Shown piece after piece: positions 1-64,000 of a stretch of 64,000 nucleotides of DNA. This DNA comes from Ignavibacteria bacterium. Lineage in GTDB: Bacteria; Bacteroidota; Ignavibacteria; Tepidaquicellales; Tepidaquicellaceae. A program made the position numbers and the translations under genes. The stretch covers positions 1 to 64,000 of the forward strand of contig JAQTLX010000014.1 in the NCBI GenBank assembly GCA_028714695.1, in the 5' to 3' direction. Position 1 is the first letter of the stretch. The number at the start of each line of letters is the position of its first letter. Under the pieces are notes generated by a model, which saw only the letters and a program-made list of their open reading frames with translations, did no database searches and was not told the DNA's origin.

Positions 1-150
1 TTGTCAGTGCTTGGAGCATTGTGCGTGGTGCTTGGCGTTTTGTCAGTGCTTGGAGCATTGTGCGTGGTGCTTGGCGCTTTGTCAGTGCTTAGAGCATTGT
101 GCGTGGTGCTTGGAGCATTGTGCGTGGTGCTTGGTGCGGTGAGAGTGGTG
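1..150 (-). repeat. Coding tandem repeat (21-nt and 18-nt units)
   Basis: The 3' part of the HTH gene consists of direct repeats of a 21-nt unit encoding NAPSTTH, alternating with shorter units encoding PSTDK(T/A). All repeat lengths are multiples of three, so the frame is kept. The words AAGCAC and CACCACGCAC recur. The array reaches the window edge, so its full length is unknown. Confidence 0.85.
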
Positions 151-587
151 ATTTGGTTTTCAGGAACGGATTCGGGTTCGTCGCCGGGGTTTTTGAAGAG
201 GGAGAAGGAGTTGAGGAGGTCGGTGTGATTTGATTCGGATATCATTTTTTTGAGGGATTGGATTTTATTGAGGGCGTCTATGATTTTGAGGGAGGCGAGG
301 AGGGTCTTTTCGTATGACATAAAGATTTCGTTGTTGTTTTGGAGGTGGTCTTTGAGGCGGGAGAGGTGTGAATCGAGGAATTCGAACATTTCGTCGTATT
401 TGGCGAAGAAGATTTTTTTGTTGTTCATCAACTCCTCGTTTTTGATTGAGAGGATATCGTCTTTGTACGTTCTGTTCCAGCGTTTGGCGGTGGAGAGGGA
501 GATGCCGAGTTTATCGGCGACTTTGGGAATAGAAACGCCCTGAAGGCGGAGGTCGATAAATTTTTGTTGATTTTCAGAGTCTTTCAT
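1..587 (-). CDS. HTH-domain protein with tandem-repeat tail, partial (C-terminus off left edge)
   Basis: Reading leftwards from ATG at 587, an uninterrupted frame gives 195 residues and runs off position 1. Residues 10-45 form a helix-turn-helix of the kind seen at the N-terminus of phage terminase small subunits and recombinase-like regulators (VADKLGISLSTAKRWNR). Residues 46-120 are charged and probably helical. From residue 151 the protein is a low-complexity Ser/Thr/Pro/His tail built from repeats of NAPSTTH (21 nt) mixed with PSTDK-type units, continuing past the window edge. It starts 18 bp after the stop of the upstream 159-aa gene, so the two are probably co-transcribed. The HTH is clear; the molecular role is not. 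A phage-derived DNA-binding protein is one possibility. Confidence 0.7.
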   Translation of the reverse strand, partial: MKDSENQQKFIDLRLQGVSIPKVADKLGISLSTAKRWNRTYKDDILSIKNEELMNNKKIFFAKYDEMFEFLDSHLSRLKDHLQNNNEIFMSYEKTLLASLKIIDALNKIQSLKKMISESNHTDLLNSFSLFKNPGDEPESVPENQITTLTAPSTTHNAPSTTHNALSTDKAPSTTHNAPSTDKTPSTTHNAPSTD

Positions 588-605
588 GGGAATATAATTT
601 TTGAT

Positions 606-1085
606 TTAAGAAAATGTTGTAAGGCGAATAGTCTTTACGATGGGGTCAATTTCGGGGAGAGGAAAACACGGGTTTTCGAAATTGTCCTCATAGAAAGGCT
701 TCGCGTCGTTTGAATAAAGGGCAGTGATATAGTCGTAATAGAGTTTGCGATAGTACTTAAGGAAAAACACGGTTTTGCGGGTGCCGAGACCGGCGTTAAT
801 AATTTTCGTATCGGTTGCTTCGATAGCGAGTTGGAGGGCTTTTTTAAGGAGGGGGAATTTATGGCATACGGCGAACGCAAAGGAAATGGGGCAGCCGAAT
901 GAGTTGAGAAAATCGGGGAGAGAGAAGCGGTAGCGGGAGTTGAGCGCCCAGTCGGTGATGACGGGGGTGAGGGAGTTATTGACGAAGTCTTTGAGTTCGG
1001 GATTTTTATAAAAATTCTTTTTCGATAAATCGAATTTAGCGATTTTTAAAAACAGGTTTGTATTGTTTTGTGATTCGTTTTCCAT
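606..1085 (-). CDS. Hypothetical protein, 159 aa
   Basis: A 159-residue soluble protein from an ATG start, rich in aromatic, Asn and Lys residues, with no signal peptide or membrane segment. I do not recognise a family. It lies 18 bp upstream of the HTH gene on the same strand and is probably its operon partner. The pairing of a small unknown protein with a terminase-small-subunit-like HTH protein hints at a phage or mobile origin, but nothing in the sequence proves it. Confidence 0.6.
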   Translation of the reverse strand: MENESQNNTNLFLKIAKFDLSKKNFYKNPELKDFVNNSLTPVITDWALNSRYRFSLPDFLNSFGCPISFAFAVCHKFPLLKKALQLAIEATDTKIINAGLGTRKTVFFLKYYRKLYYDYITALYSNDAKPFYEDNFENPCFPLPEIDPIVKTIRLTTFS

Positions 1086-1454
1086 AATTTTATATTTATA
1101 GTTTTACCATACAAATATAAGGTATATGAAATAATTTGGTTCAATAAATGACCACGCATGTGTTTAAGTGACTGGTTTTGAGAGGGTTAGGGGAGAGTGG
1201 TTTCGGGTTGGGGAGAATAGTTTTGAGTTGTGAGTGTTTAGTTTTGAGTTAGGTTGTTAATATAAATAAAAAAAATGGGATTGATATTTAGCTTTATTAT
1301 ATTTAAATACAGCAAAGTTAAGGATTCTTAGGAGAGTGATGCTAAACATCTCATTAATTCCATATCTACTACTTAACTAATACGATTTTTATGATGATCA
1401 TAATGCAATATTGTATAGTATCGAAATAAAGAATTTTGAAAAATAATATGCAAT
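1086..1454. other. Divergent intergenic region with G/T-rich heptamer tract
   Basis: No gene is visible between the leftward 159-aa gene and the rightward GHKL gene. Around 1170-1255 lies a G/T-rich stretch whose second half reads as consecutive heptamers (GTTTTGA, GTTGTGA, GTGTTTA, GTTTTGA, GTTAGGT). The rest is AT-rich and must hold the promoters of both operons. I could not assign promoter boxes with confidence. Confidence 0.5.
1390..1402. promoter_or_regulatory. Short inverted repeat upstream of the candidate defence operon
   Basis: TATGAT-G-ATCATA is a perfect 6+1+6 inverted repeat about 50 bp upstream of the GHKL gene start. It sits where an operator would be expected, but short AT-rich dyads arise easily by chance and no regulator gene is adjacent. 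Confidence 0.2.
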
Positions 1455-3056
1455 ATGAAAAACCAAGTTAAAATCATAGATGTAAAACCTTCAAAAAGAA
1501 TTTACAGATCTATTATTGCCGATTATGATTTGAATAAGTCAATTTGCGAGTTAATTGATAATGCTATTGATTTGTGGGTAAAGGAAGGTAAAAAGGATAA
1601 AATCAATATTGAGATTAGCCTAGATGAGCAGCAGCAAAGTATATTAATCAAGGACAATGTAGGCGGTATAAAAAATGAAGAATTGAAAATAATTGTTGCA
1701 CCAGGCCATACAACGAACAATATGTCCGAAGAGACCATTGGTTATTTCGGTATTGGTTCAAAAAGAGCCGTTGTAGCACTGTCACAACACATAATCATAA
1801 CTTCGAGATATAAGAATCTCGATACATATCAAATAGAATACGATGATAAATGGTTGGAGGAAGAAGATAATTGGGAATTACCAATTTATAAAGTAAATAA
1901 TATCGAAAGTTCTTGTACCACGATTGAATTAATTAAACTTAGGTATCATATAGATAAAAAGTCAATTGACGATTTAATTAAACATCTTAGTTGCATCTAT
2001 GCAAAATTTTTTCAATATGAAAATATTTCAATAAGAGTAAATAGAACTAAAATTACACCTACAACTTTTGAAAATTGGGCATATCCTCCATTATATTTAC
2101 CTCAGAATTATTCATTCAAAGTTTATACTACTTATGATGAATTTATTAATGTTGAGATTATTGCAGGCTTAACAAATGTTTCTAGCCCATCAGGTGAGTA
2201 CGGTGTTTATATCTACTGCAATGACAGGTTAATTGCTAGAGCGATAAAAGATTATACAGTTGGTTTTGAGAAAGGTATTGTTGGATCGCCACATCCGAGT
2301 ATCTCTCTTGCGCGAATATTTGTTTTCTTAAAGGGACCGGCATATTTAATGCCATGGAATAGTAGCAAATCGGGAATATTCGAGAATAATGAAGTTTTTA
2401 AGAAAATTCGAGATAAACTTATAGAAATCGTAAAGTATTATACAAAATTATCGAGAAGTTTAGAAAGCAAATGGAGCGAAGAAGTATTTAAATATGATAC
2501 GGGAGAAATAGTTGAAAATAAATTAGACGATATCAAAGATATTAAGTTAAGAAACCTTCCGGAAATACCAAGAAGCAGATTTTCTTATGAAGATTCTATT
2601 ACATCGTTGAATAAAAAGATATCTAAAGATAAACCCTGGGTGAAAGGGCTATATGAAAGTATTATTGCAGCAGATTTTATTTTCAAAAAAAGTTTTAGTC
2701 AAAAAAACAGGATTACTTTGATTATACTTGATAGTGCTTTAGAAATTGCTTTAAAAGAATTTTTAATATACGAATCAGGTGGAAATTATTCTAATAAACG
2801 ATTATTGGAATTGTTTAATGATCGGACTCAAGTAGTAAATGAAGTTAAGAAATATACAACAATAATACCAGATAATAGTAAGTGGGAAAAAATATGGACT
2901 AAAGTAAGTCTTTATTATAATCTAAGATGCAAATTAATTCATGAAAAAGCTTCCCCTGGCATATCAGATGATGAAATTATCAATTATAGAAATGTTGTCG
3001 AAAAAATTCTTGATAAATTGTTTGGGCTAAAATTTCAAATTCAAAATTTAGAATAG
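1455..3056 (+). CDS. GHKL ATPase fused to a C-terminal HEPN-like domain (candidate defence protein)
   Basis: A 533-residue protein. The N-terminus has the Bergerat-fold ATP site shared by HSP90, MutL, MORC and histidine kinases: N-box ELIDNAID at residues 32-39, DNVGGI at 67-72 and GYFGIGSKRA at 96-105. The middle (about 200-345) looks like a second transducer-type domain. Residues 400-525 are helical and contain R-C-K-L-I-H at 491-496, which fits the RX4-6H motif of HEPN ribonucleases. It is the first gene of an AT-rich three-gene operon ending in a SEFIR/TIR protein, so it may be an ATP-driven sensor carrying an RNase effector. No MutL or HSP90 C-terminal features are seen. The GHKL call is strong; HEPN is probable; the defence role is inferred. 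Confidence 0.8.
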   Translation: MKNQVKIIDVKPSKRIYRSIIADYDLNKSICELIDNAIDLWVKEGKKDKINIEISLDEQQQSILIKDNVGGIKNEELKIIVAPGHTTNNMSEETIGYFGIGSKRAVVALSQHIIITSRYKNLDTYQIEYDDKWLEEEDNWELPIYKVNNIESSCTTIELIKLRYHIDKKSIDDLIKHLSCIYAKFFQYENISIRVNRTKITPTTFENWAYPPLYLPQNYSFKVYTTYDEFINVEIIAGLTNVSSPSGEYGVYIYCNDRLIARAIKDYTVGFEKGIVGSPHPSISLARIFVFLKGPAYLMPWNSSKSGIFENNEVFKKIRDKLIEIVKYYTKLSRSLESKWSEEVFKYDTGEIVENKLDDIKDIKLRNLPEIPRSRFSYEDSITSLNKKISKDKPWVKGLYESIIAADFIFKKSFSQKNRITLIILDSALEIALKEFLIYESGGNYSNKRLLELFNDRTQVVNEVKKYTTIIPDNSKWEKIWTKVSLYYNLRCKLIHEKASPGISDDEIINYRNVVEKILDKLFGLKFQIQNLE

Positions 3057-3112
3057 AATATCTCTAAAATATAAACATTTGCATCAGTAGAAATTTAATA
3101 TTAAAGTGATAT

Positions 3113-3550
3113 ATGGAAATTTCAAATCTCATCGGTGTTGTTCAATTGGTTGTTTCTTTTGTCCAATTAAAATTAGATCATTTTCCTGATAAGAAAACTA
3201 AAGGGCAAAGTTTAGCAAAGTCAAAAATGACAATATATGAAAAAGCTATGAAATCCCTTGATAAAGCTTTGGCAGAAACAATAAAAATTATAAAGGATGA
3301 TGAAAAAAGAACACCTAATGCTGAACTCTCGAAATTATGGAGAAATGCATCAGATAGTTTATTAAAATCAAAAATGGATATTCCTTAAGTAAATCGATTA
3401 GCAAATATTGCTTATGATAAAAGCTCATACTGGTTAAATCCAGATTGGTATATAAACAATTTTAACAATAATGAACTATATAAGATTTCTCTTAATAATG
3501 TTCACAGACAAGTTAAAAGTCTTCGGAAAAAACTATTAACAATTGAATAA
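3113..3550 (+). pseudogene. Small helical protein gene interrupted by an in-frame TAA
   Basis: From ATG 3113 the frame encodes 91 residues (MEISNLIGVVQLVVSFVQLK at the start) and stops at TAA 3386-3388. Directly after this stop the same frame stays open for 53 more codons of ordinary protein-like sequence, with no frameshift, ending at TAA 3548-3550, 24 bp before the SEFIR gene. The simplest reading is one gene of about 145 codons broken by a nonsense substitution. A genuine 91-aa product, stop readthrough or a sequencing error remain possible. Both halves look helical and charged, with no recognised domain. The position between GHKL-HEPN and SEFIR genes suggests an adaptor or connector role. 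Confidence 0.6.
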
Positions 3551-3574
3551 AAAGAATATTAAATAAATAATAGA

Positions 3575-4309
3575 ATGAAAATTCCGAATGTTTTCATCTC
3601 ATACTCTCATGATAATCAAGAACATAAAAAGTGGGTTCTAGAATTAGCATCTAGACTTCGTAATAATGGTATAGATGCTATTCTCGATCAATTTAAATTA
3701 CAACCAGGTGATGATTTAACTCATTTTATGGAAACAAATCTCGTCACAGCTGATAAAATTATCATGGTATGTACGGACAAATATGTTGAAAAAGCTAACA
3801 ACGGCGAAGGAGGCGTTGGTTATGAGAAGATGATTATTACATCAAATTTAATGAAAAAAATAACTGGAAATAAAATCATTCCATTAATTAGGCAAAATTT
3901 GACGCTAAAGGTACCTATTTTTCTAAAAACAAAAAAATACATAAATTTTTCTGATCAAAATATCTTTGAATATAATTATGATGAATTGGTTAGAACAATC
4001 CATAATTCGCCACTTTTTAAGGAACCCCCTGTGGGAGATAATCCGTTCCAACCTGTTCAAAAAGTAAAATTAGATGGTGATATCGAATTTCTACATAATA
4101 TTCTTCGCATTATTGTTAAAACGTATAATGGTGATTACATAATAGAAATTGATGAAATAATAAGTTCTTTGTCAATATCAAAGCTTTTGGCAGAAATAGG
4201 ATTAATTAAATTAGTAAAATTAGGATATCTTCGATGGCACAGAACAAATGAATCAGTTTTATTAACAGAAAAAGGCAAGTATTATTTATTTGAAAATGGC
4301 TTTCTTTAA
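3575..4309 (+). CDS. SEFIR/TIR-domain protein with C-terminal winged-helix-like region
   Basis: A 244-residue protein. Residues 1-140 match the SEFIR/TIR fold: VFISYSHD at 6-13, a helix with KKWVLELASRL, a D-Q-F-x-L-x-P-G-D-D-L segment at 38-48, the strand MVCTDKYVEKA, and GGVGYEKMI at 79-87, whose Glu84 is a candidate NADase glutamate. Residues 165-244 look like a small winged-helix or effector-associated domain ending in LTEKGKYYLFENGFL. Bacterial TIR/SEFIR proteins usually deplete NAD or make a nucleotide signal during phage infection. Being third in the operon with the GHKL-HEPN gene suggests a role as effector. There is no membrane segment. The domain call is strong; its activity in this system is inferred. 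Confidence 0.85.
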   Translation: MKIPNVFISYSHDNQEHKKWVLELASRLRNNGIDAILDQFKLQPGDDLTHFMETNLVTADKIIMVCTDKYVEKANNGEGGVGYEKMIITSNLMKKITGNKIIPLIRQNLTLKVPIFLKTKKYINFSDQNIFEYNYDELVRTIHNSPLFKEPPVGDNPFQPVQKVKLDGDIEFLHNILRIIVKTYNGDYIIEIDEIISSLSISKLLAEIGLIKLVKLGYLRWHRTNESVLLTEKGKYYLFENGFL

Positions 4310-4628
4310 ATTATAATTTGCTTGGGCGCATTTTTAAAAGTTACATGAGAGAATAAGAACAATGTAAAATTGATTTTAAACTTTTGTTTATAGCAATATT
4401 GAAATTAAATTACGAATAAGATTTCTTTTACTAAAACTCTAAACTGAGTATAATTCATATCTCATTAAAGAATAATTATTTAAATAAGTTTTAAGATATT
4501 TTTACACTATTTGGGACAATGAAAAATATTAATTATCAAGATTTACAAAAACTTAACAAAAGGTTGTGAAAAAGAGTATCAAATAAAAGATAAATACATT
4601 ATATTTGTTATATAAAATCCATACGAAC
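4310..4628. other. AT-rich intergenic region between defence operon and protease gene
   Basis: No convincing gene is present. A 16-codon open frame from ATG 4519 (MKNINYQDLQKLNKRL) could be a leader peptide but has no further support. The segment probably carries the promoter of the protease gene, because it is long enough to separate it from the upstream operon. Confidence 0.4.
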
Positions 4629-5606
4629 ATGGAAGAACTTTTTAATCTAATAAATGAGCTCAGAATAATAAGGAAAATCCCTCAACTATTATATTACGAC
4701 GCAATATATCCAAGTACATCAATTGCTATAAAGAAAAAAATTATTGAATATCAAGAGCAAAATCCAAATGTTGAGGAAATAGATTTTATTATTAATTCGC
4801 CTGGTGGAACCGCCGAAGACGCTTATAGAATAATTAAATTACTTAGAGCACACTTCAAAATGGTAAATATTGTAATTCCGTTTTGGGCAAAAAGTGCTGC
4901 TACGTTATTATCCTTCGGGGGTTCAAAAATTATTATGGACGAGTTAGGGGAATTTGGAGCATTAGATGTACAATTACGAAAAGAAAAAGAGGACAGCCCA
5001 GACTATGAAAGAGAAAGTGCCTTAATCGACGAAATTTCTTTAAAACGAATTGAAGATAGAGCACAAGATTTATTTAAATTAACATTTGTTGATTTTTTTA
5101 AGAGTCGTCATATTCCTATATCTAAAAATATTCTATCGGAACAATTATTTGACTACATAGCAAAATTTTACGAGCCATTATTAAAGCAAATAAGTCCTTA
5201 TAAAATAGGTGATAAAAAAAGAAAGCTTGATATTGCAGTTCAATATGCCAATAGAATTTTATCACAATTTAATACAATTGATGACAGGACAAGAAAATTA
5301 TTAATTGATTTTTTGGTTAACGAATGTCCTGACCACTCATATATAATAGATTATCCAGTAATTTCTAATTATTTACCTAATGTAGTCACCGCAGAAAGCA
5401 TTGGGCAAGAATATAGTAAAGCATTATCTAAAGTTTGTCTGTATTTTATGTCTATAGAAAGAGAAGAAACTTATATTGGGTTTATTGAGTTAAAGCAAGA
5501 AAAGGTTGAACCAGAGGAAAAAAAACAAATTATCAAAAATAGTAAAATAATTAAACAAAATGGGAAAAATGGAAAAAACTCTCAAAAATATAACAGAAAA
5601 GAGTGA
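4629..5606 (+). CDS. SDH-type serine protease-like protein (ClpP/SppA fold)
   Basis: A 325-residue protein from ATG 4629; an in-frame TTG eight codons upstream is less likely. Residues 50-115 carry the hallmarks of the serine dehydrogenase proteinase (SDH_sah) branch of ClpP/SppA-fold enzymes: NSPGGTAEDAYRI at 56-68, FWAKSAATLLSFGG at 85-98 with Ser89 as candidate nucleophile, and LGEFGALDVQ at 106-115. The C-terminal 200 residues are mostly helical. No signal peptide or membrane anchor is visible, so it should act in the cytoplasm. It lies in the same AT-rich island as the GHKL-HEPN/SEFIR operon and overlaps the following small gene. The family call is good; the substrate is unknown. Confidence 0.8.
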   Translation: MEELFNLINELRIIRKIPQLLYYDAIYPSTSIAIKKKIIEYQEQNPNVEEIDFIINSPGGTAEDAYRIIKLLRAHFKMVNIVIPFWAKSAATLLSFGGSKIIMDELGEFGALDVQLRKEKEDSPDYERESALIDEISLKRIEDRAQDLFKLTFVDFFKSRHIPISKNILSEQLFDYIAKFYEPLLKQISPYKIGDKKRKLDIAVQYANRILSQFNTIDDRTRKLLIDFLVNECPDHSYIIDYPVISNYLPNVVTAESIGQEYSKALSKVCLYFMSIEREETYIGFIELKQEKVEPEEKKQIIKNSKIIKQNGKNGKNSQKYNRKE

Positions 5607-5778
5607 ATATATAAAAAAGAAAGGAATCATTGAAAAACAAGATTTAGAAAGGGATATTAGGTTATGCAGATATGAAGCTGAATCGATAATAAAAATTGAA
5701 AGAATTAATAAATTACTGAATGAAAACCCATTAACACCGAAAGAAATTGCTGACATTTCAATTTTGAATAAATATTAA
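5560..5778 (+). CDS. Small charged helical protein overlapping the protease gene
   Basis: A 72-residue, Lys/Glu-rich, probably coiled-coil protein starting with ATG 5560, 47 bp inside the end of the protease gene in another frame. A second ATG lies three codons later. The frame continues 172 bp beyond the protease stop and ends just before a good terminator, which supports it as a real last gene of the operon. The residues LNENPLTPKEIADISILNKY near the C-terminus resemble a small helical module. No family is recognised. It could be a partner or regulator of the protease. Confidence 0.5.
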   Translation: MGKMEKTLKNITEKSEYIKKKGIIEKQDLERDIRLCRYEAESIIKIERINKLLNENPLTPKEIADISILNKY

Positions 5779-5804
5779 TAGTAAATAAATTATAATAATT
5801 ATCC

Positions 5805-5835
5805 GGGGCTTGATTTTCTAATAGCCCCTTTTTTA
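5805..5835 (+). terminator. Intrinsic terminator after the protease operon
   Basis: A GGGGCT / AGCCCC stem (5805-5810 with 5823-5828) with a 12-nt loop is followed at once by a run of T (TTTTTTAT). It is 27 bp past the stop of the 72-aa gene, in the right orientation to end that transcript. Confidence 0.85.
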
Positions 5836-6354
5836 TCTGAAAATAATTATGAAATCAGAGATTGAATAATATCAATAAATATTCCAGCCTTAATAAGAGA
5901 ATGATTCAAGGTAAATTATTTTGAAACGCTCGTCAATTATCTATCTTCAATCTTCCATTTTCAAGTCGAAAACAATGTAAAATAGCAAGTGATAAATGAT
6001 AAAAAAAGTTCAATATCATTAAGGCATTCGTAAAATTCTAAATGTTAAATTATTAATATATTAGATAAGTCTGATATTTGCGAAAAAGAGATTCGAAATA
6101 AAAGAATTTATTATATCTTCAAACTCCTGTGTATTTCCTGAATCATAATTATCCCATTATAAATCATTTTAAATTAGTAATTAATTGATTATTTTTTGCT
6201 ATTATTAATTGGAATATAAATATAATCAAGGGAGCGGTTACTCATAAATTGCATGAATATAAATTTGTTTAATTCATCCGACTTTGCTTCGATAAAATCC
6301 TTTTGCACTATCCGGCTTCGAATTTTTCTTTTTAATTTAAATTATATTTATATT
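5836..6354. other. AT-rich intergenic region
   Basis: No gene is supported. It contains a short heptamer-like run near 5940-5965 (TATCTTC, AATCTTC, CATTTTC) that resembles the larger repeat fields. A 34-codon in-frame extension upstream of the ferredoxin start (from 6253) is rejected because it would bury the Tat-type signal. Confidence 0.4.
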
Positions 6355-6786
6355 ATGAAAAGAAGAACATTTTTATTCAACGCTTTCTCGGCTACTGTTA
6401 TATGTTTTGTCCCCGCCTTTTTAAGCAAACCAAATCAAGTTTTCGCCGGGAATAAAAAATATATTCCTTCTTCCTTACAAATTGGTAATGAGTGTATTAG
6501 TTGCGGTGCCTGCCTGCCCGAATGTCCGACAAACGCGATTTATGAAAACGGGTCGAACTGGTCAATGGGAGGGAAAAATTACGGCGAAAATGATGCGGCA
6601 CCTTCAGGCGCTTCGGGTTTCTATTCCATAGAACATTATTATATCGTTCCCGATAAATGCACCGAATGCTACGGCTATTACGACGAGCCGCAGTGCAAGG
6701 CCGTTTGTCCTGTTGACTGCATTGTTATCGATCCGAATCATGTTGAATCAAAAGAGGATTTAGTGAAAAAGAAAAATAATTTGTAG
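6355..6786 (+). CDS. Exported 2[4Fe-4S] ferredoxin (Alvin/chlorobial type) with Tat-like signal
   Basis: A 143-residue protein from ATG 6355, chosen because it puts MKRRTFLF, close to the RRxFL Tat motif, at the N-terminus. A hydrophobic stretch follows at 10-24, with a possible cleavage site after VFA at 29-31. The mature part has two cluster motifs: C47-x2-C50-x2-C53-x3-C57-P and C102-x2-C105-x8-C114-x3-C118-P. The 8-residue loop in the second motif is typical of the Allochromatium/Chlorobium bacterial ferredoxins, which are normally cytoplasmic and far shorter. About 35 extra residues separate the two motifs. The fold is secure; the periplasmic location is a prediction. It stands alone with no visible redox partner gene. 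Confidence 0.85.
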   Translation: MKRRTFLFNAFSATVICFVPAFLSKPNQVFAGNKKYIPSSLQIGNECISCGACLPECPTNAIYENGSNWSMGGKNYGENDAAPSGASGFYSIEHYYIVPDKCTECYGYYDEPQCKAVCPVDCIVIDPNHVESKEDLVKKKNNL

Positions 6787-7214
6787 AGTTCTTGGGAGAG
6801 GAATTATAAATGGTTCCCGATAGATTGGGATGTACAAAACGCAAAATTGTAAATGTTAAATGAAGAGCAAGAGCAGTTGGAGAAGCAGTTGCAGAGACTC
6901 GCCCTCCCCCGCGGCTAAAGCCGCACCCCCTCCGAAGGGGGACATAGTACGTAGCAGTAGCAGTAGCAGTAGCAGGAGCAGTGGTGGAAACAGAAGCAGC
7001 GACTAGCCCTCCCCCCGGCTAAAGCCGCACCCCCTCCGAAGGGGGACATGGTACGTAGCAGTAGCAGTGGCAGTAGAAGTAGCATGAGCAGTTGCAAGGC
7101 AGTGGCAGGAGCAGTTGCAAGGCAGAAGCAGAGGCAACTGTAATAAAACGACGATGCTGGAATCGGGGGGAGGCGCCTGAATTATATCTTAGAAATTATT
7201 GTATTAATTGTATA
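6787..7214. repeat. Intergenic mosaic: paired GC hairpins and CAG-rich repeats
   Basis: Two copies of a module, at about 6905-6945 and 7009-7049, each hold two hairpins: (G)CGGC-TAAA-GCCG(C) and CCCCCT-CCGA-AGGGGG, followed by GACATRGTACGTAG. Each is followed by hexamer/trimer tracts of (CAG)TAG/(CAG)AAG type up to about 7140. The same hairpin and the GGGGGACATAGTACG word recur near 62220, 62456 and 63780. No protein gene is supported; open frames through the CAG-rich part are low-complexity artefacts. Confidence 0.75.
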
Positions 7215-7655
7215 ATGACATATTTTGAATTTTTAACAAGAGTTTTGGCCGCATTGCTGGCGGGTATGGCAATCGGTTTTGAACGACAATGGCATCATAA
7301 ATTCGTAGGGTTAAGAACTACTACTCTTGTCGCAGTCGGTTCGGCTGTTTATGTATTGTTATCGATTAGTATTACTCAGGTCAGCGGCGATGCGACAAGG
7401 ATAATCGGTCAGGTGGTTACGGGTATCGGTTTTTTGTGCGCCGGCGTAGTTTTTAAAGAAGGATTCAGTGTTCACGGTCTCACTACTTCCGCTACGATTT
7501 GGTGCAGTTCTGCAGTGGGATGTTTAGCGGCGGCAGGATATTATGTTGAAACAGGGATTGCGACGTTTCTGATTCTTACCGTGAATTTAGGTTTGAAACC
7601 TATTGATAATTGGTTGACAAATCGAAATCAGGATGATAACAAAAATCAAGATTAG
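7215..7655 (+). CDS. MgtC/SapB-family inner-membrane protein
   Basis: A 146-residue membrane protein from ATG 7215. The upstream in-frame extension is repeat-derived and rejected. It carries the conserved MgtC N-terminal motifs: GFERQ at 21-25, VGLRTTTLVAVGSA at 31-44 and GIGFLCAGVVFKEG at 70-83, followed by HGLTTSATIW. There are four or five hydrophobic segments and a short hydrophilic tail. Members without the C-terminal ACT-like domain, as here, are linked to growth under magnesium limitation and modulation of membrane potential. It is monocistronic between repeat tracts. Confidence 0.88.
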   Translation: MTYFEFLTRVLAALLAGMAIGFERQWHHKFVGLRTTTLVAVGSAVYVLLSISITQVSGDATRIIGQVVTGIGFLCAGVVFKEGFSVHGLTTSATIWCSSAVGCLAAAGYYVETGIATFLILTVNLGLKPIDNWLTNRNQDDNKNQD

Positions 7656-8689
7656 GGGATGCCCGGGCAGGGGAGGAAAGATTATCTCTTGGCAGAATCA
7701 AGAAGAGCAGAATCTAGAATCTAGGAGTTAGAATCTAGAATTCGAAGATTCGTCGCGGCGGGTTATAAAGAAGAGCAAAAGACAGAGCATCGTGACGAAC
7801 TAGAAGAAGAGCAAAAGAGTTTACCGCGAAGGACGCAAAGGACGCAAAGGATATTTTAGTTATAAGAGCAGAATCTAGAAGTTAGAATCTAGAATCTAGG
7901 AGTTAGAATCTAGAATTCGAAGATTCGTTGCGGCGGGTTATAAAGAAGAGCAAAAGACAGAGCATCGTGACGAACTAGAAGAAGAGCAAAAGAGTTTACC
8001 GCGAAGGTCGCAAAGGACGCAAAGGGTATTTTAGTTATTAGAGCAAAGAACAGAGCAAGAGATTTTACCGCAAAGGACGGTAAGGACGCAAAGAATTTTC
8101 TATTTATAAAAGCAAAGATATTCACCATAGAGGGCACAGAGATTTTTTTAGATATAAGAGCAAGAGATTTTACCGCAAAGGACGGTAAGGACGCAAAGAA
8201 TTTTCTATTTATAAAAGCAAAGATATTCACCATAGAGGGCACGGAGAGCAAAGAGATTTTTTGTTATAGAAGCAAAAGAAAGAGCAGGTTCACAAAGTCT
8301 CACAAAGGGTATTTTAGTTATTAGAGCAAAGAACAGAGCAAGAGATTTTACCGCGAAGGACGCAAAGAATTTTCTATTTATAAAAGCAAAGATATTCACC
8401 ATAGAGGGCACGGAGATTTTTTTAGATATAAGAGCAAGAGATTTTACCGCGAAGGACGCAAAGGACGCAAAGGGTATTTTAGTTATAAGAGCAGAATCTA
8501 GAAGTTAGAATCTAGAATCTAGGAGTTAGAATCTAGGAGTTAGAATCTAGAATTCGAAGATTCGTCGCGGCGGGTTATAAAGAAGAGCAAAAGACAGAGC
8601 ATCGTGACGAACTAGAAGAAGAGCAAAAGAGTTTACCGCGAAGGTCGCAAAGGACGCAAAGGGTATTTTAGTTATAAGAGCAGAATCTA

Positions 8690-8838
8690 GAAGTTAGAAT
8701 CTAGAATCTAGGAGTTAGAATCTAGGAGTTAGAATCTAGAATCTAGGAGTTAGAATCTAGGAGTTAGAATCTAGGAGTTAGAATCTAGGAGTTAGAATCT
8801 AGGAGTTAGAATCTAGGAGTTAGAATCTAGGAGTTAGA
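8690..8838. repeat. 14-bp tandem repeat (GAATCTAGGAGTTA)
   Basis: Roughly ten units of GAATCTAGGAGTTA, itself a pair of heptamers (GAATCTA + GGAGTTA), run almost without interruption. Some positions carry GAATCTA twice or GAAGTTA instead, without losing the 7-nt phase. CTAG, usually a scarce tetranucleotide in bacteria, appears in every unit. Confidence 0.9.
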
Positions 8839-8947
8839 AACAAAAAAACTAAAAACTAAAAACTAAAAACTATAGAGTAGAATCAAGAATCAAGTTGAAA
8901 CGATTATTGATTTTAATCTCCAATTTCCCATTTTCCATTTTCCAAAT

Positions 8948-9307
8948 TCCGTTTTCCGAATTCTGTTAAGAGCCGGCATACAGATAAGAGCAGGATTTGA
9001 ACGGATATTCGCAGATAATTTTCTTTATTTATAAGAACAAGCGATTATCCATTTTCATTTTCCAAATTCCGTTTTCCGAATTCTGTGAAGAGCAGGCACA
9101 CAGATAAGAGCAGGATTTGAACGGATATTCGCAGATAATTTTCTTTATTTATAAGAACAAGAGATTATCCATTTTCATTTTCCAAATTCCGTTTTCAGAA
9201 TTCTGTGAAGCGCCGACACACAGATAAGAGCAGGATTTGAACGGATATTCGCAGATAATTTTCTTTATTTATAAGAACAAGAGATTATCCATTTTCATTT
9301 TCCAAAT
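8948..9307. repeat. 120-bp tandem repeat, three copies
   Basis: Three copies with an exact 120-bp period, anchored at ACGGATATTCGCAGATAATT at 9001, 9121 and 9241. Differences between copies are few substitutions. Each unit includes a C/T-rich heptamer-like run (TTCCGTT, TTCCGAA, TTCTGTG). Confidence 0.92.
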
Positions 9308-9634
9308 TCAGGTTTCAATTTTTCACACGGATGTTAATAAACAAAAAAAATGGACTTGATATTTTTAATGGCGTTTTTTAATTATTGAGTGAGTATTAGT
9401 CCGTACCGTCGTTTTATATCTGAATTTTCCCTGAAATAAATTTTCATGTGCGATATATTTTTCCGGATTGTTGTTTTAAGAGATTTGTAATTTAGGAGAT
9501 TACGGATTGGAGGGGATATAAATGAGGAAACAAGATTAAGAGAGCAGAATCTAGAATCTAGAATCTAGAATCTAGGAGTTAGGAGTTAGAAGAGCAGAAT
9601 CTAGAATCTAGAATTTAGAATCTAGGAGTTTGAA

Positions 9635-9680
9635 GTCGAAGATTCGTGTGAGCGAATCGAAGACCCGCCGCGGCGGGTTA
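9635..9680. repeat. REP-like palindromic element
   Basis: Two adjacent dyads: GATTCG-TGTGAG-CGAATC (9641-9658) and the perfect 14-bp palindrome CCCGCCGCGGCGGG (9664-9677). The same pair recurs at about 10455-10500 and 10685-10730. It resembles REP/BIME-type intergenic palindromes, but no REP-associated transposase is present in the window. Confidence 0.7.
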
Positions 9681-9765
9681 GGAGTTAGAAGTTAGGAGAT
9701 AAAAACTTAAAAACTAAGCACAGAGTACAAAGAACAAAGCAAGAGCACAAAGCATAGCACTGAGA

Positions 9766-9807
9766 ACTAAGCACTAATAACTAAGCACTAATAACTAAGC
9801 ACTAAAA
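9766..9807. repeat. ACTAAGC/ACTAATA heptamer array
   Basis: Six consecutive heptamers, alternating ACTAAGC and ACTAATA and ending in ACTAAAA, lie about 55 bp upstream of the 113-aa gene. The phase is perfect over 42 bp. Confidence 0.9.
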
Positions 9808-9860
9808 AGCGGAATTGAGAAAAGAGTTTTATTTGTTATAATAACAAAGAAGGTTGTGTT

Positions 9861-10202
9861 ATGAATGATACTGAAAATAAATGGGTGTGCAGGGTCATTG
9901 TGTATTCAGGACTGAAGGACCCTGAATGGATTATCACGGATGAGAATGCGATGAAGATTGTGGGGTTCTACGATTCATCGGATTTATCGTCCGCTGATAA
10001 GCATGATACAAAGCAATTCGGTTACAGGGGATGTTTGTTGATGTGCAGCGACGGCAGGTCGTGGTTTGCATTTGACGGTATTATTGAATACAGAAATAAA
10101 GGTATTAATGAGTTTCGGATTGATAAAAACAGGGATTTTGAGAGGGGTATTATTATGACTGCGCCTTACAATATTCAGGCTTTGATTTATAGACAACAGT
10201 AG
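9861..10202 (+). CDS. Conserved-type hypothetical protein, 113 aa
   Basis: A 113-residue soluble protein from ATG 9861, with AGAAGG about 10 bp upstream as a plausible ribosome binding site. The N-terminal segment RVIVYSGLKDPEW recalls a small family of uncharacterised proteins with an SGxPDPEW motif; I recognise the motif only from memory and know no function. The middle has FGYRGCLL and a WFAFDGII segment. There is no signal peptide or membrane segment. It is the only gene inside about 3.8 kb of repeat DNA, which makes it stand out as a retained gene. Confidence 0.7.
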   Translation: MNDTENKWVCRVIVYSGLKDPEWIITDENAMKIVGFYDSSDLSSADKHDTKQFGYRGCLLMCSDGRSWFAFDGIIEYRNKGINEFRIDKNRDFERGIIMTAPYNIQALIYRQQ

Positions 10203-10280
10203 TTCAATCTTCAATCTTCAATGTTCAATGAAGAGAGGAAAACAAAATCAGGAGTTAGGAGTTAGAAGTTAGTAGTTAGA

Positions 10281-10892
10281 GATGGCAAACGGAGACACGT
10301 CGCGGCGGGTTATAAAGAAGAGTAAAAGACAGAGCATCGTGACGAACTAGAAGAAGAGCAAAAGACTTTACCGCGAAGGTCGCGAAGGACGCAAAGGATA
10401 TTTTAGTTATAAGAGCAGAATCTAGAATCTAGAATTTAGAATCTAGGAGTTTGAAGTCGAAGATTCGTGTGAGCGAATCGAAGACCCGCCGCGGCGGGTT
10501 AGTAGTTAGAGATGGCAAACGGAGACACGTCGCGGCGGGTTATAAAGAAGAGTAAAAGACAGAGCATCGTGACGAACTAGAAGAAGAGCAAAAGACTTTA
10601 CCGCGAAGGTCGCGAAGGACGCAAAGGATATTTTAGTTATAAGAGCAGAATCTAGAATCTAGAATTTAGAATCTAGGAGTTTGAAGTCGAAGATTCGTGT
10701 GAGCGAATCGAAGACCCGCCGCGGCGGGTTAGTAGTTAGAGATGGCAAACGGAGACACGTCGCGGCGGGTTATAAAGAAGAGTAAAAGACAGAGCATCGT
10801 GACGAACTAGAAGAAGAGCAAAAGACTTTACCGCGAAGGTCGCAAAGGACGCAAAGGATATTTTAGTTATAAGAGCAGAATCTAGAATCTAG
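10281..10892. repeat. 230-bp tandem repeat, 2.7 copies
   Basis: GATGGCAAACGGAGACACGT recurs at 10281, 10511 and 10741, giving an exact 230-bp period. Each unit contains the 110-bp module, a short heptamer run and the REP-like palindrome pair. Copies one and two look identical or nearly so; the third diverges after about 150 bp. Confidence 0.93.
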
Positions 10893-11268
10893 AATCTAGA
10901 AGTTAGAATCTAGAATCTAGAAGTTAGAATCTAGAAGTTAGAATCTAGAAGATAAGAACAAGAAATCAGAATCAAGAGAGCAGAATCAAAAGAGCAGAAT
11001 CAAAAGAGCAGAATCTAGAATCTAGAAGTTAGAATCTAGAAGATAAGAACAAGAAATCAGAATCAAGAGAGCAGAATCAAAAGAGCAGAATCAAAAGAGC
11101 AGAATCAAAAGAGCAGAATCAAGAGAGCAGAATCAAGAGAGCAGAATCAAAAGAGCAGAATCTAGAATCTAGAAGTTAGAATCTAGAAGATAAGAACAAG
11201 AAATCAGAATCAAGAGAGTAGAATCAAAAGAGCAGAATCTAGAATCTAGAAGTTAGAATCTAGAATTC
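10877..11268. repeat. Phased heptamer tract, 56 units
   Basis: From AGAATCT at 10877 to AGAATTC at 11262 (385 bp apart, exactly 55 x 7), every unit is a heptamer drawn from a small set: AGAATCT, AGAAGTT, AGAAGAT, AAGAACA, AGAAATC, AGAATCA, AGAGAGC and AAAGAGC. No insertion or deletion breaks the phase. Higher-order blocks of the same heptamer order are also repeated. Confidence 0.93.
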
Positions 11269-11494
11269 GAAGATTCGCTGCGGCGGGTTAGGACTAATGA
11301 TTGAAAATCAAAAACTAAAGAGTTGCGGCGGGTGCAGCGGCGGTAGCAGGGATTCTGGGAGCGACATATTTTGGGGTAGAGGTCACGAATAAAATGCGGA
11401 AAATAGATTTACATAATATCTTTATTTTGATAGAATACTTTTATATTTTACGGTTACAGATTAATTTTTTAATGTAACAAATTAATTATATTTT

Positions 11495-11797
11495 ATGGGC
11501 ATTTTATTCGAGATAAAATACAAGATACATGATTCAAAGAGGGAAGAATACCTTGATTTAGTTAAAAAACTGAGGGCTTTTTATCTGAATAACGGTATTA
11601 AGGATTACAAATTATACGAAGACGAAAGAGGTCAGAACGAATTTACGGAAGTATTCTTATTCGCAGATGCGGAGAGTTTCGAAAAATTCGAGGATGACAC
11701 GAATGAAGACGTCAATAATTTGCTGTCAATTCTTGTGAGTGAGTTGGTAGTTGACAAAAAAGTCAAATACAAAACAAAAAAAGAAGTTCAAATATAG
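11495..11797 (+). CDS. ABM-like small alpha/beta-barrel protein
   Basis: A 100-residue protein from ATG 11495. The pattern of an N-terminal strand (LFEIKYKIHDSKREEYLDLV), a helix, a strand ending in LYEDERGQNEFTEVFLFAD and a helix (AESFEKFEDD) is typical of the dimeric ferredoxin-like fold of antibiotic-biosynthesis-monooxygenase-type proteins. It lacks a signal peptide. It is 27 bp upstream of pgpH and probably shares its transcript. The fold is likely; a specific activity cannot be assigned. Confidence 0.65.
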   Translation: MGILFEIKYKIHDSKREEYLDLVKKLRAFYLNNGIKDYKLYEDERGQNEFTEVFLFADAESFEKFEDDTNEDVNNLLSILVSELVVDKKVKYKTKKEVQI

Positions 11798-11824
11798 CCG
11801 TATTTCCATTTTCGGCTTTTGAAT

Positions 11825-14080
11825 ATGCCCAAAACTAAGCAAAATAGTTTTTCGGCTTTTTTTGAGAATATACGAGTCTCACAGCCAGAAAAAAATATCA
11901 ACATCAAGATTCTCATCGCAGTTGCTACAATAGTTATACTCAGTTTGCTGCTCCCTTCTTATAAAAACATAGATACAAACATAGAGGTCGGAACAATCTG
12001 GTCGAGCGAAGACCTTATTGCGCCGTTTACATTTCCAATTTACAAAGATGAAGCGGACTTAGAAACGGAGATAAAGGAAGTTCAGAACAATATCGTACCT
12101 GTTTTTCTCGAAGTATTTTCATATAACGGCAGACAGAAGGATACAATAGATACATATTTCAAGAAACTTGAAAATCTTCTCAGCCAGTTGGCTAAGCAGG
12201 ACAAGTCAGCGAAAAAGTTGGAGGTATACAGGAATTTAAAGGACGAATTGAAAATCGGTTTGACGGAAGAGCAGTGGTCGTATCTTACGAAGTTTTACAA
12301 AGGGGAAATAAAGGATGAAAGCGGTTATAAATACGGCGACTACAGCCGTTTGATAATAAAAGAACTGAACGAGGCGGGTAAGATTCCGATTATAAATTAC
12401 GACAAGTCAAAAATCATATCGAAGAAGATAGCAATCAAGAAAGCCGATGATAAAATGCAGAGGATTGAGAACGTAGACAGATACAATACGCTTGACGAAT
12501 CCAAAGCAAAGTTCAACGCGGGCATTTCGCAGGGAATCAAAGACAACAATCTTATAATCATAGCGGGAATTATTTCAAATGTTTTCATAAAGGAGACATT
12601 GTTTTACGATAAAGAACTTACGGACCTGGAAATACAGAACAGGGTTGACCAGATACCTAAATCGATTGGGATAGTAAAGGAAAACGAGAGGATAATAAGC
12701 AAGCACGACCCGATTACGAAGTTAACGAAGTTGAAACTTGATTCATTCAAGAAAATCAGATTAGAGCGTTTGGGTGTTCAGGATTATTTCGCACAGGCGC
12801 TGGGGAAAATACTGACTGTAATAATTCTAATGGTTGTATTCGGATTTTATATGTTCTATTTGCGAAGGGACATATTCGAGAGGAATTCGAGGCTTGTTTT
12901 AATCAGTTCGCTTATGATACTTGTAAGTTTCTTCGCGTTCATGAGTCTGAATCTGAAGGTTAACGCGCCGATAGAACTGCTTATATTCATTCCGGTGGCA
13001 TCTATATTAATGACGATAATATTCGATTCGCGGTTATCGTTTTTCGTAGTTGTTATAATTTCATTTCTGATTGCGGCGATAAGGGGGGGCGATTACACGA
13101 TAGCGTTCATTTCATTTTGCGGTTCAGTTCTGGCGATATTCAGTGTAAGGGACATAAAGAACCGTTCGCAGATATTCAGGTCGTTCTTTTTCATAATAGC
13201 GGGTTACGCGATAGCGATATTAGCGATAGGGCTGGACAGGTCGGAGAGTTTATCGAAGATAGCGGTGAATCTTTCTTACGCGGCAGTAAATTCGATAATG
13301 TCGCCGGTTATAGCATACGGGCTTTTAATTTTTTATGAAAAGGCATTCAAGATTACGACGGATTTAACGCTTGTGGAACTTGCGGATTTCAATCAGCCGC
13401 TGTTGAGGGAGTTATCGGCTAAGGCGCCGGGCACATTTCATCACAGTGTAGTGATGGGTAATCTAGCGGAAGAGGCTGCGGCATCGATAGGCGCGAACAG
13501 GGTACTGGCGCGGGTCGGGAGTTACTATCACGACATAGGGAAGTCGGTGAAGCCTGATTTCTTTGTAGAGAACCAGATGGAGAAGATAAACAAGCATGAG
13601 AATCTTAATCCGACATTAAGCGCGAAGATAATAATAGCGCACGTGAAGGAAGGGATAGAACTGGCGAAGAGGTACAAACTGCCTCAGGAAATAATAGATT
13701 TCATTCCGATGCATCACGGCAGTACGCTTGTATCGTTTTTTTACAACAAGGCAAAGAACATAGCCGATGAGAACAAGGAAGACGTTCTCGATTACATATA
13801 CAGATATCCGGGACCGAAGCCGCAGAACAGGGAAACGGCGATTGTGATGCTGGCGGACACGGTAGAGGCATCGACTAAGGCGATAGAAGATCCGACGCCG
13901 AAGAAACTTGAGGACAAGATTGATGAAATCATAAAGAAAAGATTTATAGAGGGCGAACTTGATGACTGCGACCTGACGCTGAAGGATTTAACTCAGATAA
14001 AAAAGAGTTTTCTTAAGATATTAATAGGAATTTATCATCAGAGAATAAAATATCCTGAAGAAAAACCGGAAGATGAATGA
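11825..14080 (+). CDS. pgpH: 7TM-HD phosphohydrolase (PgpH/YqfF family)
   Basis: A 751-residue membrane enzyme from ATG 11825; a TTG two codons earlier is also possible. The order is: one N-terminal membrane segment (about 25-45), a large extracytoplasmic 7TMR-HDED domain (about 60-310), a seven-helix membrane block (about 325-520) and a cytoplasmic HD domain. The HD domain has HHS at 539-541, the metal-binding HD pair in YYHDIGK near 569-570, and MHHG further on. PgpH proteins in Firmicutes hydrolyse the second messenger c-di-AMP to pApA. Its stop overlaps the xerD start by 8 bp, so the two are translationally coupled. The family assignment is secure; the substrate here is inferred. Confidence 0.93.
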   Translation: MPKTKQNSFSAFFENIRVSQPEKNINIKILIAVATIVILSLLLPSYKNIDTNIEVGTIWSSEDLIAPFTFPIYKDEADLETEIKEVQNNIVPVFLEVFSYNGRQKDTIDTYFKKLENLLSQLAKQDKSAKKLEVYRNLKDELKIGLTEEQWSYLTKFYKGEIKDESGYKYGDYSRLIIKELNEAGKIPIINYDKSKIISKKIAIKKADDKMQRIENVDRYNTLDESKAKFNAGISQGIKDNNLIIIAGIISNVFIKETLFYDKELTDLEIQNRVDQIPKSIGIVKENERIISKHDPITKLTKLKLDSFKKIRLERLGVQDYFAQALGKILTVIILMVVFGFYMFYLRRDIFERNSRLVLISSLMILVSFFAFMSLNLKVNAPIELLIFIPVASILMTIIFDSRLSFFVVVIISFLIAAIRGGDYTIAFISFCGSVLAIFSVRDIKNRSQIFRSFFFIIAGYAIAILAIGLDRSESLSKIAVNLSYAAVNSIMSPVIAYGLLIFYEKAFKITTDLTLVELADFNQPLLRELSAKAPGTFHHSVVMGNLAEEAAASIGANRVLARVGSYYHDIGKSVKPDFFVENQMEKINKHENLNPTLSAKIIIAHVKEGIELAKRYKLPQEIIDFIPMHHGSTLVSFFYNKAKNIADENKEDVLDYIYRYPGPKPQNRETAIVMLADTVEASTKAIEDPTPKKLEDKIDEIIKKRFIEGELDDCDLTLKDLTQIKKSFLKILIGIYHQRIKYPEEKPEDE

Positions 14081-14990
14081 TTTAGACACATTAAAAAAAC
14101 TTTTCCTCAATCATTTAAGGCTTGAAAAGGCGCTTTCAGAAAATACAATTAGCAATTATTCACTGGACATAAGGTTTTTCATAAACTATCTGACTGAAAA
14201 GAAGAAAGTAACCGACGCGAAGAGCATAAGCGAGGGTGTGATTGAGAATTACATTTTTTATTTAAGAAATCTGAAGAACAAGAAAGACGATTATTATTCG
14301 GTTAAATCAATAAACAGGTATATATCTTCGATAAAATCATTTTTTAAATTTCTGGCATCCGAGAAGATAATTGACAAAAATCCTTCGGAGATAATAGAGA
14401 CGCCGAAGATATCGAGGAATCTGCCTCAGGTTTTGACGATAGGGGAAATAGATTCAATACTTAAGTTGACTGATAATTCCGATGTGCTTGAATTGAGGGA
14501 CAGGGCAATAATGGAAACGATGTATGCATCGGGATTAAGGGTAAGCGAGGTAGTAAATTTGATACTTCCGAACATATTTTTCGATGAAGGAATATTAAGG
14601 ATATTCGGAAAGGGTTCAAAGGAGAGAATAGTGCCGATAGGTAGTTCGGCTTTGCAGTACATAAACAAATATCTTGAAAAGAGCCGTCCGTATTTAAGGA
14701 AGCCGTATTCGGAGGACACGGTTTTTCTGAATCACAGGGGCAGGAAATTGACGAGGATGGCGATATGGAACATAATTTCGAAGTACGCGAAGAAAGCCGG
14801 AATAAAGAAGCAGATACATCCACACACGTTCAGGCATTCATTCGCGACGCATTTGCTTGAGGGCGGTGCAGATATAAGGATAATTCAGGAAATGTTAGGT
14901 CACAGCGACATATCAACGACGCAGATATATACACACATAGACAGGGAATATTTAATCGAAGTACACAAAACATTTCATCCGAGGGGGTAA
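14073..14990 (+). CDS. xerD: Tyrosine recombinase XerD/XerC type
   Basis: A 305-residue site-specific recombinase with an N-terminal SAM-like domain (1-110) and a C-terminal catalytic domain. All catalytic residues are present: R156 (ASGLRVSEV), K180 (FGKGSKER), H251 and R254 (HPHTFRHSF), H277 (MLGHSD) and Y286 (QIYTHID). Length and motif spacing fit the housekeeping Xer recombinases that resolve chromosome dimers at dif rather than an integron or phage integrase. The pairing with pgpH also argues for a housekeeping role. XerC cannot be excluded. No tRNA or att-like repeat is adjacent. Confidence 0.9.
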   Translation: MNDLDTLKKLFLNHLRLEKALSENTISNYSLDIRFFINYLTEKKKVTDAKSISEGVIENYIFYLRNLKNKKDDYYSVKSINRYISSIKSFFKFLASEKIIDKNPSEIIETPKISRNLPQVLTIGEIDSILKLTDNSDVLELRDRAIMETMYASGLRVSEVVNLILPNIFFDEGILRIFGKGSKERIVPIGSSALQYINKYLEKSRPYLRKPYSEDTVFLNHRGRKLTRMAIWNIISKYAKKAGIKKQIHPHTFRHSFATHLLEGGADIRIIQEMLGHSDISTTQIYTHIDREYLIEVHKTFHPRG

Positions 14991-15260
14991 TAGGTAACAA
15001 AGTACTTTAATGGTTAATTGATTTTTATATAAAATTAGATATGTTAACTCTTAAGAACAAAAATAAAAAACTTGAAAATACACAGTGATTTCATTAACTT
15101 AAGACAGTAAAATATATAATTTTAGTATAAATTTGTTAGAATTTTCTTCAAAATGTGACTAACAAAGCGGAGCTATATCCAAAACAGAGTAAATAAATAT
15201 TATGTTGAAAAAACATAAGTTTAATAATATAATCAAGTTTAACAAACAAATAATTAAGGT
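14991..15260. other. Leader region of the polysaccharide cluster
   Basis: About 270 bp of AT-rich sequence lies before the long co-directional polysaccharide locus. It must carry the main promoter and possibly a leader. I see no ops/JUMPstart element and no strong hairpin. Confidence 0.4.
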
Positions 15261-17522
15261 ATGAAAAACTCAGATTTCAATGAAATCGAATTATTGGAAA
15301 GCGAATTTGAGGGTGAGAAGCACAATATTATGGATTATTTTAGTATTATACGGAACAATTTATTGCCTATAGTACTAATTTTCGCTGTTTCGATGATAGT
15401 AACATACATTTACATAAAGAATTATCCGGTGAATTACAGGGCGACGACAATTGTAAGGATTGACAAGCCCCGAAGCGGGATACTGGAGCAGCAGAGTTTA
15501 TCATTCAATTTGAACTTTGCGGGCGGTACGGAAAGATTCCTTATGAATCAGATTGAAATCATGAAAAGTTATTATATTCGGGACATAGTAGCGAAGACGA
15601 TACTTGACACGATGAAGAATGTGAAGAATATAAGGGGATTTACATTTTTAACGAGGAAGGTATCCGAGAATGAGAGTGTACTGTTGTCACAGGAAGATTT
15701 ACGGCGCAAGTTGTTTAACCAGATAAAGATTGACCTGAAGAAAAACGTTGATGCGGTAACGGTATCGCTTGAGGGGTTTTCGTTTTTCGAGATACAGATG
15801 GTAGTAAATATATACTCGAATGTATTTGTTGAATACTCAAAGGAAATAAACAAAGAGGATTTAACGAATGTAAAGAAGTTTTTAGAAGACGAGAAAGACA
15901 AGAAATACAAGGAATTGACAGTATCGGAATCGGCGCTTGAGGATTTTCAGAAGAAATCGGGGTTTGTTGCGCTTGATGAGCAGTCGAAGGCGCTGATAGA
16001 ATCGATAACGAATTATGATCAGCAGAAAAATCTTGCAACGATAGATTTGAGGGCAGGAGAAAATGAATTATATAACCTTAAGAAGGAGTCGGAAAAATCC
16101 GATCCGAAATTATACGATTACATATCGGGGCAGATAGCGCAGCCGTACATGATAGAATTGCAGCGTCAGATAGCGGAACTGGAAGTGAAGCGTGACATAG
16201 ACCTTTCGACAGCGACGGACACAAGGTTAAAGGAAAAAATCACAACCGAAGCGAAGTCGAAACTCGAGAAATTGAACAAAACGCTTGATGAAAAAACCGA
16301 AATACTGCGTGTCGGGCTGCTGGCAGAGACACCGGAAGGGAAGAGAGTGCTTTCGCAGAAGATAATAGACGGAACGCTGCGAATAAATGCACTTCAGTCG
16401 AAAATAAAGACAATAAACGGAATAATGAAAAAGTACGAGGGAGATTTTAATAAACTTCCCGAGACGAACATAGAATTTGCAAAACTTGAGAGAAACAGAA
16501 AATCGAACGAGAAACTTTATTTAGCATTAGAGGAAAAATATCAGGAAGCCACAATAAACGAGCGTTCGAGGCTAGGGTACGCGGAACTTCTTGACCCGGG
16601 TTATGACAGTGTAGGGCCAGTATCGCCGAACAAAAATTTGATTCTTTTAACGGGAGTAATAATAGGAATTTCGCTTGGATTAGGTTTTGCGTTTGCGAGG
16701 AATTATCTGGATAAATCGATAAAGAGTCCTGAGCAGATAGAAGCGTCAGGAGCGAGTGTACTTTCGTGGATACCGAGTTTTAAGGAATTAGTTGAAGTAC
16801 ATTCACCCGACACTGATTTCATAGTTGAACTGAAACCTTCATCATCGGCATCGGAGGCATTTAAGGCATTGCGAACGAGGATACAGTATTCAAAAATTGA
16901 GAGTGAGCCGTTAAAAACAATTCTTGTAACGAGTTCGATACCATCAGAAGGCAAGACGATAGTATCGGCAAATATAGCGGGTAGTTTTTCACAGACAGGG
17001 AAGAGGACATTATTGCTTGATTGCGACTTAAGAAAGCCTAGAATACACAATGTGATGCAATGCGACAGATATCCGGGATTGAGCGACAAGTTATTTGAAA
17101 ATGTTTCGTTTGAAGATGTGATAAGGAAGACAAAACTTGAGAATCTTAGTTTTATTACGAGCGGAACAATTCCGCCGAATCCGTCTGAGTTACTGGGGTC
17201 TTTGCAGATGAAGAATCTACTTGAAGAACTAAAAGGAATGTTCGATATAATTGTAATAGACTCGCCTCCGCTTATATCAGTAACAGACTCAGAAATTCTG
17301 TTCAACATTTGCGACGGAACCATACTGGTATCAAGAGCCAACGTAACCCCATTTGACGCTTTCTTAAAGACTTATAGAAGATTATACAAGATAAATCAGC
17401 ATAATATGCTCGGGTGTGTGTTGAATGATTTTACATTCAAGGGTTCGTACGGATATTATTACAATTACTATTATTATTATTCAAAGCCCGACAATTTAAA
17501 GGGAAGAAAAGCGGCGAAATAG
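15261..17522 (+). CDS. wzc: Wzc-like polysaccharide copolymerase and BY-type tyrosine kinase
   Basis: A 753-residue inner-membrane protein. A Wzz-type chain-length domain is framed by membrane segments at about 33-53 and 455-480, with a long coiled-coil periplasmic region between them. The cytoplasmic kinase has Walker A SSIPSEGKT at 558-566, Walker A' LLLDCDLRKP with D587 and D589, Walker B IIVIDSPP near 660, and a C-terminal tyrosine cluster (YYYNYYYYYS) that is the autophosphorylation tail. Such proteins control polymer length and export. It is the first gene of the cluster. No Wza-type outer-membrane exporter and no phosphatase partner lie nearby. Confidence 0.93.
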   Translation: MKNSDFNEIELLESEFEGEKHNIMDYFSIIRNNLLPIVLIFAVSMIVTYIYIKNYPVNYRATTIVRIDKPRSGILEQQSLSFNLNFAGGTERFLMNQIEIMKSYYIRDIVAKTILDTMKNVKNIRGFTFLTRKVSENESVLLSQEDLRRKLFNQIKIDLKKNVDAVTVSLEGFSFFEIQMVVNIYSNVFVEYSKEINKEDLTNVKKFLEDEKDKKYKELTVSESALEDFQKKSGFVALDEQSKALIESITNYDQQKNLATIDLRAGENELYNLKKESEKSDPKLYDYISGQIAQPYMIELQRQIAELEVKRDIDLSTATDTRLKEKITTEAKSKLEKLNKTLDEKTEILRVGLLAETPEGKRVLSQKIIDGTLRINALQSKIKTINGIMKKYEGDFNKLPETNIEFAKLERNRKSNEKLYLALEEKYQEATINERSRLGYAELLDPGYDSVGPVSPNKNLILLTGVIIGISLGLGFAFARNYLDKSIKSPEQIEASGASVLSWIPSFKELVEVHSPDTDFIVELKPSSSASEAFKALRTRIQYSKIESEPLKTILVTSSIPSEGKTIVSANIAGSFSQTGKRTLLLDCDLRKPRIHNVMQCDRYPGLSDKLFENVSFEDVIRKTKLENLSFITSGTIPPNPSELLGSLQMKNLLEELKGMFDIIVIDSPPLISVTDSEILFNICDGTILVSRANVTPFDAFLKTYRRLYKINQHNMLGCVLNDFTFKGSYGYYYNYYYYYSKPDNLKGRKAAK

Positions 17523-17532
17523 ATTTTGCAAA

Positions 17533-18300
17533 ATGGAATTTGATTTCACATTAAAGAGGTACGGGAGACTGCTGAACGATTTGAAAGAATGCGGGTACAG
17601 ATTTTATACAATCAATGACTGGATTCAGAAAGCACCTGCGGAAGGTGTTGTGATAAGACATGATGTAGACAGGAAGGCAAATAATTCGCTGAAAACGGCG
17701 ATGATTGAAAGTGAAAAGGGAATAAAAGCAACGTATTATTTCAGGATAACGAGGGGTTCATTCATAAAAGAAATAATCAAGGAAATCGCCGGCATGGGTC
17801 ATGAAATAGGATATCATTATGAGGATCTTACTACGTTTAAAGGAGACTTATCAAAGTCCATTGAAAGTTTCAAATTAAATCTTGCAAAGTTAAGGGAGGC
17901 TGCAGAGATAAAGACGATAGCGATGCACGGAAAGCCGACTTCTAAATTCAACAATCTGGACATATGGAAACAAAACGACTGCAGGGATTTTGGTTTAAAC
18001 GGGGAAGCGTATCTGACGATAGATTATTCCGATGTGCATTATTATTCGGATACGGGAAGAAGCTGGCGGAGTTCCTCAAAATCCAATTATAAAGATTACA
18101 CCGGAGGCAAGGCGGACGAGAAAGTAAAATGTACAGACGATTTGTCGGGATTTATAAAAAAGGAAAAGCCCGGGAAGTTGATACTCATGACGCATCCGGA
18201 GAGATGGAACGATAATTTTGCCGGATATACTTATTATTTATTCAGAGACAAAATCACGACAAATGTGAAAGTTTTATTATCATTTTTTATGAAAAGATGA
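17533..18300 (+). CDS. Polysaccharide deacetylase-like protein (NodB fold)
   Basis: A 255-residue cytoplasmic-looking protein 10 bp after wzc. VVIRHDVDRKA at 39-49 gives the catalytic/metal Asp pair (D44, D46), and GHEIGYHYE at 89-97 gives the histidine motif of the short NodB-fold deacetylases found in O-antigen and capsule loci. AMHGKP follows at about 130-135, and LMTHPERW closes the barrel. It probably removes an N-acetyl group from a sugar nucleotide or lipid-linked precursor. The fold is sure; the substrate is unknown. Confidence 0.8.
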   Translation: MEFDFTLKRYGRLLNDLKECGYRFYTINDWIQKAPAEGVVIRHDVDRKANNSLKTAMIESEKGIKATYYFRITRGSFIKEIIKEIAGMGHEIGYHYEDLTTFKGDLSKSIESFKLNLAKLREAAEIKTIAMHGKPTSKFNNLDIWKQNDCRDFGLNGEAYLTIDYSDVHYYSDTGRSWRSSSKSNYKDYTGGKADEKVKCTDDLSGFIKKEKPGKLILMTHPERWNDNFAGYTYYLFRDKITTNVKVLLSFFMKR

Positions 18301-18310
18301 AAATGACGAA

Positions 18311-19834
18311 ATGAACATCCTTATCGACAAATACATAAAAAAAATGGGACATACCAAGAATGATAATCTGGATGTTTTAATTAAATCGATAGGGATACTT
18401 GTATTATTCTGGATAAGTGTACTAAATGTGTATGTATTTCCGTTAGGGCTGGACAAAGTGTTTTTCGTATTTCTCTTAATTTTGTTTTGGGTTTCAAAGT
18501 CAAACTATTTCTGGTTCGCATTTTTCATAATAATAATTTACAGTCCTGCGGGATTTTTTCAGGAATCCTCCGCTGAGGATTTGAGAAGGCTGCCTATATA
18601 TAACATATTTCCGAGAGCTTCACTTTCAATAATGGATTTATTCCTTATCGTAGCGTTAATAAAAGCGTTCGTAAAAGGAAAGAAGCCGGTTTTTAAAGAT
18701 ATCATAGGAATGAAAAGCATTCTTTTATTTGCGGCTTATCTTAGTATAATATCCTTATTCTACGGAGTTTCGATGAAGTCATTTATCGGTCAGCCTTTGA
18801 GGGGAATGTTCTTTTATACAATTTTCATATCATTCCCTGCATTGGTTAATACGAAGCGAGATACGACGAAATTTTTATATATGTTTTTTCCTTTTGTTTT
18901 TCAGGAGTTGTTTTCGCAAGGATACCTTTTATATACAGGCGAGTATATACAGTCATTATTTCATGCGGATACAGTGCTGATAGTATACAGGGACAAATTG
19001 ATGTACGGCAGTATACGAAGTCTGGCACCGGGATATTCGATAGTAGTACTTGCATTTGTTTTTAGTATGATATTATATGACTCAGCGGACAGGATGTCTC
19101 CGAAGCCATATCTATTAATTGTAATGATTATCTGTTCCATTTCAATATTTGTTTCCGCAACACGTCAATCTATTCTAATGTTTGCATTCATGTTCATTCT
19201 GTATGTAATCTTTGTAACAAAAAGCAAACCCAGTTTTATTGTACAGTTATCTATTGTTCTTTTGTTGCTGCTCATGATTGTTGACTTTACCAATATTCTC
19301 GATCTGAATTATACATTAAGTGCATCATTTAACAGGTTAACAGGTGCTGTACAGTATCAGAATGGAACGCTCGAAGCAGAGGATACACTTGAATTCAGAT
19401 TAATGGTTCGATTACCGAATTTGTGGAATCACATTAAACAGAGTTTAATTCTGGGCTACGGATTTTCCGATTTGTATTTTGAGTATTATGACGGACATAT
19501 CGGCGGTATAATGATAGCATTATTACAGTCGGGAATAACCGGTTTAGTATTATATTTTCTTTACATCGTGAAAATATACAGAGTTGTTTTCAGTTACATA
19601 AAAAGATTTGGAAGCAATATTTCAATTACGACAACATTGAAGTCATTGCTTGTGGGAATAAGCGGATTATTATTTTTAAATGCTTTTATTAATCCAATGT
19701 TTGTTTTGAATTTCACATCAAGACCGCAGGAGTTTTTCATTTTGCTGGTTCTGATATACCAGTACGTCAATTTTGGAAAATTAGAATATATAATCAAAAA
19801 AAGATTGAAAGAAGCCAGAGTAAGATATTTGTAA
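18311..19834 (+). CDS. O-antigen polymerase/ligase-like membrane protein (Wzy candidate)
   Basis: A 507-residue polytopic membrane protein with about ten to twelve hydrophobic helices and a larger periplasmic loop around 330-400 (NYTLSASFNRLTGAV onward). The ATRQS motif near 280 and the final arrangement (NHIKQSLILGYGFSDLYFEY, then further helices) fit the Wzy/WaaL superfamily. It sits near the Wzc and Wzx genes, so a polymerase role is more likely than ligase. Sequence in this family is poorly conserved, so the assignment rests on topology and context. Confidence 0.75.
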   Translation: MNILIDKYIKKMGHTKNDNLDVLIKSIGILVLFWISVLNVYVFPLGLDKVFFVFLLILFWVSKSNYFWFAFFIIIIYSPAGFFQESSAEDLRRLPIYNIFPRASLSIMDLFLIVALIKAFVKGKKPVFKDIIGMKSILLFAAYLSIISLFYGVSMKSFIGQPLRGMFFYTIFISFPALVNTKRDTTKFLYMFFPFVFQELFSQGYLLYTGEYIQSLFHADTVLIVYRDKLMYGSIRSLAPGYSIVVLAFVFSMILYDSADRMSPKPYLLIVMIICSISIFVSATRQSILMFAFMFILYVIFVTKSKPSFIVQLSIVLLLLLMIVDFTNILDLNYTLSASFNRLTGAVQYQNGTLEAEDTLEFRLMVRLPNLWNHIKQSLILGYGFSDLYFEYYDGHIGGIMIALLQSGITGLVLYFLYIVKIYRVVFSYIKRFGSNISITTTLKSLLVGISGLLFLNAFINPMFVLNFTSRPQEFFILLVLIYQYVNFGKLEYIIKKRLKEARVRYL

Positions 19835-19878
19835 AAATATTTCAATCTAATTAAACATAAAATTAAAAATAAAATCGT

Positions 19879-20658
19879 ATGAAGGTAGTGATATTGTGCG
19901 GCGGGATGGGTACTCGTTTAAGGGAGGAAACTGAATACAAACCCAAACCGATGGTCGAAGTCGGCGGAAAGCCGATTCTCTGGCACATAATGAAGTTATA
20001 TTCGCATTACGGATATAATGATTTTATTCTTGCTCTCGGATATAAAGGGGGAGTAATAAGAGATTATTTTCTGAATTACAAATACTACAATACAGACTGC
20101 AAAATTGAACTTGGCAAAGAGAGCCGGATAACTTATTACAATAAAAATAACGAAGACTGGAATGTTTCCATGATTGATACGGGTGATGAATCGATGACCG
20201 GGTACAGGTTAAAGTTGTGCAAAAAGTATATTGATACTGACAATTTCATGCTTACATACGGCGATGCAGTAAGCAATGTAAACATTAAGGAACTTATCGA
20301 GTTTCACAAAAAGGCGGGAACGACAGGAACTGTAACGGGAGTATATCCTCCGTCGAGATTCGGCGATCTTGAGTTTGAAGGCAACCTTGTTAAGAACTTC
20401 AAGGAGAAAATCGTGAACCTTGACAACAAGTATCCGATAAACGGGGGATATTTTGTTTTTAAAAAATCATTTTTTGATTTAATACCCGACGATGTGAAGT
20501 GCGATCTTGAAAAAGAACCGATGAACAAACTGACCAAGATGAATCAGTTATCTTTCTACAGGCATACGGGATACTGGCAGTGCATGGATACATACAGGGA
20601 TTATCTGATTTTAAACAAGCAATGGGAAGAAAATCCACTCTGGAAAGTATGGGAATAA
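19879..20658 (+). CDS. rfbF: Glucose-1-phosphate cytidylyltransferase
   Basis: A 259-residue nucleotidyltransferase. GGMGTRLREETEYKPKPMVE spans residues 8-27 and contains the nucleotide-binding signature and activating residues; GGKPILWHIM follows. The segments SMTGYRL, TYGDAVSNVN, GVYPPSRFGDLE and NGGYFVF are characteristic of CTP:glucose-1-phosphate cytidylyltransferase, and the length matches RfbF (about 257). It makes CDP-glucose for the next enzyme. Its end overlaps the rfbG start by 10 bp, which supports the pair. Confidence 0.93.
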   Translation: MKVVILCGGMGTRLREETEYKPKPMVEVGGKPILWHIMKLYSHYGYNDFILALGYKGGVIRDYFLNYKYYNTDCKIELGKESRITYYNKNNEDWNVSMIDTGDESMTGYRLKLCKKYIDTDNFMLTYGDAVSNVNIKELIEFHKKAGTTGTVTGVYPPSRFGDLEFEGNLVKNFKEKIVNLDNKYPINGGYFVFKKSFFDLIPDDVKCDLEKEPMNKLTKMNQLSFYRHTGYWQCMDTYRDYLILNKQWEENPLWKVWE

Positions 20659-21725
20659 AAGAGCAATTCGGAATTTACAAAGGGCGCAGAGTTCTGATTA
20701 CAGGCGCAACAGGATTCAAAGGTTCATGGCTGACATATATTTTGAAAAAATTGGATGCCGATGCAGCCGGTTTCGGATTGCAGCCCGATACGACTCCCAA
20801 TCTTAACGGGATACTGAAACTTACCGATAAGAAAAAAATCGTTGAGCGTGACATACTTGAACCGGGTTTTATAGACGCGTTTATAAATGATACTAATCCA
20901 GAGATTATTTTTCATTTAGCGTCTCAGCCATTGGTATCGGTTTCGTACCAGGAGCCTGCCGAAACTTTCAGGACGAATATATTCGGTTTGATAAATCTGC
21001 TGGAGTCGGTCAGGAAAAAAAATCAGGTTAAGAAAATAATTATTATTACGAGCGATAAATGCTACAGTACGGAAACGGGCAAGAAAGTATTTACCGAGGA
21101 AGATTCATTAGGAGGTCTTGACCCGTATAGCGCCAGCAAGGGGTGCGCCGAGATTGTTTCCAAATCATATTACAATTCATTTTTGAAGGACAAAGGAGTG
21201 AGTGTAGTAACTGCCAGAGCAGGAAATATCATTGGCGGCGGAGACTGGTCTAAGGACAGGTTGATACCCGATATTATAAGAGCCATTACTGAAAAGAGAA
21301 AAATAATTTTACGTAATCCGAATTCAATACGTCCATGGCAGCATGTATTCGATGCATTATGCGGTTATCTGACCGTCGGTGCAAAAATGCTTAGAAACGA
21401 ACTGGAAGGATTTACGTCGTACAATTTTGGACCGAGCGAGTCAAATGAATTCAGGGTCATTGATATTGCGGAAAAGTTCGCAGGAGAATTCGGTATCAGT
21501 AAAAGTGTTATTGAGACTACAAATCCTGATTTTTATGAAACGGAATTTCTGCGTCTTGATTCAAATAAAGTTTACGAAGATACCGGGTGGCGAAGCGTCT
21601 GGAGCACGAAAGAAAGTATAGAAAAAACGGCTGAATGGTACGGTGAATATTATAAGAACAATACCAATGCGAGTGAAATATGCGAAAAGCAAATTACACA
21701 GTACTTTTCAGCGTTAAATTTTTAA
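20649..21725 (+). CDS. rfbG: CDP-glucose 4,6-dehydratase
   Basis: A 358-residue extended SDR enzyme. ATG 20649 is preferred to an upstream in-frame ATG at 20580 because it puts the Rossmann motif TGATGFKG at 18-25 and gives the usual family length. The active-site Tyr160 and Lys164 are in DPYSASKG, preceded by TSDKCY. With RfbF it makes CDP-4-keto-6-deoxyglucose, the entry point to CDP-linked deoxy and dideoxy sugars. The ten-base overlap with rfbF implies coupled translation. Confidence 0.92.
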   Translation: MGIKEQFGIYKGRRVLITGATGFKGSWLTYILKKLDADAAGFGLQPDTTPNLNGILKLTDKKKIVERDILEPGFIDAFINDTNPEIIFHLASQPLVSVSYQEPAETFRTNIFGLINLLESVRKKNQVKKIIIITSDKCYSTETGKKVFTEEDSLGGLDPYSASKGCAEIVSKSYYNSFLKDKGVSVVTARAGNIIGGGDWSKDRLIPDIIRAITEKRKIILRNPNSIRPWQHVFDALCGYLTVGAKMLRNELEGFTSYNFGPSESNEFRVIDIAEKFAGEFGISKSVIETTNPDFYETEFLRLDSNKVYEDTGWRSVWSTKESIEKTAEWYGEYYKNNTNASEICEKQITQYFSALNF

Positions 21726-21794
21726 ATGAATTGAGATTTAGACTTTTTAGTATTAATCAAATCCAAATAAAATTCAGACAGAAAACCTCATTCA

Positions 21795-23276
21795 GTGCTT
21801 AAACGGAAATTAATATTAAGTTATTCGAGCCAGATATTCATTAATATACTTCAAGTTGGAGTAACTATTATAGTGGCAAGGATAGCGGGAGCGTCGGTAT
21901 TAGGTACAATTGCATTTGCGACATCATACGTATCTATGTTCATGGTGATATTCGATTTAGGGCAGGGGGTAGCGCATATAAAATTAATTTCCGAAGGTAA
22001 AGACGAGGCTGCATGTATAGGGACATTTGCGAGAATTCAGATAGTACTGGCTGCCGTGTTCACTTTAGTTGTGGCAGCGTTTATTTTCGTACAGAAAAAT
22101 ATCTTCGATAAACCTTTTGAAAGCAACGTTCACGAGACAGTCATTTATATCACATTAGTGACGATAACGATAAATAATCTTTACACAGTAGCGAGAACGA
22201 CATTCAACGGAAAGACACAGCAGGCAAAAGCCGACATACCGGATTTGATAAAGAATTTTGTTTATCAGATACTCCGGTTAACGGTGGTTCTTATAGGGCT
22301 GAAAGCAGTTGCAATATCAATCTCAAATTTAGCGGCTACACTTCTTGTGCTTCCTATTATTTTATATTTCTTCAGAGATTATAAAATCGGAAAATTCGAC
22401 AAAGTTTTGTTCAAGCAATATGTTTTAATTTCTGCGCCGATTATAGTTCTTAACGTTGCTGAAATATTTTCAAATTACATTGATAAGGTATTATTGCAAT
22501 ATCTAACAAATTCGGAGGAAGTGGGATATTATGTAGCGGGTTTATCAATAGGCGGATTTATTCTTATGATTGGCAACTCACTGGGGACGCTATTATTTCC
22601 GATGTTTTCCAAGAAAATTATTGAAAACGATTATGATTCAATAAACGGAATTATATTCAAATACGAACGTTTCATTGTATTATTTTTACTTCCGATAACT
22701 GTTTCGGTATCCGTTTTATCGGATTTAATAGTGAAAATCGTTCTGGGGCATAAGTATATCAATACTATACCGGTTCTCGCGGTTGCGACAATAACATCAC
22801 TCGTCTATGCATATTTCATGGTATACGGTAATTTCATTACAGGTAAGGGTAAGTTCAAAAACATAGCATTGTTCTATATTATTAAACTTGCGGCGTTAGT
22901 GTTATTTATATATATACTGGTGTCTCCGGGGATGTATAACTTAAGAGGATACGGATTATCATTATCGATGTTTCTCGCGACCTTCATACTCGGATTCTGT
23001 TTTGTGATTTACATTTTCTTAAAAGACAAGAAGGTAACAATATTCCCAAACAGGATTCTGATGATTGCAACGGTTATATATTTTATAATATTCATGTATT
23101 TCTATCCTTCAAATAATGAGATACTTTTTAAAATTTTGTATGTAGTTATTCTTTTATCGGTTTATTATACGGCAGGTTATTTTTCCGGTTTGATAAAGAA
23201 CAAAGATTTTAAGGAATTCATCGATGTTTTTAATTTTACTAAAATGAAAGGTTACATAAACAGTGAAATTAAGTAG
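21795..23276 (+). CDS. Wzx-type polysaccharide flippase (MOP superfamily)
   Basis: A 493-residue protein with about 12-14 hydrophobic helices and the N-terminal pattern of lipid-linked oligosaccharide flippases (ILQVGVTIIVARIAGASVLG, then TIAFATSYV). A GTG at 21795 is the best start, since no ATG precedes the first helix. It would move lipid-linked repeat units across the inner membrane for polymerisation. Its 3' end overlaps the next gene by 14 bp. Confidence 0.87.
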   Translation: MLKRKLILSYSSQIFINILQVGVTIIVARIAGASVLGTIAFATSYVSMFMVIFDLGQGVAHIKLISEGKDEAACIGTFARIQIVLAAVFTLVVAAFIFVQKNIFDKPFESNVHETVIYITLVTITINNLYTVARTTFNGKTQQAKADIPDLIKNFVYQILRLTVVLIGLKAVAISISNLAATLLVLPIILYFFRDYKIGKFDKVLFKQYVLISAPIIVLNVAEIFSNYIDKVLLQYLTNSEEVGYYVAGLSIGGFILMIGNSLGTLLFPMFSKKIIENDYDSINGIIFKYERFIVLFLLPITVSVSVLSDLIVKIVLGHKYINTIPVLAVATITSLVYAYFMVYGNFITGKGKFKNIALFYIIKLAALVLFIYILVSPGMYNLRGYGLSLSMFLATFILGFCFVIYIFLKDKKVTIFPNRILMIATVIYFIIFMYFYPSNNEILFKILYVVILLSVYYTAGYFSGLIKNKDFKEFIDVFNFTKMKGYINSEIK

Positions 23277-24552
23277 CGGAGGAATCGATTTCACAGTTTA
23301 TCTGCCTCCTTACCCATACAAAGGCGCCGTTGCATTGAGTTTCGATTATGAATCATCGGCACAATCATTAAAGCCAAGTTTAAGCGCGAAATTGAAGACA
23401 AGGTACAGGAGAGTAATGAATACGTTTGCAGGAGGTAATTATGACTTGAGTTCCGGATACGGGCGCGGATACGGAAACAGAGAGGGAGCAGAATTAGTCA
23501 GGGAAATATTCCGTGAACACGGAATTCACGGCACATGGTTTTCGACAGGGCACGTTATATTAAAAGGGAATAAATCCGGAGACGCATACAGAATAAATCA
23601 AAAACTGGATTACGCTACAAAGGAATCGGGATTTGAATTTATAGAATGGAGAAGAAGATACAATAGTTTTTATCATGAACCATACGGCGATTATAAATCG
23701 CATAAGTATTATTATTTAGGAGATCAGTCAGAGTCATTAAAGGCAGGCGGTGAAGATATACAATGTCACTCATTTTCACATCCATATATTGCAATGGAAC
23801 CAGAGGGGAACATAAAAATAGATTTGGAAGACTGGCAAAAGACGGCAGAAAGAGAAGGATTCGATAAAGCAAAAATATTCGCTTTTCCTTATCTGGGGGA
23901 CTGTTATTGTATAGACAAAAAGACAAACATAAAAATACTTCCTTCGGTATGCGAGAATAACGATGAATGCGGGAATTTATTACTTGATTCAAATATTCTC
24001 GAAATATTTAAACAAGCAGGGATAGAACTTTTTACGCGATGTTACAGCGCCATTAATAATGATGATTCAATTGATTTCGGAAAATATAATAATTCGGAAA
24101 TCGGATATATAAATTCCAGGGGGATATTTTCATTTCTTGATGACATGAAAAGTTTTCAAATGTTTTTAAAAAACACGGCAGAGAAATGTTCTATTATTGA
24201 TTTATGGCTTCACCCGAATGATATAATGGAAAAAATACATTATGATTTTTTTGCAAGTGCAGTTAAGATGCTGGCTGCGGAGAGAAATGACGGCAGCATC
24301 TGGATTCCGACAATATCCGAACTATGGGAAAAGAAAAAGATTATTTCAAAACTTACTTTATCCGAAAATGAAGGCAGTTTTATATTAAGTAATAATTCGG
24401 ATGAGGAAATACCGAATCTTGTTTTTAAAACAGATAACCCTGACTACGGGATAGCGCCGAATGAAAATATATCCGCCATTGGTTCGGGGAAATACCGCGC
24501 AGGATTGCATCGGCGTCAGCAAATCAGTTTTAAATTAGAGAGAGCCGCATGA
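23263..24552 (+). CDS. Large polysaccharide deacetylase-family protein
   Basis: A 429-residue protein (GTG start, overlapping wzx by 14 bp). NodB-like motifs: VALSFDYES at 23-31, where the usual D-D is replaced by D28-x-E30, and QCHSFSHPY at 168-175 with H169 and H173. WLHPND near 310 is the late histidine motif. The C-terminal 80 residues look like a small beta domain. The D-x-E variant also occurs in deacetylases tied to exopolysaccharide clusters. No signal peptide is visible. It is one of three dissimilar deacetylases in the locus. Confidence 0.78.
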   Translation: MKLSSGGIDFTVYLPPYPYKGAVALSFDYESSAQSLKPSLSAKLKTRYRRVMNTFAGGNYDLSSGYGRGYGNREGAELVREIFREHGIHGTWFSTGHVILKGNKSGDAYRINQKLDYATKESGFEFIEWRRRYNSFYHEPYGDYKSHKYYYLGDQSESLKAGGEDIQCHSFSHPYIAMEPEGNIKIDLEDWQKTAEREGFDKAKIFAFPYLGDCYCIDKKTNIKILPSVCENNDECGNLLLDSNILEIFKQAGIELFTRCYSAINNDDSIDFGKYNNSEIGYINSRGIFSFLDDMKSFQMFLKNTAEKCSIIDLWLHPNDIMEKIHYDFFASAVKMLAAERNDGSIWIPTISELWEKKKIISKLTLSENEGSFILSNNSDEEIPNLVFKTDNPDYGIAPNENISAIGSGKYRAGLHRRQQISFKLERAA

Positions 24553-25310
24553 GGAAATTGACATTAGAACAAATAAAATCGATACCCTGGAATTCAAAAT
24601 ATCTGGACGCCGGGGAAGTACCTTTTGAACCAAAGCCGGAGGATGTCAAAAATCTTCTTGAAATTCCGTTTATGAAAAGGGACAAAAATCTTGTTCTATT
24701 TTATTGCTGGAATGAAATTATAGACATGATAACGGGCAGTGATTGCCGGGTACTGGATACTGCGTGCGGCAGGGGGCAGGTTGCACAGGTTCTTCATTAT
24801 TACGGTCATGAAGTAAGTGCGTGTGATATAGATAACATTTTTAATGCCGATTCCGGAATTAAATTTATAAAATCCGATTTAAATGACAGGTTTCCATACG
24901 AAGACAATATATTTGATTATGTCATCAACTGCACGGCATTACATTATTTGAAAGATACCGAGCATTATTTTAAGGAATGCAGAAGAGTATTAAAGCATAA
25001 CGGAGATGTCGTATTTACGATTCCTAACATAGAATCACTCGGAAACAGGCTGTATTTTCTCAAAACAGGAATATTGTCGGAGTACAGCAGCGCTGTTCTG
25101 AGCAGAAGGAATTTCATATATCCGGCTTATTTGTATGCATTGCTTGAGGAATTGAATTTTAAAGTAACGGATGTCAAAGGTGTGGTCCCTATAGCGACAA
25201 AAAAAATTAAGACGGTGAATCTAATCCTGGGGAAGACATTATTCGGGGATAAAAATGAATATATAAAATATTCCCCGATACTGGTTATAAAAGCGCGTTT
25301 AAGCAAATGA
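24549..25310 (+). CDS. SAM-dependent methyltransferase
   Basis: A 253-residue class I methyltransferase. Motif I is VLDTACGRGQ at about 68-77, the acidic strand end is SACDID, and the post-motif segment IFDYVINCTALHYL has the usual spacing. The start overlaps the deacetylase gene by 4 bp (ATGA). It probably methylates a sugar hydroxyl in the polymer or its precursor. Confidence 0.83.
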   Translation: MRKLTLEQIKSIPWNSKYLDAGEVPFEPKPEDVKNLLEIPFMKRDKNLVLFYCWNEIIDMITGSDCRVLDTACGRGQVAQVLHYYGHEVSACDIDNIFNADSGIKFIKSDLNDRFPYEDNIFDYVINCTALHYLKDTEHYFKECRRVLKHNGDVVFTIPNIESLGNRLYFLKTGILSEYSSAVLSRRNFIYPAYLYALLEELNFKVTDVKGVVPIATKKIKTVNLILGKTLFGDKNEYIKYSPILVIKARLSK

Positions 25311-26551
25311 ATGAAGAAAAAAAGATACGTGTAATTTATATAATGGATGATACACCTCCGTATGAAATGTACAGGAATTTAAAGAGACCTGAAATTAACT
25401 GGAATCTGGAAAACGGGAATTGGGCAGGTATCTGGGGTTATGACTGGGGAAACGTATTAGGCGGATATGTGCTTCAAAACGACGATGAATTTAGTTTCGA
25501 AATAAGGCAGCCTGATTTAAGAGCCGATAAAATATATGAGCACAAGTTTAATAATAATACCGTTCATAAATTATATCCTGCATCATATGACAGCAGCGGA
25601 AAGCATATTATATCGGATTTGCTGGTAAAAGATTTAATTGAGTCGAAGAATCCGCGGACGATTCTGCACATAGGAGTTCCGGGAAGATTTGCAAGCGGAT
25701 ACATCGATAAAATAAATACAGCATCTAAAATCGGCAGTTTCCACGGCGAGATAATATTGCCGATAAACAACCTGTTCATACTCAGGAAAAACATTTTCAA
25801 TTACTGGCGGCTGATAAAGGAGCATATCAAATTCAAAAAAATCATTAACTCACTGAATACCGTTACTTATCAATCGGAATCCGGGTTAGAAATGTTAAAA
25901 AGGTATTATCACGGCAGACTTGAAAAAATAACAATGGGTATAGATTTTAATATGTTCAGAAAAATGGACAAGACTGAATGCAGGCGAGAATTGAATCTTC
26001 CGGCAGATAAGAAAATCCTTATCAGCGTAGGAAGAATCACAGGATTAAAACGGCAGTCAGAAGTAATAAATGAACTTATTAAAATAAAGGACAGGTTTGA
26101 TTTTCTTTATATAGTGATAGGGCTCGGGTCAGAGAAGGAAGAAGAGTATATACATAAATTAGCCCGGCCGTTAACGGAAGAATCTAAGATTTTATTTCCG
26201 GGTTATATACGAAATGAAGAACTGGTGAAATATTTCAATTCAGCCGATGCATTGCTTATGACATCTTCGAGTGAAGCAGGTCCCGTTGTAAGCATGGAGG
26301 CGATAGCGTGTGAAATACCCGTTATCTCTACGGATACGGGTAATGTGAGCGAGTATTTAAAAAAGGAAAATGCCGGGATAATAATTGACAGGAAGAATTT
26401 AAAGAATCTTGACATTGCAATAAAAACGGTAATGGAAGGGAAAGAGATAAAAATATGCGACAGAAATCGTGCAAAAGAAATATTTGATTGGAACATTATT
26501 GCGAAAAAATTTATAAAAATTTACAGAAATTCGATAAACAGCGGGTTATGA
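25307..26551 (+). CDS. Glycosyltransferase family 4 type
   Basis: A 414-residue GT-B enzyme starting within the stop of the preceding methyltransferase gene (ATGA overlap). The C-terminal donor domain has ILISVGRITGLKRQSEVINEL, ILFPGYIRNEELVKYFNSAD and the EX7E-type motif in SSSEAGPVVSMEAIAC. The N-terminal acceptor half has a tryptophan-rich segment (NWAGIWGYDWGN) that I do not recognise. The donor sugar is unknown. Confidence 0.86.
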   Translation: MNEEKKIRVIYIMDDTPPYEMYRNLKRPEINWNLENGNWAGIWGYDWGNVLGGYVLQNDDEFSFEIRQPDLRADKIYEHKFNNNTVHKLYPASYDSSGKHIISDLLVKDLIESKNPRTILHIGVPGRFASGYIDKINTASKIGSFHGEIILPINNLFILRKNIFNYWRLIKEHIKFKKIINSLNTVTYQSESGLEMLKRYYHGRLEKITMGIDFNMFRKMDKTECRRELNLPADKKILISVGRITGLKRQSEVINELIKIKDRFDFLYIVIGLGSEKEEEYIHKLARPLTEESKILFPGYIRNEELVKYFNSADALLMTSSSEAGPVVSMEAIACEIPVISTDTGNVSEYLKKENAGIIIDRKNLKNLDIAIKTVMEGKEIKICDRNRAKEIFDWNIIAKKFIKIYRNSINSGL

Positions 26552-26645
26552 TGAATTTTATATTTATAGAATAAAAATAAATCATTAAATTACATACTGA
26601 AATATCAAACAATTAGTTGCTAACACATAAAAATAATTCACACAA

Positions 26646-27212
26646 GTGAACATATCAGAGAAAAAAATAAAGGGGGTCTTTGAAATAACTCTGACTTCGA
26701 TAAACGATGAAAGAGGATTTTTCATGAGAACTTACGACCAAAAAATATTCGAATATTTTAATATTGACAGAAAGTGGGTTCAGGAGAATCATTCGAGATC
26801 CGAAAAAAAGGGGATTATAAGGGGACTTCATTTTCAATATCCTCAATTTGCCGAAGCAAAATTAATTAGATGTATAAGAGGCGCAATATTGGATGTTTAC
26901 GTTGATTTGAGAAAAAACTCTCCGACATTTGGAAAGTGGGAATCGCTTGAAATGACGGAGCAGAACAGGAAGATGTTATTTCTTCCAAGAGGGTTTGCGC
27001 ACGGGTTCTGCACATTGAGCGAGATTAGTGAGGTGACATACAAAGCGGATAATTATTACAGCAAGGACCATGAATCAGGCATTCTGTGGAAAGATCCAGA
27101 TTTAAAAATCTCATGGCCCACGGATAATCCGATTTTATCCGAGAGAGATCATAGACAGCCTACATTAAAAGAGTTTGTTTCGAAGCAAACGGTGATAGAG
27201 GAAGAAGTATGA
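26646..27212 (+). CDS. rfbC: Nucleotide-sugar 3,5-epimerase (RmlC family)
   Basis: A 188-residue cupin from GTG 26646. RmlC hallmarks: the DERGFFMRTY opening, RGLHFQ at 59-64 with catalytic His62, LDVYVDLRKNSPTFGKW at 82-98, FLPRGFAHGFCTL at 112-124, and the tyrosine region KADNYYSKDHE. The family normally epimerises dTDP-4-keto-6-deoxyglucose, but no RmlA, RmlB or RmlD is encoded here while CDP-glucose dehydratase is, so the true substrate may be CDP-linked. A 94-bp gap separates it from the upstream GT4 gene. Confidence 0.88.
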   Translation: MNISEKKIKGVFEITLTSINDERGFFMRTYDQKIFEYFNIDRKWVQENHSRSEKKGIIRGLHFQYPQFAEAKLIRCIRGAILDVYVDLRKNSPTFGKWESLEMTEQNRKMLFLPRGFAHGFCTLSEISEVTYKADNYYSKDHESGILWKDPDLKISWPTDNPILSERDHRQPTLKEFVSKQTVIEEEV

Positions 27213-28345
27213 ATATAAGATTATTTGCACCGCATTTAGGAGAAGAAGAATTAAAGGAGATACGTGATTCATTTTCCAAATCGTGGGTTGGTCTCGGAAA
27301 GAAGGTTGCAATATTTGAAAATGATTTCAGCAAATATTTGAATTGTAAATCAAGTATTGGAGTAAATTCCGCCACAGCGGCACTTCATCTTGCATTATCG
27401 GTTTACAGATTCCCCGCGGGGAAAAAAGTGCTGGTGCCTAATATAACTTTCGCGTCCACTGCTTTTGCGCCTGTTTATAACGGACTTGAGCCAGTATTTG
27501 TCGATGTAAATGAAGATGATGTAACTATCTCATTATCGGATCTGGAGAAAAAATACGATAAAGACTGTGCTGCGATACTGCCTGTGCATTACGGCGGGCA
27601 GCCTGCCCATATGGATATTATAACCGATTTTGCGAAGGCGAAAAATCTCAAAGTTATAGAGGATTGCGCACATACGATAGGAACGGATTACAAGGGTAAG
27701 AAACTCGGTCTTTGGGGCGATATAGGCTGCTTCAGTTTCGAAGAGAAGAAAGCGATGACAACAGGCGACGGCGGTATGATATGCAGCAATAATTCCGAAC
27801 TTATAGAGGGACTTAAATCAAAGAGGTGGCTTGGCATAGACAAAGACACATGGAAGAGGGCAAACAGCAGCGCAGAAGACGATGCACGTCATTGGTATTA
27901 TGATATAAACGAACTGGGATATAAATACAACATGAATGATTTATCGGCGTCGATTGGAATTGTGCAGTTAAGGAAACTCAATGAGATGAATAAAAAGCGG
28001 AGCGAAATAATCACTAAATATTTATCAGGGATTAAAGATTTAAAAAGCATAAAGCCGATACTGCCGTTTGAGCCCGGTAAATATTCATATTGGCTATTCG
28101 GAGTCCGTTGTGATAAGCGCGATGAACTTATTAAATATCTTAAGAAAGACGGTATTGCAACGGGAGTACACTATGTTCCGTTGAATATTGTGAATTATTT
28201 CAAGCAATGGTACTCCAAATGCGAGATATCGGAAAAAATATGGAAAACTTTTGTTACACTTCCGCTGCACGTCCAATTAACAGATAATGAAATTAATTAT
28301 GTCATTGAGAAATTAACTGAATTTGAAAGAGCAAATTTATTATGA
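27209..28345 (+). CDS. DegT/DnrJ/EryC1-type sugar aminotransferase
   Basis: A 378-residue PLP enzyme whose start overlaps the epimerase gene (ATGA). VNSATAALHLAL at 52-63 binds the cofactor phosphate, VIEDCAH has Asp152, and CFSFEEKKAMTTGDGG holds the Schiff-base lysine (K181). The lysine argues for a true aminotransferase rather than the RfbH-type 3-dehydratase, which has His at that position. Together with RfbF, RfbG and the epimerase it would make an amino-deoxy sugar nucleotide. Confidence 0.87.
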   Translation: MNIRLFAPHLGEEELKEIRDSFSKSWVGLGKKVAIFENDFSKYLNCKSSIGVNSATAALHLALSVYRFPAGKKVLVPNITFASTAFAPVYNGLEPVFVDVNEDDVTISLSDLEKKYDKDCAAILPVHYGGQPAHMDIITDFAKAKNLKVIEDCAHTIGTDYKGKKLGLWGDIGCFSFEEKKAMTTGDGGMICSNNSELIEGLKSKRWLGIDKDTWKRANSSAEDDARHWYYDINELGYKYNMNDLSASIGIVQLRKLNEMNKKRSEIITKYLSGIKDLKSIKPILPFEPGKYSYWLFGVRCDKRDELIKYLKKDGIATGVHYVPLNIVNYFKQWYSKCEISEKIWKTFVTLPLHVQLTDNEINYVIEKLTEFERANLL

Positions 28346-29268
28346 GCAATCCGAAGGTTACAGTTTTAATCTTAAGTTACAACGGTAAGCATCTACTTGA
28401 TGAATCAATAACATCTTATATAAAGAATAATTACAACAATTTTGAAATTGCGGTTATTGACAACGGATCAACAGACGGAACTGAAGAGTATGTTAAAAGC
28501 AAATTTCCGTCCGTAAAAATTCTCCGGATTGAAAAGAACAGAGGATATTCAGGAGGTTTTAATATAGGTTTGGAATACGCATTCGAAAAAAATAATTCGG
28601 ATTACGTCTTAATTTCAAATAATGACGTAGAAGCCGATGTCAATATTATTTCTGAACTTGTGAATGTTGCAACAAAAGATAAGAAGAACGGATTCATTGT
28701 AGGAAAGGTGCTATTTTATGAACACAGAAATATATTTCAAACAGTCGGGATGGCTTATGATCCAATAAGAATTAACGGCGGTCATATAGGATACGGAGAA
28801 GAGGATAAAGGGCAATATGATGAAATTGCGGAAAGACATTTTGCAGATGATGTATTTATTCTTGTAAGCAGGGAATTATATGAGGAAGTCGGCGGGTACG
28901 ATACCGAATTCGTATTACAGGCAGAACAATTTGACTGGCAATTCCGGGCGAAGAAAAAGGGTTATAAGATAATGTATGCACCGCTGGCAAAATTATGGCA
29001 CAAGGACAGCATGACAATAGGCAGGAATTCACCCATCAAGCATTATTACGATTCACGCAATTCAATGATTGTACTCATGAAATATCTGGATGCACATGCA
29101 TTTAGAAAGTATTTCTGGCTTCATTTCAGAAAGGATATTATCCGCGCATCGCTTGTCAGTTTTAAAGACTCTAACCACGAGACATTTCTGAACATATGGG
29201 CAGGATTTTTTTCCGGTTTGAAATGGGGTTTTAATAATAAGAAACTTACCATTAAACATTTTTTCTAA
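28342..29268 (+). CDS. Glycosyltransferase family 2 (rhamnosyltransferase-like)
   Basis: A 308-residue GT-A enzyme with the inverting GT2 pattern: VTVLILSYNGKHLLDESI at the N-terminus, IDNGSTDGTEEYV, KNRGYSGGFNIGLEYA, and the DxD-equivalent ISNNDVEAD. The C-terminal part (EVGGYDTEFVLQAEQFDW, then LWHKDSM) resembles rhamnosyl- and galactofuranosyl-transferases. The start overlaps the aminotransferase stop. The sugar is uncertain. Confidence 0.85.
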   Translation: MSNPKVTVLILSYNGKHLLDESITSYIKNNYNNFEIAVIDNGSTDGTEEYVKSKFPSVKILRIEKNRGYSGGFNIGLEYAFEKNNSDYVLISNNDVEADVNIISELVNVATKDKKNGFIVGKVLFYEHRNIFQTVGMAYDPIRINGGHIGYGEEDKGQYDEIAERHFADDVFILVSRELYEEVGGYDTEFVLQAEQFDWQFRAKKKGYKIMYAPLAKLWHKDSMTIGRNSPIKHYYDSRNSMIVLMKYLDAHAFRKYFWLHFRKDIIRASLVSFKDSNHETFLNIWAGFFSGLKWGFNNKKLTIKHFF

Positions 29269-29269
29269 T

Positions 29270-29839
29270 ATGGGTTTAGGCATCAGGAAAATGTTAAGTA
29301 ATATTATTGTCAACATCAATTGCTGCAAATTCAGAGTAAGGAAATTTTTATTCGGATTCGAAAATGCAAATCAAATGATGAAATATGTTGACAAGCAGTC
29401 GCTTGAAAAAATACTCAAGAAAAATGGCGCCTGCATAGGCAAGAACTGTGACATTGAGACGGGATTAACATTTCACAATTGTACTGATTATAAGAATTTA
29501 AAAATAGGGGACAACAGCCATATCGGGAAAAACTGTTTTTTTGATCTTGCCGACAGCATACAGATAGGCGCTAATGCAGTTATATCGATGAATGCAAGTT
29601 TTCTTACGCATATAAATATTAAGAGGTCGAAACTTGAATTAATATATCCGTCAAAAACAGCGCCAATCGTTATCGGAAATGATTGTTACGTAGGGGCAAA
29701 CAGTGTTATTTTGATGGGTGTTAGTCTTGGTGAATATTGCTTTGCGGCCGCGTGCAGCACAGTAACCAAATCATTTGACGCAAAGTCATTTATTGCGGGT
29801 ACTCCAGCGATTTTTAAAAAGCAAATCGATATAAAATAA
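29270..29839 (+). CDS. Hexapeptide-repeat acyltransferase (WbbJ/LacA-like)
   Basis: A 189-residue left-handed beta-helix protein. Hexapeptide turns run from about 60 to 170 (IGDNSHIGKNCFF, IQIGANAVISMNASFLTHIN, IVIGNDCYVGANSVILMGVSLG), with catalytic-type histidine in THIN. It ends in the typical FIAGTPAIFKKQ. Such enzymes acetylate sugars. An alternative is a serine or thiogalactoside acetyltransferase-like role, but the locus favours polysaccharide O- or N-acylation. Confidence 0.8.
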   Translation: MGLGIRKMLSNIIVNINCCKFRVRKFLFGFENANQMMKYVDKQSLEKILKKNGACIGKNCDIETGLTFHNCTDYKNLKIGDNSHIGKNCFFDLADSIQIGANAVISMNASFLTHINIKRSKLELIYPSKTAPIVIGNDCYVGANSVILMGVSLGEYCFAAACSTVTKSFDAKSFIAGTPAIFKKQIDIK

Positions 29840-29894
29840 TCATTTTAATGAAGAAGAAATACAAGACAGATTCCGAAATAAAGAATGAATCAAT

Positions 29895-31061
29895 ATGAAT
29901 ATACCAATAGCAAAGCCTGATTTAAAATCCGAAGATATAAGATTAGTAAGCGAAGTTATAGAATCCGGCTGGGTGGTACAGGGTCCTAAGGTAAAGGAAT
30001 TTGAAAGTTTATGGTGTCAGTTTACCGGAGCAAAGCATTCAATAGCCGTAAGCAGCTGCACGACAGCGCTGCATCTTGCATTAATTGCGGCGGGGATAAA
30101 AAAAGGCGATAAAGTGCTGGTGCCGTCATTCACATGGATTGCAACTGCTAATGCCGTTGAATATACCGGTGCAACGCCTGTTTTTTGTGATATAGATTTG
30201 AACACGTTAAATATTGACACAGGGCAGGTGAAAAAGCATATATCAAAAGGAATAAAAGCGATTATTCCGGTGCATTTATTCGGGTTACCGGCAGACATTA
30301 ATTCAATAAAGAAGGCAGCGAGCAAAAATAATGTAATTATTATTGAAGATGCGGCATGCGGTTTCGGTTCATATATAAATGGAGCGCATGTCGGTTCAAA
30401 GAGCAATTTCGCTTGTTTCAGTTTTCATCCGAGAAAAGCAATAACGACCGGAGAAGGCGGAATGATAGTGACAAATAACGATGCTGCAGCCCGAAAATTA
30501 CGAAGTTTAAGGGACCATGGAGCGAGTATATCCGGAAAAGAGGGCGCTAAACCATATTTGCTGCCTAATTTCGAAATGCTGGGATATAATTACAGGCTGA
30601 CGGATATTCAGGCTGCCTTAGGTATTGCACAGATGAAAAGGGCTTACAGCATATTAAAAAGCAGGAGAAGAATTGCAGAAAAATATAACAAAGGATTGGC
30701 AGATACAGGCTGGTTAAGCCTGCCTATTGCCGAAACCGGACTAACCCACGGGTATCAGTCATATGTGTGTTTATATAAACCGGAAGAAATAAGAACTGAT
30801 AACGTGAAAAGAATCGGGAAAGAAAGAAATAAATTCATGCAGTATTTATTCGACAAAGGCATTTCCACGAGACCGGGAACGCATGCGATACATCTGCTGA
30901 AATATTATTCGCAGAAATACAACATCAAGCCGGAAAATTTTCCAAATTCTCTTATAGCAGACAAGTGCAGTGTAGCATTTCCGATATTCCCCTCCATGAC
31001 AGACGAAGAGATAAATTATATTATTAAAGCAATTCACGATTATAGATTATGTGCGGTATAG
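29895..31061 (+). CDS. DegT/DnrJ/EryC1-type sugar aminotransferase, second copy
   Basis: A 388-residue PLP aminotransferase of the perosamine-synthase-like group. Motifs: SGWVVQGPKVKEFE at 24-37, VSSCTTALHLAL at 52-63, IIEDAACGFGSY with Asp152, and CFSFHPRKAITTGEGG with Lys181. It is clearly diverged from the copy at 27209, so the two probably act on different keto-sugars. Its 3' end overlaps the asparagine-synthase gene by 13 bp. Confidence 0.9.
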   Translation: MNIPIAKPDLKSEDIRLVSEVIESGWVVQGPKVKEFESLWCQFTGAKHSIAVSSCTTALHLALIAAGIKKGDKVLVPSFTWIATANAVEYTGATPVFCDIDLNTLNIDTGQVKKHISKGIKAIIPVHLFGLPADINSIKKAASKNNVIIIEDAACGFGSYINGAHVGSKSNFACFSFHPRKAITTGEGGMIVTNNDAAARKLRSLRDHGASISGKEGAKPYLLPNFEMLGYNYRLTDIQAALGIAQMKRAYSILKSRRRIAEKYNKGLADTGWLSLPIAETGLTHGYQSYVCLYKPEEIRTDNVKRIGKERNKFMQYLFDKGISTRPGTHAIHLLKYYSQKYNIKPENFPNSLIADKCSVAFPIFPSMTDEEINYIIKAIHDYRLCAV

Positions 31062-33016
31062 CAGGAAGTTTTAACAGTAAAGGCAATATTAATATCGATA
31101 AAATTATCGGATCAACTGAAATGATAACATACAGAGGTCCTGATGATTTCGGATATTTGTTTCTTAGAAACGATTTCGGTGTAGAGGATTATAACAGGAA
31201 TACTTTCGGCAACCGTAAGACAAACGCGAACTACAAAGGTGCATTTGGTTTCCGCAGACTTTCGATTATTGATCTGAGCGAAAGCGGTCATCAGCCGATG
31301 TGCGATATTTCCCGGAAGTACTGGATTGAGTTCAACGGGGAGATATATAATTATCTTGAGATAAGAAAGGAATTAGAAGATAAAGGTTACAAATTCAGAT
31401 CTAAATCGGATACCGAAGTAATTTTATATTCCTATATTGAGTGGGGAGATGACTGTGTGCTTCGTTTTAACGGAATGTGGTCATTCTGTATTCTTGATTT
31501 AAACAAGCGGTTATTATTCTGCAGTGTAGACAGATTCGGAATAAAGCCGTTCTATTATTATTCGGACGGAACGGATTTCTTTTTCGGTTCAGAAGTAAAG
31601 CAAGTTCTTCTTATGATGAACTGCGAAAGAAATATTAATCAGAAAGTACTTTTCGATTATCTTATTGCAGAATCATACGGAAACGAAACGGAGGAAACGT
31701 TTATTGAAAGTGTTAAAAAGATATTACCGGGGCATAATCTCATCATAGACATATCGGGTTCACAATTTAGAATTAAGGACAACTTATACTGGGAACTTAA
31801 AGTTAACGAAGATTACTTCAGGCTGAATGACGAAAAATATATATCCGATAAAATCAAAGAACTCTTTTTCGACAGCGTAAGAATCAGGCTAAGAAGCGAC
31901 GTAGAGATAGGGACATGTTTATCCGGGGGACCGGATTCGTCGGGTATAGTTTGCACAATCCATGAATTGACAGACAGCAGACAAAAATTATTTACAATAC
32001 TATCCGGAAACGGAAAGAACAATGAACTTGATTATGCTCTGGATGTGGTAAAAAAAGTCGGAGGCGAGCATTATACAAAATATGTAGACGAAGCAAATTT
32101 TTATAATGAGATGAAGGACCTTATATGGCATAATGATGAGCCTTTGCTTAAGGCAAGCATGTACGGAGGTTATCAAGTCTATAAACTCGCGTCGGAAGCG
32201 GGATTAAAAGTAGTAATGGACGGACAGGGTCTTGATGAATACGCAGGCGGCTATTTCTCTATGCCTTTCCCTGAATATCTGAATTATCTAACACGAAACA
32301 AAAAGAGGGGACTTCTGAAATCTCAATTAAATTTCAGCGGGGATGTTGGAGGTTACTCGCCGATGCAATTATTTATTGCGCAGCATAAATACACGATGAA
32401 AAAGCGATTACATGATATACTCGGAAACGACTTCAGGGTGAAATTAAAAAATTCCGCAAAAGGGTGGTTTGAGAAAGACTTCATTTTTGAAAATATTTCA
32501 AAATCGCAGTTATACAAAAAAGTCAAATATGAAGAAAAATATCTGGACAGAGATGATATAAAAAGCAAGGATTACAAATTATTCAAATACACGAATTTGC
32601 CGGGGATATTAAGGCAGGTTGACAGGAACTCGATGGCATTTTCGGTGGAAGCGCGTGTGCCTTTTCTGGATTACAGGCTGGTAGAATTTATATTTTCCAT
32701 ACCTTCGGAATATATTATCAGAAATAATTTTACTAAATATTCATACAGGCAATCGATGAGGGGAATTGTCCCAGACAGGATACTTAACAGAACCGATAAG
32801 ATAGGATTTTATATCGATGAATTTGAATTACTGCGAAAATCAAAAGACGTAGTAAAGAAAGTTATTGAAGAACTAAAAACTGACAACGGTATTGTGAAAA
32901 AAGAATTTATATTAAAATCGCTTGACAAATTATTGTCGGATAGAAATGAATATGACAGCAAACTCTGGCGCATATTCAATTTCATAATATGGCAGCAATT
33001 ATTTCAAATAACTTAA
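31049..33016 (+). CDS. asnB: Asparagine-synthase-like amidotransferase
   Basis: A 655-residue two-domain enzyme. Cys2 (MCGIAGSF) is the glutaminase nucleophile, with YRGPDD and EFNGEIYNY in the N-terminal Ntn domain. The synthetase domain has the PP-loop SGGPDSS at 292-298 and DGQGLDEYAGGY. AsnB homologues in surface-polysaccharide loci, such as WbpS of Pseudomonas aeruginosa O-antigens, amidate uronic acids rather than aspartate. The dehydrogenase gene 13 bp downstream, which makes a uronic acid, supports that role. A second, different copy lies at 43900. Confidence 0.9.
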   Translation: MCGIAGSFNSKGNINIDKIIGSTEMITYRGPDDFGYLFLRNDFGVEDYNRNTFGNRKTNANYKGAFGFRRLSIIDLSESGHQPMCDISRKYWIEFNGEIYNYLEIRKELEDKGYKFRSKSDTEVILYSYIEWGDDCVLRFNGMWSFCILDLNKRLLFCSVDRFGIKPFYYYSDGTDFFFGSEVKQVLLMMNCERNINQKVLFDYLIAESYGNETEETFIESVKKILPGHNLIIDISGSQFRIKDNLYWELKVNEDYFRLNDEKYISDKIKELFFDSVRIRLRSDVEIGTCLSGGPDSSGIVCTIHELTDSRQKLFTILSGNGKNNELDYALDVVKKVGGEHYTKYVDEANFYNEMKDLIWHNDEPLLKASMYGGYQVYKLASEAGLKVVMDGQGLDEYAGGYFSMPFPEYLNYLTRNKKRGLLKSQLNFSGDVGGYSPMQLFIAQHKYTMKKRLHDILGNDFRVKLKNSAKGWFEKDFIFENISKSQLYKKVKYEEKYLDRDDIKSKDYKLFKYTNLPGILRQVDRNSMAFSVEARVPFLDYRLVEFIFSIPSEYIIRNNFTKYSYRQSMRGIVPDRILNRTDKIGFYIDEFELLRKSKDVVKKVIEELKTDNGIVKKEFILKSLDKLLSDRNEYDSKLWRIFNFIIWQQLFQIT

Positions 33017-33029
33017 CGGCAGAAATTCT

Positions 33030-34337
33030 ATGAAAATAAGTATTTTTGGTTTAGGATATGTCGGCTGTGTTAGTATCGGTTGTCTTGCAGAAATGGGACA
33101 TATAATTACGGGAGTCGATACAAACGGGACAAAAGTGAACTTAATAAACAGCGGGAAACCAACAATAGTCGAAAAGAGTATTTCGGAACTTATATTAAAA
33201 GGATACAAAGCAAAGAGGATTACGGCAACGAAGAATTACAAAAAGGCTGTAGCGGATACCGATGTATCCTTTTTGTGCGTAGGTACTCCGAATAAGGAAG
33301 CCGGGCACCTGAATATGGAGTACATTAATAATGCGTCGATTCAGATAGCCGAAGGATTAAAGAGCAAGAAAAGTTTTCATACAATTATAATAAGGAGCAC
33401 AGTTCTTCCCGGGACAAACAGAAATATATGCAGTCTCATTGAGCGCCATAGCGGGAAGCAAAAAAACAAAGATTTTTGTGTAGTATCGAATCCGGAATTT
33501 TTACGTGAGGGAAATGCTGTCGAGGATTATTTCCATCCGAGTCTCACAGTAGCAGCATCCGATTCTTCTAAAGGAATAAAGACAGCAAAAGAAATCTACG
33601 AGAAAATAGATGCGCCATTTGTAGTAGTAAAAATTGAGATGGCAGAATTATTAAAATTCATCAACAACACATTCCATGCATTGAAAATAACATTTGCAAA
33701 TGAGGTCGGCAATATATGCAAGAAATTAAATATCGATGCGGTAGAACTTATGGAATTATTTGCGGCAGATACAAAATTAAATTCATCAAAGGCATATTTA
33801 AAGCCGGGTTTTGCTTTCGGAGGCTCCTGTTTGCCGAAGGACCTGAGGGCTTTGAATACCATGGCGCACGATAATTATCTTCATTTGCCGATAATAAGTA
33901 ATATTGAAAATTCAAACTACGTTCAGAAGAAACATGTTTTTGAATTAATTACCAATACGAAATCGCGAAAAGTAGGCGTAATAGGTCTTAGTTTTAAAGA
34001 GGGTACAGATGATTTAAGGGAGAGTCCGATTATTGACGTCATTGAAAGTTTACTTGGAAAAGGATACGGAGTAAAGGTTTACGATGAAAATGTAATTCTT
34101 TCGAACATTATAGGAGCAAATAAAAGTTACGTATTCCATAAACTTCCGCATATTAAGAATTTAATGACAGTAAATTACCGGAAACTGATAAAAGATTCGG
34201 ATGTAATTATAATTAATGCAAAATTCAAAAATATTGTTAAAGAACTTGTGGATTCAAAAACCAATAAGCATATAATCGATTTAATCTACATACACGAGTT
34301 AAAGAAATTAAAAAACTATCAAGGAATAAACTGGTAG
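33030..34337 (+). CDS. Nucleotide-sugar 6-dehydrogenase (GDP-mannose 6-dehydrogenase-like)
   Basis: A 435-residue dehydrogenase. The Rossmann motif GLGYVGCVSIGCLAEMGH at 7-24 and VDTNGTKVNLINSGKPTIVE are closest to AlgD-type GDP-mannose dehydrogenases, and the length matches AlgD. The catalytic cysteine is Cys267 in FGGSCLPKDLR, and SFKEGTDDLRESP marks the C-terminal domain. It would oxidise C6 to a uronic acid. UDP-glucose as substrate cannot be excluded. The following gene starts on its last base. Confidence 0.87.
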   Translation: MKISIFGLGYVGCVSIGCLAEMGHIITGVDTNGTKVNLINSGKPTIVEKSISELILKGYKAKRITATKNYKKAVADTDVSFLCVGTPNKEAGHLNMEYINNASIQIAEGLKSKKSFHTIIIRSTVLPGTNRNICSLIERHSGKQKNKDFCVVSNPEFLREGNAVEDYFHPSLTVAASDSSKGIKTAKEIYEKIDAPFVVVKIEMAELLKFINNTFHALKITFANEVGNICKKLNIDAVELMELFAADTKLNSSKAYLKPGFAFGGSCLPKDLRALNTMAHDNYLHLPIISNIENSNYVQKKHVFELITNTKSRKVGVIGLSFKEGTDDLRESPIIDVIESLLGKGYGVKVYDENVILSNIIGANKSYVFHKLPHIKNLMTVNYRKLIKDSDVIIINAKFKNIVKELVDSKTNKHIIDLIYIHELKKLKNYQGINW

Positions 34338-35497
34338 TGAAGGTTCTCCTTGTAGCATTCGGTAATCCCGATAACGTTTTGTCATTGTCCCGTCATCTTT
34401 CCGAAAAAGTTGATTTAAGTGTTCTTTTCCTTGTAAGCGGGGAACATTTCAGGCAGGGAGTCATGGACGCGGACTTATCCGATATTGAAACAGGGTTAAC
34501 GACTGACGCTGCACAAATAAATAAGTCAGCCGGTAATGAAATAAGTGAATACATAAATGGAAGATTTAATTTATGGTTCTTAAAGACTATAAGCAGAAAG
34601 TTCATACACAAAAGAGGCGGGGCTGCAAATTACAGGGTCATCAGGGATGCCATTACTGAACTTCAAAAATATAAGTTTGACGTAATTCATTTTAACGGTA
34701 CATCAGGGTTTCTGCTTTATTTTCTAAATAAAATGAAATGCGAGAAAAGATTCTGGACATTGCATGATTATAAATCGCATTCCGGCGAAGAGAATACATT
34801 CGGGAATATATTAAACAGGATATATACGAAATATAACATACGATATATACAGCATTACGAATATCTGAAAGAAGAATTTATAAAATATTTCAAAGTCAGC
34901 AGAGAAAAAGTATTTACAGTCTATTCGGGAGTATTCGACATATACCGTGCATTCGAACCTAAGAAAATGGATTTACCGGACAAATACATACTTTTTTTCG
35001 GCAGGATATCAAGATATAAAGGATTAAACCTGCTGATAAAGTCTTTTAATTCCGTGAAGAAGGAAATTAATGATTTGAATTTAGTAATTGCGGGTGCCGG
35101 AAATCCGGAACTCGAGCCGTATGATATGGACAGAATTAAGATTATAAACAGATACATAAATCCAAATGAGTTGGTAAATCTAATAGCCGGAAGTATATGC
35201 GTAGTAACTCCATATTCAGATTCAACACACAGCGGAGTTATAATGACCTCTTACGGATTCAATAAACCCGTAATATCTTCAAGAGTCAGCGGAATATCGG
35301 AAGTTATTATCGACAATGAAACGGGTTTTCTATTTGAACCCGGCAGTGCCGAAGGTTTAAGCGAAAAAATACGAACAATCTGTTATAATCCTGAAATAGC
35401 GAAGAAAATGAGTATGAATATCGGCAAACTTCAGGAAGAAGGCAAATTGAACTGGGATTTAATTTCGGATAAAATGTTGAAGATATACAGTTCATGA
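34337..35497 (+). CDS. Glycosyltransferase family 4 type
   Basis: A 386-residue GT-B protein beginning with GTG that shares one base with the previous stop. The donor-binding half has ILFFGRISRYKGLNLLIKSF, VIAGAG, VTPYSDSTHSGVIMTSYGF and VSGISEVIIDNETGFLF. In place of the first Glu of the usual EX7E motif it has a Ser/Thr-rich stretch (SDSTHSG), a variant seen in some GT4 members. Retaining transfer of an unknown sugar is expected. Confidence 0.83.
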   Translation: MKVLLVAFGNPDNVLSLSRHLSEKVDLSVLFLVSGEHFRQGVMDADLSDIETGLTTDAAQINKSAGNEISEYINGRFNLWFLKTISRKFIHKRGGAANYRVIRDAITELQKYKFDVIHFNGTSGFLLYFLNKMKCEKRFWTLHDYKSHSGEENTFGNILNRIYTKYNIRYIQHYEYLKEEFIKYFKVSREKVFTVYSGVFDIYRAFEPKKMDLPDKYILFFGRISRYKGLNLLIKSFNSVKKEINDLNLVIAGAGNPELEPYDMDRIKIINRYINPNELVNLIAGSICVVTPYSDSTHSGVIMTSYGFNKPVISSRVSGISEVIIDNETGFLFEPGSAEGLSEKIRTICYNPEIAKKMSMNIGKLQEEGKLNWDLISDKMLKIYSS

Positions 35498-35504
35498 AAC
35501 ATCG

Positions 35505-36584
35505 TTGAGCAGAAGAATAAAAATATTATTTGTAACAGACGGTTTAGGGAATGGCGGCAAAGAAAGGCAGTTGATTGAGACAATAAAATATCTTGACAGA
35601 AATAAATATTCAACTGGAGTTCTTACTTTTAACAGCAGCCAGCATTATACTAAAAAGGCGCGAGCATTAGCAGATTATTTTGAAGAGGTAAGTAAGGATA
35701 AAAGCAGGGTAGAGCCTTTTTTCCAGGTTTTTAATTCTTTTGAAAAATTCAAACCGGATATTGTTCACTCGTTCGATTTGCTATCATCATGTTATACTTA
35801 TGTACCTTCAAAATTATACAAGTCAGCGATAGTAAATGCATCAATACAGGATGTTGGTTTGGATAAAGGCCGGCAGAAAAAAGTTAAGAAGTATTTAATA
35901 TCCAAATCCGATGTATGCATAAGTAACTCGTATAAAGGGCTAATCTCATACGAAACTGAAGGAGCGGTACTTTACAACTTTATAGACAAAAGAAGGTTCT
36001 TAAAAAGAGAACCTGAAGGAAATTTTGACGCAGTGATGACTGCAAATTTCACAAGGTATAAGGATTATATTGCATATTTTAATGTAATAAAAGAACTACT
36101 CGGAAGAAGTATTATTGACAAAGCATTTGCCGCAGGAAGCGGAGAAAAACTGAATGAGATAAAAGGTCTTGTGAAGAGTTTCGGAGACAATCTAAATCGA
36201 AAGATTATATTCACCGGAAATGTTCCGAATATTGAAGAAATATTATCAACAAAATCAATCGGCTTTTTGTTCTCGACAGAGGAATACGGCGAAGGAATAT
36301 CCAATTCAATACTCGAATACATGGCATCAGGAGTAATAGCAATTGCTTCTGACATTGGTTCTTCAGACGAGATAATAGAGAACGGTAAGAATGGATTCCT
36401 TGTAGACAAACACAATGTAAACGAAATTATAACGATAGTATCAAAATTGAAAAACGATGCAGACTATACGGAAAATATAAGACAGAATGCATACAGGACA
36501 ATATCGGAAAAATTTTCAATAGAGAAGAATATTCTGATACTCGAAAATATTTACAAAAAGTTAACAGCGGGCAGGATTGAATAA
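35505..36584 (+). CDS. Glycosyltransferase family 4 type
   Basis: A 359-residue GT-B protein with a TTG start; an ATG shortly upstream is closed by a stop. VTDGLGNGGKERQLIETIKY is the N-terminal glycine-rich loop, and FSTEEYGEGISNSILEYMAS has the EX7E pair. Acceptor and donor are unknown. The 3' end overlaps the next gene by 8 bp. Confidence 0.84.
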   Translation: MSRRIKILFVTDGLGNGGKERQLIETIKYLDRNKYSTGVLTFNSSQHYTKKARALADYFEEVSKDKSRVEPFFQVFNSFEKFKPDIVHSFDLLSSCYTYVPSKLYKSAIVNASIQDVGLDKGRQKKVKKYLISKSDVCISNSYKGLISYETEGAVLYNFIDKRRFLKREPEGNFDAVMTANFTRYKDYIAYFNVIKELLGRSIIDKAFAAGSGEKLNEIKGLVKSFGDNLNRKIIFTGNVPNIEEILSTKSIGFLFSTEEYGEGISNSILEYMASGVIAIASDIGSSDEIIENGKNGFLVDKHNVNEIITIVSKLKNDADYTENIRQNAYRTISEKFSIEKNILILENIYKKLTAGRIE

Positions 36585-37560
36585 CTATCTAAAAAAAGTA
36601 AAATTTAAACTGCATTTAGATCCCAAGATAGAGAAGCGCGGGAATTCAAAACTTTTCATTCCTGAAGATAAGAAGGCGGTGCTGCTCATTTACGCTGATT
36701 TTGAATTAGAATGGGCCTGGCGATATTCAAAACACAATGAAAACAGTCTGCATGCGGCTAAGAAACATGGTTTAACCGAGAGGGAAAATGTACCTGTAGT
36801 GATTGATATTTGCAAAGAGTATCAAATTCCAATAACATGGGCTACAGTCGGGCACTTATTCTTAAAGTCCTGTTCAAAGGACAAATCAATAGCGCATGAA
36901 AATTTAAAGAGACCCGGTTATTTTGAAAATCAATTTTGGAGTTATAAAGAAGGCGACTGGTTTGATGCGGATCCATGCACTGATTTCAGAACAAATCCTG
37001 AATGGTACTGTCCTGATTTGATTCAGTTGATATTGAACAGCGATGTAAAGCATGAAATCGGCTGTCACACTTTTTCTCATATTGATTGTACGGATAAATT
37101 ATGCCCGCCGGAATTATTTGACAGCGAAATATCGGAATGCAAGAAACTTTCCAAAGCGCTTGGTATAGATATGAAATCTTTCGTGCATCCCGCGCATACG
37201 ATAGGGAATCTCGACGGTTTAATCAAACACGGATTCACATCTTACAGAACAGATTATGATAATATTCTGGGCTATCCGAATAAATACAAAAATAAATTAT
37301 GGGAATTTAAGAGCACGTGGGAATTTGTACTGTTCAAAGAATGGAGTATAAAATATCACATATACAGATACTGTGAAATACTGAGGAGGGCAATCAAAAG
37401 CAACACAGTTTGTGTGCTTTGGTTTCATCCGTCGATGGACAGACGTTTTTTTGAAACGATACTTACAAAAATATTTGAATTTATTAATGAGAATAAAGAC
37501 AATATATGGGTCCCGCATGTGTCTGAGTACGTAAGATTTTTAAATAAAAACGGATTATAG
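36577..37560 (+). CDS. Polysaccharide deacetylase-family protein
   Basis: A 327-residue NodB-fold protein (TTG start inside the end of the previous gene). The first motif is LIYADFELEWAW with D41 and E43, the second is EIGCHTFSHIDC with H164 and H168, and FVHPAHTIGNL and LWFHPSMD supply the later motifs. There is no signal peptide, so it probably acts on cytoplasmic precursors. It differs strongly from the deacetylases at 17533 and 23263. Confidence 0.8.
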   Translation: MNNYLKKVKFKLHLDPKIEKRGNSKLFIPEDKKAVLLIYADFELEWAWRYSKHNENSLHAAKKHGLTERENVPVVIDICKEYQIPITWATVGHLFLKSCSKDKSIAHENLKRPGYFENQFWSYKEGDWFDADPCTDFRTNPEWYCPDLIQLILNSDVKHEIGCHTFSHIDCTDKLCPPELFDSEISECKKLSKALGIDMKSFVHPAHTIGNLDGLIKHGFTSYRTDYDNILGYPNKYKNKLWEFKSTWEFVLFKEWSIKYHIYRYCEILRRAIKSNTVCVLWFHPSMDRRFFETILTKIFEFINENKDNIWVPHVSEYVRFLNKNGL

Positions 37561-37616
37561 ATACGAACAACGAAACCGCATTGCATGAGAGCATATTACG
37601 AGCGGGGAAGATACAA

Positions 37617-38627
37617 ATGAAAATACTTATAGTAGCAAATATCAGGAAACAGCAGGGTGGAATTACAACACAGGTATTGGAACTTTGCGATTCGCTAAGA
37701 AGCGAGGGACTGGAGGTTGAACTTGCATCTACTCACGGGAGTATAAGAGCGAGAATATCGGGATTCGCCGATGCATACAGGAAAGGAAAGAACTCAGATT
37801 TGATTTTAGGTGTCGGATGTGCATATTATGGAGTATTTCCAATGCTTGCCGCTTCTATTATATCGGGACTTTTGAAAAAGAGAGTCCTCTATAATTTTCA
37901 CGACGGGCAGGTATATGAATTCATAAATAAGTATAACGGATTTTTGAAATTGTTTTTTCGAAAAAACATTATAATTGTTGCTACGGACTATTTATTAAAT
38001 GCTTTTCTCAAATACGGATTTAATGCAAGGATTATAGAAAATCATTTAAATGAAAATGTTGTTCGGGTAAAACAGAATGAAAGCGAAAACGGAATATTAA
38101 AATTCATGTGGGCAAGGAGTTACGAAAGATTGTACAGAGCCGACATCATGCTTGAGGCAGCGGCCGAAATACTGAAAAGATATAATGTGGAATTCCATAT
38201 GTACGGAGGCGGTTCATTGAGAGATTATTATACGAAAATGTACAACAGGGAAGGAATAATATTCCACGAATTTATGAAGAGGGAGAAATTGCTTGAAGAA
38301 TACGGCAAGTATGATGTATTCGTTAATACTTCGGATTATGATAACTTTCCGATGAGCATAGTGGAAGCGGGGATGAATGGTTTACTGGTACTGACTTCCC
38401 GCGCTGGAGGCATTAATTCAATATATACAGACAATGAAGTATTATTTTTTGAAAAGGGAAACACCGGCGATTTGATTGAAAAACTTCGGCTGCTGATAAA
38501 CGGTATTGAAAAATATTCTCATTTGATAACGAATCTGCAAAACAAAACCGCAGCATTCAACTGGGGGAATGTAAAAAACAAATGGCTTTCTTTAATAAAT
38601 GAAAATATCATAAGTGATGTGGTCTGA
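37617..38627 (+). CDS. Glycosyltransferase family 4 type
   Basis: A 336-residue GT-B protein. ATG 37617 is preferred to an in-frame ATG at 37581 because MKILIVANIRKQQGGITTQV then sits at the N-terminus and a GGGGA lies just upstream. The donor domain contains HMYGGGSLRDYYTKMY, FVNTSDYDNFPMSIVEAGMN and TSRAGGINSI. It overlaps the next methyltransferase gene by about 11 bp. Confidence 0.85.
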   Translation: MKILIVANIRKQQGGITTQVLELCDSLRSEGLEVELASTHGSIRARISGFADAYRKGKNSDLILGVGCAYYGVFPMLAASIISGLLKKRVLYNFHDGQVYEFINKYNGFLKLFFRKNIIIVATDYLLNAFLKYGFNARIIENHLNENVVRVKQNESENGILKFMWARSYERLYRADIMLEAAAEILKRYNVEFHMYGGGSLRDYYTKMYNREGIIFHEFMKREKLLEEYGKYDVFVNTSDYDNFPMSIVEAGMNGLLVLTSRAGGINSIYTDNEVLFFEKGNTGDLIEKLRLLINGIEKYSHLITNLQNKTAAFNWGNVKNKWLSLINENIISDVV

Positions 38628-39300
38628 CAAGCAGAAGGAATTCTATAATGAAGATTTTACCACTCTTGCGAGCAAATCAATGGAAGTCAATATACGCAGA
38701 AAGTATGTGGATTTTCTTGTCAAGATTCTTAATGAGAATGGTTTGAAGCAAGGCGGGAAAAAATTTCTTGAGATTGGATGCAATGAAGGAATAATAATGG
38801 AAATGATGCAGAAAAATTATCCGGATTCGAAATTTTCGGGATTTGACATATCGGACAAGCATGTTGAAATAGCGGCGAAAAAAGGTTTGAATGTATTTGT
38901 CGGTGATGCTGAAAAAATGAATCCCGAAGATAAATACGACGTAATTTATGGAACTGCTGTTCTCCATCATCTTAATAAAATGGATAAATTTTTAATTGAT
39001 TTAAGAAATTATTTGAATGAAGACGGAATATTGCTTTTCGGACCTGAGCCCGTGCATAATAATTTCGTATACATCATATGGCACAGTATGAGAGGTTTTT
39101 GGAACGTAGAGAAAGGAATGCTGCAGATGAAAAAGAGAGAAATCAGGAAAATGCTCAAGGAGAATTACAGTTTCTCAAAAATATTCACAAAAGGGAATGC
39201 ATTTGCGTATGCTTTTAAATTAACGGGTGCTATTTGGGATTTTACAAGACTTTCCAGATTACCAATAATCAACGACATGTATATTATTGCGAAAAAATAA
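38617..39300 (+). CDS. SAM-dependent methyltransferase
   Basis: A 227-residue class I methyltransferase from ATG 38617 (a GTG one codon earlier is equally open). Motif I is FLEIGCNEGI, followed by SGFDISDKHVEIA, VFVGDAEKM and DVIYGTAVLHHL, which match the Methyltransf_11-type core. It probably adds a methyl group to a sugar or lipid-linked intermediate. Confidence 0.83.
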   Translation: MWSDKQKEFYNEDFTTLASKSMEVNIRRKYVDFLVKILNENGLKQGGKKFLEIGCNEGIIMEMMQKNYPDSKFSGFDISDKHVEIAAKKGLNVFVGDAEKMNPEDKYDVIYGTAVLHHLNKMDKFLIDLRNYLNEDGILLFGPEPVHNNFVYIIWHSMRGFWNVEKGMLQMKKREIRKMLKENYSFSKIFTKGNAFAYAFKLTGAIWDFTRLSRLPIINDMYIIAKK

Positions 39301-39306
39301 AACGAT

Positions 39307-40605
39307 ATGAAATTTAAGTCAATAAATAAAAAATATCTGATTCTATTTGCCGCTGCTCTTCTGCTGAGAGTATTGTACATATATTTCCCCGCATTTGACT
39401 ATTATGCAAAATCTTTTCCTGTCAGTTTTTCTGCAACCGAACAATATTCCGATGCCAAGACATATGTTGAACTTGCAAGCGGGCTTCTTGACAAAGGATA
39501 TCCGGCAAGCAAGGGCAGATTAATAATGTTCAGCGGGTATGTATATCCGTTTATATTAGCCGTATTCATGAAAATATCCGATAATCTCTTGCCATTATTT
39601 GTATTTCAGGCAATACTATCATCTCTTATATGCATAATGATAGCGAAAATATCGAACAACATTTTTAAAGCGGAACTACCGGGTTTGATATCGGGATATT
39701 TGTGGGCTGTCTGCTATCCTGCTTTTATTGCAATATCGAGGTCGCTAACTGAAATAGTTTTTACATTTATTTTTATCTATGGTATATATTATACAGTTAC
39801 GCGTAGAAAAATGGAAAACAAAGCCGCATTTTATATTATCATCGGCGTAATATTTTCCGCTGCATCTTTGACACGAGCAATACTTTTCTATGTTTTCTTT
39901 TTAATGGCGGCAGTATATCTTGCATACTTCTTTTTTGAGAAACGTAAAATTGATTACAAAGTAATATTTGCGATAATAAGTTTTTGTTTAATACAGGTTC
40001 CCTGGTCTTATCTCGGGTATGTTCATAACGACAGATTAATAATTGCCTCGACAAGCGGCGGAGGCAATCTGGCAATAGGTACCTACATCCCCGGAAACGG
40101 AGAATTTGCGGCGGAAAGTTTTGAGCAGAATCCGGATCATCCGATTAATATTGTCGACAAGCAATATTTTGAAAAGAACTGGAGCGATGCACAGCGGGAT
40201 TCCGCCTATATGGAATACGGGAAAAAGCAATTAAAAGATAATTTTAGAAACCAGCCATTCGCCGCATTAAAACTTATGGGTTACCAGATTTCAAGATTCT
40301 GGCTGAATGTGCCTTACCATCATAAATCCGGTATTGGAAATTCCATCAATGCTGTATATACTTTGATACTACTCGGTTTCATGTTTATAGGATATTATAA
40401 GGGCAGACAAAAAAATAAAATGATTTGCGACATGCTCATGATATTAATAATTGTTTTTTGCGTGCTTCATTCAGTAACAATATCCATTATAAGGTATTCT
40501 TTCCCTCTGCTTCCGGTTGTATATATATTTACCGGTCTTGGAATTTACAGTGTTCTGGAGAGAACCGGCATTTTAAAATCAAAAAACGAAATTGAAAAAA
40601 CTTGA
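39307..40605 (+). CDS. GT39/ArnT-like membrane glycosyltransferase
   Basis: A 432-residue protein with about 9-11 hydrophobic helices. After the first helix, a periplasmic loop contains FSATEQYSDAKTYVELASGL, placing acidic residues where GT-C enzymes of the PMT/ArnT type bind lipid-phosphate sugars. GT-C transferases use polyprenyl-phosphate sugars outside the inner membrane. The DPM1-like gene at 42095 could supply the donor. Assignment rests on topology and this motif. Confidence 0.68.
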   Translation: MKFKSINKKYLILFAAALLLRVLYIYFPAFDYYAKSFPVSFSATEQYSDAKTYVELASGLLDKGYPASKGRLIMFSGYVYPFILAVFMKISDNLLPLFVFQAILSSLICIMIAKISNNIFKAELPGLISGYLWAVCYPAFIAISRSLTEIVFTFIFIYGIYYTVTRRKMENKAAFYIIIGVIFSAASLTRAILFYVFFLMAAVYLAYFFFEKRKIDYKVIFAIISFCLIQVPWSYLGYVHNDRLIIASTSGGGNLAIGTYIPGNGEFAAESFEQNPDHPINIVDKQYFEKNWSDAQRDSAYMEYGKKQLKDNFRNQPFAALKLMGYQISRFWLNVPYHHKSGIGNSINAVYTLILLGFMFIGYYKGRQKNKMICDMLMILIIVFCVLHSVTISIIRYSFPLLPVVYIFTGLGIYSVLERTGILKSKNEIEKT

Positions 40606-41296
40606 TTATACACCATTAGAAAAACTTCAAATAAGGAGACCTGTTGACAGGATAGTCTTTATCAAAAGTAATTGTTACGGGAAAAAGGTAATTGATATGG
40701 GATGCTATGATGAGACGGCTCTAATAAAATTGGATACAACCTTTTGGCTGCACAGGGAAATATGTCATGCAGCGGATGAAGTTATAGGAATCGATAATGC
40801 GGCGGAACTTCCGGAAACAGGCAAGAAATTTTTTGAGAATGAATATATGTTTAAATGCGATGTACTAAACTTTGCAAAAGTAATAGACAGTAACGTGAAG
40901 TATGACATTGTGATAGCAGGCGAGTTAATCGAACATTTACAGGATACTCTGGATTTTCTTAAAACGATAAAAAAGGATTTCAAAGGTGAATATTTGCTAC
41001 TGACAACTCCAAATGCGGTTTCATTAAGCAATGTACTGCTCGGGTTGACAAAAAGGGAATCGTGTCATAAAGATCATTATCAGGTTTATTCATATAAAAC
41101 ATTGAACACATTGTTAATCAGGGCGGGATTCACGGAATGGGAAATTATTCCTTATCATGTGAAATACACGGAAATGATATTGAATTCAAAAGGTTTAAGT
41201 AAAATAATAATAAAGTTTTTTGAAAAAGTCATTAATCTCGCAGAATATATATTCCCATTGCTTTCCGGTGGATTGATAGTGAAAATAAAAATATAG
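40592..41296 (+). CDS. SAM-dependent methyltransferase-like protein
   Basis: A 234-residue protein with a TTG start, overlapping the previous gene by 14 bp. VIDMGCYDETALIK corresponds to motif I, VIGIDNAAELPE to the acidic strand, YDIVIAGELIEHLQDTLDFL to motif II, and LLLTTPNAVSLS to motif III. The divergence in motif I (GCYDE in place of GCGxG) is notable. C-terminal hydrophobic segments may bind a lipid substrate. Confidence 0.72.
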   Translation: MKKLDYTPLEKLQIRRPVDRIVFIKSNCYGKKVIDMGCYDETALIKLDTTFWLHREICHAADEVIGIDNAAELPETGKKFFENEYMFKCDVLNFAKVIDSNVKYDIVIAGELIEHLQDTLDFLKTIKKDFKGEYLLLTTPNAVSLSNVLLGLTKRESCHKDHYQVYSYKTLNTLLIRAGFTEWEIIPYHVKYTEMILNSKGLSKIIIKFFEKVINLAEYIFPLLSGGLIVKIKI

Positions 41297-41300
41297 TATA

Positions 41301-42077
41301 ATGCAGCATTCTTTTGTCATACCGGCTTATGGAGAATCTGTTTACCTTGAAGCGTGTATAGAATCGATTCTTTCGCAGAGTGTAAAAAGCGAAATAATGA
41401 TAACAACGAGTACACCTAACGAATTTATCGAACACACTGCCGGTAAATACGGCATAAGACTCATTGTAAATGCGGGACCGACATCGATTGCCGGGGACTG
41501 GAATTTTGCTTTCAAATCTGCATCAACAAAATATGTGACATTGGCTCATCAGGATGATTATTATGAGAGAGAGTATGCGGAATATAATCTGGAGTCGGCA
41601 GAGCGAAACGATGATATGCTGATACAGTTTTCGGATTATTCCGAGAAAATAATGGAGTCGGTGGTCGTAAACAGCATGAAAGTGCGGATTAAAAAAATGC
41701 TGCTGCTATTTTTTTTATTGAAGAAAAACGGATATAAATCCGGGTTTATAAAAAAGTTTATGCTTTCTTTCGGCTGTCCAATTTGCTGCCCTTCAGTTTT
41801 TTTTAATAAGGATGGATTAAACGGGTTTGAGTTTAATAATGAATACAGAATTAATCTTGACTGGAATGCGTGGATTCGAATGTCGAAAATGAAAGGGCGT
41901 TTTATTTATATAAACAAAAAGTTACTGACACTCAGAATTCACGGAGATTCGGAAACCTCAATGAATCTTCAGCATAGAAAATCCGAGGATATAAAAGTGT
42001 TCGATGAATTGTGGTACTATCCTTTTTCGAGATTACTTTCATTTGTTTATTCGCTAAGTTATTCTTCGTTCAAATAA
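41301..42077 (+). CDS. Glycosyltransferase family 2
   Basis: A 258-residue GT-A enzyme. HSFVIPAYGESVYLEACIES at 3-22, the donor loop NAGPTSIAGDWNFAFKSA, and LAHQDDYYEREY with the acidic pair that replaces DxD. LDWNAWIRM and LTLRIHGDSET match C-terminal GT2 motifs. The specific sugar is not evident. Confidence 0.83.
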   Translation: MQHSFVIPAYGESVYLEACIESILSQSVKSEIMITTSTPNEFIEHTAGKYGIRLIVNAGPTSIAGDWNFAFKSASTKYVTLAHQDDYYEREYAEYNLESAERNDDMLIQFSDYSEKIMESVVVNSMKVRIKKMLLLFFLLKKNGYKSGFIKKFMLSFGCPICCPSVFFNKDGLNGFEFNNEYRINLDWNAWIRMSKMKGRFIYINKKLLTLRIHGDSETSMNLQHRKSEDIKVFDELWYYPFSRLLSFVYSLSYSSFK

Positions 42078-42094
42078 AATTAATTTATTAAATT

Positions 42095-43036
42095 ATGAAG
42101 ACTTGCGTCATAATACCCTGCTACAAAGTAAGGAATAATATAATGGATGTCATTTCGGCAATACCTCCTGAAGTTGATAGAATATTTGTTGTTGACGATT
42201 GCTGTCCGGAGAATACAGGTGATTACGTACGGAATAACTGCAAGGATGAAAGAATTACTGTAATATTCCATGACAAGAATAAAGGTGTAGGGGGAGCAAT
42301 GAAAACAGGATATAAAGCAGCGCTGATGGAAAATTTAGATGTTTATATAAAGATCGACGGCGACGGGCAGATGAATCCTGCTTTGATTCCCCAGTTCATA
42401 GAAAAAATTGAAAACATGGAGGCAGATTACGTCAAGGGCAATCGGTTTTTCCTTTTGGACAATCTGACAGGAATGCCAAAAATGCGCATGATCGGGAATT
42501 TCGGAATATCCTTTTTCAGTAAACTTGTTTCGGGATACTGGGAACTCATGGATCCGGCGAACGGGTATACGGCAATATCCAGAGAGGCATTAAGAGTTAT
42601 TCCTCTCGATAAAATCGATGACGGATATTTTTTCGAAAATGACATGTTATTCAGGTTAGGTACTTTCAGAATATCTGTGGACGAAGTATCGATAGAATCG
42701 GTTTATGAAAATGAGAAAAGCAATCTGAGTGTTTTTAAAGTTATGTTTTCCTTTCCTATTAAATATGTAATACGATTCATGAAAAGAATTTTTTACAATT
42801 ATTTTCTTCGAGATTTCAATCTCGGTTCGGTGTATATAGTGTTTAGTACAATATTGATAACAGCAGGTTCGGTTTTCGGTGTTTATAAATGGAGTAAAAG
42901 TTATCTGACGAATATACCTTCAACAGCGGGGACTGTAATGATACCGACTGTGCTTCTGATTTTCGGAATGCAGTTCTTGATATCCGCAATAAATTTTGAT
43001 TTAAGCAATAAGCACAGACTTATACTGAAAAAATAA
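42095..43036 (+). CDS. Dolichyl/polyprenyl-phosphate mannosyltransferase-like GT2
   Basis: A 313-residue enzyme of the DPM1/DPG synthase type: VIIPCYKVRNNIMDVI, IFVVDDCCPENTGDYV, KNKGVGGAMKTGYKAA and IKIDGDGQMNPALIPQFI with the DGDGQ metal site. Two hydrophobic helices end the protein (about 245-265 and 278-298), as in membrane-anchored members. It may make polyprenyl-phosphate sugar for a GT-C enzyme such as that at 39307. One base is shared with the next start. Confidence 0.86.
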   Translation: MKTCVIIPCYKVRNNIMDVISAIPPEVDRIFVVDDCCPENTGDYVRNNCKDERITVIFHDKNKGVGGAMKTGYKAALMENLDVYIKIDGDGQMNPALIPQFIEKIENMEADYVKGNRFFLLDNLTGMPKMRMIGNFGISFFSKLVSGYWELMDPANGYTAISREALRVIPLDKIDDGYFFENDMLFRLGTFRISVDEVSIESVYENEKSNLSVFKVMFSFPIKYVIRFMKRIFYNYFLRDFNLGSVYIVFSTILITAGSVFGVYKWSKSYLTNIPSTAGTVMIPTVLLIFGMQFLISAINFDLSNKHRLILKK

Positions 43037-43899
43037 TGTACGTAACAAGAGAAAAAAAACATTACGAATCCGAGCAGCATCCGGTATTAAAGAACGGACT
43101 GGAAAAATTATTTCCCGCAGACCAACTATTTTCCGTAGAATCGGCTCTTGATTCGGTGATACCATGGATAGAATATGTTTGCGGACTTAAGAATAAAAAT
43201 GTTCTTATTTTCGGAACGGGGCTAGGCGGAACAACGGTTGCATGCGCTATGAATATCGGAAACGGTAAAGTTTATGGTGTCGATATAAGTTCAGATGCAA
43301 TTGATAAAACAAGAATAAAAGCAGAGGCATACGGAGTATCGGAAAAGATAGAGTTATATTCTGCCGATGATACATATCCGCTGAAATATGATGATAATTT
43401 TTTTGATATAACAATTGCAGCAGATGTGATCGAGCACATAAAGAGTGAAAGAAAAAAATATATCAAAGAGATATATCGTGTTACAAAGAAAGGCGGAATT
43501 TTATATATAACAGGCACTCCCAATCTGATTTATCCAAAAGACATGCATACAACGGGATTATATTTTATTCCCTGGATGACAAGCGAAACGGCTTATAAAT
43601 ATGCTGTTTGGCGAAACCGCTGGAAAAAGGGAGGTGACATTGATTATGCCGGACGGAAAGGTACGACCTACTGGCATATTAAACACTGGCTAAAAGGGAG
43701 CAAGTATGAGATACTAAATCTCAGAAAAGGTTTCACATCTGATTATTTAAAACCCAATAACAGGCTTATGTCAAGGAAACGAAAAATTCTATTTTTCCCA
43801 TACAGGATATCGGAGAATATATTATCTAAAATATTCGGTTTTCCTGTAGCAGCAATAATGCCTTATATTAATCATTTATTTATAAGGAAAATAGATTAA
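43036..43899 (+). CDS. SAM-dependent methyltransferase
   Basis: A 287-residue class I methyltransferase. VLIFGTGLGGTT is motif I, YGVDISSDAIDKTRIKAE is the acidic strand and helix, and ITIAADVIEHIKSERKKYIK and GGILYITGTPNLIY complete the core. The C-terminal 90 residues are a basic cap with tryptophans. It sits directly before the second asparagine-synthase-like gene with no gap. Confidence 0.82.
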   Translation: MYVTREKKHYESEQHPVLKNGLEKLFPADQLFSVESALDSVIPWIEYVCGLKNKNVLIFGTGLGGTTVACAMNIGNGKVYGVDISSDAIDKTRIKAEAYGVSEKIELYSADDTYPLKYDDNFFDITIAADVIEHIKSERKKYIKEIYRVTKKGGILYITGTPNLIYPKDMHTTGLYFIPWMTSETAYKYAVWRNRWKKGGDIDYAGRKGTTYWHIKHWLKGSKYEILNLRKGFTSDYLKPNNRLMSRKRKILFFPYRISENILSKIFGFPVAAIMPYINHLFIRKID

Positions 43900-45720
43900 A
43901 TGTGCGGCATCTGCGGAATATTTGGAATAACAGAAAACGAAGGGAAAAAAGAGAAGACCCTTAAAATGATGGATTTAATTCATCATCGCGGTCCTGATAA
44001 TAAAGGTTTCTGGAGTGACGAAAAAGTGTCGATGGGATTTGTTCGTCTAAGCATAATTGACTTAAGCGAATCTGCAAACCAACCTATGACGGATGAGAAC
44101 GGCAGGTATATTATTACTTTTAACGGCGAGATTTACAATTATATAGAAATTCGAGAAGTACTTAAGTCGAAAGGTTACATATTCAGAACCAGCACAGACA
44201 CAGAAGTATTACTTAAGGCTTATATGGAGTGGGGCAAAGATTCGTTTGAAATGTTAAACGGTATGTTTGCATTCGCTATATATGATATTAGAGAAAAAAA
44301 GATTTTGCTTGTACGCGACAGATACGGTATTAAACCTTTGTATTATTATTATGACGGCAGTGTGTTTGTATACTGTTCCGAAATAACGCCGATTGTGAAT
44401 TTAATACCGGGCTTGAAGGAACAAAATAACGAAGCAATTTTTAATTATCTTGTCTTTAACCGAACTGATTATGATGAAGGCACGTTTTTTAAAAAAGTAA
44501 AGCGGATTAAGCATGGTCATTATGCGGAAATCTGTGATAAGTTTGAAATGAAAAAGTGGTATGATTTAAGGCAGAGAATTGACGGACATATTCAGGAGGG
44601 CAATTTGGTTGACAAACTAGAATCTTCAATAAAACTTCGGCTTCGAAGTGATGTTCCGGTAGGTGTGTGTTTGAGCGGGGGCATTGATTCTTCTTCGATT
44701 ATGTCCATACTAACCGGCAAAATGAACAGGCATGATATAAATTCTTTTTCTGCAGTTTATGAAGATGATTTCGAATTTAACGAAAGAAAATTTATTGATC
44801 TATACAGAACCGAACTGGATGAAATGTATTTTACCACTCCAACCGCGGAAACACTGTTTAATGATAAAGAAACGTTTGTAAAGGCTCACGGGGAACCGAT
44901 TCCGTCCACTTCGCCTTATGCACAATTCAAAGTCATGGAATTGGCATCGAAGCATGTTAAAGTTACGTTAGACGGGCAGGGAGCGGATGAAGAACTAGCG
45001 GGATATCATTATTTCTTCGGTAATTATTATAAAGAGTTGCTGATGAGATTCCGTTTTATAAGGTTAATTTCCGAAATGATAAGTTATTACGGAAAGCATA
45101 ATTCTTTATACGCCTACAAGACATTTCTATATTATCTCATGCCGGCTTATCTTAAGACAAAAATCAGAGGAGATAAGGCGGGATATCTGGATGATGAATT
45201 TTATACCGAGTTCAGAAAAGACAATAAGATAGCCGGAGAACTTTATTCTTCAAGTTCTTTAAAAGAGGCTCTTTTCAAGCATTTCGAAATGAAACTCGAA
45301 CATTTGCTTAAATGGGAAGACAGAAATTCCATGCATTTCTCGCTTGAAGCCAGGCTACCATTTCTTGATTACAGGGTAGTCGAGCACTGTCTATCATTGC
45401 CATCGGCGGACATCATAAGAAAGGGCATGACCAAACACGCGTTGAGGGAAGAAATGAAAGGGCTGCTGCCGGAAAGAATCCGAATTCGCACTGATAAAAC
45501 GGGGTTCGATACACCGGAGGGAGAATGGTTCAGGAAGAAAATATTCAGAAATTATATTATGGATATGCTATCGTCCGAGAGGTTCAGAAGTTACGGGTTT
45601 ATTGATGCTGAAAAGGCGAAAGCGTTGTACAATATGCATCTTGAAGAAAAGGTTAACATTTCGAAAGAAATATGGAAGTGGATAAACCTTGATTTATGGC
45701 GGGAGCAATTCATCGGATAA
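43900..45720 (+). CDS. asnB: Asparagine-synthase-like amidotransferase, second copy
   Basis: A 606-residue glutamine-dependent amidotransferase starting one base after the previous stop. Cys2 (MCGICGIFG), HHRGPDNKGF and ITFNGEIYNYIEIRE form the glutaminase domain; SGGIDSS at 259-265, DGQGADEELAGYHY and EARLPFLDYRVVEH form the synthetase domain. It is shorter than the copy at 31049 and lacks that copy's N-terminal insertion, so the two are not a recent duplication. Amidation of a second uronic residue is the likely role. Confidence 0.9.
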   Translation: MCGICGIFGITENEGKKEKTLKMMDLIHHRGPDNKGFWSDEKVSMGFVRLSIIDLSESANQPMTDENGRYIITFNGEIYNYIEIREVLKSKGYIFRTSTDTEVLLKAYMEWGKDSFEMLNGMFAFAIYDIREKKILLVRDRYGIKPLYYYYDGSVFVYCSEITPIVNLIPGLKEQNNEAIFNYLVFNRTDYDEGTFFKKVKRIKHGHYAEICDKFEMKKWYDLRQRIDGHIQEGNLVDKLESSIKLRLRSDVPVGVCLSGGIDSSSIMSILTGKMNRHDINSFSAVYEDDFEFNERKFIDLYRTELDEMYFTTPTAETLFNDKETFVKAHGEPIPSTSPYAQFKVMELASKHVKVTLDGQGADEELAGYHYFFGNYYKELLMRFRFIRLISEMISYYGKHNSLYAYKTFLYYLMPAYLKTKIRGDKAGYLDDEFYTEFRKDNKIAGELYSSSSLKEALFKHFEMKLEHLLKWEDRNSMHFSLEARLPFLDYRVVEHCLSLPSADIIRKGMTKHALREEMKGLLPERIRIRTDKTGFDTPEGEWFRKKIFRNYIMDMLSSERFRSYGFIDAEKAKALYNMHLEEKVNISKEIWKWINLDLWREQFIG

Positions 45721-45721
45721 A

Positions 45722-46735
45722 ATGCACAAGGTAGAAATATATAATGATATAAGCGGAAACAATGAATTAAAGGAATACTTTAGTTCATCAGACCACATTT
45801 CTGTTTTTCAGACAAAGTATTTTCTTGATTTATATAATGCTTCTGAGGGACTTGAAGGAATTATGTTCGTTTGCAAGGATGAAGGCAAGATTACAGGAAT
45901 TCTTTTAGTACAAATTCAGGACTATTTCAAAAGTATACCGGGTTTTCTTACAAGGCGCGCTTTAATAATAGGCGGGCCTTATACATCATATGGCGATTCG
46001 GAATCGGCGGGTGTGCTTTTGGAAAAATACAGGGAATATATAGGGAAGAAAGTGGTTTACACGCAAGTCAGGATGTTATACCAGAACGGAAGTAATAAAA
46101 ACATATTTTTAGATAATGGTTATACCTTTATTGATCATTTAAATTACATAGTAGATTTAAATGCAGGCGAAGATGTATGCTGGAAAAATATGAATCCGAA
46201 AAGAAGAAACGTAAGGAAAGCAATAAAAGAGGGAGTTGTTTTTAGAGAGATTAATTACGATAAAGATATGGATACGGCATACGACATACTTGAAAATATT
46301 TACAAAAGGGCGAGGCTTCCGCTTCCGGAAAAAAAATATTTTCAAAAGGCTTTGGAAGTAATGGGCAGGGATGGAATATTTAAAATATTTGGCGGATATT
46401 ATAAGGACATGCTTATTGGCGTAATGTACGTTCTTTGTTACAAAGGAATTATTTACGAGTGGTATACGGGAAGTTATAATAAATATCTTCACCTACGACC
46501 GAATGATTTAATTGTTTGGGAAATTATCCGGTACGGTATCCGGAATGGATTTAAGACTTTTGATTTCGGCGGCGCCGGTAATCCTAACAAAGAATATGGA
46601 GTAAGAGAACATAAAAAAAAGTTCGGGGGTATTGAATATAATACAGGCAGGTTTGTGATTGAGCATAAACCGCTAATTATGAAAATTGCGAAAACCGGAT
46701 TCCGGCTCTGGCAGATGACGAAAGGAAAGAAATGA
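45722..46735 (+). CDS. FemAB/GNAT-like aminoacyl- or acyltransferase
   Basis: A 337-residue protein from ATG 45722; an upstream in-frame ATG at 45689 lies inside the previous gene and is rejected. It has two GNAT-like halves: ISVFQTKYFLDLY at the N-terminus and, at the C-terminus, YEWYTGSYNKYLHLRPNDLIVWEII followed by KTFDFGGAGNPNKEYGVREHKKKFG. These match FemAB/CelD-type proteins common in exopolysaccharide loci. FemAB enzymes pass amino acids from aminoacyl-tRNA; related family members use acyl-CoA. Confidence 0.82.
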   Translation: MHKVEIYNDISGNNELKEYFSSSDHISVFQTKYFLDLYNASEGLEGIMFVCKDEGKITGILLVQIQDYFKSIPGFLTRRALIIGGPYTSYGDSESAGVLLEKYREYIGKKVVYTQVRMLYQNGSNKNIFLDNGYTFIDHLNYIVDLNAGEDVCWKNMNPKRRNVRKAIKEGVVFREINYDKDMDTAYDILENIYKRARLPLPEKKYFQKALEVMGRDGIFKIFGGYYKDMLIGVMYVLCYKGIIYEWYTGSYNKYLHLRPNDLIVWEIIRYGIRNGFKTFDFGGAGNPNKEYGVREHKKKFGGIEYNTGRFVIEHKPLIMKIAKTGFRLWQMTKGKK

Positions 46736-47760
46736 AGATAGCAATCGACATAGGACATCCGGCGCATGTAAATTTTTTTAAAGTTGCTGCGAATAGATTC
46801 AAGGATGAAGGTCATGATGTAACTATAATATATCTTGACAGGGGTACATTACCGTCTATTGTTGAAAATGAATACGGCGGTTTTCATCTTGTGCGGATTG
46901 GGAAACATCGCGGCTCCAAAATATCAGTTATAATTGACGCTAACATAAAAAGATTTTTTCAACTCGCAAAATATTTATACTGGAACCGGTTTGATATTGG
47001 ATTAGGCGTAGGAAGTTTCAATTTTGGTGCAGTGCTGAAACTTATGTCTCTGCCGAATTTGCAATTTGATGATGATCCTGAAAGAGGAATCAATACTATA
47101 CTCGAAAAATTGACGGCTACGCAATTATTTTTTCCTCCAATAATTGAGAATCTTGGCAATATTAAGAATTTCAAGGCATTGAAAGAGTGGGCATATCTTT
47201 CGCCAAAATATTTTTCACCAAATCCGGAAGTACTGAAAGAATACGGATTAAAAGAGAAAGATTACATTTTTGTAAGAGAAATAAGCACGGGGTCGCTTAA
47301 TTATTCCAAACAGAAGGCAAACATAGTTGCGCTTATTGCCCGAGATTTCGATAAAACGGACAACGTTATATTGTCGCTGGAGAACAAGAAAAAAACAGGA
47401 TATTACCCCGACAAATGGCAAATTCTGGAGGAGCCAATAAACGATATACACAGTATAATTTATTACAGCAAACTTGTTATTTCATCGGGGGACAGTATGG
47501 CGCGCGAAGGATCAATGCTTGGAGTGCCGAGTATTTACTGCGGATTCAGGGATATGAAAGCGAATGAAATTCTTGAAAATATGAATATGCTTTTTCATGT
47601 AAGACCGGATGAAGTAATTTCCAAAGTTGAGGAACTTCGGAAAAATAATTTTAATAATGTGAATCAATATGAATTCAGGGGAAACCTTATGGATATGTGG
47701 ACGGATGTATCGGAACTGATTTATAATTCGGTAATCAACATGAAAATGAATGGAGAATAG
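46732..47760 (+). CDS. DUF354 family protein (GT-B / UDP-GlcNAc 2-epimerase-like fold)
   Basis: A 342-residue protein starting within the stop of the FemAB-like gene. IDIGHPAHVNFFK at 5-17 is the DUF354 signature. DDDPERG and SGDSMAREGSMLGVPSIYCG follow, the latter being the donor-side motif of GT-B and 2-epimerase folds. The family lacks a firmly established reaction. The gene overlaps the FkbM gene by 11 bp, and a second DUF354 gene follows it. Confidence 0.82.
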   Translation: MKIAIDIGHPAHVNFFKVAANRFKDEGHDVTIIYLDRGTLPSIVENEYGGFHLVRIGKHRGSKISVIIDANIKRFFQLAKYLYWNRFDIGLGVGSFNFGAVLKLMSLPNLQFDDDPERGINTILEKLTATQLFFPPIIENLGNIKNFKALKEWAYLSPKYFSPNPEVLKEYGLKEKDYIFVREISTGSLNYSKQKANIVALIARDFDKTDNVILSLENKKKTGYYPDKWQILEEPINDIHSIIYYSKLVISSGDSMAREGSMLGVPSIYCGFRDMKANEILENMNMLFHVRPDEVISKVEELRKNNFNNVNQYEFRGNLMDMWTDVSELIYNSVINMKMNGE

Positions 47761-48544
47761 GACGAAACATTATTTGCAAAAAAGGTTTGCCCGAATAATA
47801 TTCGGCAAATCAAATTATTCACGGTTAAAATTTTTTAAGATATTTGCTAAGTACAAATTAGGCGCCGAATATGAAATTACGGGTTTTCTGAAAAAAACAA
47901 TGAAAGACGGCGACGTTTTCTTCGATGTAGGAGCGAATTTGGGGCAATATGGTTTAAGGATAGGAAATATGAACGGCGGGAAAATCAGAGTTTATTTGTT
48001 TGAGCCGTATAAAGAAAATTTCCTGATACTTTGCAAACATTTCGCATCAAAAAAAAATATAATAGTTGAAAACAAAGCAGTTAGTGATTATAACGGTATT
48101 GCAGATTTATACATTCCGGTTATCGACAACATAAATATTGATACTCAGGCTTCGATAAATCTTAATGACAGGACAATCAATTTTAAAAATTACGAAAAAC
48201 AGAAAGCGGACACCGTGAGGATAGATGATTATGTTGAACAACAGGGCATAAATAAGGCGGATTATATAAAAATCGATACAGAAGGACATGATGACAGGGT
48301 TATTCTCGGAGCGGGTAATACAATAAAGAGATTTTTACCTGTTATAATGACTGAGGATATTCCGTCAGGTGATGCCGCGAAATTGCTCAGGGAGTATATG
48401 TATACAGAATATTACATGACAAAAAAAGGAAATATTATTAGCGTGGATATTGTTAGTGATTATTCCAGAGTAAGCACTGATTTAGTTCTCAGTATTCCTG
48501 AAATTAAAAAGGAACAATTCATAAATTATATCAATTTAGTATGA
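47750..48544 (+). CDS. FkbM-family methyltransferase
   Basis: A 264-residue protein. VFFDVGANLGQYGLRIG at 57-73 is motif I of FkbM methyltransferases; VYLFEPYKENFLIL, ENKAVSDYNGIADLY and DYIKIDTEGHDDRVILGA are the other diagnostic segments. It probably O-methylates a sugar. It overlaps both neighbouring DUF354 genes by a few bases, implying coupled expression. Confidence 0.88.
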   Translation: MENRTKHYLQKRFARIIFGKSNYSRLKFFKIFAKYKLGAEYEITGFLKKTMKDGDVFFDVGANLGQYGLRIGNMNGGKIRVYLFEPYKENFLILCKHFASKKNIIVENKAVSDYNGIADLYIPVIDNINIDTQASINLNDRTINFKNYEKQKADTVRIDDYVEQQGINKADYIKIDTEGHDDRVILGAGNTIKRFLPVIMTEDIPSGDAAKLLREYMYTEYYMTKKGNIISVDIVSDYSRVSTDLVLSIPEIKKEQFINYINLV

Positions 48545-49632
48545 ATTTATTGATAGATATATGCCATCCGGCGCATGTTCATCTTTTCAGAAATTTCATT
48601 AAAATAATGAAAGAAAGGGGGCATAATATTTATATTACAGTAAAGGACATACCATCAGCAAAGGCCTTATTAAAAATATACGGAATAAGATATATAGAGT
48701 ACGGTAAAAAATCAGATTCTATAATCGGAAAAACTCTGAGGCAGTTACAATATGACAATTCCATCAAAAACATAGTAAATGAACTGGGAATTGAACTCGG
48801 CATTGGAACATCAATTACAATAGCGCACGTTTCAAAACTCACAAAGATGAAATCATTAGTTTTTGACGATGATGATTCGAGTGTTGAGCCTTTGTTTACG
48901 AAATTTGCCCATCCGTTTGCAGATTATCTGATATCACCGGATGTATTAAAATATGAACGTACAAAACCTTCCCACATATGTTATCCCGGGTTCCATGAAC
49001 TTGCATATCTTCACCCCAAGCGTTTTACGCCTGATGAGAAAGTAATAGAGAGTATAGGACTGAACAAAAACGATCGATATTTTATTCTACGATTTAATGC
49101 GTTCAAGGCGCATCATGATATCGGCGTCAAGGGTCTCAGTATGGATCAGAAGAGAAAATTGGTTGAAACATTATCTGAGTACGGAAAAATATACATAACG
49201 ACGGAAGATAAGATTGATCATGATTTTGAAAAATATCAATTAAAATCGAAGCCTGATGAAATATTTTCATTGCTGTATTATGCAACGTTGTTTGTAGGCG
49301 ACAGTCAGACGATGACAAATGAGGCGGCAGTGCTTGGGACACCGTCTTTGAGGTTGAATTCATTTGTCGGGAAGATATCGTACCTTGAGCAGCAGGAAAA
49401 GAAATACAAACTTGCGTTTGGTTTCAGGCCGACGGAGTTTAATGAAATGATAGCGAAAATCCGCGAATTACTTGATAATCACAATATAAAAGAAGATTGG
49501 CAGAAGAAAAGAAAAATAATGTTAAATGATAAGATCGATGTTACGGGTTTTCTTGTAGAACTTATAGATTCATATCCTGACAGTTTAAAGTATATGAATA
49601 ATAATGCTGATTACTTTGAAAAATTTAGATAA
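48541..49632 (+). CDS. DUF354 family protein, second copy
   Basis: A 363-residue protein. LIDICHPAHVHLFRNF at 4-19 is the same signature as in the gene at 46732. VFDDDDSSVEPLFTKFAHPF and FVGDSQTMTNEAAVLGTPSL give the GT-B-like core, and YFILRFNAFKAHHDIG is characteristic of the family. The two copies are clearly diverged, so they probably act on different substrates. Confidence 0.83.
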   Translation: MNLLIDICHPAHVHLFRNFIKIMKERGHNIYITVKDIPSAKALLKIYGIRYIEYGKKSDSIIGKTLRQLQYDNSIKNIVNELGIELGIGTSITIAHVSKLTKMKSLVFDDDDSSVEPLFTKFAHPFADYLISPDVLKYERTKPSHICYPGFHELAYLHPKRFTPDEKVIESIGLNKNDRYFILRFNAFKAHHDIGVKGLSMDQKRKLVETLSEYGKIYITTEDKIDHDFEKYQLKSKPDEIFSLLYYATLFVGDSQTMTNEAAVLGTPSLRLNSFVGKISYLEQQEKKYKLAFGFRPTEFNEMIAKIRELLDNHNIKEDWQKKRKIMLNDKIDVTGFLVELIDSYPDSLKYMNNNADYFEKFR

Positions 49633-49664
49633 ATTATCCACTATCAATTATATTAAAACGAAAA

Positions 49665-50723
49665 TTGTTTAAATCAATTTTTGAATATAAGGACAGGAAC
49701 AAACCTCTAAATCAGATAGATGAATCTGTTCTGTCATATATTTTAAAGTTCATTAATCCGTTTCAGAACAGAACAAGAATATTTGATACATCGACAGTAT
49801 TCAACATCGAGACAATTTCCGAGCCTGTAGAAAATTTCATTAATCTTCGTAAAATCAATTACTTCACGGATTTAAACAAATTGTTACATATCATCAACGA
49901 GAAACTATTTATAGAGGGTCATTTTATAGGATGCGTTGAGATTTATGAACAGAGGAAGAAAAGAATATATTTGAAATTCCCGTTTTACACAGGGATTCCC
50001 GTTTATTTTCTTGATTTCGTACTTAACAGAATCATACCAAAATTAGCGATAACAAAGGTAATCAATCTTAAGAGATTCCGAACAAGAAATAATGCAATTT
50101 CAAAGGCTGAAGTATTCGGGAGGTTATATTCTGCGGGGTTTGAGGTCAATGATTTCCGCGAAATAAACAATCTGCTGTATTTTATTGCAAAAAAGGTTAA
50201 GTGTCCGATGCTTGTAGGTACATACCAGATGGGATTATTATATAAAATGAAAAGGATAGGGAAGAAAGGGAAGATTATTAATGTATACAAGATAAGGACC
50301 ATGAATCCTTATGCCGAATTTCTGCAGGGATATTTGTATGATAATTACAATTTGAAAGAGGGAGGAAAATTCCGAAACGATTTTCGTATCACATCATGGG
50401 GAAAATTTCTCAGAAAATACTGGCTGGATGAATTACCGATGCTATATAATGTTCTGAAGGGGGATATGAAATTAGTAGGGGTAAGACCTTTATCGAAACA
50501 ATATTTCGAACTTTACGACGAATCGCTGAAAGAATTGCGCATAAAACACAAACCGGGTCTTGTACCACCTTATTATGCCGATATGCCGAAATCATTTCAA
50601 GAAATAATGGATTCGGAAAGAAGATATTTGTTATCGTATGAAAGACATAAGATTAAAACCGACATTGTTTATTTCTTCAAAGCATTTAAAAATATTATTT
50701 TTAATAAAGCCAGAAGTTCTTGA
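49665..50723 (+). CDS. Sugar-phosphate transferase-like protein without membrane helix
   Basis: A 352-residue protein, TTG start. The C-terminal half carries the catalytic motifs of bacterial sugar transferases (WcaJ/PglC type): KMKRIGKKGKIINVYKIRTM ending at residue 213, YWLDELPMLYNVLKGDMK with D255 and E256, and LVGVRP at 270-275. Canonical enzymes have a re-entrant hydrophobic helix just before the first motif; here that stretch is polar. The N-terminal 190 residues match nothing I recognise. It may initiate the repeat unit on undecaprenyl phosphate or be a specialised soluble variant. Confidence 0.8.
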   Translation: MFKSIFEYKDRNKPLNQIDESVLSYILKFINPFQNRTRIFDTSTVFNIETISEPVENFINLRKINYFTDLNKLLHIINEKLFIEGHFIGCVEIYEQRKKRIYLKFPFYTGIPVYFLDFVLNRIIPKLAITKVINLKRFRTRNNAISKAEVFGRLYSAGFEVNDFREINNLLYFIAKKVKCPMLVGTYQMGLLYKMKRIGKKGKIINVYKIRTMNPYAEFLQGYLYDNYNLKEGGKFRNDFRITSWGKFLRKYWLDELPMLYNVLKGDMKLVGVRPLSKQYFELYDESLKELRIKHKPGLVPPYYADMPKSFQEIMDSERRYLLSYERHKIKTDIVYFFKAFKNIIFNKARSS

Positions 50724-52402
50724 TGAAAAAAATCCTACTTTTTATTTTATTGTGTGCCAATATATCGTTTGCGCAGATGGAATACACTCCTGTTGACCAT
50801 CCCGTTTACGATTTTCTGAAACGAATGAGTCTAAAGAATGTGATATCCGGCTATAATTCGGGTGCGCTGCCGATTTCAAGGAATAAAATCAGTAAATATA
50901 TAATTGAAATCAGCAATCACAAAGACGCATTAACTTCAACAGACAGGAAAATACTTAATGATTATCAGGTAGAATATTCTTATGAAATAAAAAAATCATT
51001 GAACGACACATATTCGTTTTTTTCCGATGTGAAATCATTTTCCGTGCTCAGGGATGACAAACAAAAATATCTGTATGCATTTGCGGATTCCAATGCAACT
51101 TTGTTCTGGGATGTAACTGGCTTTCTTTCGCAGAAAGGTTCAAAGGCGGATTCACTCGGGAACAACTCAATAACGCTTGGTGAAATCGGCACAAGGATAC
51201 GCGGAACGATGTTAGGTTCCGTAGGGTATTATTTGCGGATGTCTAACGGACAGAAAATAAGAGGGGCACAGAAGGATGTTGATTTTGCCATCGCATTAAA
51301 TCCGAAACTTAAGGCAAATACAAAATTCCGGTATGAAGGAAATAATTTCGATACATACGAAGGATATTTAAAATACAGCACGCCGAATGAATGGTTTTCG
51401 TTAATAGCAGGCAAAGAGGCTATGACATACGGATTTGGATACGTCGATAAGTTATTTTTATCCACAAATACAGTTCCATTCAGTTCCATACGGCTTGAAC
51501 TTGCATATAAATCGGTTCAGTATTCGTTCATGTACGGGAGCTTGAAGGGTGATTCACTCGGCGTAGATATGCAGAGCAAGAGCATTGCTACTCACAGGCT
51601 GGATGTAGATATAAGCAAAGCGTTCAGGTTCGGATTCTGGGAAACAATCATAATATCCGACAGTTATTTTAATTTCACATATCTTAATCCTTTGAGTTTT
51701 CTTCGCTCGGCAGATTACAATGCAGGCGAGAATCATCCCACAAATAATAATAATGCTCTGATGGGTTTCGATTGTGAAGTGCATCCCATAAAGAATGTTT
51801 CATTGCAGTCATCATTGCTGATAGATGATTTGAATTTTGCGACGCTTTTTAAAAACAGGAAAGGTGACACTCCGGCTAACGATAACAGGTTTGCTTATCA
51901 ACTTGGCATACTGTGGACGGATGCGTTCAGTATTCCGAACCTTACTGCAACGCTGGAGTATACTAAACTTTCTCCATTTATTTATACTCACAGGACAAAC
52001 AAGAGCCAATACACAAACTGGACTCTGCCGCTCGGGCATAAATTGCCTCCCAATTCCGATGAAATTGCATTTAAACTTTCAACTAATATTTATAACAGAC
52101 TGAAGGTGGATTTGACATTGCAGCATCAGCGTTCCGCAAACAGGATTATAATGAGCGGCGATACACTTATTGCAAATTACGGCGGAAACATTAACAGAGG
52201 AGACGGTGATATTGTGAGAGACAATTTATTTCTCGAAGGAGACAGAGTTGACAGGGATATTGCGATTTTAGGCGTTGTCTGGCAGCCTGTAAGGCAGTTT
52301 TTTATAGATTTATCGTACCAGTTTATTTATTACAATTTGCTTTATAATTCAACCAAGTATAAGGATAATTATTTCTCGGGCACGATTCGTGTCGATTTCT
52401 AA
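50723..52402 (+). CDS. Wzi-like outer-membrane beta-barrel protein
   Basis: A 559-residue protein from ATG 50723, overlapping the previous stop. A Sec signal peptide is clear (MKKILLFILLCANISFAQ). The mature N-terminus, PVDHPVYDFLKRMSLKNVIS with GALPISRNKISKYI, matches the helical start of Wzi/capsule-assembly proteins. The rest alternates polar and aromatic residues as in a large barrel and ends in GTIRVDF, with the terminal Phe expected for BAM insertion. It may anchor the polymer at the cell surface. The next gene starts on its last base. Confidence 0.8.
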   Translation: MKKILLFILLCANISFAQMEYTPVDHPVYDFLKRMSLKNVISGYNSGALPISRNKISKYIIEISNHKDALTSTDRKILNDYQVEYSYEIKKSLNDTYSFFSDVKSFSVLRDDKQKYLYAFADSNATLFWDVTGFLSQKGSKADSLGNNSITLGEIGTRIRGTMLGSVGYYLRMSNGQKIRGAQKDVDFAIALNPKLKANTKFRYEGNNFDTYEGYLKYSTPNEWFSLIAGKEAMTYGFGYVDKLFLSTNTVPFSSIRLELAYKSVQYSFMYGSLKGDSLGVDMQSKSIATHRLDVDISKAFRFGFWETIIISDSYFNFTYLNPLSFLRSADYNAGENHPTNNNNALMGFDCEVHPIKNVSLQSSLLIDDLNFATLFKNRKGDTPANDNRFAYQLGILWTDAFSIPNLTATLEYTKLSPFIYTHRTNKSQYTNWTLPLGHKLPPNSDEIAFKLSTNIYNRLKVDLTLQHQRSANRIIMSGDTLIANYGGNINRGDGDIVRDNLFLEGDRVDRDIAILGVVWQPVRQFFIDLSYQFIYYNLLYNSTKYKDNYFSGTIRVDF

Positions 52403-53898
52403 TGGATTCAGAAAATAATGTGATTGTTGAATACCGTGAAGTCACCAAGAAGTTTGGAAACTTTACGGCAAACGACAGCATATCACTTAAAATATACGGC
52501 AACACAATACATTCCGTAATCGGAGAAAACGGAGCGGGAAAAAGCACGCTCATGAAAATCCTTTTCGGAATTTATTCACAGGACGGCGGTGAACTAATAG
52601 TCAAAGGCAAACCCGTTAAATTTAAAAGCCCGCTTGAAGCGATTTCGGATAATATTGGCATGCTTCATCAGCATTTCGAACTGATAGAAGATTTTACCAT
52701 ATTTGAAAATGTAATACTCGGAAGCGAGATTACAAACACAGGTGTTATCGAAACAAAAGATACGAGAAAGAGAATAATCGATTTAATTGATAAGTATAAA
52801 CTCGGACTGGATATCGATAATAAAATTTCAGAAGTCAGCATCAGCGAAAAACAGAAAGTAGAAATTCTTAAACTTCTTTTCAGGAATTCCGAAATACTAA
52901 TATTCGACGAGCCTACATCGGTTCTTTCACCCGTAGAGGTTGACGAGTTTTTCAAGATAATACGCATGTTTAAGGCTGAAGGGAAGACGATTATACTTAT
53001 AACTCACAAACTGAATGAAATTAAGGAACTGGCGGACAGGGTATCGGTGCTTAGAAAAGGAAAACTTGTTTATGAAGTAAATTCAAATGAACTTGACCTT
53101 GAGGTTCTGAGCAGGGAAATAATCGGACCGATGGAAGTAACCCATCTTACCGATGAGAGAGCGGGCACTGATTACGATTCAGAATTATTGCTTAGTTTTG
53201 ATTCCGTTTCCGTGAAGAAAGACAATGTTCTGAAACTGAACGGCATATCATTCCACGTAAGCAGCGGCGAAGTATACGGAATATGCGGAGTGGAAGGGAA
53301 CGGGCAAAGCGAGATAGTTGATACTATAATCGGCGCATTGAAAATAAGCGCCGGAAGTCTCAAACTGAATACAGGAGACGTATCGCTTGTTCCGGACGAC
53401 AGAATAGGGAAAGGAATGATAAAGGAGTTTAATATAGGAGAGAACGTGCTTCTGAGAGAAAAGAATGTTACGCACTTCACAAAGAAAAATATAAAAGAAA
53501 CTTCGGAAAAAGTTATATCGGAATATGACGTCAGGTTATCGGATTCGCTTTCGCCGCTTGCTTCGCTTTCAGGAGGTAATCAGCAGAAAGTAATTTTCGG
53601 AAGAGAAACCGGGCTGGACAATAAGATGATGGTACTGGTGCATCCTACGAGAGGAGTCGATATTAATTCTTCCGCATTTATATATAAAATTATAATCGAA
53701 CAAAGGAATAAAAACAAAGGTATACTCCTTATTTCTTCGGACCTTGAAGAGATACTAAAATTGTCCGACAGAATAGGTGTAATATTCAAGGGGAGAATAT
53801 CTCAGGAATATCCAAAATCCGATTTTACATTCAGCAATGACGAAGATAAGCATAATTTCATGGTTAAAGTTGGGAAAGCAATGATTGGAATAGAATGA
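52402..53898 (+). CDS. ABC importer ATPase, two-NBD type (nucleoside/simple sugar)
   Basis: A 498-residue duplicated ATPase. The first domain has Walker A GENGAGKST at 41-49, a signature replaced by VSISEKQKVEIL, and LIFDEPTSVLSP. The second domain has a degenerate Walker A (GVEGNGQSE at 296-304) but a good signature, SLSGGNQQKVIFGRE, and HPTRGVDINS. This asymmetry is normal for the RbsA/YufO/NupO family. Adjacent permeases identify a BMP-dependent nucleoside-type importer; the substrate-binding protein is not encoded in the window. Confidence 0.9.
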   Translation: MDSENNVIVEYREVTKKFGNFTANDSISLKIYGNTIHSVIGENGAGKSTLMKILFGIYSQDGGELIVKGKPVKFKSPLEAISDNIGMLHQHFELIEDFTIFENVILGSEITNTGVIETKDTRKRIIDLIDKYKLGLDIDNKISEVSISEKQKVEILKLLFRNSEILIFDEPTSVLSPVEVDEFFKIIRMFKAEGKTIILITHKLNEIKELADRVSVLRKGKLVYEVNSNELDLEVLSREIIGPMEVTHLTDERAGTDYDSELLLSFDSVSVKKDNVLKLNGISFHVSSGEVYGICGVEGNGQSEIVDTIIGALKISAGSLKLNTGDVSLVPDDRIGKGMIKEFNIGENVLLREKNVTHFTKKNIKETSEKVISEYDVRLSDSLSPLASLSGGNQQKVIFGRETGLDNKMMVLVHPTRGVDINSSAFIYKIIIEQRNKNKGILLISSDLEEILKLSDRIGVIFKGRISQEYPKSDFTFSNDEDKHNFMVKVGKAMIGIE

Positions 53899-54935
53899 TG
53901 AGCAGGAAACTTAAGGCAAATATGCTGTCAATTGCATTATCACTTTTAACAACAATCATACTTACTTCAATACTGCTGCTAGCAATAGGGAAGAATCCGC
54001 TGATGGTATATTCAATGCTTATATCGGAAGTATTCGGGACGGGATACGGACTCGGGCAGGCGATATTCAAAGCGACACCGCTTATTATTTGCGGCTGCGG
54101 TCTGGCTTTGTGTTTTCAGGCATCGCTGTTTAATATCGGCGCGGAAGGGCAGTTGAATGCCGGCGCGTTTGCTATGAGCATTGCCGCTTATACATTCGAT
54201 GATTATCTCGGCTTCGGCGTTCTTCCTTTCGCAATTATCTGCGGATTTATTGTTTCGGCTCTCTGGGGTTTAATTCCGGCATTTCTGAAAATCAAGCGAG
54301 GTATCAGCGAGGTAATAACAACGATAATGATGAATTTCATCGCGCTGGCGCTCGTGAATTATTTTCTTATTGATTTTATAGCGGTTAAATCGACAGTAAG
54401 GACAGAAAAAATACTGGACAGTGTTTTCATCCCAAAACTTTCCGATTTTTTCGGTTCGTTTCAGGGTTCTTCGGCTAATCTGACTTTTGTGTTTGCAATA
54501 CTGCTGGCTGTTTTTTTGTATTATATGCTTTACAAGACGAGATTCGGATATGAAATACGAGCAGTAGGTCTGAATCCGACTGCTTCAAAGTATCTTGGTA
54601 TCAAGACGAATAAAATTATTATGTGGTCGTTTCTACTGGGCGCGGGTATCACTTCGCTGGTAGGGATAAATTTCATTTTCGGTTACAAAGGATATTATGA
54701 ATTCGGGTTTTCAAACAATCTGGGATTTACGTCGATTGCAGTGACATTGCTGGCAAAGAACAATCCGATAGGAATAATTTTCACGGCATTTCTTTTCGGA
54801 GTGCTTGACTACGGAGGACTTGCGGTGAATACAATTGTTCCGAAAGAAATTATGCTTGTGTTTCAGGCGCTTGTAATATTATCAATACTGGCAATAGACA
54901 AAATCGTTAAAATATATTATTTAAAGGAAGACTGA
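53895..54935 (+). CDS. ABC importer permease (YufP/NupP type)
   Basis: A 346-residue polytopic permease with about nine or ten helices. The segments FNIGAEGQLNAGAF, KIKRGISEVITTIMMNFIAL and AVGLNPTASKYLGIKTNK are characteristic of BPD_transp_2 permeases of nucleoside importers. Its start overlaps the ATPase stop by 4 bp. It pairs with the shorter permease that follows. Confidence 0.9.
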   Translation: MMSRKLKANMLSIALSLLTTIILTSILLLAIGKNPLMVYSMLISEVFGTGYGLGQAIFKATPLIICGCGLALCFQASLFNIGAEGQLNAGAFAMSIAAYTFDDYLGFGVLPFAIICGFIVSALWGLIPAFLKIKRGISEVITTIMMNFIALALVNYFLIDFIAVKSTVRTEKILDSVFIPKLSDFFGSFQGSSANLTFVFAILLAVFLYYMLYKTRFGYEIRAVGLNPTASKYLGIKTNKIIMWSFLLGAGITSLVGINFIFGYKGYYEFGFSNNLGFTSIAVTLLAKNNPIGIIFTAFLFGVLDYGGLAVNTIVPKEIMLVFQALVILSILAIDKIVKIYYLKED

Positions 54936-54936
54936 T

Positions 54937-55839
54937 TTGATAGAAAGCATATTATCGCTGACATTTCTGGCTCAGGTATTAAGGATGTTCACACCTTACT
55001 ACCTCGGCGCGAGCGCGGCAAACTTCTCCGAAAGGGGAGGCGTAATTAATATTGCCATCGAGGGATTCATGATAATATCTGCTTTCGGTTATGCTTTCTT
55101 TACGCTCACATTCGGGAATCCTTTTCTAAGCGTATTCATGACACTTATACTGGCAACGGCATTCAGTTTTTTATACGCATTGCTAACGATAAAATTAAAG
55201 ATAAACCAGATAGTAACAGGCGTCGGTTTCAATTTGCTTATGGCGGGTACAGCGAAATTCCTTATGATGTTTGTATATCAGTCATCGAGTAATACGCCGG
55301 CAATTCAGCCGATACCGGGCATATCTTTATTGAACTCCATTCCCGTGATAGGTAAAGCGGCAGGGGATTATATTATTATTTTTGCATTCGTTCTGATATT
55401 TTTATCGCAGTTCATACTTTTCAGAACACGATTCGGACTTCGCTTGCGTTCCGTAGGTGAAAATCCGGAGGCGGCGGAAACGCTCGGAATAAAGGTTCGT
55501 TTGTATAAACTTTACGGTGTTCTTATTTGCGGAGTATTATCCTCTTTAGGAGGAATGTGGCTTGCTTCGAATCAGAGTTCATTCAGCGACGGCATGATAG
55601 CGGGGCGCGGTTATATAGCAATTGCGGCAATGATTATAGGCAAATGGAAACCGGTGAACATATTCTTTGCCTGTTTGATGTTTGCATTTTTTGAAGGGCT
55701 TGAAATCACACTCCAGATATCAGGTTCATTCCTTCCCACACAGATAGTCCAGATGCTTCCCTACGTAATTACAATTCTTGTACTGATAGGATTTATCGGC
55801 AAGACGAGTCCGCCGGCGGCAGACGGTGTTCCTTACTGA
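54937..55839 (+). CDS. ABC importer permease (YufQ/NupQ type)
   Basis: A 300-residue permease with a TTG start one base after the previous stop. YYLGASAANFSERGGVINIAIE, KLKINQIVTGVGFNLL and LRSVGENPEAAETLGIKVR match the smaller permease of the pair. It is the end of the rightward transcript: the next genes are convergent, and the 80-bp gap shows only a weak GCGC dyad and no T-run terminator. Confidence 0.9.
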   Translation: MIESILSLTFLAQVLRMFTPYYLGASAANFSERGGVINIAIEGFMIISAFGYAFFTLTFGNPFLSVFMTLILATAFSFLYALLTIKLKINQIVTGVGFNLLMAGTAKFLMMFVYQSSSNTPAIQPIPGISLLNSIPVIGKAAGDYIIIFAFVLIFLSQFILFRTRFGLRLRSVGENPEAAETLGIKVRLYKLYGVLICGVLSSLGGMWLASNQSSFSDGMIAGRGYIAIAAMIIGKWKPVNIFFACLMFAFFEGLEITLQISGSFLPTQIVQMLPYVITILVLIGFIGKTSPPAADGVPY

Positions 55840-55919
55840 TAGCGGTACATATCAAGCGCGATTATTAAACAGCGCATAGCCTGCAAACTTTCCGGACACA
55901 AGAAAACCTCGCGATACAC

Positions 55920-56225
55920 TCACTTCATTTTATCCACAAAGGTAATACTGCTCATAATACTTATTAGTACCACTCCAACGAAAAATATAAATACTCCTAA
56001 TTTTGTTTTTGAATTTATATTACTTACTCTTAAAAGCAAATACCCTGCGAGAAAATTAAATAATGCCCATAAAACATTCGTCAAAGGAGATGAAAGTCCC
56101 TGACCGGGCGGATTTGCGAATGGAGTAGGGAAGGCGTTTCCTGAAATTCCATTAATAAAATGCGGGACAGCGTTTGTTAAAAACATTCCAGCAAACAATC
56201 CTGCAATATAATGAAACCATTTCAT
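55920..56225 (-). CDS. Small conserved-type membrane protein, 101 aa
   Basis: A 101-residue protein with three hydrophobic helices (about 5-22, 48-68 and 76-95). The segment AVPHFINGISGNAFPTPF with NPPGQGLSSPLTNVLW looks strongly constrained and recalls an uncharacterised small membrane family I know from many genomes by pattern only. It faces the ABC importer genes and lies 38 bp downstream of nadK, possibly on the same transcript. The function is unknown. Confidence 0.7.
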   Translation of the reverse strand: MKWFHYIAGLFAGMFLTNAVPHFINGISGNAFPTPFANPPGQGLSSPLTNVLWALFNFLAGYLLLRVSNINSKTKLGVFIFFVGVVLISIMSSITFVDKMK

Positions 56226-56262
56226 TTGTTATAATAATTAATATTCATAAACTTCACCATAA

Positions 56263-57126
56263 CTACCTGGATTTTCTTACGTCTTCACCCCATAACAACT
56301 TTTTATTTAAGGTACTAAAGTACGACCAGTTCAACCTTTTTATTGCTTTCAGCGAATAATCGGCTTTCTCTATAGTAATTTCAAAAGGCGGTTTTTTAAC
56401 GAAACTCTTATGTCCATCTGGAGTAATTCTGACATTTTCCTTACTAACAGTTCTAATTATAATTTTCCCGTCATCGGGAATAATAACGGGTCTGAAACTC
56501 AAAGAATGCGGAGAAATAGGCGTAATAATAAAAACCTTGCTAATCGGCGCCACGATAGGTCCGCCTGAAGAGAGTGAATAACCCGTGGAGCCAGTCGGAG
56601 TAGAAATAAGCACGCCGTCGGTATAGAACTTTCCTACGAAGTCATCGTTATAGAATATTTCAAGTTCAAGCATCTTAATCGAATCGCATTTATCGATTAC
56701 AATTTCATTAACCGCATCGAACAAATGCACGCCTTCAACCGAACATTTTACGAGGCATAAATTCGCAACCATGTATTTATTCGTAATTATTTCTTTCAAT
56801 ACGGTTTTAATCTGATGGGGCATAATATCAGCCATAAAACCAAGCGTACCGAGATTAATACCGATAACAGGTTTTCCGGAATTGCCGATTGTTCCGGCAG
56901 AATTCAGATACGTTCCGTCGCCGCCAATCGAGATAATGATATCGGACTTTTCGAGCACTTTTTTGCCGTTCAAAAACGTGCCTGCCGGAAGATTAATCTT
57001 CGTTATCTCTTTTAGTTTTTCATCGATATGAAAACCAATTCGGTTTGATTTAAGGAATGTCAGAATATCTTTAATGACATCCGATATACCGATTTTGTTC
57101 CTATTCCCCAGAATGCCAAATATCAT
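56263..57126 (-). CDS. nadK: NAD kinase
   Basis: A 287-residue ATP/polyphosphate-NAD kinase. GGDGT at 68-72 is the catalytic motif, with NLGTLGFMAD at 91-100, DAVNEIVID in the middle (the NE motif), TDGVLISTPTGSTGYSLSSG, and the C-terminal ITPISPHSL. All diagnostic motifs are intact. It phosphorylates NAD to NADP. The start overlaps the stop of the DUF1844 gene by 4 bp. Confidence 0.95.
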   Translation of the reverse strand: MIFGILGNRNKIGISDVIKDILTFLKSNRIGFHIDEKLKEITKINLPAGTFLNGKKVLEKSDIIISIGGDGTYLNSAGTIGNSGKPVIGINLGTLGFMADIMPHQIKTVLKEIITNKYMVANLCLVKCSVEGVHLFDAVNEIVIDKCDSIKMLELEIFYNDDFVGKFYTDGVLISTPTGSTGYSLSSGGPIVAPISKVFIITPISPHSLSFRPVIIPDDGKIIIRTVSKENVRITPDGHKSFVKKPPFEITIEKADYSLKAIKRLNWSYFSTLNKKLLWGEDVRKSR

Positions 57127-57440
57127 TGCTTGTCTACATTTGGTTCATTTTTTTCTTCAATCTTCGGTTCCGGATTTTCTTCTTTCTTAGTTTCTTCGAC
57201 GTAATTGAGTTTCAGTTCGGCGATAACATGTTCAAGGAACTTAGTTTCATCTTCGTTAAGATTGCCTTTAGTTTTAGCGTGAATCATATCCAGCACATCG
57301 ATTGTCGTTTGCGCGGCATTTAAATCTTTTTCAAGTTTATCGCTGACCGGGCTTTTTATTTTGCCCAGGCTCATCCACGTCTGCATCTGGAATGAATATA
57401 TTAATGAAAAAAACATTTGCGTTGTTTTATCGTCTTCCAT
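57123..57440 (-). CDS. DUF1844 protein
   Basis: A 105-residue protein. MFFSLIYSFQMQTWMSLGK, then LNAAQTTIDVLDMIHAKTKGNL and LNEDETKFLEHVIAELKLNYVE match DUF1844, a small helical family of unknown function. The C-terminus is a Glu/Lys/Pro-rich tail. The 4-bp overlap with nadK shows co-translation. Confidence 0.88.
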   Translation of the reverse strand: MEDDKTTQMFFSLIYSFQMQTWMSLGKIKSPVSDKLEKDLNAAQTTIDVLDMIHAKTKGNLNEDETKFLEHVIAELKLNYVEETKKEENPEPKIEEKNEPNVDKQ

Positions 57441-57508
57441 TGTTAACCTTTCTGTTATATTCGTTTAAAATTATCATAATAAATTTAAAATGAAAATCTA
57501 ATATTTCG

Positions 57509-58738
57509 TTATTCCGTTATTTCTTCAGGCTGAAGAGAATTCAAATTTACGATTACAAAGGGAATTGCAATGACGAACATGAGAACAGTTAGCACTTCCC
57601 AGTCGCCGTAGTTCCATTCGAATATTCCCGAAATATGGAATGCAATCATTGCAAGGAAACAGCCGAATATGAGATATTTATCCTGAACGGCGATTGTCTT
57701 TTTATAATATTTGAAATGTTTTACAAGCAATACCCCGAACATGGCTATATACGCTGCCATGCCGAAAATTCCCATCGTCGCAAGAATCATCATGTAATTG
57801 CTGTGGAGGTGCGAGCCTTCGGCATGGAATTCGGGTTTTTTATACATTTTATACACGTCGGTAATCTCGTTATCACCAACACCCGTAAACGGATGGTCGA
57901 GAAACATTTTCCAGCCCGTATTCCACATTACAATTCTCGATTCGTTGCTTGGATGTTTCATATCGACGATGCTCGTTATTCTTTCCCTTAACTGAGCGGG
58001 CATGAAGATATACAGGAGAATGACAGTGACTATGAAAGCGTACAAAAACTTTCGGTTTATAAAAACTCCTACAAGAATGAAACAAACGAACAATGCAACG
58101 AACACGTTTCTGCTCTGCGTAAGGTAAAGAGAAAAGAGAATTAAAGCCAGAGAAGGAATAAGATATTTTTTAGGAATAAAACTTTTCCCTTTAAGAAAGA
58201 GAAGGGGAAACAGCGCGATGAAAACAAGCATTTTGATTTCGCCAGTAGTGAGAGCGTAAGCAAATGTATCGAGCCGAATCTCGCCGAGGCTTTCGGTTTT
58301 CATGTGTGCGGGGAGGTCGATAATAAATCTAACAATCTCATAAGCCGAAATTATTGTCATCACCGATAAAATAACAATAACGATATTGTTAAAAGTGCCG
58401 CGGTCTTTTATTTTAATTATCGACGCGTAAAAAATCATATAGAGGAAATATCGTTTCAGTCCGACCAGCGCGCCGTCAGGGAAGACAGCGAAAACTCTTG
58501 AGATGATTTCAAAAATCAGAAAACAGAGAACGAATATATTGAAATACTTTAAATCCGATTTTACGCTTTCGGGAATTCCCAATTTTCTGAATGCAGCGAG
58601 TTCGATTATCCACAGACCTCCCCATATGCCGAGAGAAATTGACGACAGGGCGATTGAGAAATCAACCGCGAAAATCTGCATTGTAAGAAAAATCAGGATT
58701 ATCTTATCGGTTATACCGAGTATTTTGTCTTTGTCCAA
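57509..58738 (-). CDS. O-antigen ligase-like membrane protein
   Basis: A 409-residue polytopic protein. I place the start at TTG 58738, directly behind the MsbA stop, because the in-frame ATG candidates further upstream lie deep inside the MsbA gene. Wzy_C/WaaL-type features: a strand of helices, LTQSRNVFVALFVCFILVG, and a periplasmic loop with HPFTGVGDNEITDVY and HAEGSHLHSNYMMILATMG. Its neighbours (MsbA, a WaaE-like transferase) favour ligation of O-antigen to lipid A-core. Confidence 0.82.
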   Translation of the reverse strand: MDKDKILGITDKIILIFLTMQIFAVDFSIALSSISLGIWGGLWIIELAAFRKLGIPESVKSDLKYFNIFVLCFLIFEIISRVFAVFPDGALVGLKRYFLYMIFYASIIKIKDRGTFNNIVIVILSVMTIISAYEIVRFIIDLPAHMKTESLGEIRLDTFAYALTTGEIKMLVFIALFPLLFLKGKSFIPKKYLIPSLALILFSLYLTQSRNVFVALFVCFILVGVFINRKFLYAFIVTVILLYIFMPAQLRERITSIVDMKHPSNESRIVMWNTGWKMFLDHPFTGVGDNEITDVYKMYKKPEFHAEGSHLHSNYMMILATMGIFGMAAYIAMFGVLLVKHFKYYKKTIAVQDKYLIFGCFLAMIAFHISGIFEWNYGDWEVLTVLMFVIAIPFVIVNLNSLQPEEITE

Positions 58739-58739
58739 A

Positions 58740-60560
58740 TTATTGAGTGAATTGAATCTCGTAAAGTTTTTTATAAATTCCTTTATCGTCGTTAATAAGT
58801 TCGTTATGAGTGCCTTGCTGAACAATCCTTGTATTGTCGATAACAAATATATTATCGGCATTAATGATTGTCGAAAGTCTGTGCGCAATAACTATTGACG
58901 TTCTGTTGCTCATAAGTTTTTCAAGCGCTTCCTGAACCAGTTTTTCGGATTCATTATCGAGCGATGAAGTTGCTTCGTCGAGAATGAGAATCTGCGGATT
59001 TCTTAAAAGCGCTCTTGCAATTGATAGTCTTTGTTTCTGACCGCCGGAAAGTTTAAGTCCTCTTTCGCCGATAACGGTATCGTATCCGTTCTCAGTATTT
59101 ATAATGAATTCATGGGCATTGGCATACTTGCAAATATTATGAAGCGTTTCTTCGGAAACATCTTCCATGCCGAAAATAATATTATTGCGAATAGTATCGT
59201 TGAATAGGATTATTTCCTGCGGAACGATGCATATTAATTTTCTCAGGGACGCAATTTCCAAATCTTTCACGTTTATACCGTCGATGAAAATACCGCCCGA
59301 TGTAACGTCATAAAATCTTGAAATCAAGTCGGCGATAGTAGATTTACCCGCTCCGGAAGAGCCAACTATAGCGACAATCTCCGATTTGCCGATTTTCAGA
59401 TTTATATTTTCGAGAACCGTTTTTCCCTGTTCGTAGAAGAAAGAGACGTCTTTTAAAACTATATCCGTGCTGAAATTTTTAAGTTCAACCGGTTTCGCCG
59501 ATTCCTGCACTTCCAGCGGGTGGTCGATTATTTCAAAGATTCTATCGGCGGAAGGCAATGATTTCTGAAGCCTGTTATAGACCGTGCTTAGATTTTTAAT
59601 CGGCGGAATTATCTGAAACAAAATAAAAAGGAATCCGAGAAATTCTTCGGGTTTCAGATTATTGTTTATAATTATTTCGCGTCCGCCGAACCATATTACG
59701 AAGACGCCGGAAACAATAGACAGAACTTCGGTTACGGGAGAAGTCAGTTCGCTTGCTCTTACGGACCTCATTGTAAGGCGGTAGAGATTGTTGAGTTCTC
59801 TTGTGAAAATATTATTGCGATATTTCTCGGCTGAGAAGATACGAATTACTTTCGCGCCGTAAATTGTTTCGGTAACAATATTCAGAAGGTCTGAAAGTTT
59901 TTCCTGCACGCGGATGCTTCGTCTTTTAAGGGACGCGCCGATTTTTGAAATCAGGAATATAGTAATGGGGAATACGATAAAAGCAATCAGTGTCATCTGC
60001 CAACTGATAGAGAGTGCGAGAAACAGGAAAATGATAATCACGAGAGGTTCTTTGAGCAAGTCATAGAACAAAGCGGAAATACCGCTTTGAATATTTGTCA
60101 TATCGTTTGTCATTCTTGAAAGCAGGTTGCCTGTCTTTTCCTGAGTGAAGAACCTGAGCGAGAGAGTATTTATTCTTTCGTAAAGTTGGTATCTGATTTT
60201 AACCGCCATCTTATTTTCAATAGTCTGCATAAGCAGAGACTGTATAAAGCCAGTAACGTTTTTCAGCAGGAACGCCGTAATAATCATCAGGCAGATAGTG
60301 ATGAGGGCGCTTTCCTTGCCGCTTGAGAAGATGAACTGTTCGAAAATATTCTGGAGTTTATTATACAGCCCGGAAATTCCCGAAGCGGATTCCTGTCCGG
60401 TACTTTGAGTATAGCCGAGGAACAAAGTTTTCAGCAGCGGTATTGTAAGGTAAACGGAAAACACGCTGAAAATCGAAAACATAAACGACGTAAAAATGTA
60501 GAGAACAATTACACGCTTAAATTCCTTTAAGTAACCGACGAGGCGTTTATATGTTTTCAT
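58740..60560 (-). CDS. msbA: MsbA-like lipid/multidrug ABC exporter
   Basis: A 606-residue half-transporter: six membrane helices in residues 1-320, then an ATPase domain with Walker A GSSGAGKST at 400-408, the signature LSGGQKQRLSIARALLR, Walker B ILILDEATSSLD and the H-loop IVIAHRLST. Length and context fit MsbA, which flips lipid A-core across the inner membrane. A multidrug or lipid exporter role is an alternative. Start and stop abut the neighbouring genes. Confidence 0.86.
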   Translation of the reverse strand: MKTYKRLVGYLKEFKRVIVLYIFTSFMFSIFSVFSVYLTIPLLKTLFLGYTQSTGQESASGISGLYNKLQNIFEQFIFSSGKESALITICLMIITAFLLKNVTGFIQSLLMQTIENKMAVKIRYQLYERINTLSLRFFTQEKTGNLLSRMTNDMTNIQSGISALFYDLLKEPLVIIIFLFLALSISWQMTLIAFIVFPITIFLISKIGASLKRRSIRVQEKLSDLLNIVTETIYGAKVIRIFSAEKYRNNIFTRELNNLYRLTMRSVRASELTSPVTEVLSIVSGVFVIWFGGREIIINNNLKPEEFLGFLFILFQIIPPIKNLSTVYNRLQKSLPSADRIFEIIDHPLEVQESAKPVELKNFSTDIVLKDVSFFYEQGKTVLENINLKIGKSEIVAIVGSSGAGKSTIADLISRFYDVTSGGIFIDGINVKDLEIASLRKLICIVPQEIILFNDTIRNNIIFGMEDVSEETLHNICKYANAHEFIINTENGYDTVIGERGLKLSGGQKQRLSIARALLRNPQILILDEATSSLDNESEKLVQEALEKLMSNRTSIVIAHRLSTIINADNIFVIDNTRIVQQGTHNELINDDKGIYKKLYEIQFTQ

Positions 60561-61301
60561 TTAGTCCTTTGATTTTTGTAATTCCCATATTTTCATGTAC
60601 AGGAGCAGTTTCGTATAATAATGGAAGTAAGCAACCATCAGTCCCGTGGTACCGTCAAGAAATCCTCCCTGAAAAATGTACTTTTGAATGAAGTCGAAGT
60701 AAGGTCTGAACAAAAGATAAAGCAAGTTGACATTAACTTTGCCTGCCTTTTCAACCGCGGAAAGTGTAGAGTATTCGTTTATCCTGTCGGAATATTCTTT
60801 AACTGACTGCACCGTATAATGGAGTAAACTATTTCTGAGTTTACCTGTTTTGCCGTCAACGGAATATTGTTCGTGAACCTGTCTATCGGATACCGCCGCG
60901 GATTTAGTTTTGAATAAAATTAACCGGTAGTTAGGATACCAGCCCGAGTGTTTAACCCATTTTTTGAGAAAGAAATTTTTCCGTGGAATGAGGAAGCCTT
61001 CGAAGTCATCTTGTTTAACGGCTGAAAGAATTTCGTTCTTGAGTTCGTCGGTGCATCTTTCGTCAGCATCGACGGAAAGAACCCAGTCCGAATTCACTTT
61101 AGAGAGCCCGAATTTTCTCTGGTCTGCAAAGCCTTTCCAGTCGTTTTCGTAAACGTGTTTAGTGTATTGAAGGCAGATGCTCATAGTATCGTCGGTGCTT
61201 TTACCGTCAACGACGACGAGTTCGTCAACCCAGGACAAACTTTTGAGACAGTCCTCGATATTTTTCTCTTCATTTCTACATATTACCAATGCAGAAATCA
61301 T
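60561..61301 (-). CDS. GT2 glycosyltransferase of the WaaE/KdtX type
   Basis: A 246-residue GT-A enzyme. ISALVICRNEEKNIEDCLKS, VDELVVVDGKSTDDTMSI, WKGFADQRKFGLSKVNSDWV and VLSVDADERCTDELKNEI match the LPS-core transferases of the WaaE/LgtF group. RKNFFLKKWVKHSGWYPNYR is another conserved stretch. It is the first gene of the leftward LPS-type operon; the 89-bp repeat array begins about 100 bp upstream. Confidence 0.88.
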   Translation of the reverse strand: MISALVICRNEEKNIEDCLKSLSWVDELVVVDGKSTDDTMSICLQYTKHVYENDWKGFADQRKFGLSKVNSDWVLSVDADERCTDELKNEILSAVKQDDFEGFLIPRKNFFLKKWVKHSGWYPNYRLILFKTKSAAVSDRQVHEQYSVDGKTGKLRNSLLHYTVQSVKEYSDRINEYSTLSAVEKAGKVNVNLLYLLFRPYFDFIQKYIFQGGFLDGTTGLMVAYFHYYTKLLLYMKIWELQKSKD

Positions 61302-61396
61302 AATGTAATAGTTAAGTTATTCTAAGGGAAAATCAATAATTTGGTTAATATAATCAATTCCGAATTAATTGATAATTCAGCGTATAAATTCAAAAG

Positions 61397-61936
61397 ACAG
61401 GTTCACGAAGGGACACAAAGAAGCACAAAGAGTTTTATAAAGTTAAGAACGAGAACCATCGACGGATTGTAAGAACCGACAAAAGACGGTTCACAAAGGG
61501 ACACAAAGAAGGCACAAAGAGTTTTATAAAGTTAAGAACGAGAACCATCGACGGATTGTAAGAACCGACAAAAACAGGTTCACAAAGGGACACAAAGAAG
61601 GCACAAAGAGTTTTATAAAGTTAAGAACGAGAACCATCGATGGATTGTAAGAACCGACAAAATCAGGTTCATAAAGTATCACAAAGAAGGCACAAAGAGT
61701 TTTATAAAGTTAAGAACGAGAACCGTTGACGGATTGTAAGAACCGACAAAAGCAGGTTCATAAAGTATCACAAAGAAGGCACAAAGAGTTTTATAAAGTT
61801 AAGAACGAGAACCGTCGACGGATTGTAAGAACCGGCAAAAACGGTTCACAAAGGGACACAAAGAAGGCACAAAGAGTTTTATAAAGTTAAGAACGAGAAC
61901 CGTCGATGGATTGTAAGAACCGAACAGATGAAAGAA
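61397..61936. repeat. 89-bp tandem repeat array, about six copies
   Basis: GTTAAGAACGAGAACC recurs at 61442, 61531, 61620, 61709, 61798 and 61886, with spacings of 89, 89, 89, 89 and 88 bp; partial units lie at each end. Each unit contains a 10-bp dyad (for example CCATCGATGG or CCGTCGACGG) and three CACAAAG-like words 10-11 bp apart. Whole units are conserved, so this is not a repeat-spacer array. Confidence 0.95.
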
Positions 61937-62152
61937 CATTTCACAGAGGGGCACAGAGGAGCCACAAAGTCACACAGAGAAGAACTTTCTTTATATCCTT
62001 GCTACGGTGCGAGCCTTTGGTATGGCGGGCAGGCTTCTGACGGGCAACTAAAAAGGTTTCACAGAGTGCCATAGAGAAGTTCGAAGGAAACATGCGAGGT
62101 TTTTCACAGATGTACACTGAGGAAGGAATGTGTGATAAAATATGATAAATAT

Positions 62153-62346
62153 TAGGGCGTCCGTCAGGAGGAAACCCTCCTAATGAGATGGCGGGCAGGC
62201 TCCTGACGGGAAACAAAAAAGGGGGACATAGTACGCAGTGGCAGAAGCAGTGGCTGTCCAATCTTCAATTGTCAATCTTTCCCGATTGATCGGGACGCCC
62301 TCCCAACAATACGGCGGGTCTTCGACAAAGAACGCGCATGTTCAAT
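62153..62346. repeat. 195-bp dispersed repeat, copy 1
   Basis: It runs from GGCGTCCGTCAGGAGG to CGCGCATGTTCAATGAAG and is nearly identical to the segment at 63712-63908. It contains nested dyads: AGGAGG-AAAC-CCTCCT, CCGTCAGGAG paired with CTCCTGACGG about 50 bp away, and CCCGAT-TG-ATCGGG. Confidence 0.88.
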
Positions 62347-62936
62347 GAAGATTATGAGGAATGGATCCCGGCCTGCCACGGCAGTTCTTCGACTTTCGCC
62401 GGGATGACAAGGTGGGATGACAAGGGATAATATTATTTTTGACCCGCACTCCTCCGCGGCTAAAGCCGCACCCCCTGCTCACTCGCCACGGCGAGCCTTC
62501 GGCATGGCGGGCAGGCTCCTGACGGGAAACAAAAAGGTTTCGCAGAGTTCCACAGAGAAGTCCGGGGAGAGCGTGGGAATTTTTCACATACTAAGAGAAT
62601 TTTAAAAAAGGTTCACAAAGGGACACAAAGAAGTACTGGGGAGTGCGGAAATTTTCACATGCTAAAAGAGTTTTAAAAACAGGTTTACAAAGTATCACAA
62701 AAAATTTCATGGGGGAGCGTGCGGACTTTTACTCAGAGTTACGGAGATGAGTAAAACGGGGAAGAATTATTTTGATTTTATTATTATCTTTGTTATGTAA
62801 AGATTCGTGCGATTATCATTAATATGCTAGTCACATTAGAACTGAGACGGTAATTAATGACGGTATTTTATAAAAAAAACAATTCGTACAAATGTTAAAA
62901 GATAAATTTAAAACAATTTAATTAGAACGATAGAAT

Positions 62937-63503
62937 ATGAGAAAAACAATTAATGTAAATTTAAAAGAGATGAATTTTAAACAATTGTTCGAACAAATTT
63001 CTCCGGAGAAGATAAGCGATAATGTGTTTACGCTTGTAGGAAAAATATTTCCGGTTGTTACCGCGGGCAGTGAAAATCATTTTAATTCCATGACGGCAAG
63101 CGGCGGAGGTCTGGGGATGTTGTTTAAGAAACCAACAACATGGTGCATACTTCAATCGACGCGTTATACGCTCGAAATGATTCAAAAGGAGCAAACGTAT
63201 ACATTGTCTTACTTTCCGAAAGAATATAAGAAGCAAATACTCTTTTTGGGAAGTAAATCCGGAAGAGACAGCGAGAAGATGAAAGAAGTTAAATTAACAG
63301 GTATTAAAACGCCTTCCGGAAATATTTCATACAAAGAGGCCAGATTAATATTTGAATGTAAACTAACGGAAATTACCACACCCGATCCAGACGATTTTTA
63401 TTCACTGGAAGTAAAAGATTATATCAAAGAAATGTATAAAGATACAAACGAGCATCGCAAATATGTCTTTGGTGAGATAACGCATGTTTGGGTGAAGAAA
63501 TAG
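62937..63503 (+). CDS. Flavin-reductase-like split-barrel protein
   Basis: A 188-residue protein. VFTLVGKIFPVVTAGSENHF, then NSMTASGGGLGMLFKKPTTW and YTLSYFPKEYKKQILFLGSK with SGRDSEKM match the flavin-reductase/flavoredoxin family that binds FMN in a split beta-barrel. No signal peptide is present. It is the only gene between repeat field C and the right edge and lies between two direct copies of the 195-bp repeat. The physiological electron donor is unknown. Confidence 0.82.
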   Translation: MRKTINVNLKEMNFKQLFEQISPEKISDNVFTLVGKIFPVVTAGSENHFNSMTASGGGLGMLFKKPTTWCILQSTRYTLEMIQKEQTYTLSYFPKEYKKQILFLGSKSGRDSEKMKEVKLTGIKTPSGNISYKEARLIFECKLTEITTPDPDDFYSLEVKDYIKEMYKDTNEHRKYVFGEITHVWVKK

Positions 63504-64000
63504 GGGTAGTACGGGAATTGAGAATCGAGAATTAAGAATCAAGAATTAAGAATTTAGAATTAAGAGTTGAGAATCAAGAATCAAGACTCTAGTTGCAGTT
63601 TCAGTAGAGTTTTGAATGTTCTATGAATTTGAGATAAATTTAAAAGATAATATAAGAATTCACATTGTGACCTTCCGGTGTTTTACATGCTACGGAAAAT
63701 TGATAATGAATAAGGCGTCCGTCAGGAGGAAACCCTCCTAATGAGATGGCGGGCAGGCTCCTGACGGGCAACAAAAAAAGGGGGACATAGTACGTAGTGG
63801 CAGAAGCAGTGGCTGTCCAATCTTCAATCGTCAATCTTTCCCGATTGATCGGGACGCCCTCCCAACAAGACGGCGGGTCTTCGACAAAGAACGCGCATGT
63901 TCAATGAAGAACGGGGACAAGAAATCAGAATCAAGAATCTAGAATCTAGAATCTAGAATTTAGAATCTAGTAGCAGAGGCAGTAGCAGTAGCAGAGGCAG
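63504..64000. repeat. Repeat field D up to the window edge
   Basis: No gene is supported. It opens with eleven phased heptamers from 63515 to 63591 (GAATTGA, GAATCGA, GAATTAA, GAATCAA and so on), followed by about 100 bp of AT-rich sequence and the second 195-bp repeat. It ends in AGAATCT heptamers and (CAG)TAG hexamers that run off the edge. Confidence 0.85.
63712..63908. repeat. 195-bp dispersed repeat, copy 2
   Basis: Direct-orientation copy of the segment at 62153-62346, differing by a handful of substitutions and one extra A in the A-run before GGGGGACATAGTACG. The two copies bracket the flavin-reductase-like gene. Confidence 0.88.

Follow-up and report, generated by a model that had tools for sequence, protein, structure and literature searches.

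How can a noncoding tract of DNA hold an exact 7-bp phase through dozens of units while the words that fill those units change? The locus that raises this question lies at 10877-11268 on the forward strand of the window, by which we mean the whole 64,000-nucleotide stretch analyzed here, from an uncultured bacterium related to the Ignavibacteria. An earlier note, made from the letters alone, proposed that unit length and not sequence is what is copied or maintained. The tract is real, and we consider it very probable that it is a large compound satellite of heptanucleotides, of a kind already known, which arose by slippage or unequal duplication.

Composition and phase of the heptamer tract

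The 392 bases of the tract split into 56 heptamers with zero phase slips, and the first and last anchors lie 385 bp apart, in agreement with the earlier note. Ten words occupy these units: AGAATCT (16), AGAATCA (12), AAAGAGC (7), AGAAGTT (6), AGAGAGC (4), AGAAGAT, AAGAACA, and AGAAATC (3 each), and AGAGAGT and AGAATTC (1 each). The first position is A in all 56 units, positions 1 to 4 stay near AGAA, and the variation falls in the last three positions. Identity within the tract is 0.538 at lag 7, 0.794 at lag 14, and 0.706 at lag 28; a first-order Markov null gives 0.340 at lag 7 (standard deviation, 0.029; maximum of 500 simulations, 0.426). The earlier exclusion of coding also holds, in that no ORF of at least 80 aa is found between 10203 and 11494 and hence none over the tract; the nearest downstream ORF, with its start at 11495, is 226 bp from the tract.

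Written with one letter per word, the tract reads AAABAABABACDEFGFHFH / AABACDEFGFHFHFHFGFGFH / AABACDEFIFH / AABAJ. The block AABACDEFGFH is thus present in three higher-order copies that differ in their numbers of FH and FG pairs, and a tandem-repeat finder returned block repeats of 91 bp at 100% and 147 bp at 98%, which bears out the ordered word blocks already described in the earlier note. Because of these three copies, the evidence for a constant phase amounts to about 10 to 14 independent units, not 56; the 56 units are largely copies of about a dozen. Fourteen substitutions suffice to join all ten words.

A repeated intergenic element and its array alleles

The tract stands in a 3.6-kb stretch, from about 7.66 to 11.4 kb, that is nearly gene-free and rich in repeats. 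A composite element recurs there, made up of an array held between the ends ...TTATAAGAGC (or a variant) and TCGAAGATTCG...GCGGCGGGTTA, and three of its occurrences form a 230-bp tandem. The arrays and element copies are as follows.

7709..7741, + strand: paralogous array allele of 33 bp (5 mod 7), delimited by anchors
7870..7916, + strand: paralogous array allele of 47 bp (5 mod 7), delimited by anchors
8493..8553, + strand: paralogous array allele of 61 bp (5 mod 7), delimited by anchors
8682..8839, + strand: paralogous array, largely (AGAATCT AGGAGTT)n
9596..9635, + strand: paralogous array allele of 40 bp (5 mod 7), delimited by anchors
10270..10499, + strand: copy 1 of the 230-bp higher-order repeat, matching copy 2 at 100% identity; its 40-bp array is at 10417-10456
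10500..10729, + strand: copy 2 of the 230-bp higher-order repeat, with a 40-bp array at 10647-10686 (repeat finding, anchors)
10730..11290, + strand: element copy 3, its internal array expanded to a 390-bp tract and followed by the shared TCGAAGATTCG...GCGGCGGGTTA end
10877..11268, + strand: the 56-unit heptamer tract (word split, anchored array)

In copy 3, the segment 10730-10901 is 99% identical to copy 2 and the right anchor is found at 11267, so that the anchored array inside the tract runs from 10877 to 11266 (390 bp, or 55 units plus 5 bases). The seven same-flank copies in the window have inter-anchor lengths of 33, 47, 61, 40, 40, 40, and 390 bp, and all of these are 5 mod 7. The three 40-bp alleles are identical in sequence, leaving five independent alleles, for which a common residue has a chance probability of (1/7)^4, or about 4e-4. 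The array at 8682-8839 enters an AAAAACT array (8844-8872) at its right end, not the shared anchor. The tract thus corresponds to copy 3 of the 230-bp unit, in which the array has been enlarged from about 5 to 55 units.

Two other features of the same stretch were seen. Each 230-bp unit ends in the perfect palindrome ACCCGCCGCGGCGGGT (10484-10499 and 10714-10729), which is GC-rich in a window of 37% GC, and a 120-bp unit repeated three times (95% alike) at 8928-9316 contains ATAAGAACAAGAGAT, which is also found nearly unchanged in the tract.

Origin of the deviant words

Several words that depart from AGAATCT resemble bases at array edges. AAAGAGC is like the left-flank junction of TAAGAGC with AGAATC, from which it differs by one letter, and AGAGAGC is identical to the array front at 9539, where AGAGAGC meets AGAATC. 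The segment AGAAGAT AAGAACA AGAAATC holds ATAAGAACAAGAAAT, with one mismatch to ATAAGAACAAGAGAT at 9151 and 9271. New words were probably supplied by substitutions together with duplications that took in flanking bases: if a duplicated segment of 7k bases overlapped the edge of an array, the edge bases would become new words in the old phase. Phase is then preserved, since all the duplicated lengths are multiples of seven. Since the deviant words match the flanks, whole-unit duplication across the array edge explains a constant phase with changing words, and a special mechanism for measuring unit length need not be assumed. One segment speaks against so simple an account: AGAAGAT AAGAACA AGAAATC is a foreign-looking piece of 21 bp, and if it was a simple insertion, its in-phase length is a 1-in-7 coincidence.

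Period 7 across the genome

The genome was sampled as 1.26 Mb of stretches, of which 1,064,000 bases, including the window, were chosen regardless of motif. Arrays were counted if perfect, noncoding, and at least 20 bp and 2.5 units long. The earlier note had looked to a lag-7 excess elsewhere in the genome, and one is present: the 1.06-Mb sample holds 26 period-7 arrays with 15 distinct words, compared to 5 arrays when all the remaining periods between 2 and 13 are pooled, and noncoding autocorrelation calculated without the window region has small peaks at lags 7, 14, and 21 (0.302, 0.298, and 0.303; direct neighbors, 0.290 to 0.300). A further 11 arrays in this sample have period 14. Neither period-7 arrays in coding DNA nor arrays of period 2 to 4 were found in it, and an order-2 Markov simulation of the first 464-kb sample produced zero such arrays at any period from 3 to 15. 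Across the stretches examined, none of 84 arrays lies in an ORF of at least 100 aa.

AATCTAG accounts for 30 of the 84 arrays, some of the stretches having been chosen for it, and exact matches to AGAATCTAGAATCTAGAA number 52 in the whole genome but none when its letters are read backwards, so sequence matters besides unit length. Four further species of the genus were searched for AGAATCTAGAATCTAGAA, and three have it, whereas all the other relatives lack it; samples of the relatives G007 and G010 have few or no period-7 arrays; within the family, the expansion thus belongs to this genus.

The claim that unit length rather than sequence is maintained therefore stands only in part. A genome-wide noncoding preference for 7 across many words favors it, but the tract itself does not require it, given ten words joined by so few substitutions, a block copied about three times, and deviant words that match flanks, and by the AATCTAG and AGAATCTAGAATCTAGAA counts sequence matters too.

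Two possible common traits of the words were rejected. Hairpin-driven words were considered, AGAATCT being nearly self-complementary, but the words as a set are no more self-complementary than letter-permuted ones (0.12 versus 0.13), and their richness in TpA is not significant.

Heptamers in other lineages

(AGAATCT)3 was found in 79 stretches from many phyla, most frequently in Shewanella, and usually beside other heptamer words. With AATCTAG set aside, these loci hold 45 further perfect period-7 arrays of 33 words, compared to 14 arrays with any other period between 3 and 13. One Shewanella locus directly follows a conserved gene. Seven of its alleles measure 24, 24, 38, 45, 52, 52, and 59 bp, and each of these lengths is 3 mod 7. 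An eighth allele (L204) has a single unit and departs from the phase by 1 bp; a ninth lacks a real array. This locus is a case of stepwise whole-unit change in an unrelated lineage. In Shewanella canadensis (L092), a run of AGAAACT directly follows three AGAATCT units, a switch of words within one array.

These comparisons bear on whether the array instead spreads in a mobile element, or is laid down by a dedicated enzyme in 7-nt units. The occurrence of identical words in many phyla would suit such a process, as would the local multiplication of the surrounding 175- to 230-bp element in the window and its partial copies on other contigs. Full-length copies of the element, however, are confined to the one 3.6-kb region, and the partial matches elsewhere cover mostly the heptamer section. 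No terminal inverted repeats were seen, the sole inverted repeats being short CCCGCCGCGGCGGG palindromes, and the unit-wise length change at a fixed place in Shewanella needs no mobility. A viral vehicle was rejected, as 2.9 million viral contigs gave zero matches. Mobility or dedicated copying is, on balance, highly improbable.

Hardly credible is the proposal that the exact size and order of the tract are an assembly artefact. The tract does have exact 91-bp internal repeats, and the draft contigs C9, C26, and C28 begin or end close to such arrays; these breaks mean that the exact unit number may be wrong, but not the existence of the array. Misassembly could change the number of units but not create an array. 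Congeners have arrays built of the same words, as do genomes from other phyla that were assembled independently, isolates included, and the paralogous copies in the window follow the mod-7 rule.

The downstream operon and function

The tract is followed by a conserved set of genes.

11405..11494, + strand: promoter-like leader of the operon that follows; the congeners G001 and G002 conserve it but have no array upstream
11495..14990, + strand: downstream conserved genes
11495-11797, + strand: small ORF
11819-14080, + strand: 7TM-HD phosphohydrolase (PgpH-like)
14073-14990, + strand: tyrosine recombinase

The leader beside the small ORF is recognizably conserved in G001 and G002, and no heptamer array precedes the gene set in G001, G002, or G003, so the array is recent at this locus.

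The position of the tract, which ends about 140 bp before the promoter-like site of a conserved operon, invites the reading that it is a functional regulatory array, with units that bind a protein or RNA factor or a unit number that tunes the operon as a contingency locus; a role in translation has likewise been proposed for the TAACTGA heptamers of Beggiatoaceae in the account of PMC4679880. Yet the tract is placed ahead of the promoter-like site and is not part of the leader, and both operon and leader are kept in congeners without any array. Arrays in this genome occupy gaps of every orientation (20 convergent, 42 codirectional, and 11 divergent). Folding of the tract does not exceed that of shuffled sequences on either strand (z of -0.75 and -0.82) and an Rfam search of it gave zero matches; a structured RNA was rejected on these grounds. 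We regard a regulatory array as quite improbable. The tract probably has no function of its own and is, by itself, most likely ordinary noncoding DNA.

Mechanism and known systems

On the most probable account, a short array of AGAATCT and close variants is part of an intergenic element that has multiplied locally. The array of one such copy grew from about 5 to 55 units by replication slippage, unequal recombination, or both, processes in which whole 7-bp units and blocks of several units are gained or lost. What is observed here is that copies differ in length unit by unit, that blocks were duplicated, that the odd words are like the flanks, and that the array is recent at the locus; as the enzymatic process we infer slippage of the polymerase, with 7-nt loops that MutS misses. 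Loss of MutS was rejected as the cause, since the source genome has a full-length MutS. It has been argued that loops of 1 to 3 bases are well repaired and longer loops less so (PMC4060949), and the presence of MutS together with the lack of period 2 to 4 arrays fits a genome that repairs short loops but leaves those of 7 nt.

Heptanucleotide repeats of bacteria, and the slippage they undergo, have already been described in the accounts of PMC4679880 and PMC4692102 and in PMC13001214. For neuO of E. coli K1, slippage of an AAGACTC heptanucleotide over 3 to 53 units is experimentally established (PMC13001214), but that repeat lies within coding sequence and is phase variable, unlike the noncoding tract. 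Also close are the long simple sequence repeats (LSSRs) of prokaryotes, with units of 5 to 11 and heptanucleotides most abundant (Mrazek et al. 2007, as summarized in PMC4679880 and PMC4692102), which resemble the tract in unit length, mostly intergenic position, variety of words, and a proposed origin by polymerase slippage. The tract, like them, consists of head-to-tail 7-bp units beyond chance and lies outside coding sequence, as do all 84 arrays with respect to ORFs of at least 100 aa, and copy number changes by whole units among its paralogues (5 mod 7) and in seven of eight Shewanella orthologues (3 mod 7). The arrays here differ in being compound, with many words in one phase, and in sitting in a repeated element, one of them reaching 56 units. 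The passages on LSSRs in PMC4679880 and PMC4692102 make no mention of the genus of the source bacterium.

The TAACTGA repeats of Beggiatoaceae, Cyanobacteria, and Bacteroidetes are, in the account of PMC4679880, likewise intergenic heptamers mixed with other heptamers, with up to 43 copies and indels in 7-nt steps between Cyanothece strains. Their word is another one, and in the Beggiatoa genome they stand mostly just before start codons; the tract shares neither the word nor the position, and arrays here are found in gaps of every orientation. The GGGNATC repeats of Xanthomonas and Nostoc, as presented in PMC4692102, share a genome-wide intergenic distribution and variable copy number, but they are G-rich, have quadruplex potential, and favor four units, whereas GGG occurs in no word of the tract, which therefore lacks three G's per unit. 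The same source mentions heptanucleotides of Calothrix. For the question of why bacterial simple repeats favor 7 bp, this genome is a clean case: a single period is shared by many words, genes are free of such arrays, and copies between identical flanks differ in nothing but the number of whole units. Cyanobacterial heptanucleotide repeats, known as STRRs, are also genome-wide, intergenic, and variable in copy number. The tract adds an example of how duplications that spill over an edge can give a constant phase with changing words.

Slippage alone does not account for 7 over 5, 6, or 8. A 7-nt contact of DNA polymerase has been proposed, a suggestion that PMC4679880 and PMC4692102 credit to Mrazek et al. 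2007. A rather unlikely reading is that the replication or repair machinery of these bacteria has a natural 7-nt slip length, so that arrays could arise from almost any noncoding word and would persist better with stops in all six frames; because 7 is not a multiple of 3, a word with one stop on each strand closes all six. Words with stops on both strands make up 58% of the word clusters in this genome, compared to 26% expected (p = 0.008), and 35% versus 18% (p = 0.03) at the loci from other phyla once the AATCTAG cluster is left out, in tests where the word sets are small and share ancestry and several traits were tested at once. This weak trend, about twice the background of noncoding heptamers in two locus sets, is a lead only.

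Other repeats

Recurring nonamer repeats (CGCAAAGGA type and ACCGCGAAGGACGCAAAGGACGC) occupy intergenic DNA at 7830-8460 and at C6:600-1600 of G000, and phrases of the CACAGAGGA type, like the window nonamers, adjoin heptamers in MAGs of other phyla. The contig starts inside a 21/39-bp tandem array (GTGCTTGGAGCATTGTGCGTG) at window positions 1-150. Near the other end of the window, at 61391-61923, an intergenic 89-bp unit is repeated six times in tandem (93% alike).
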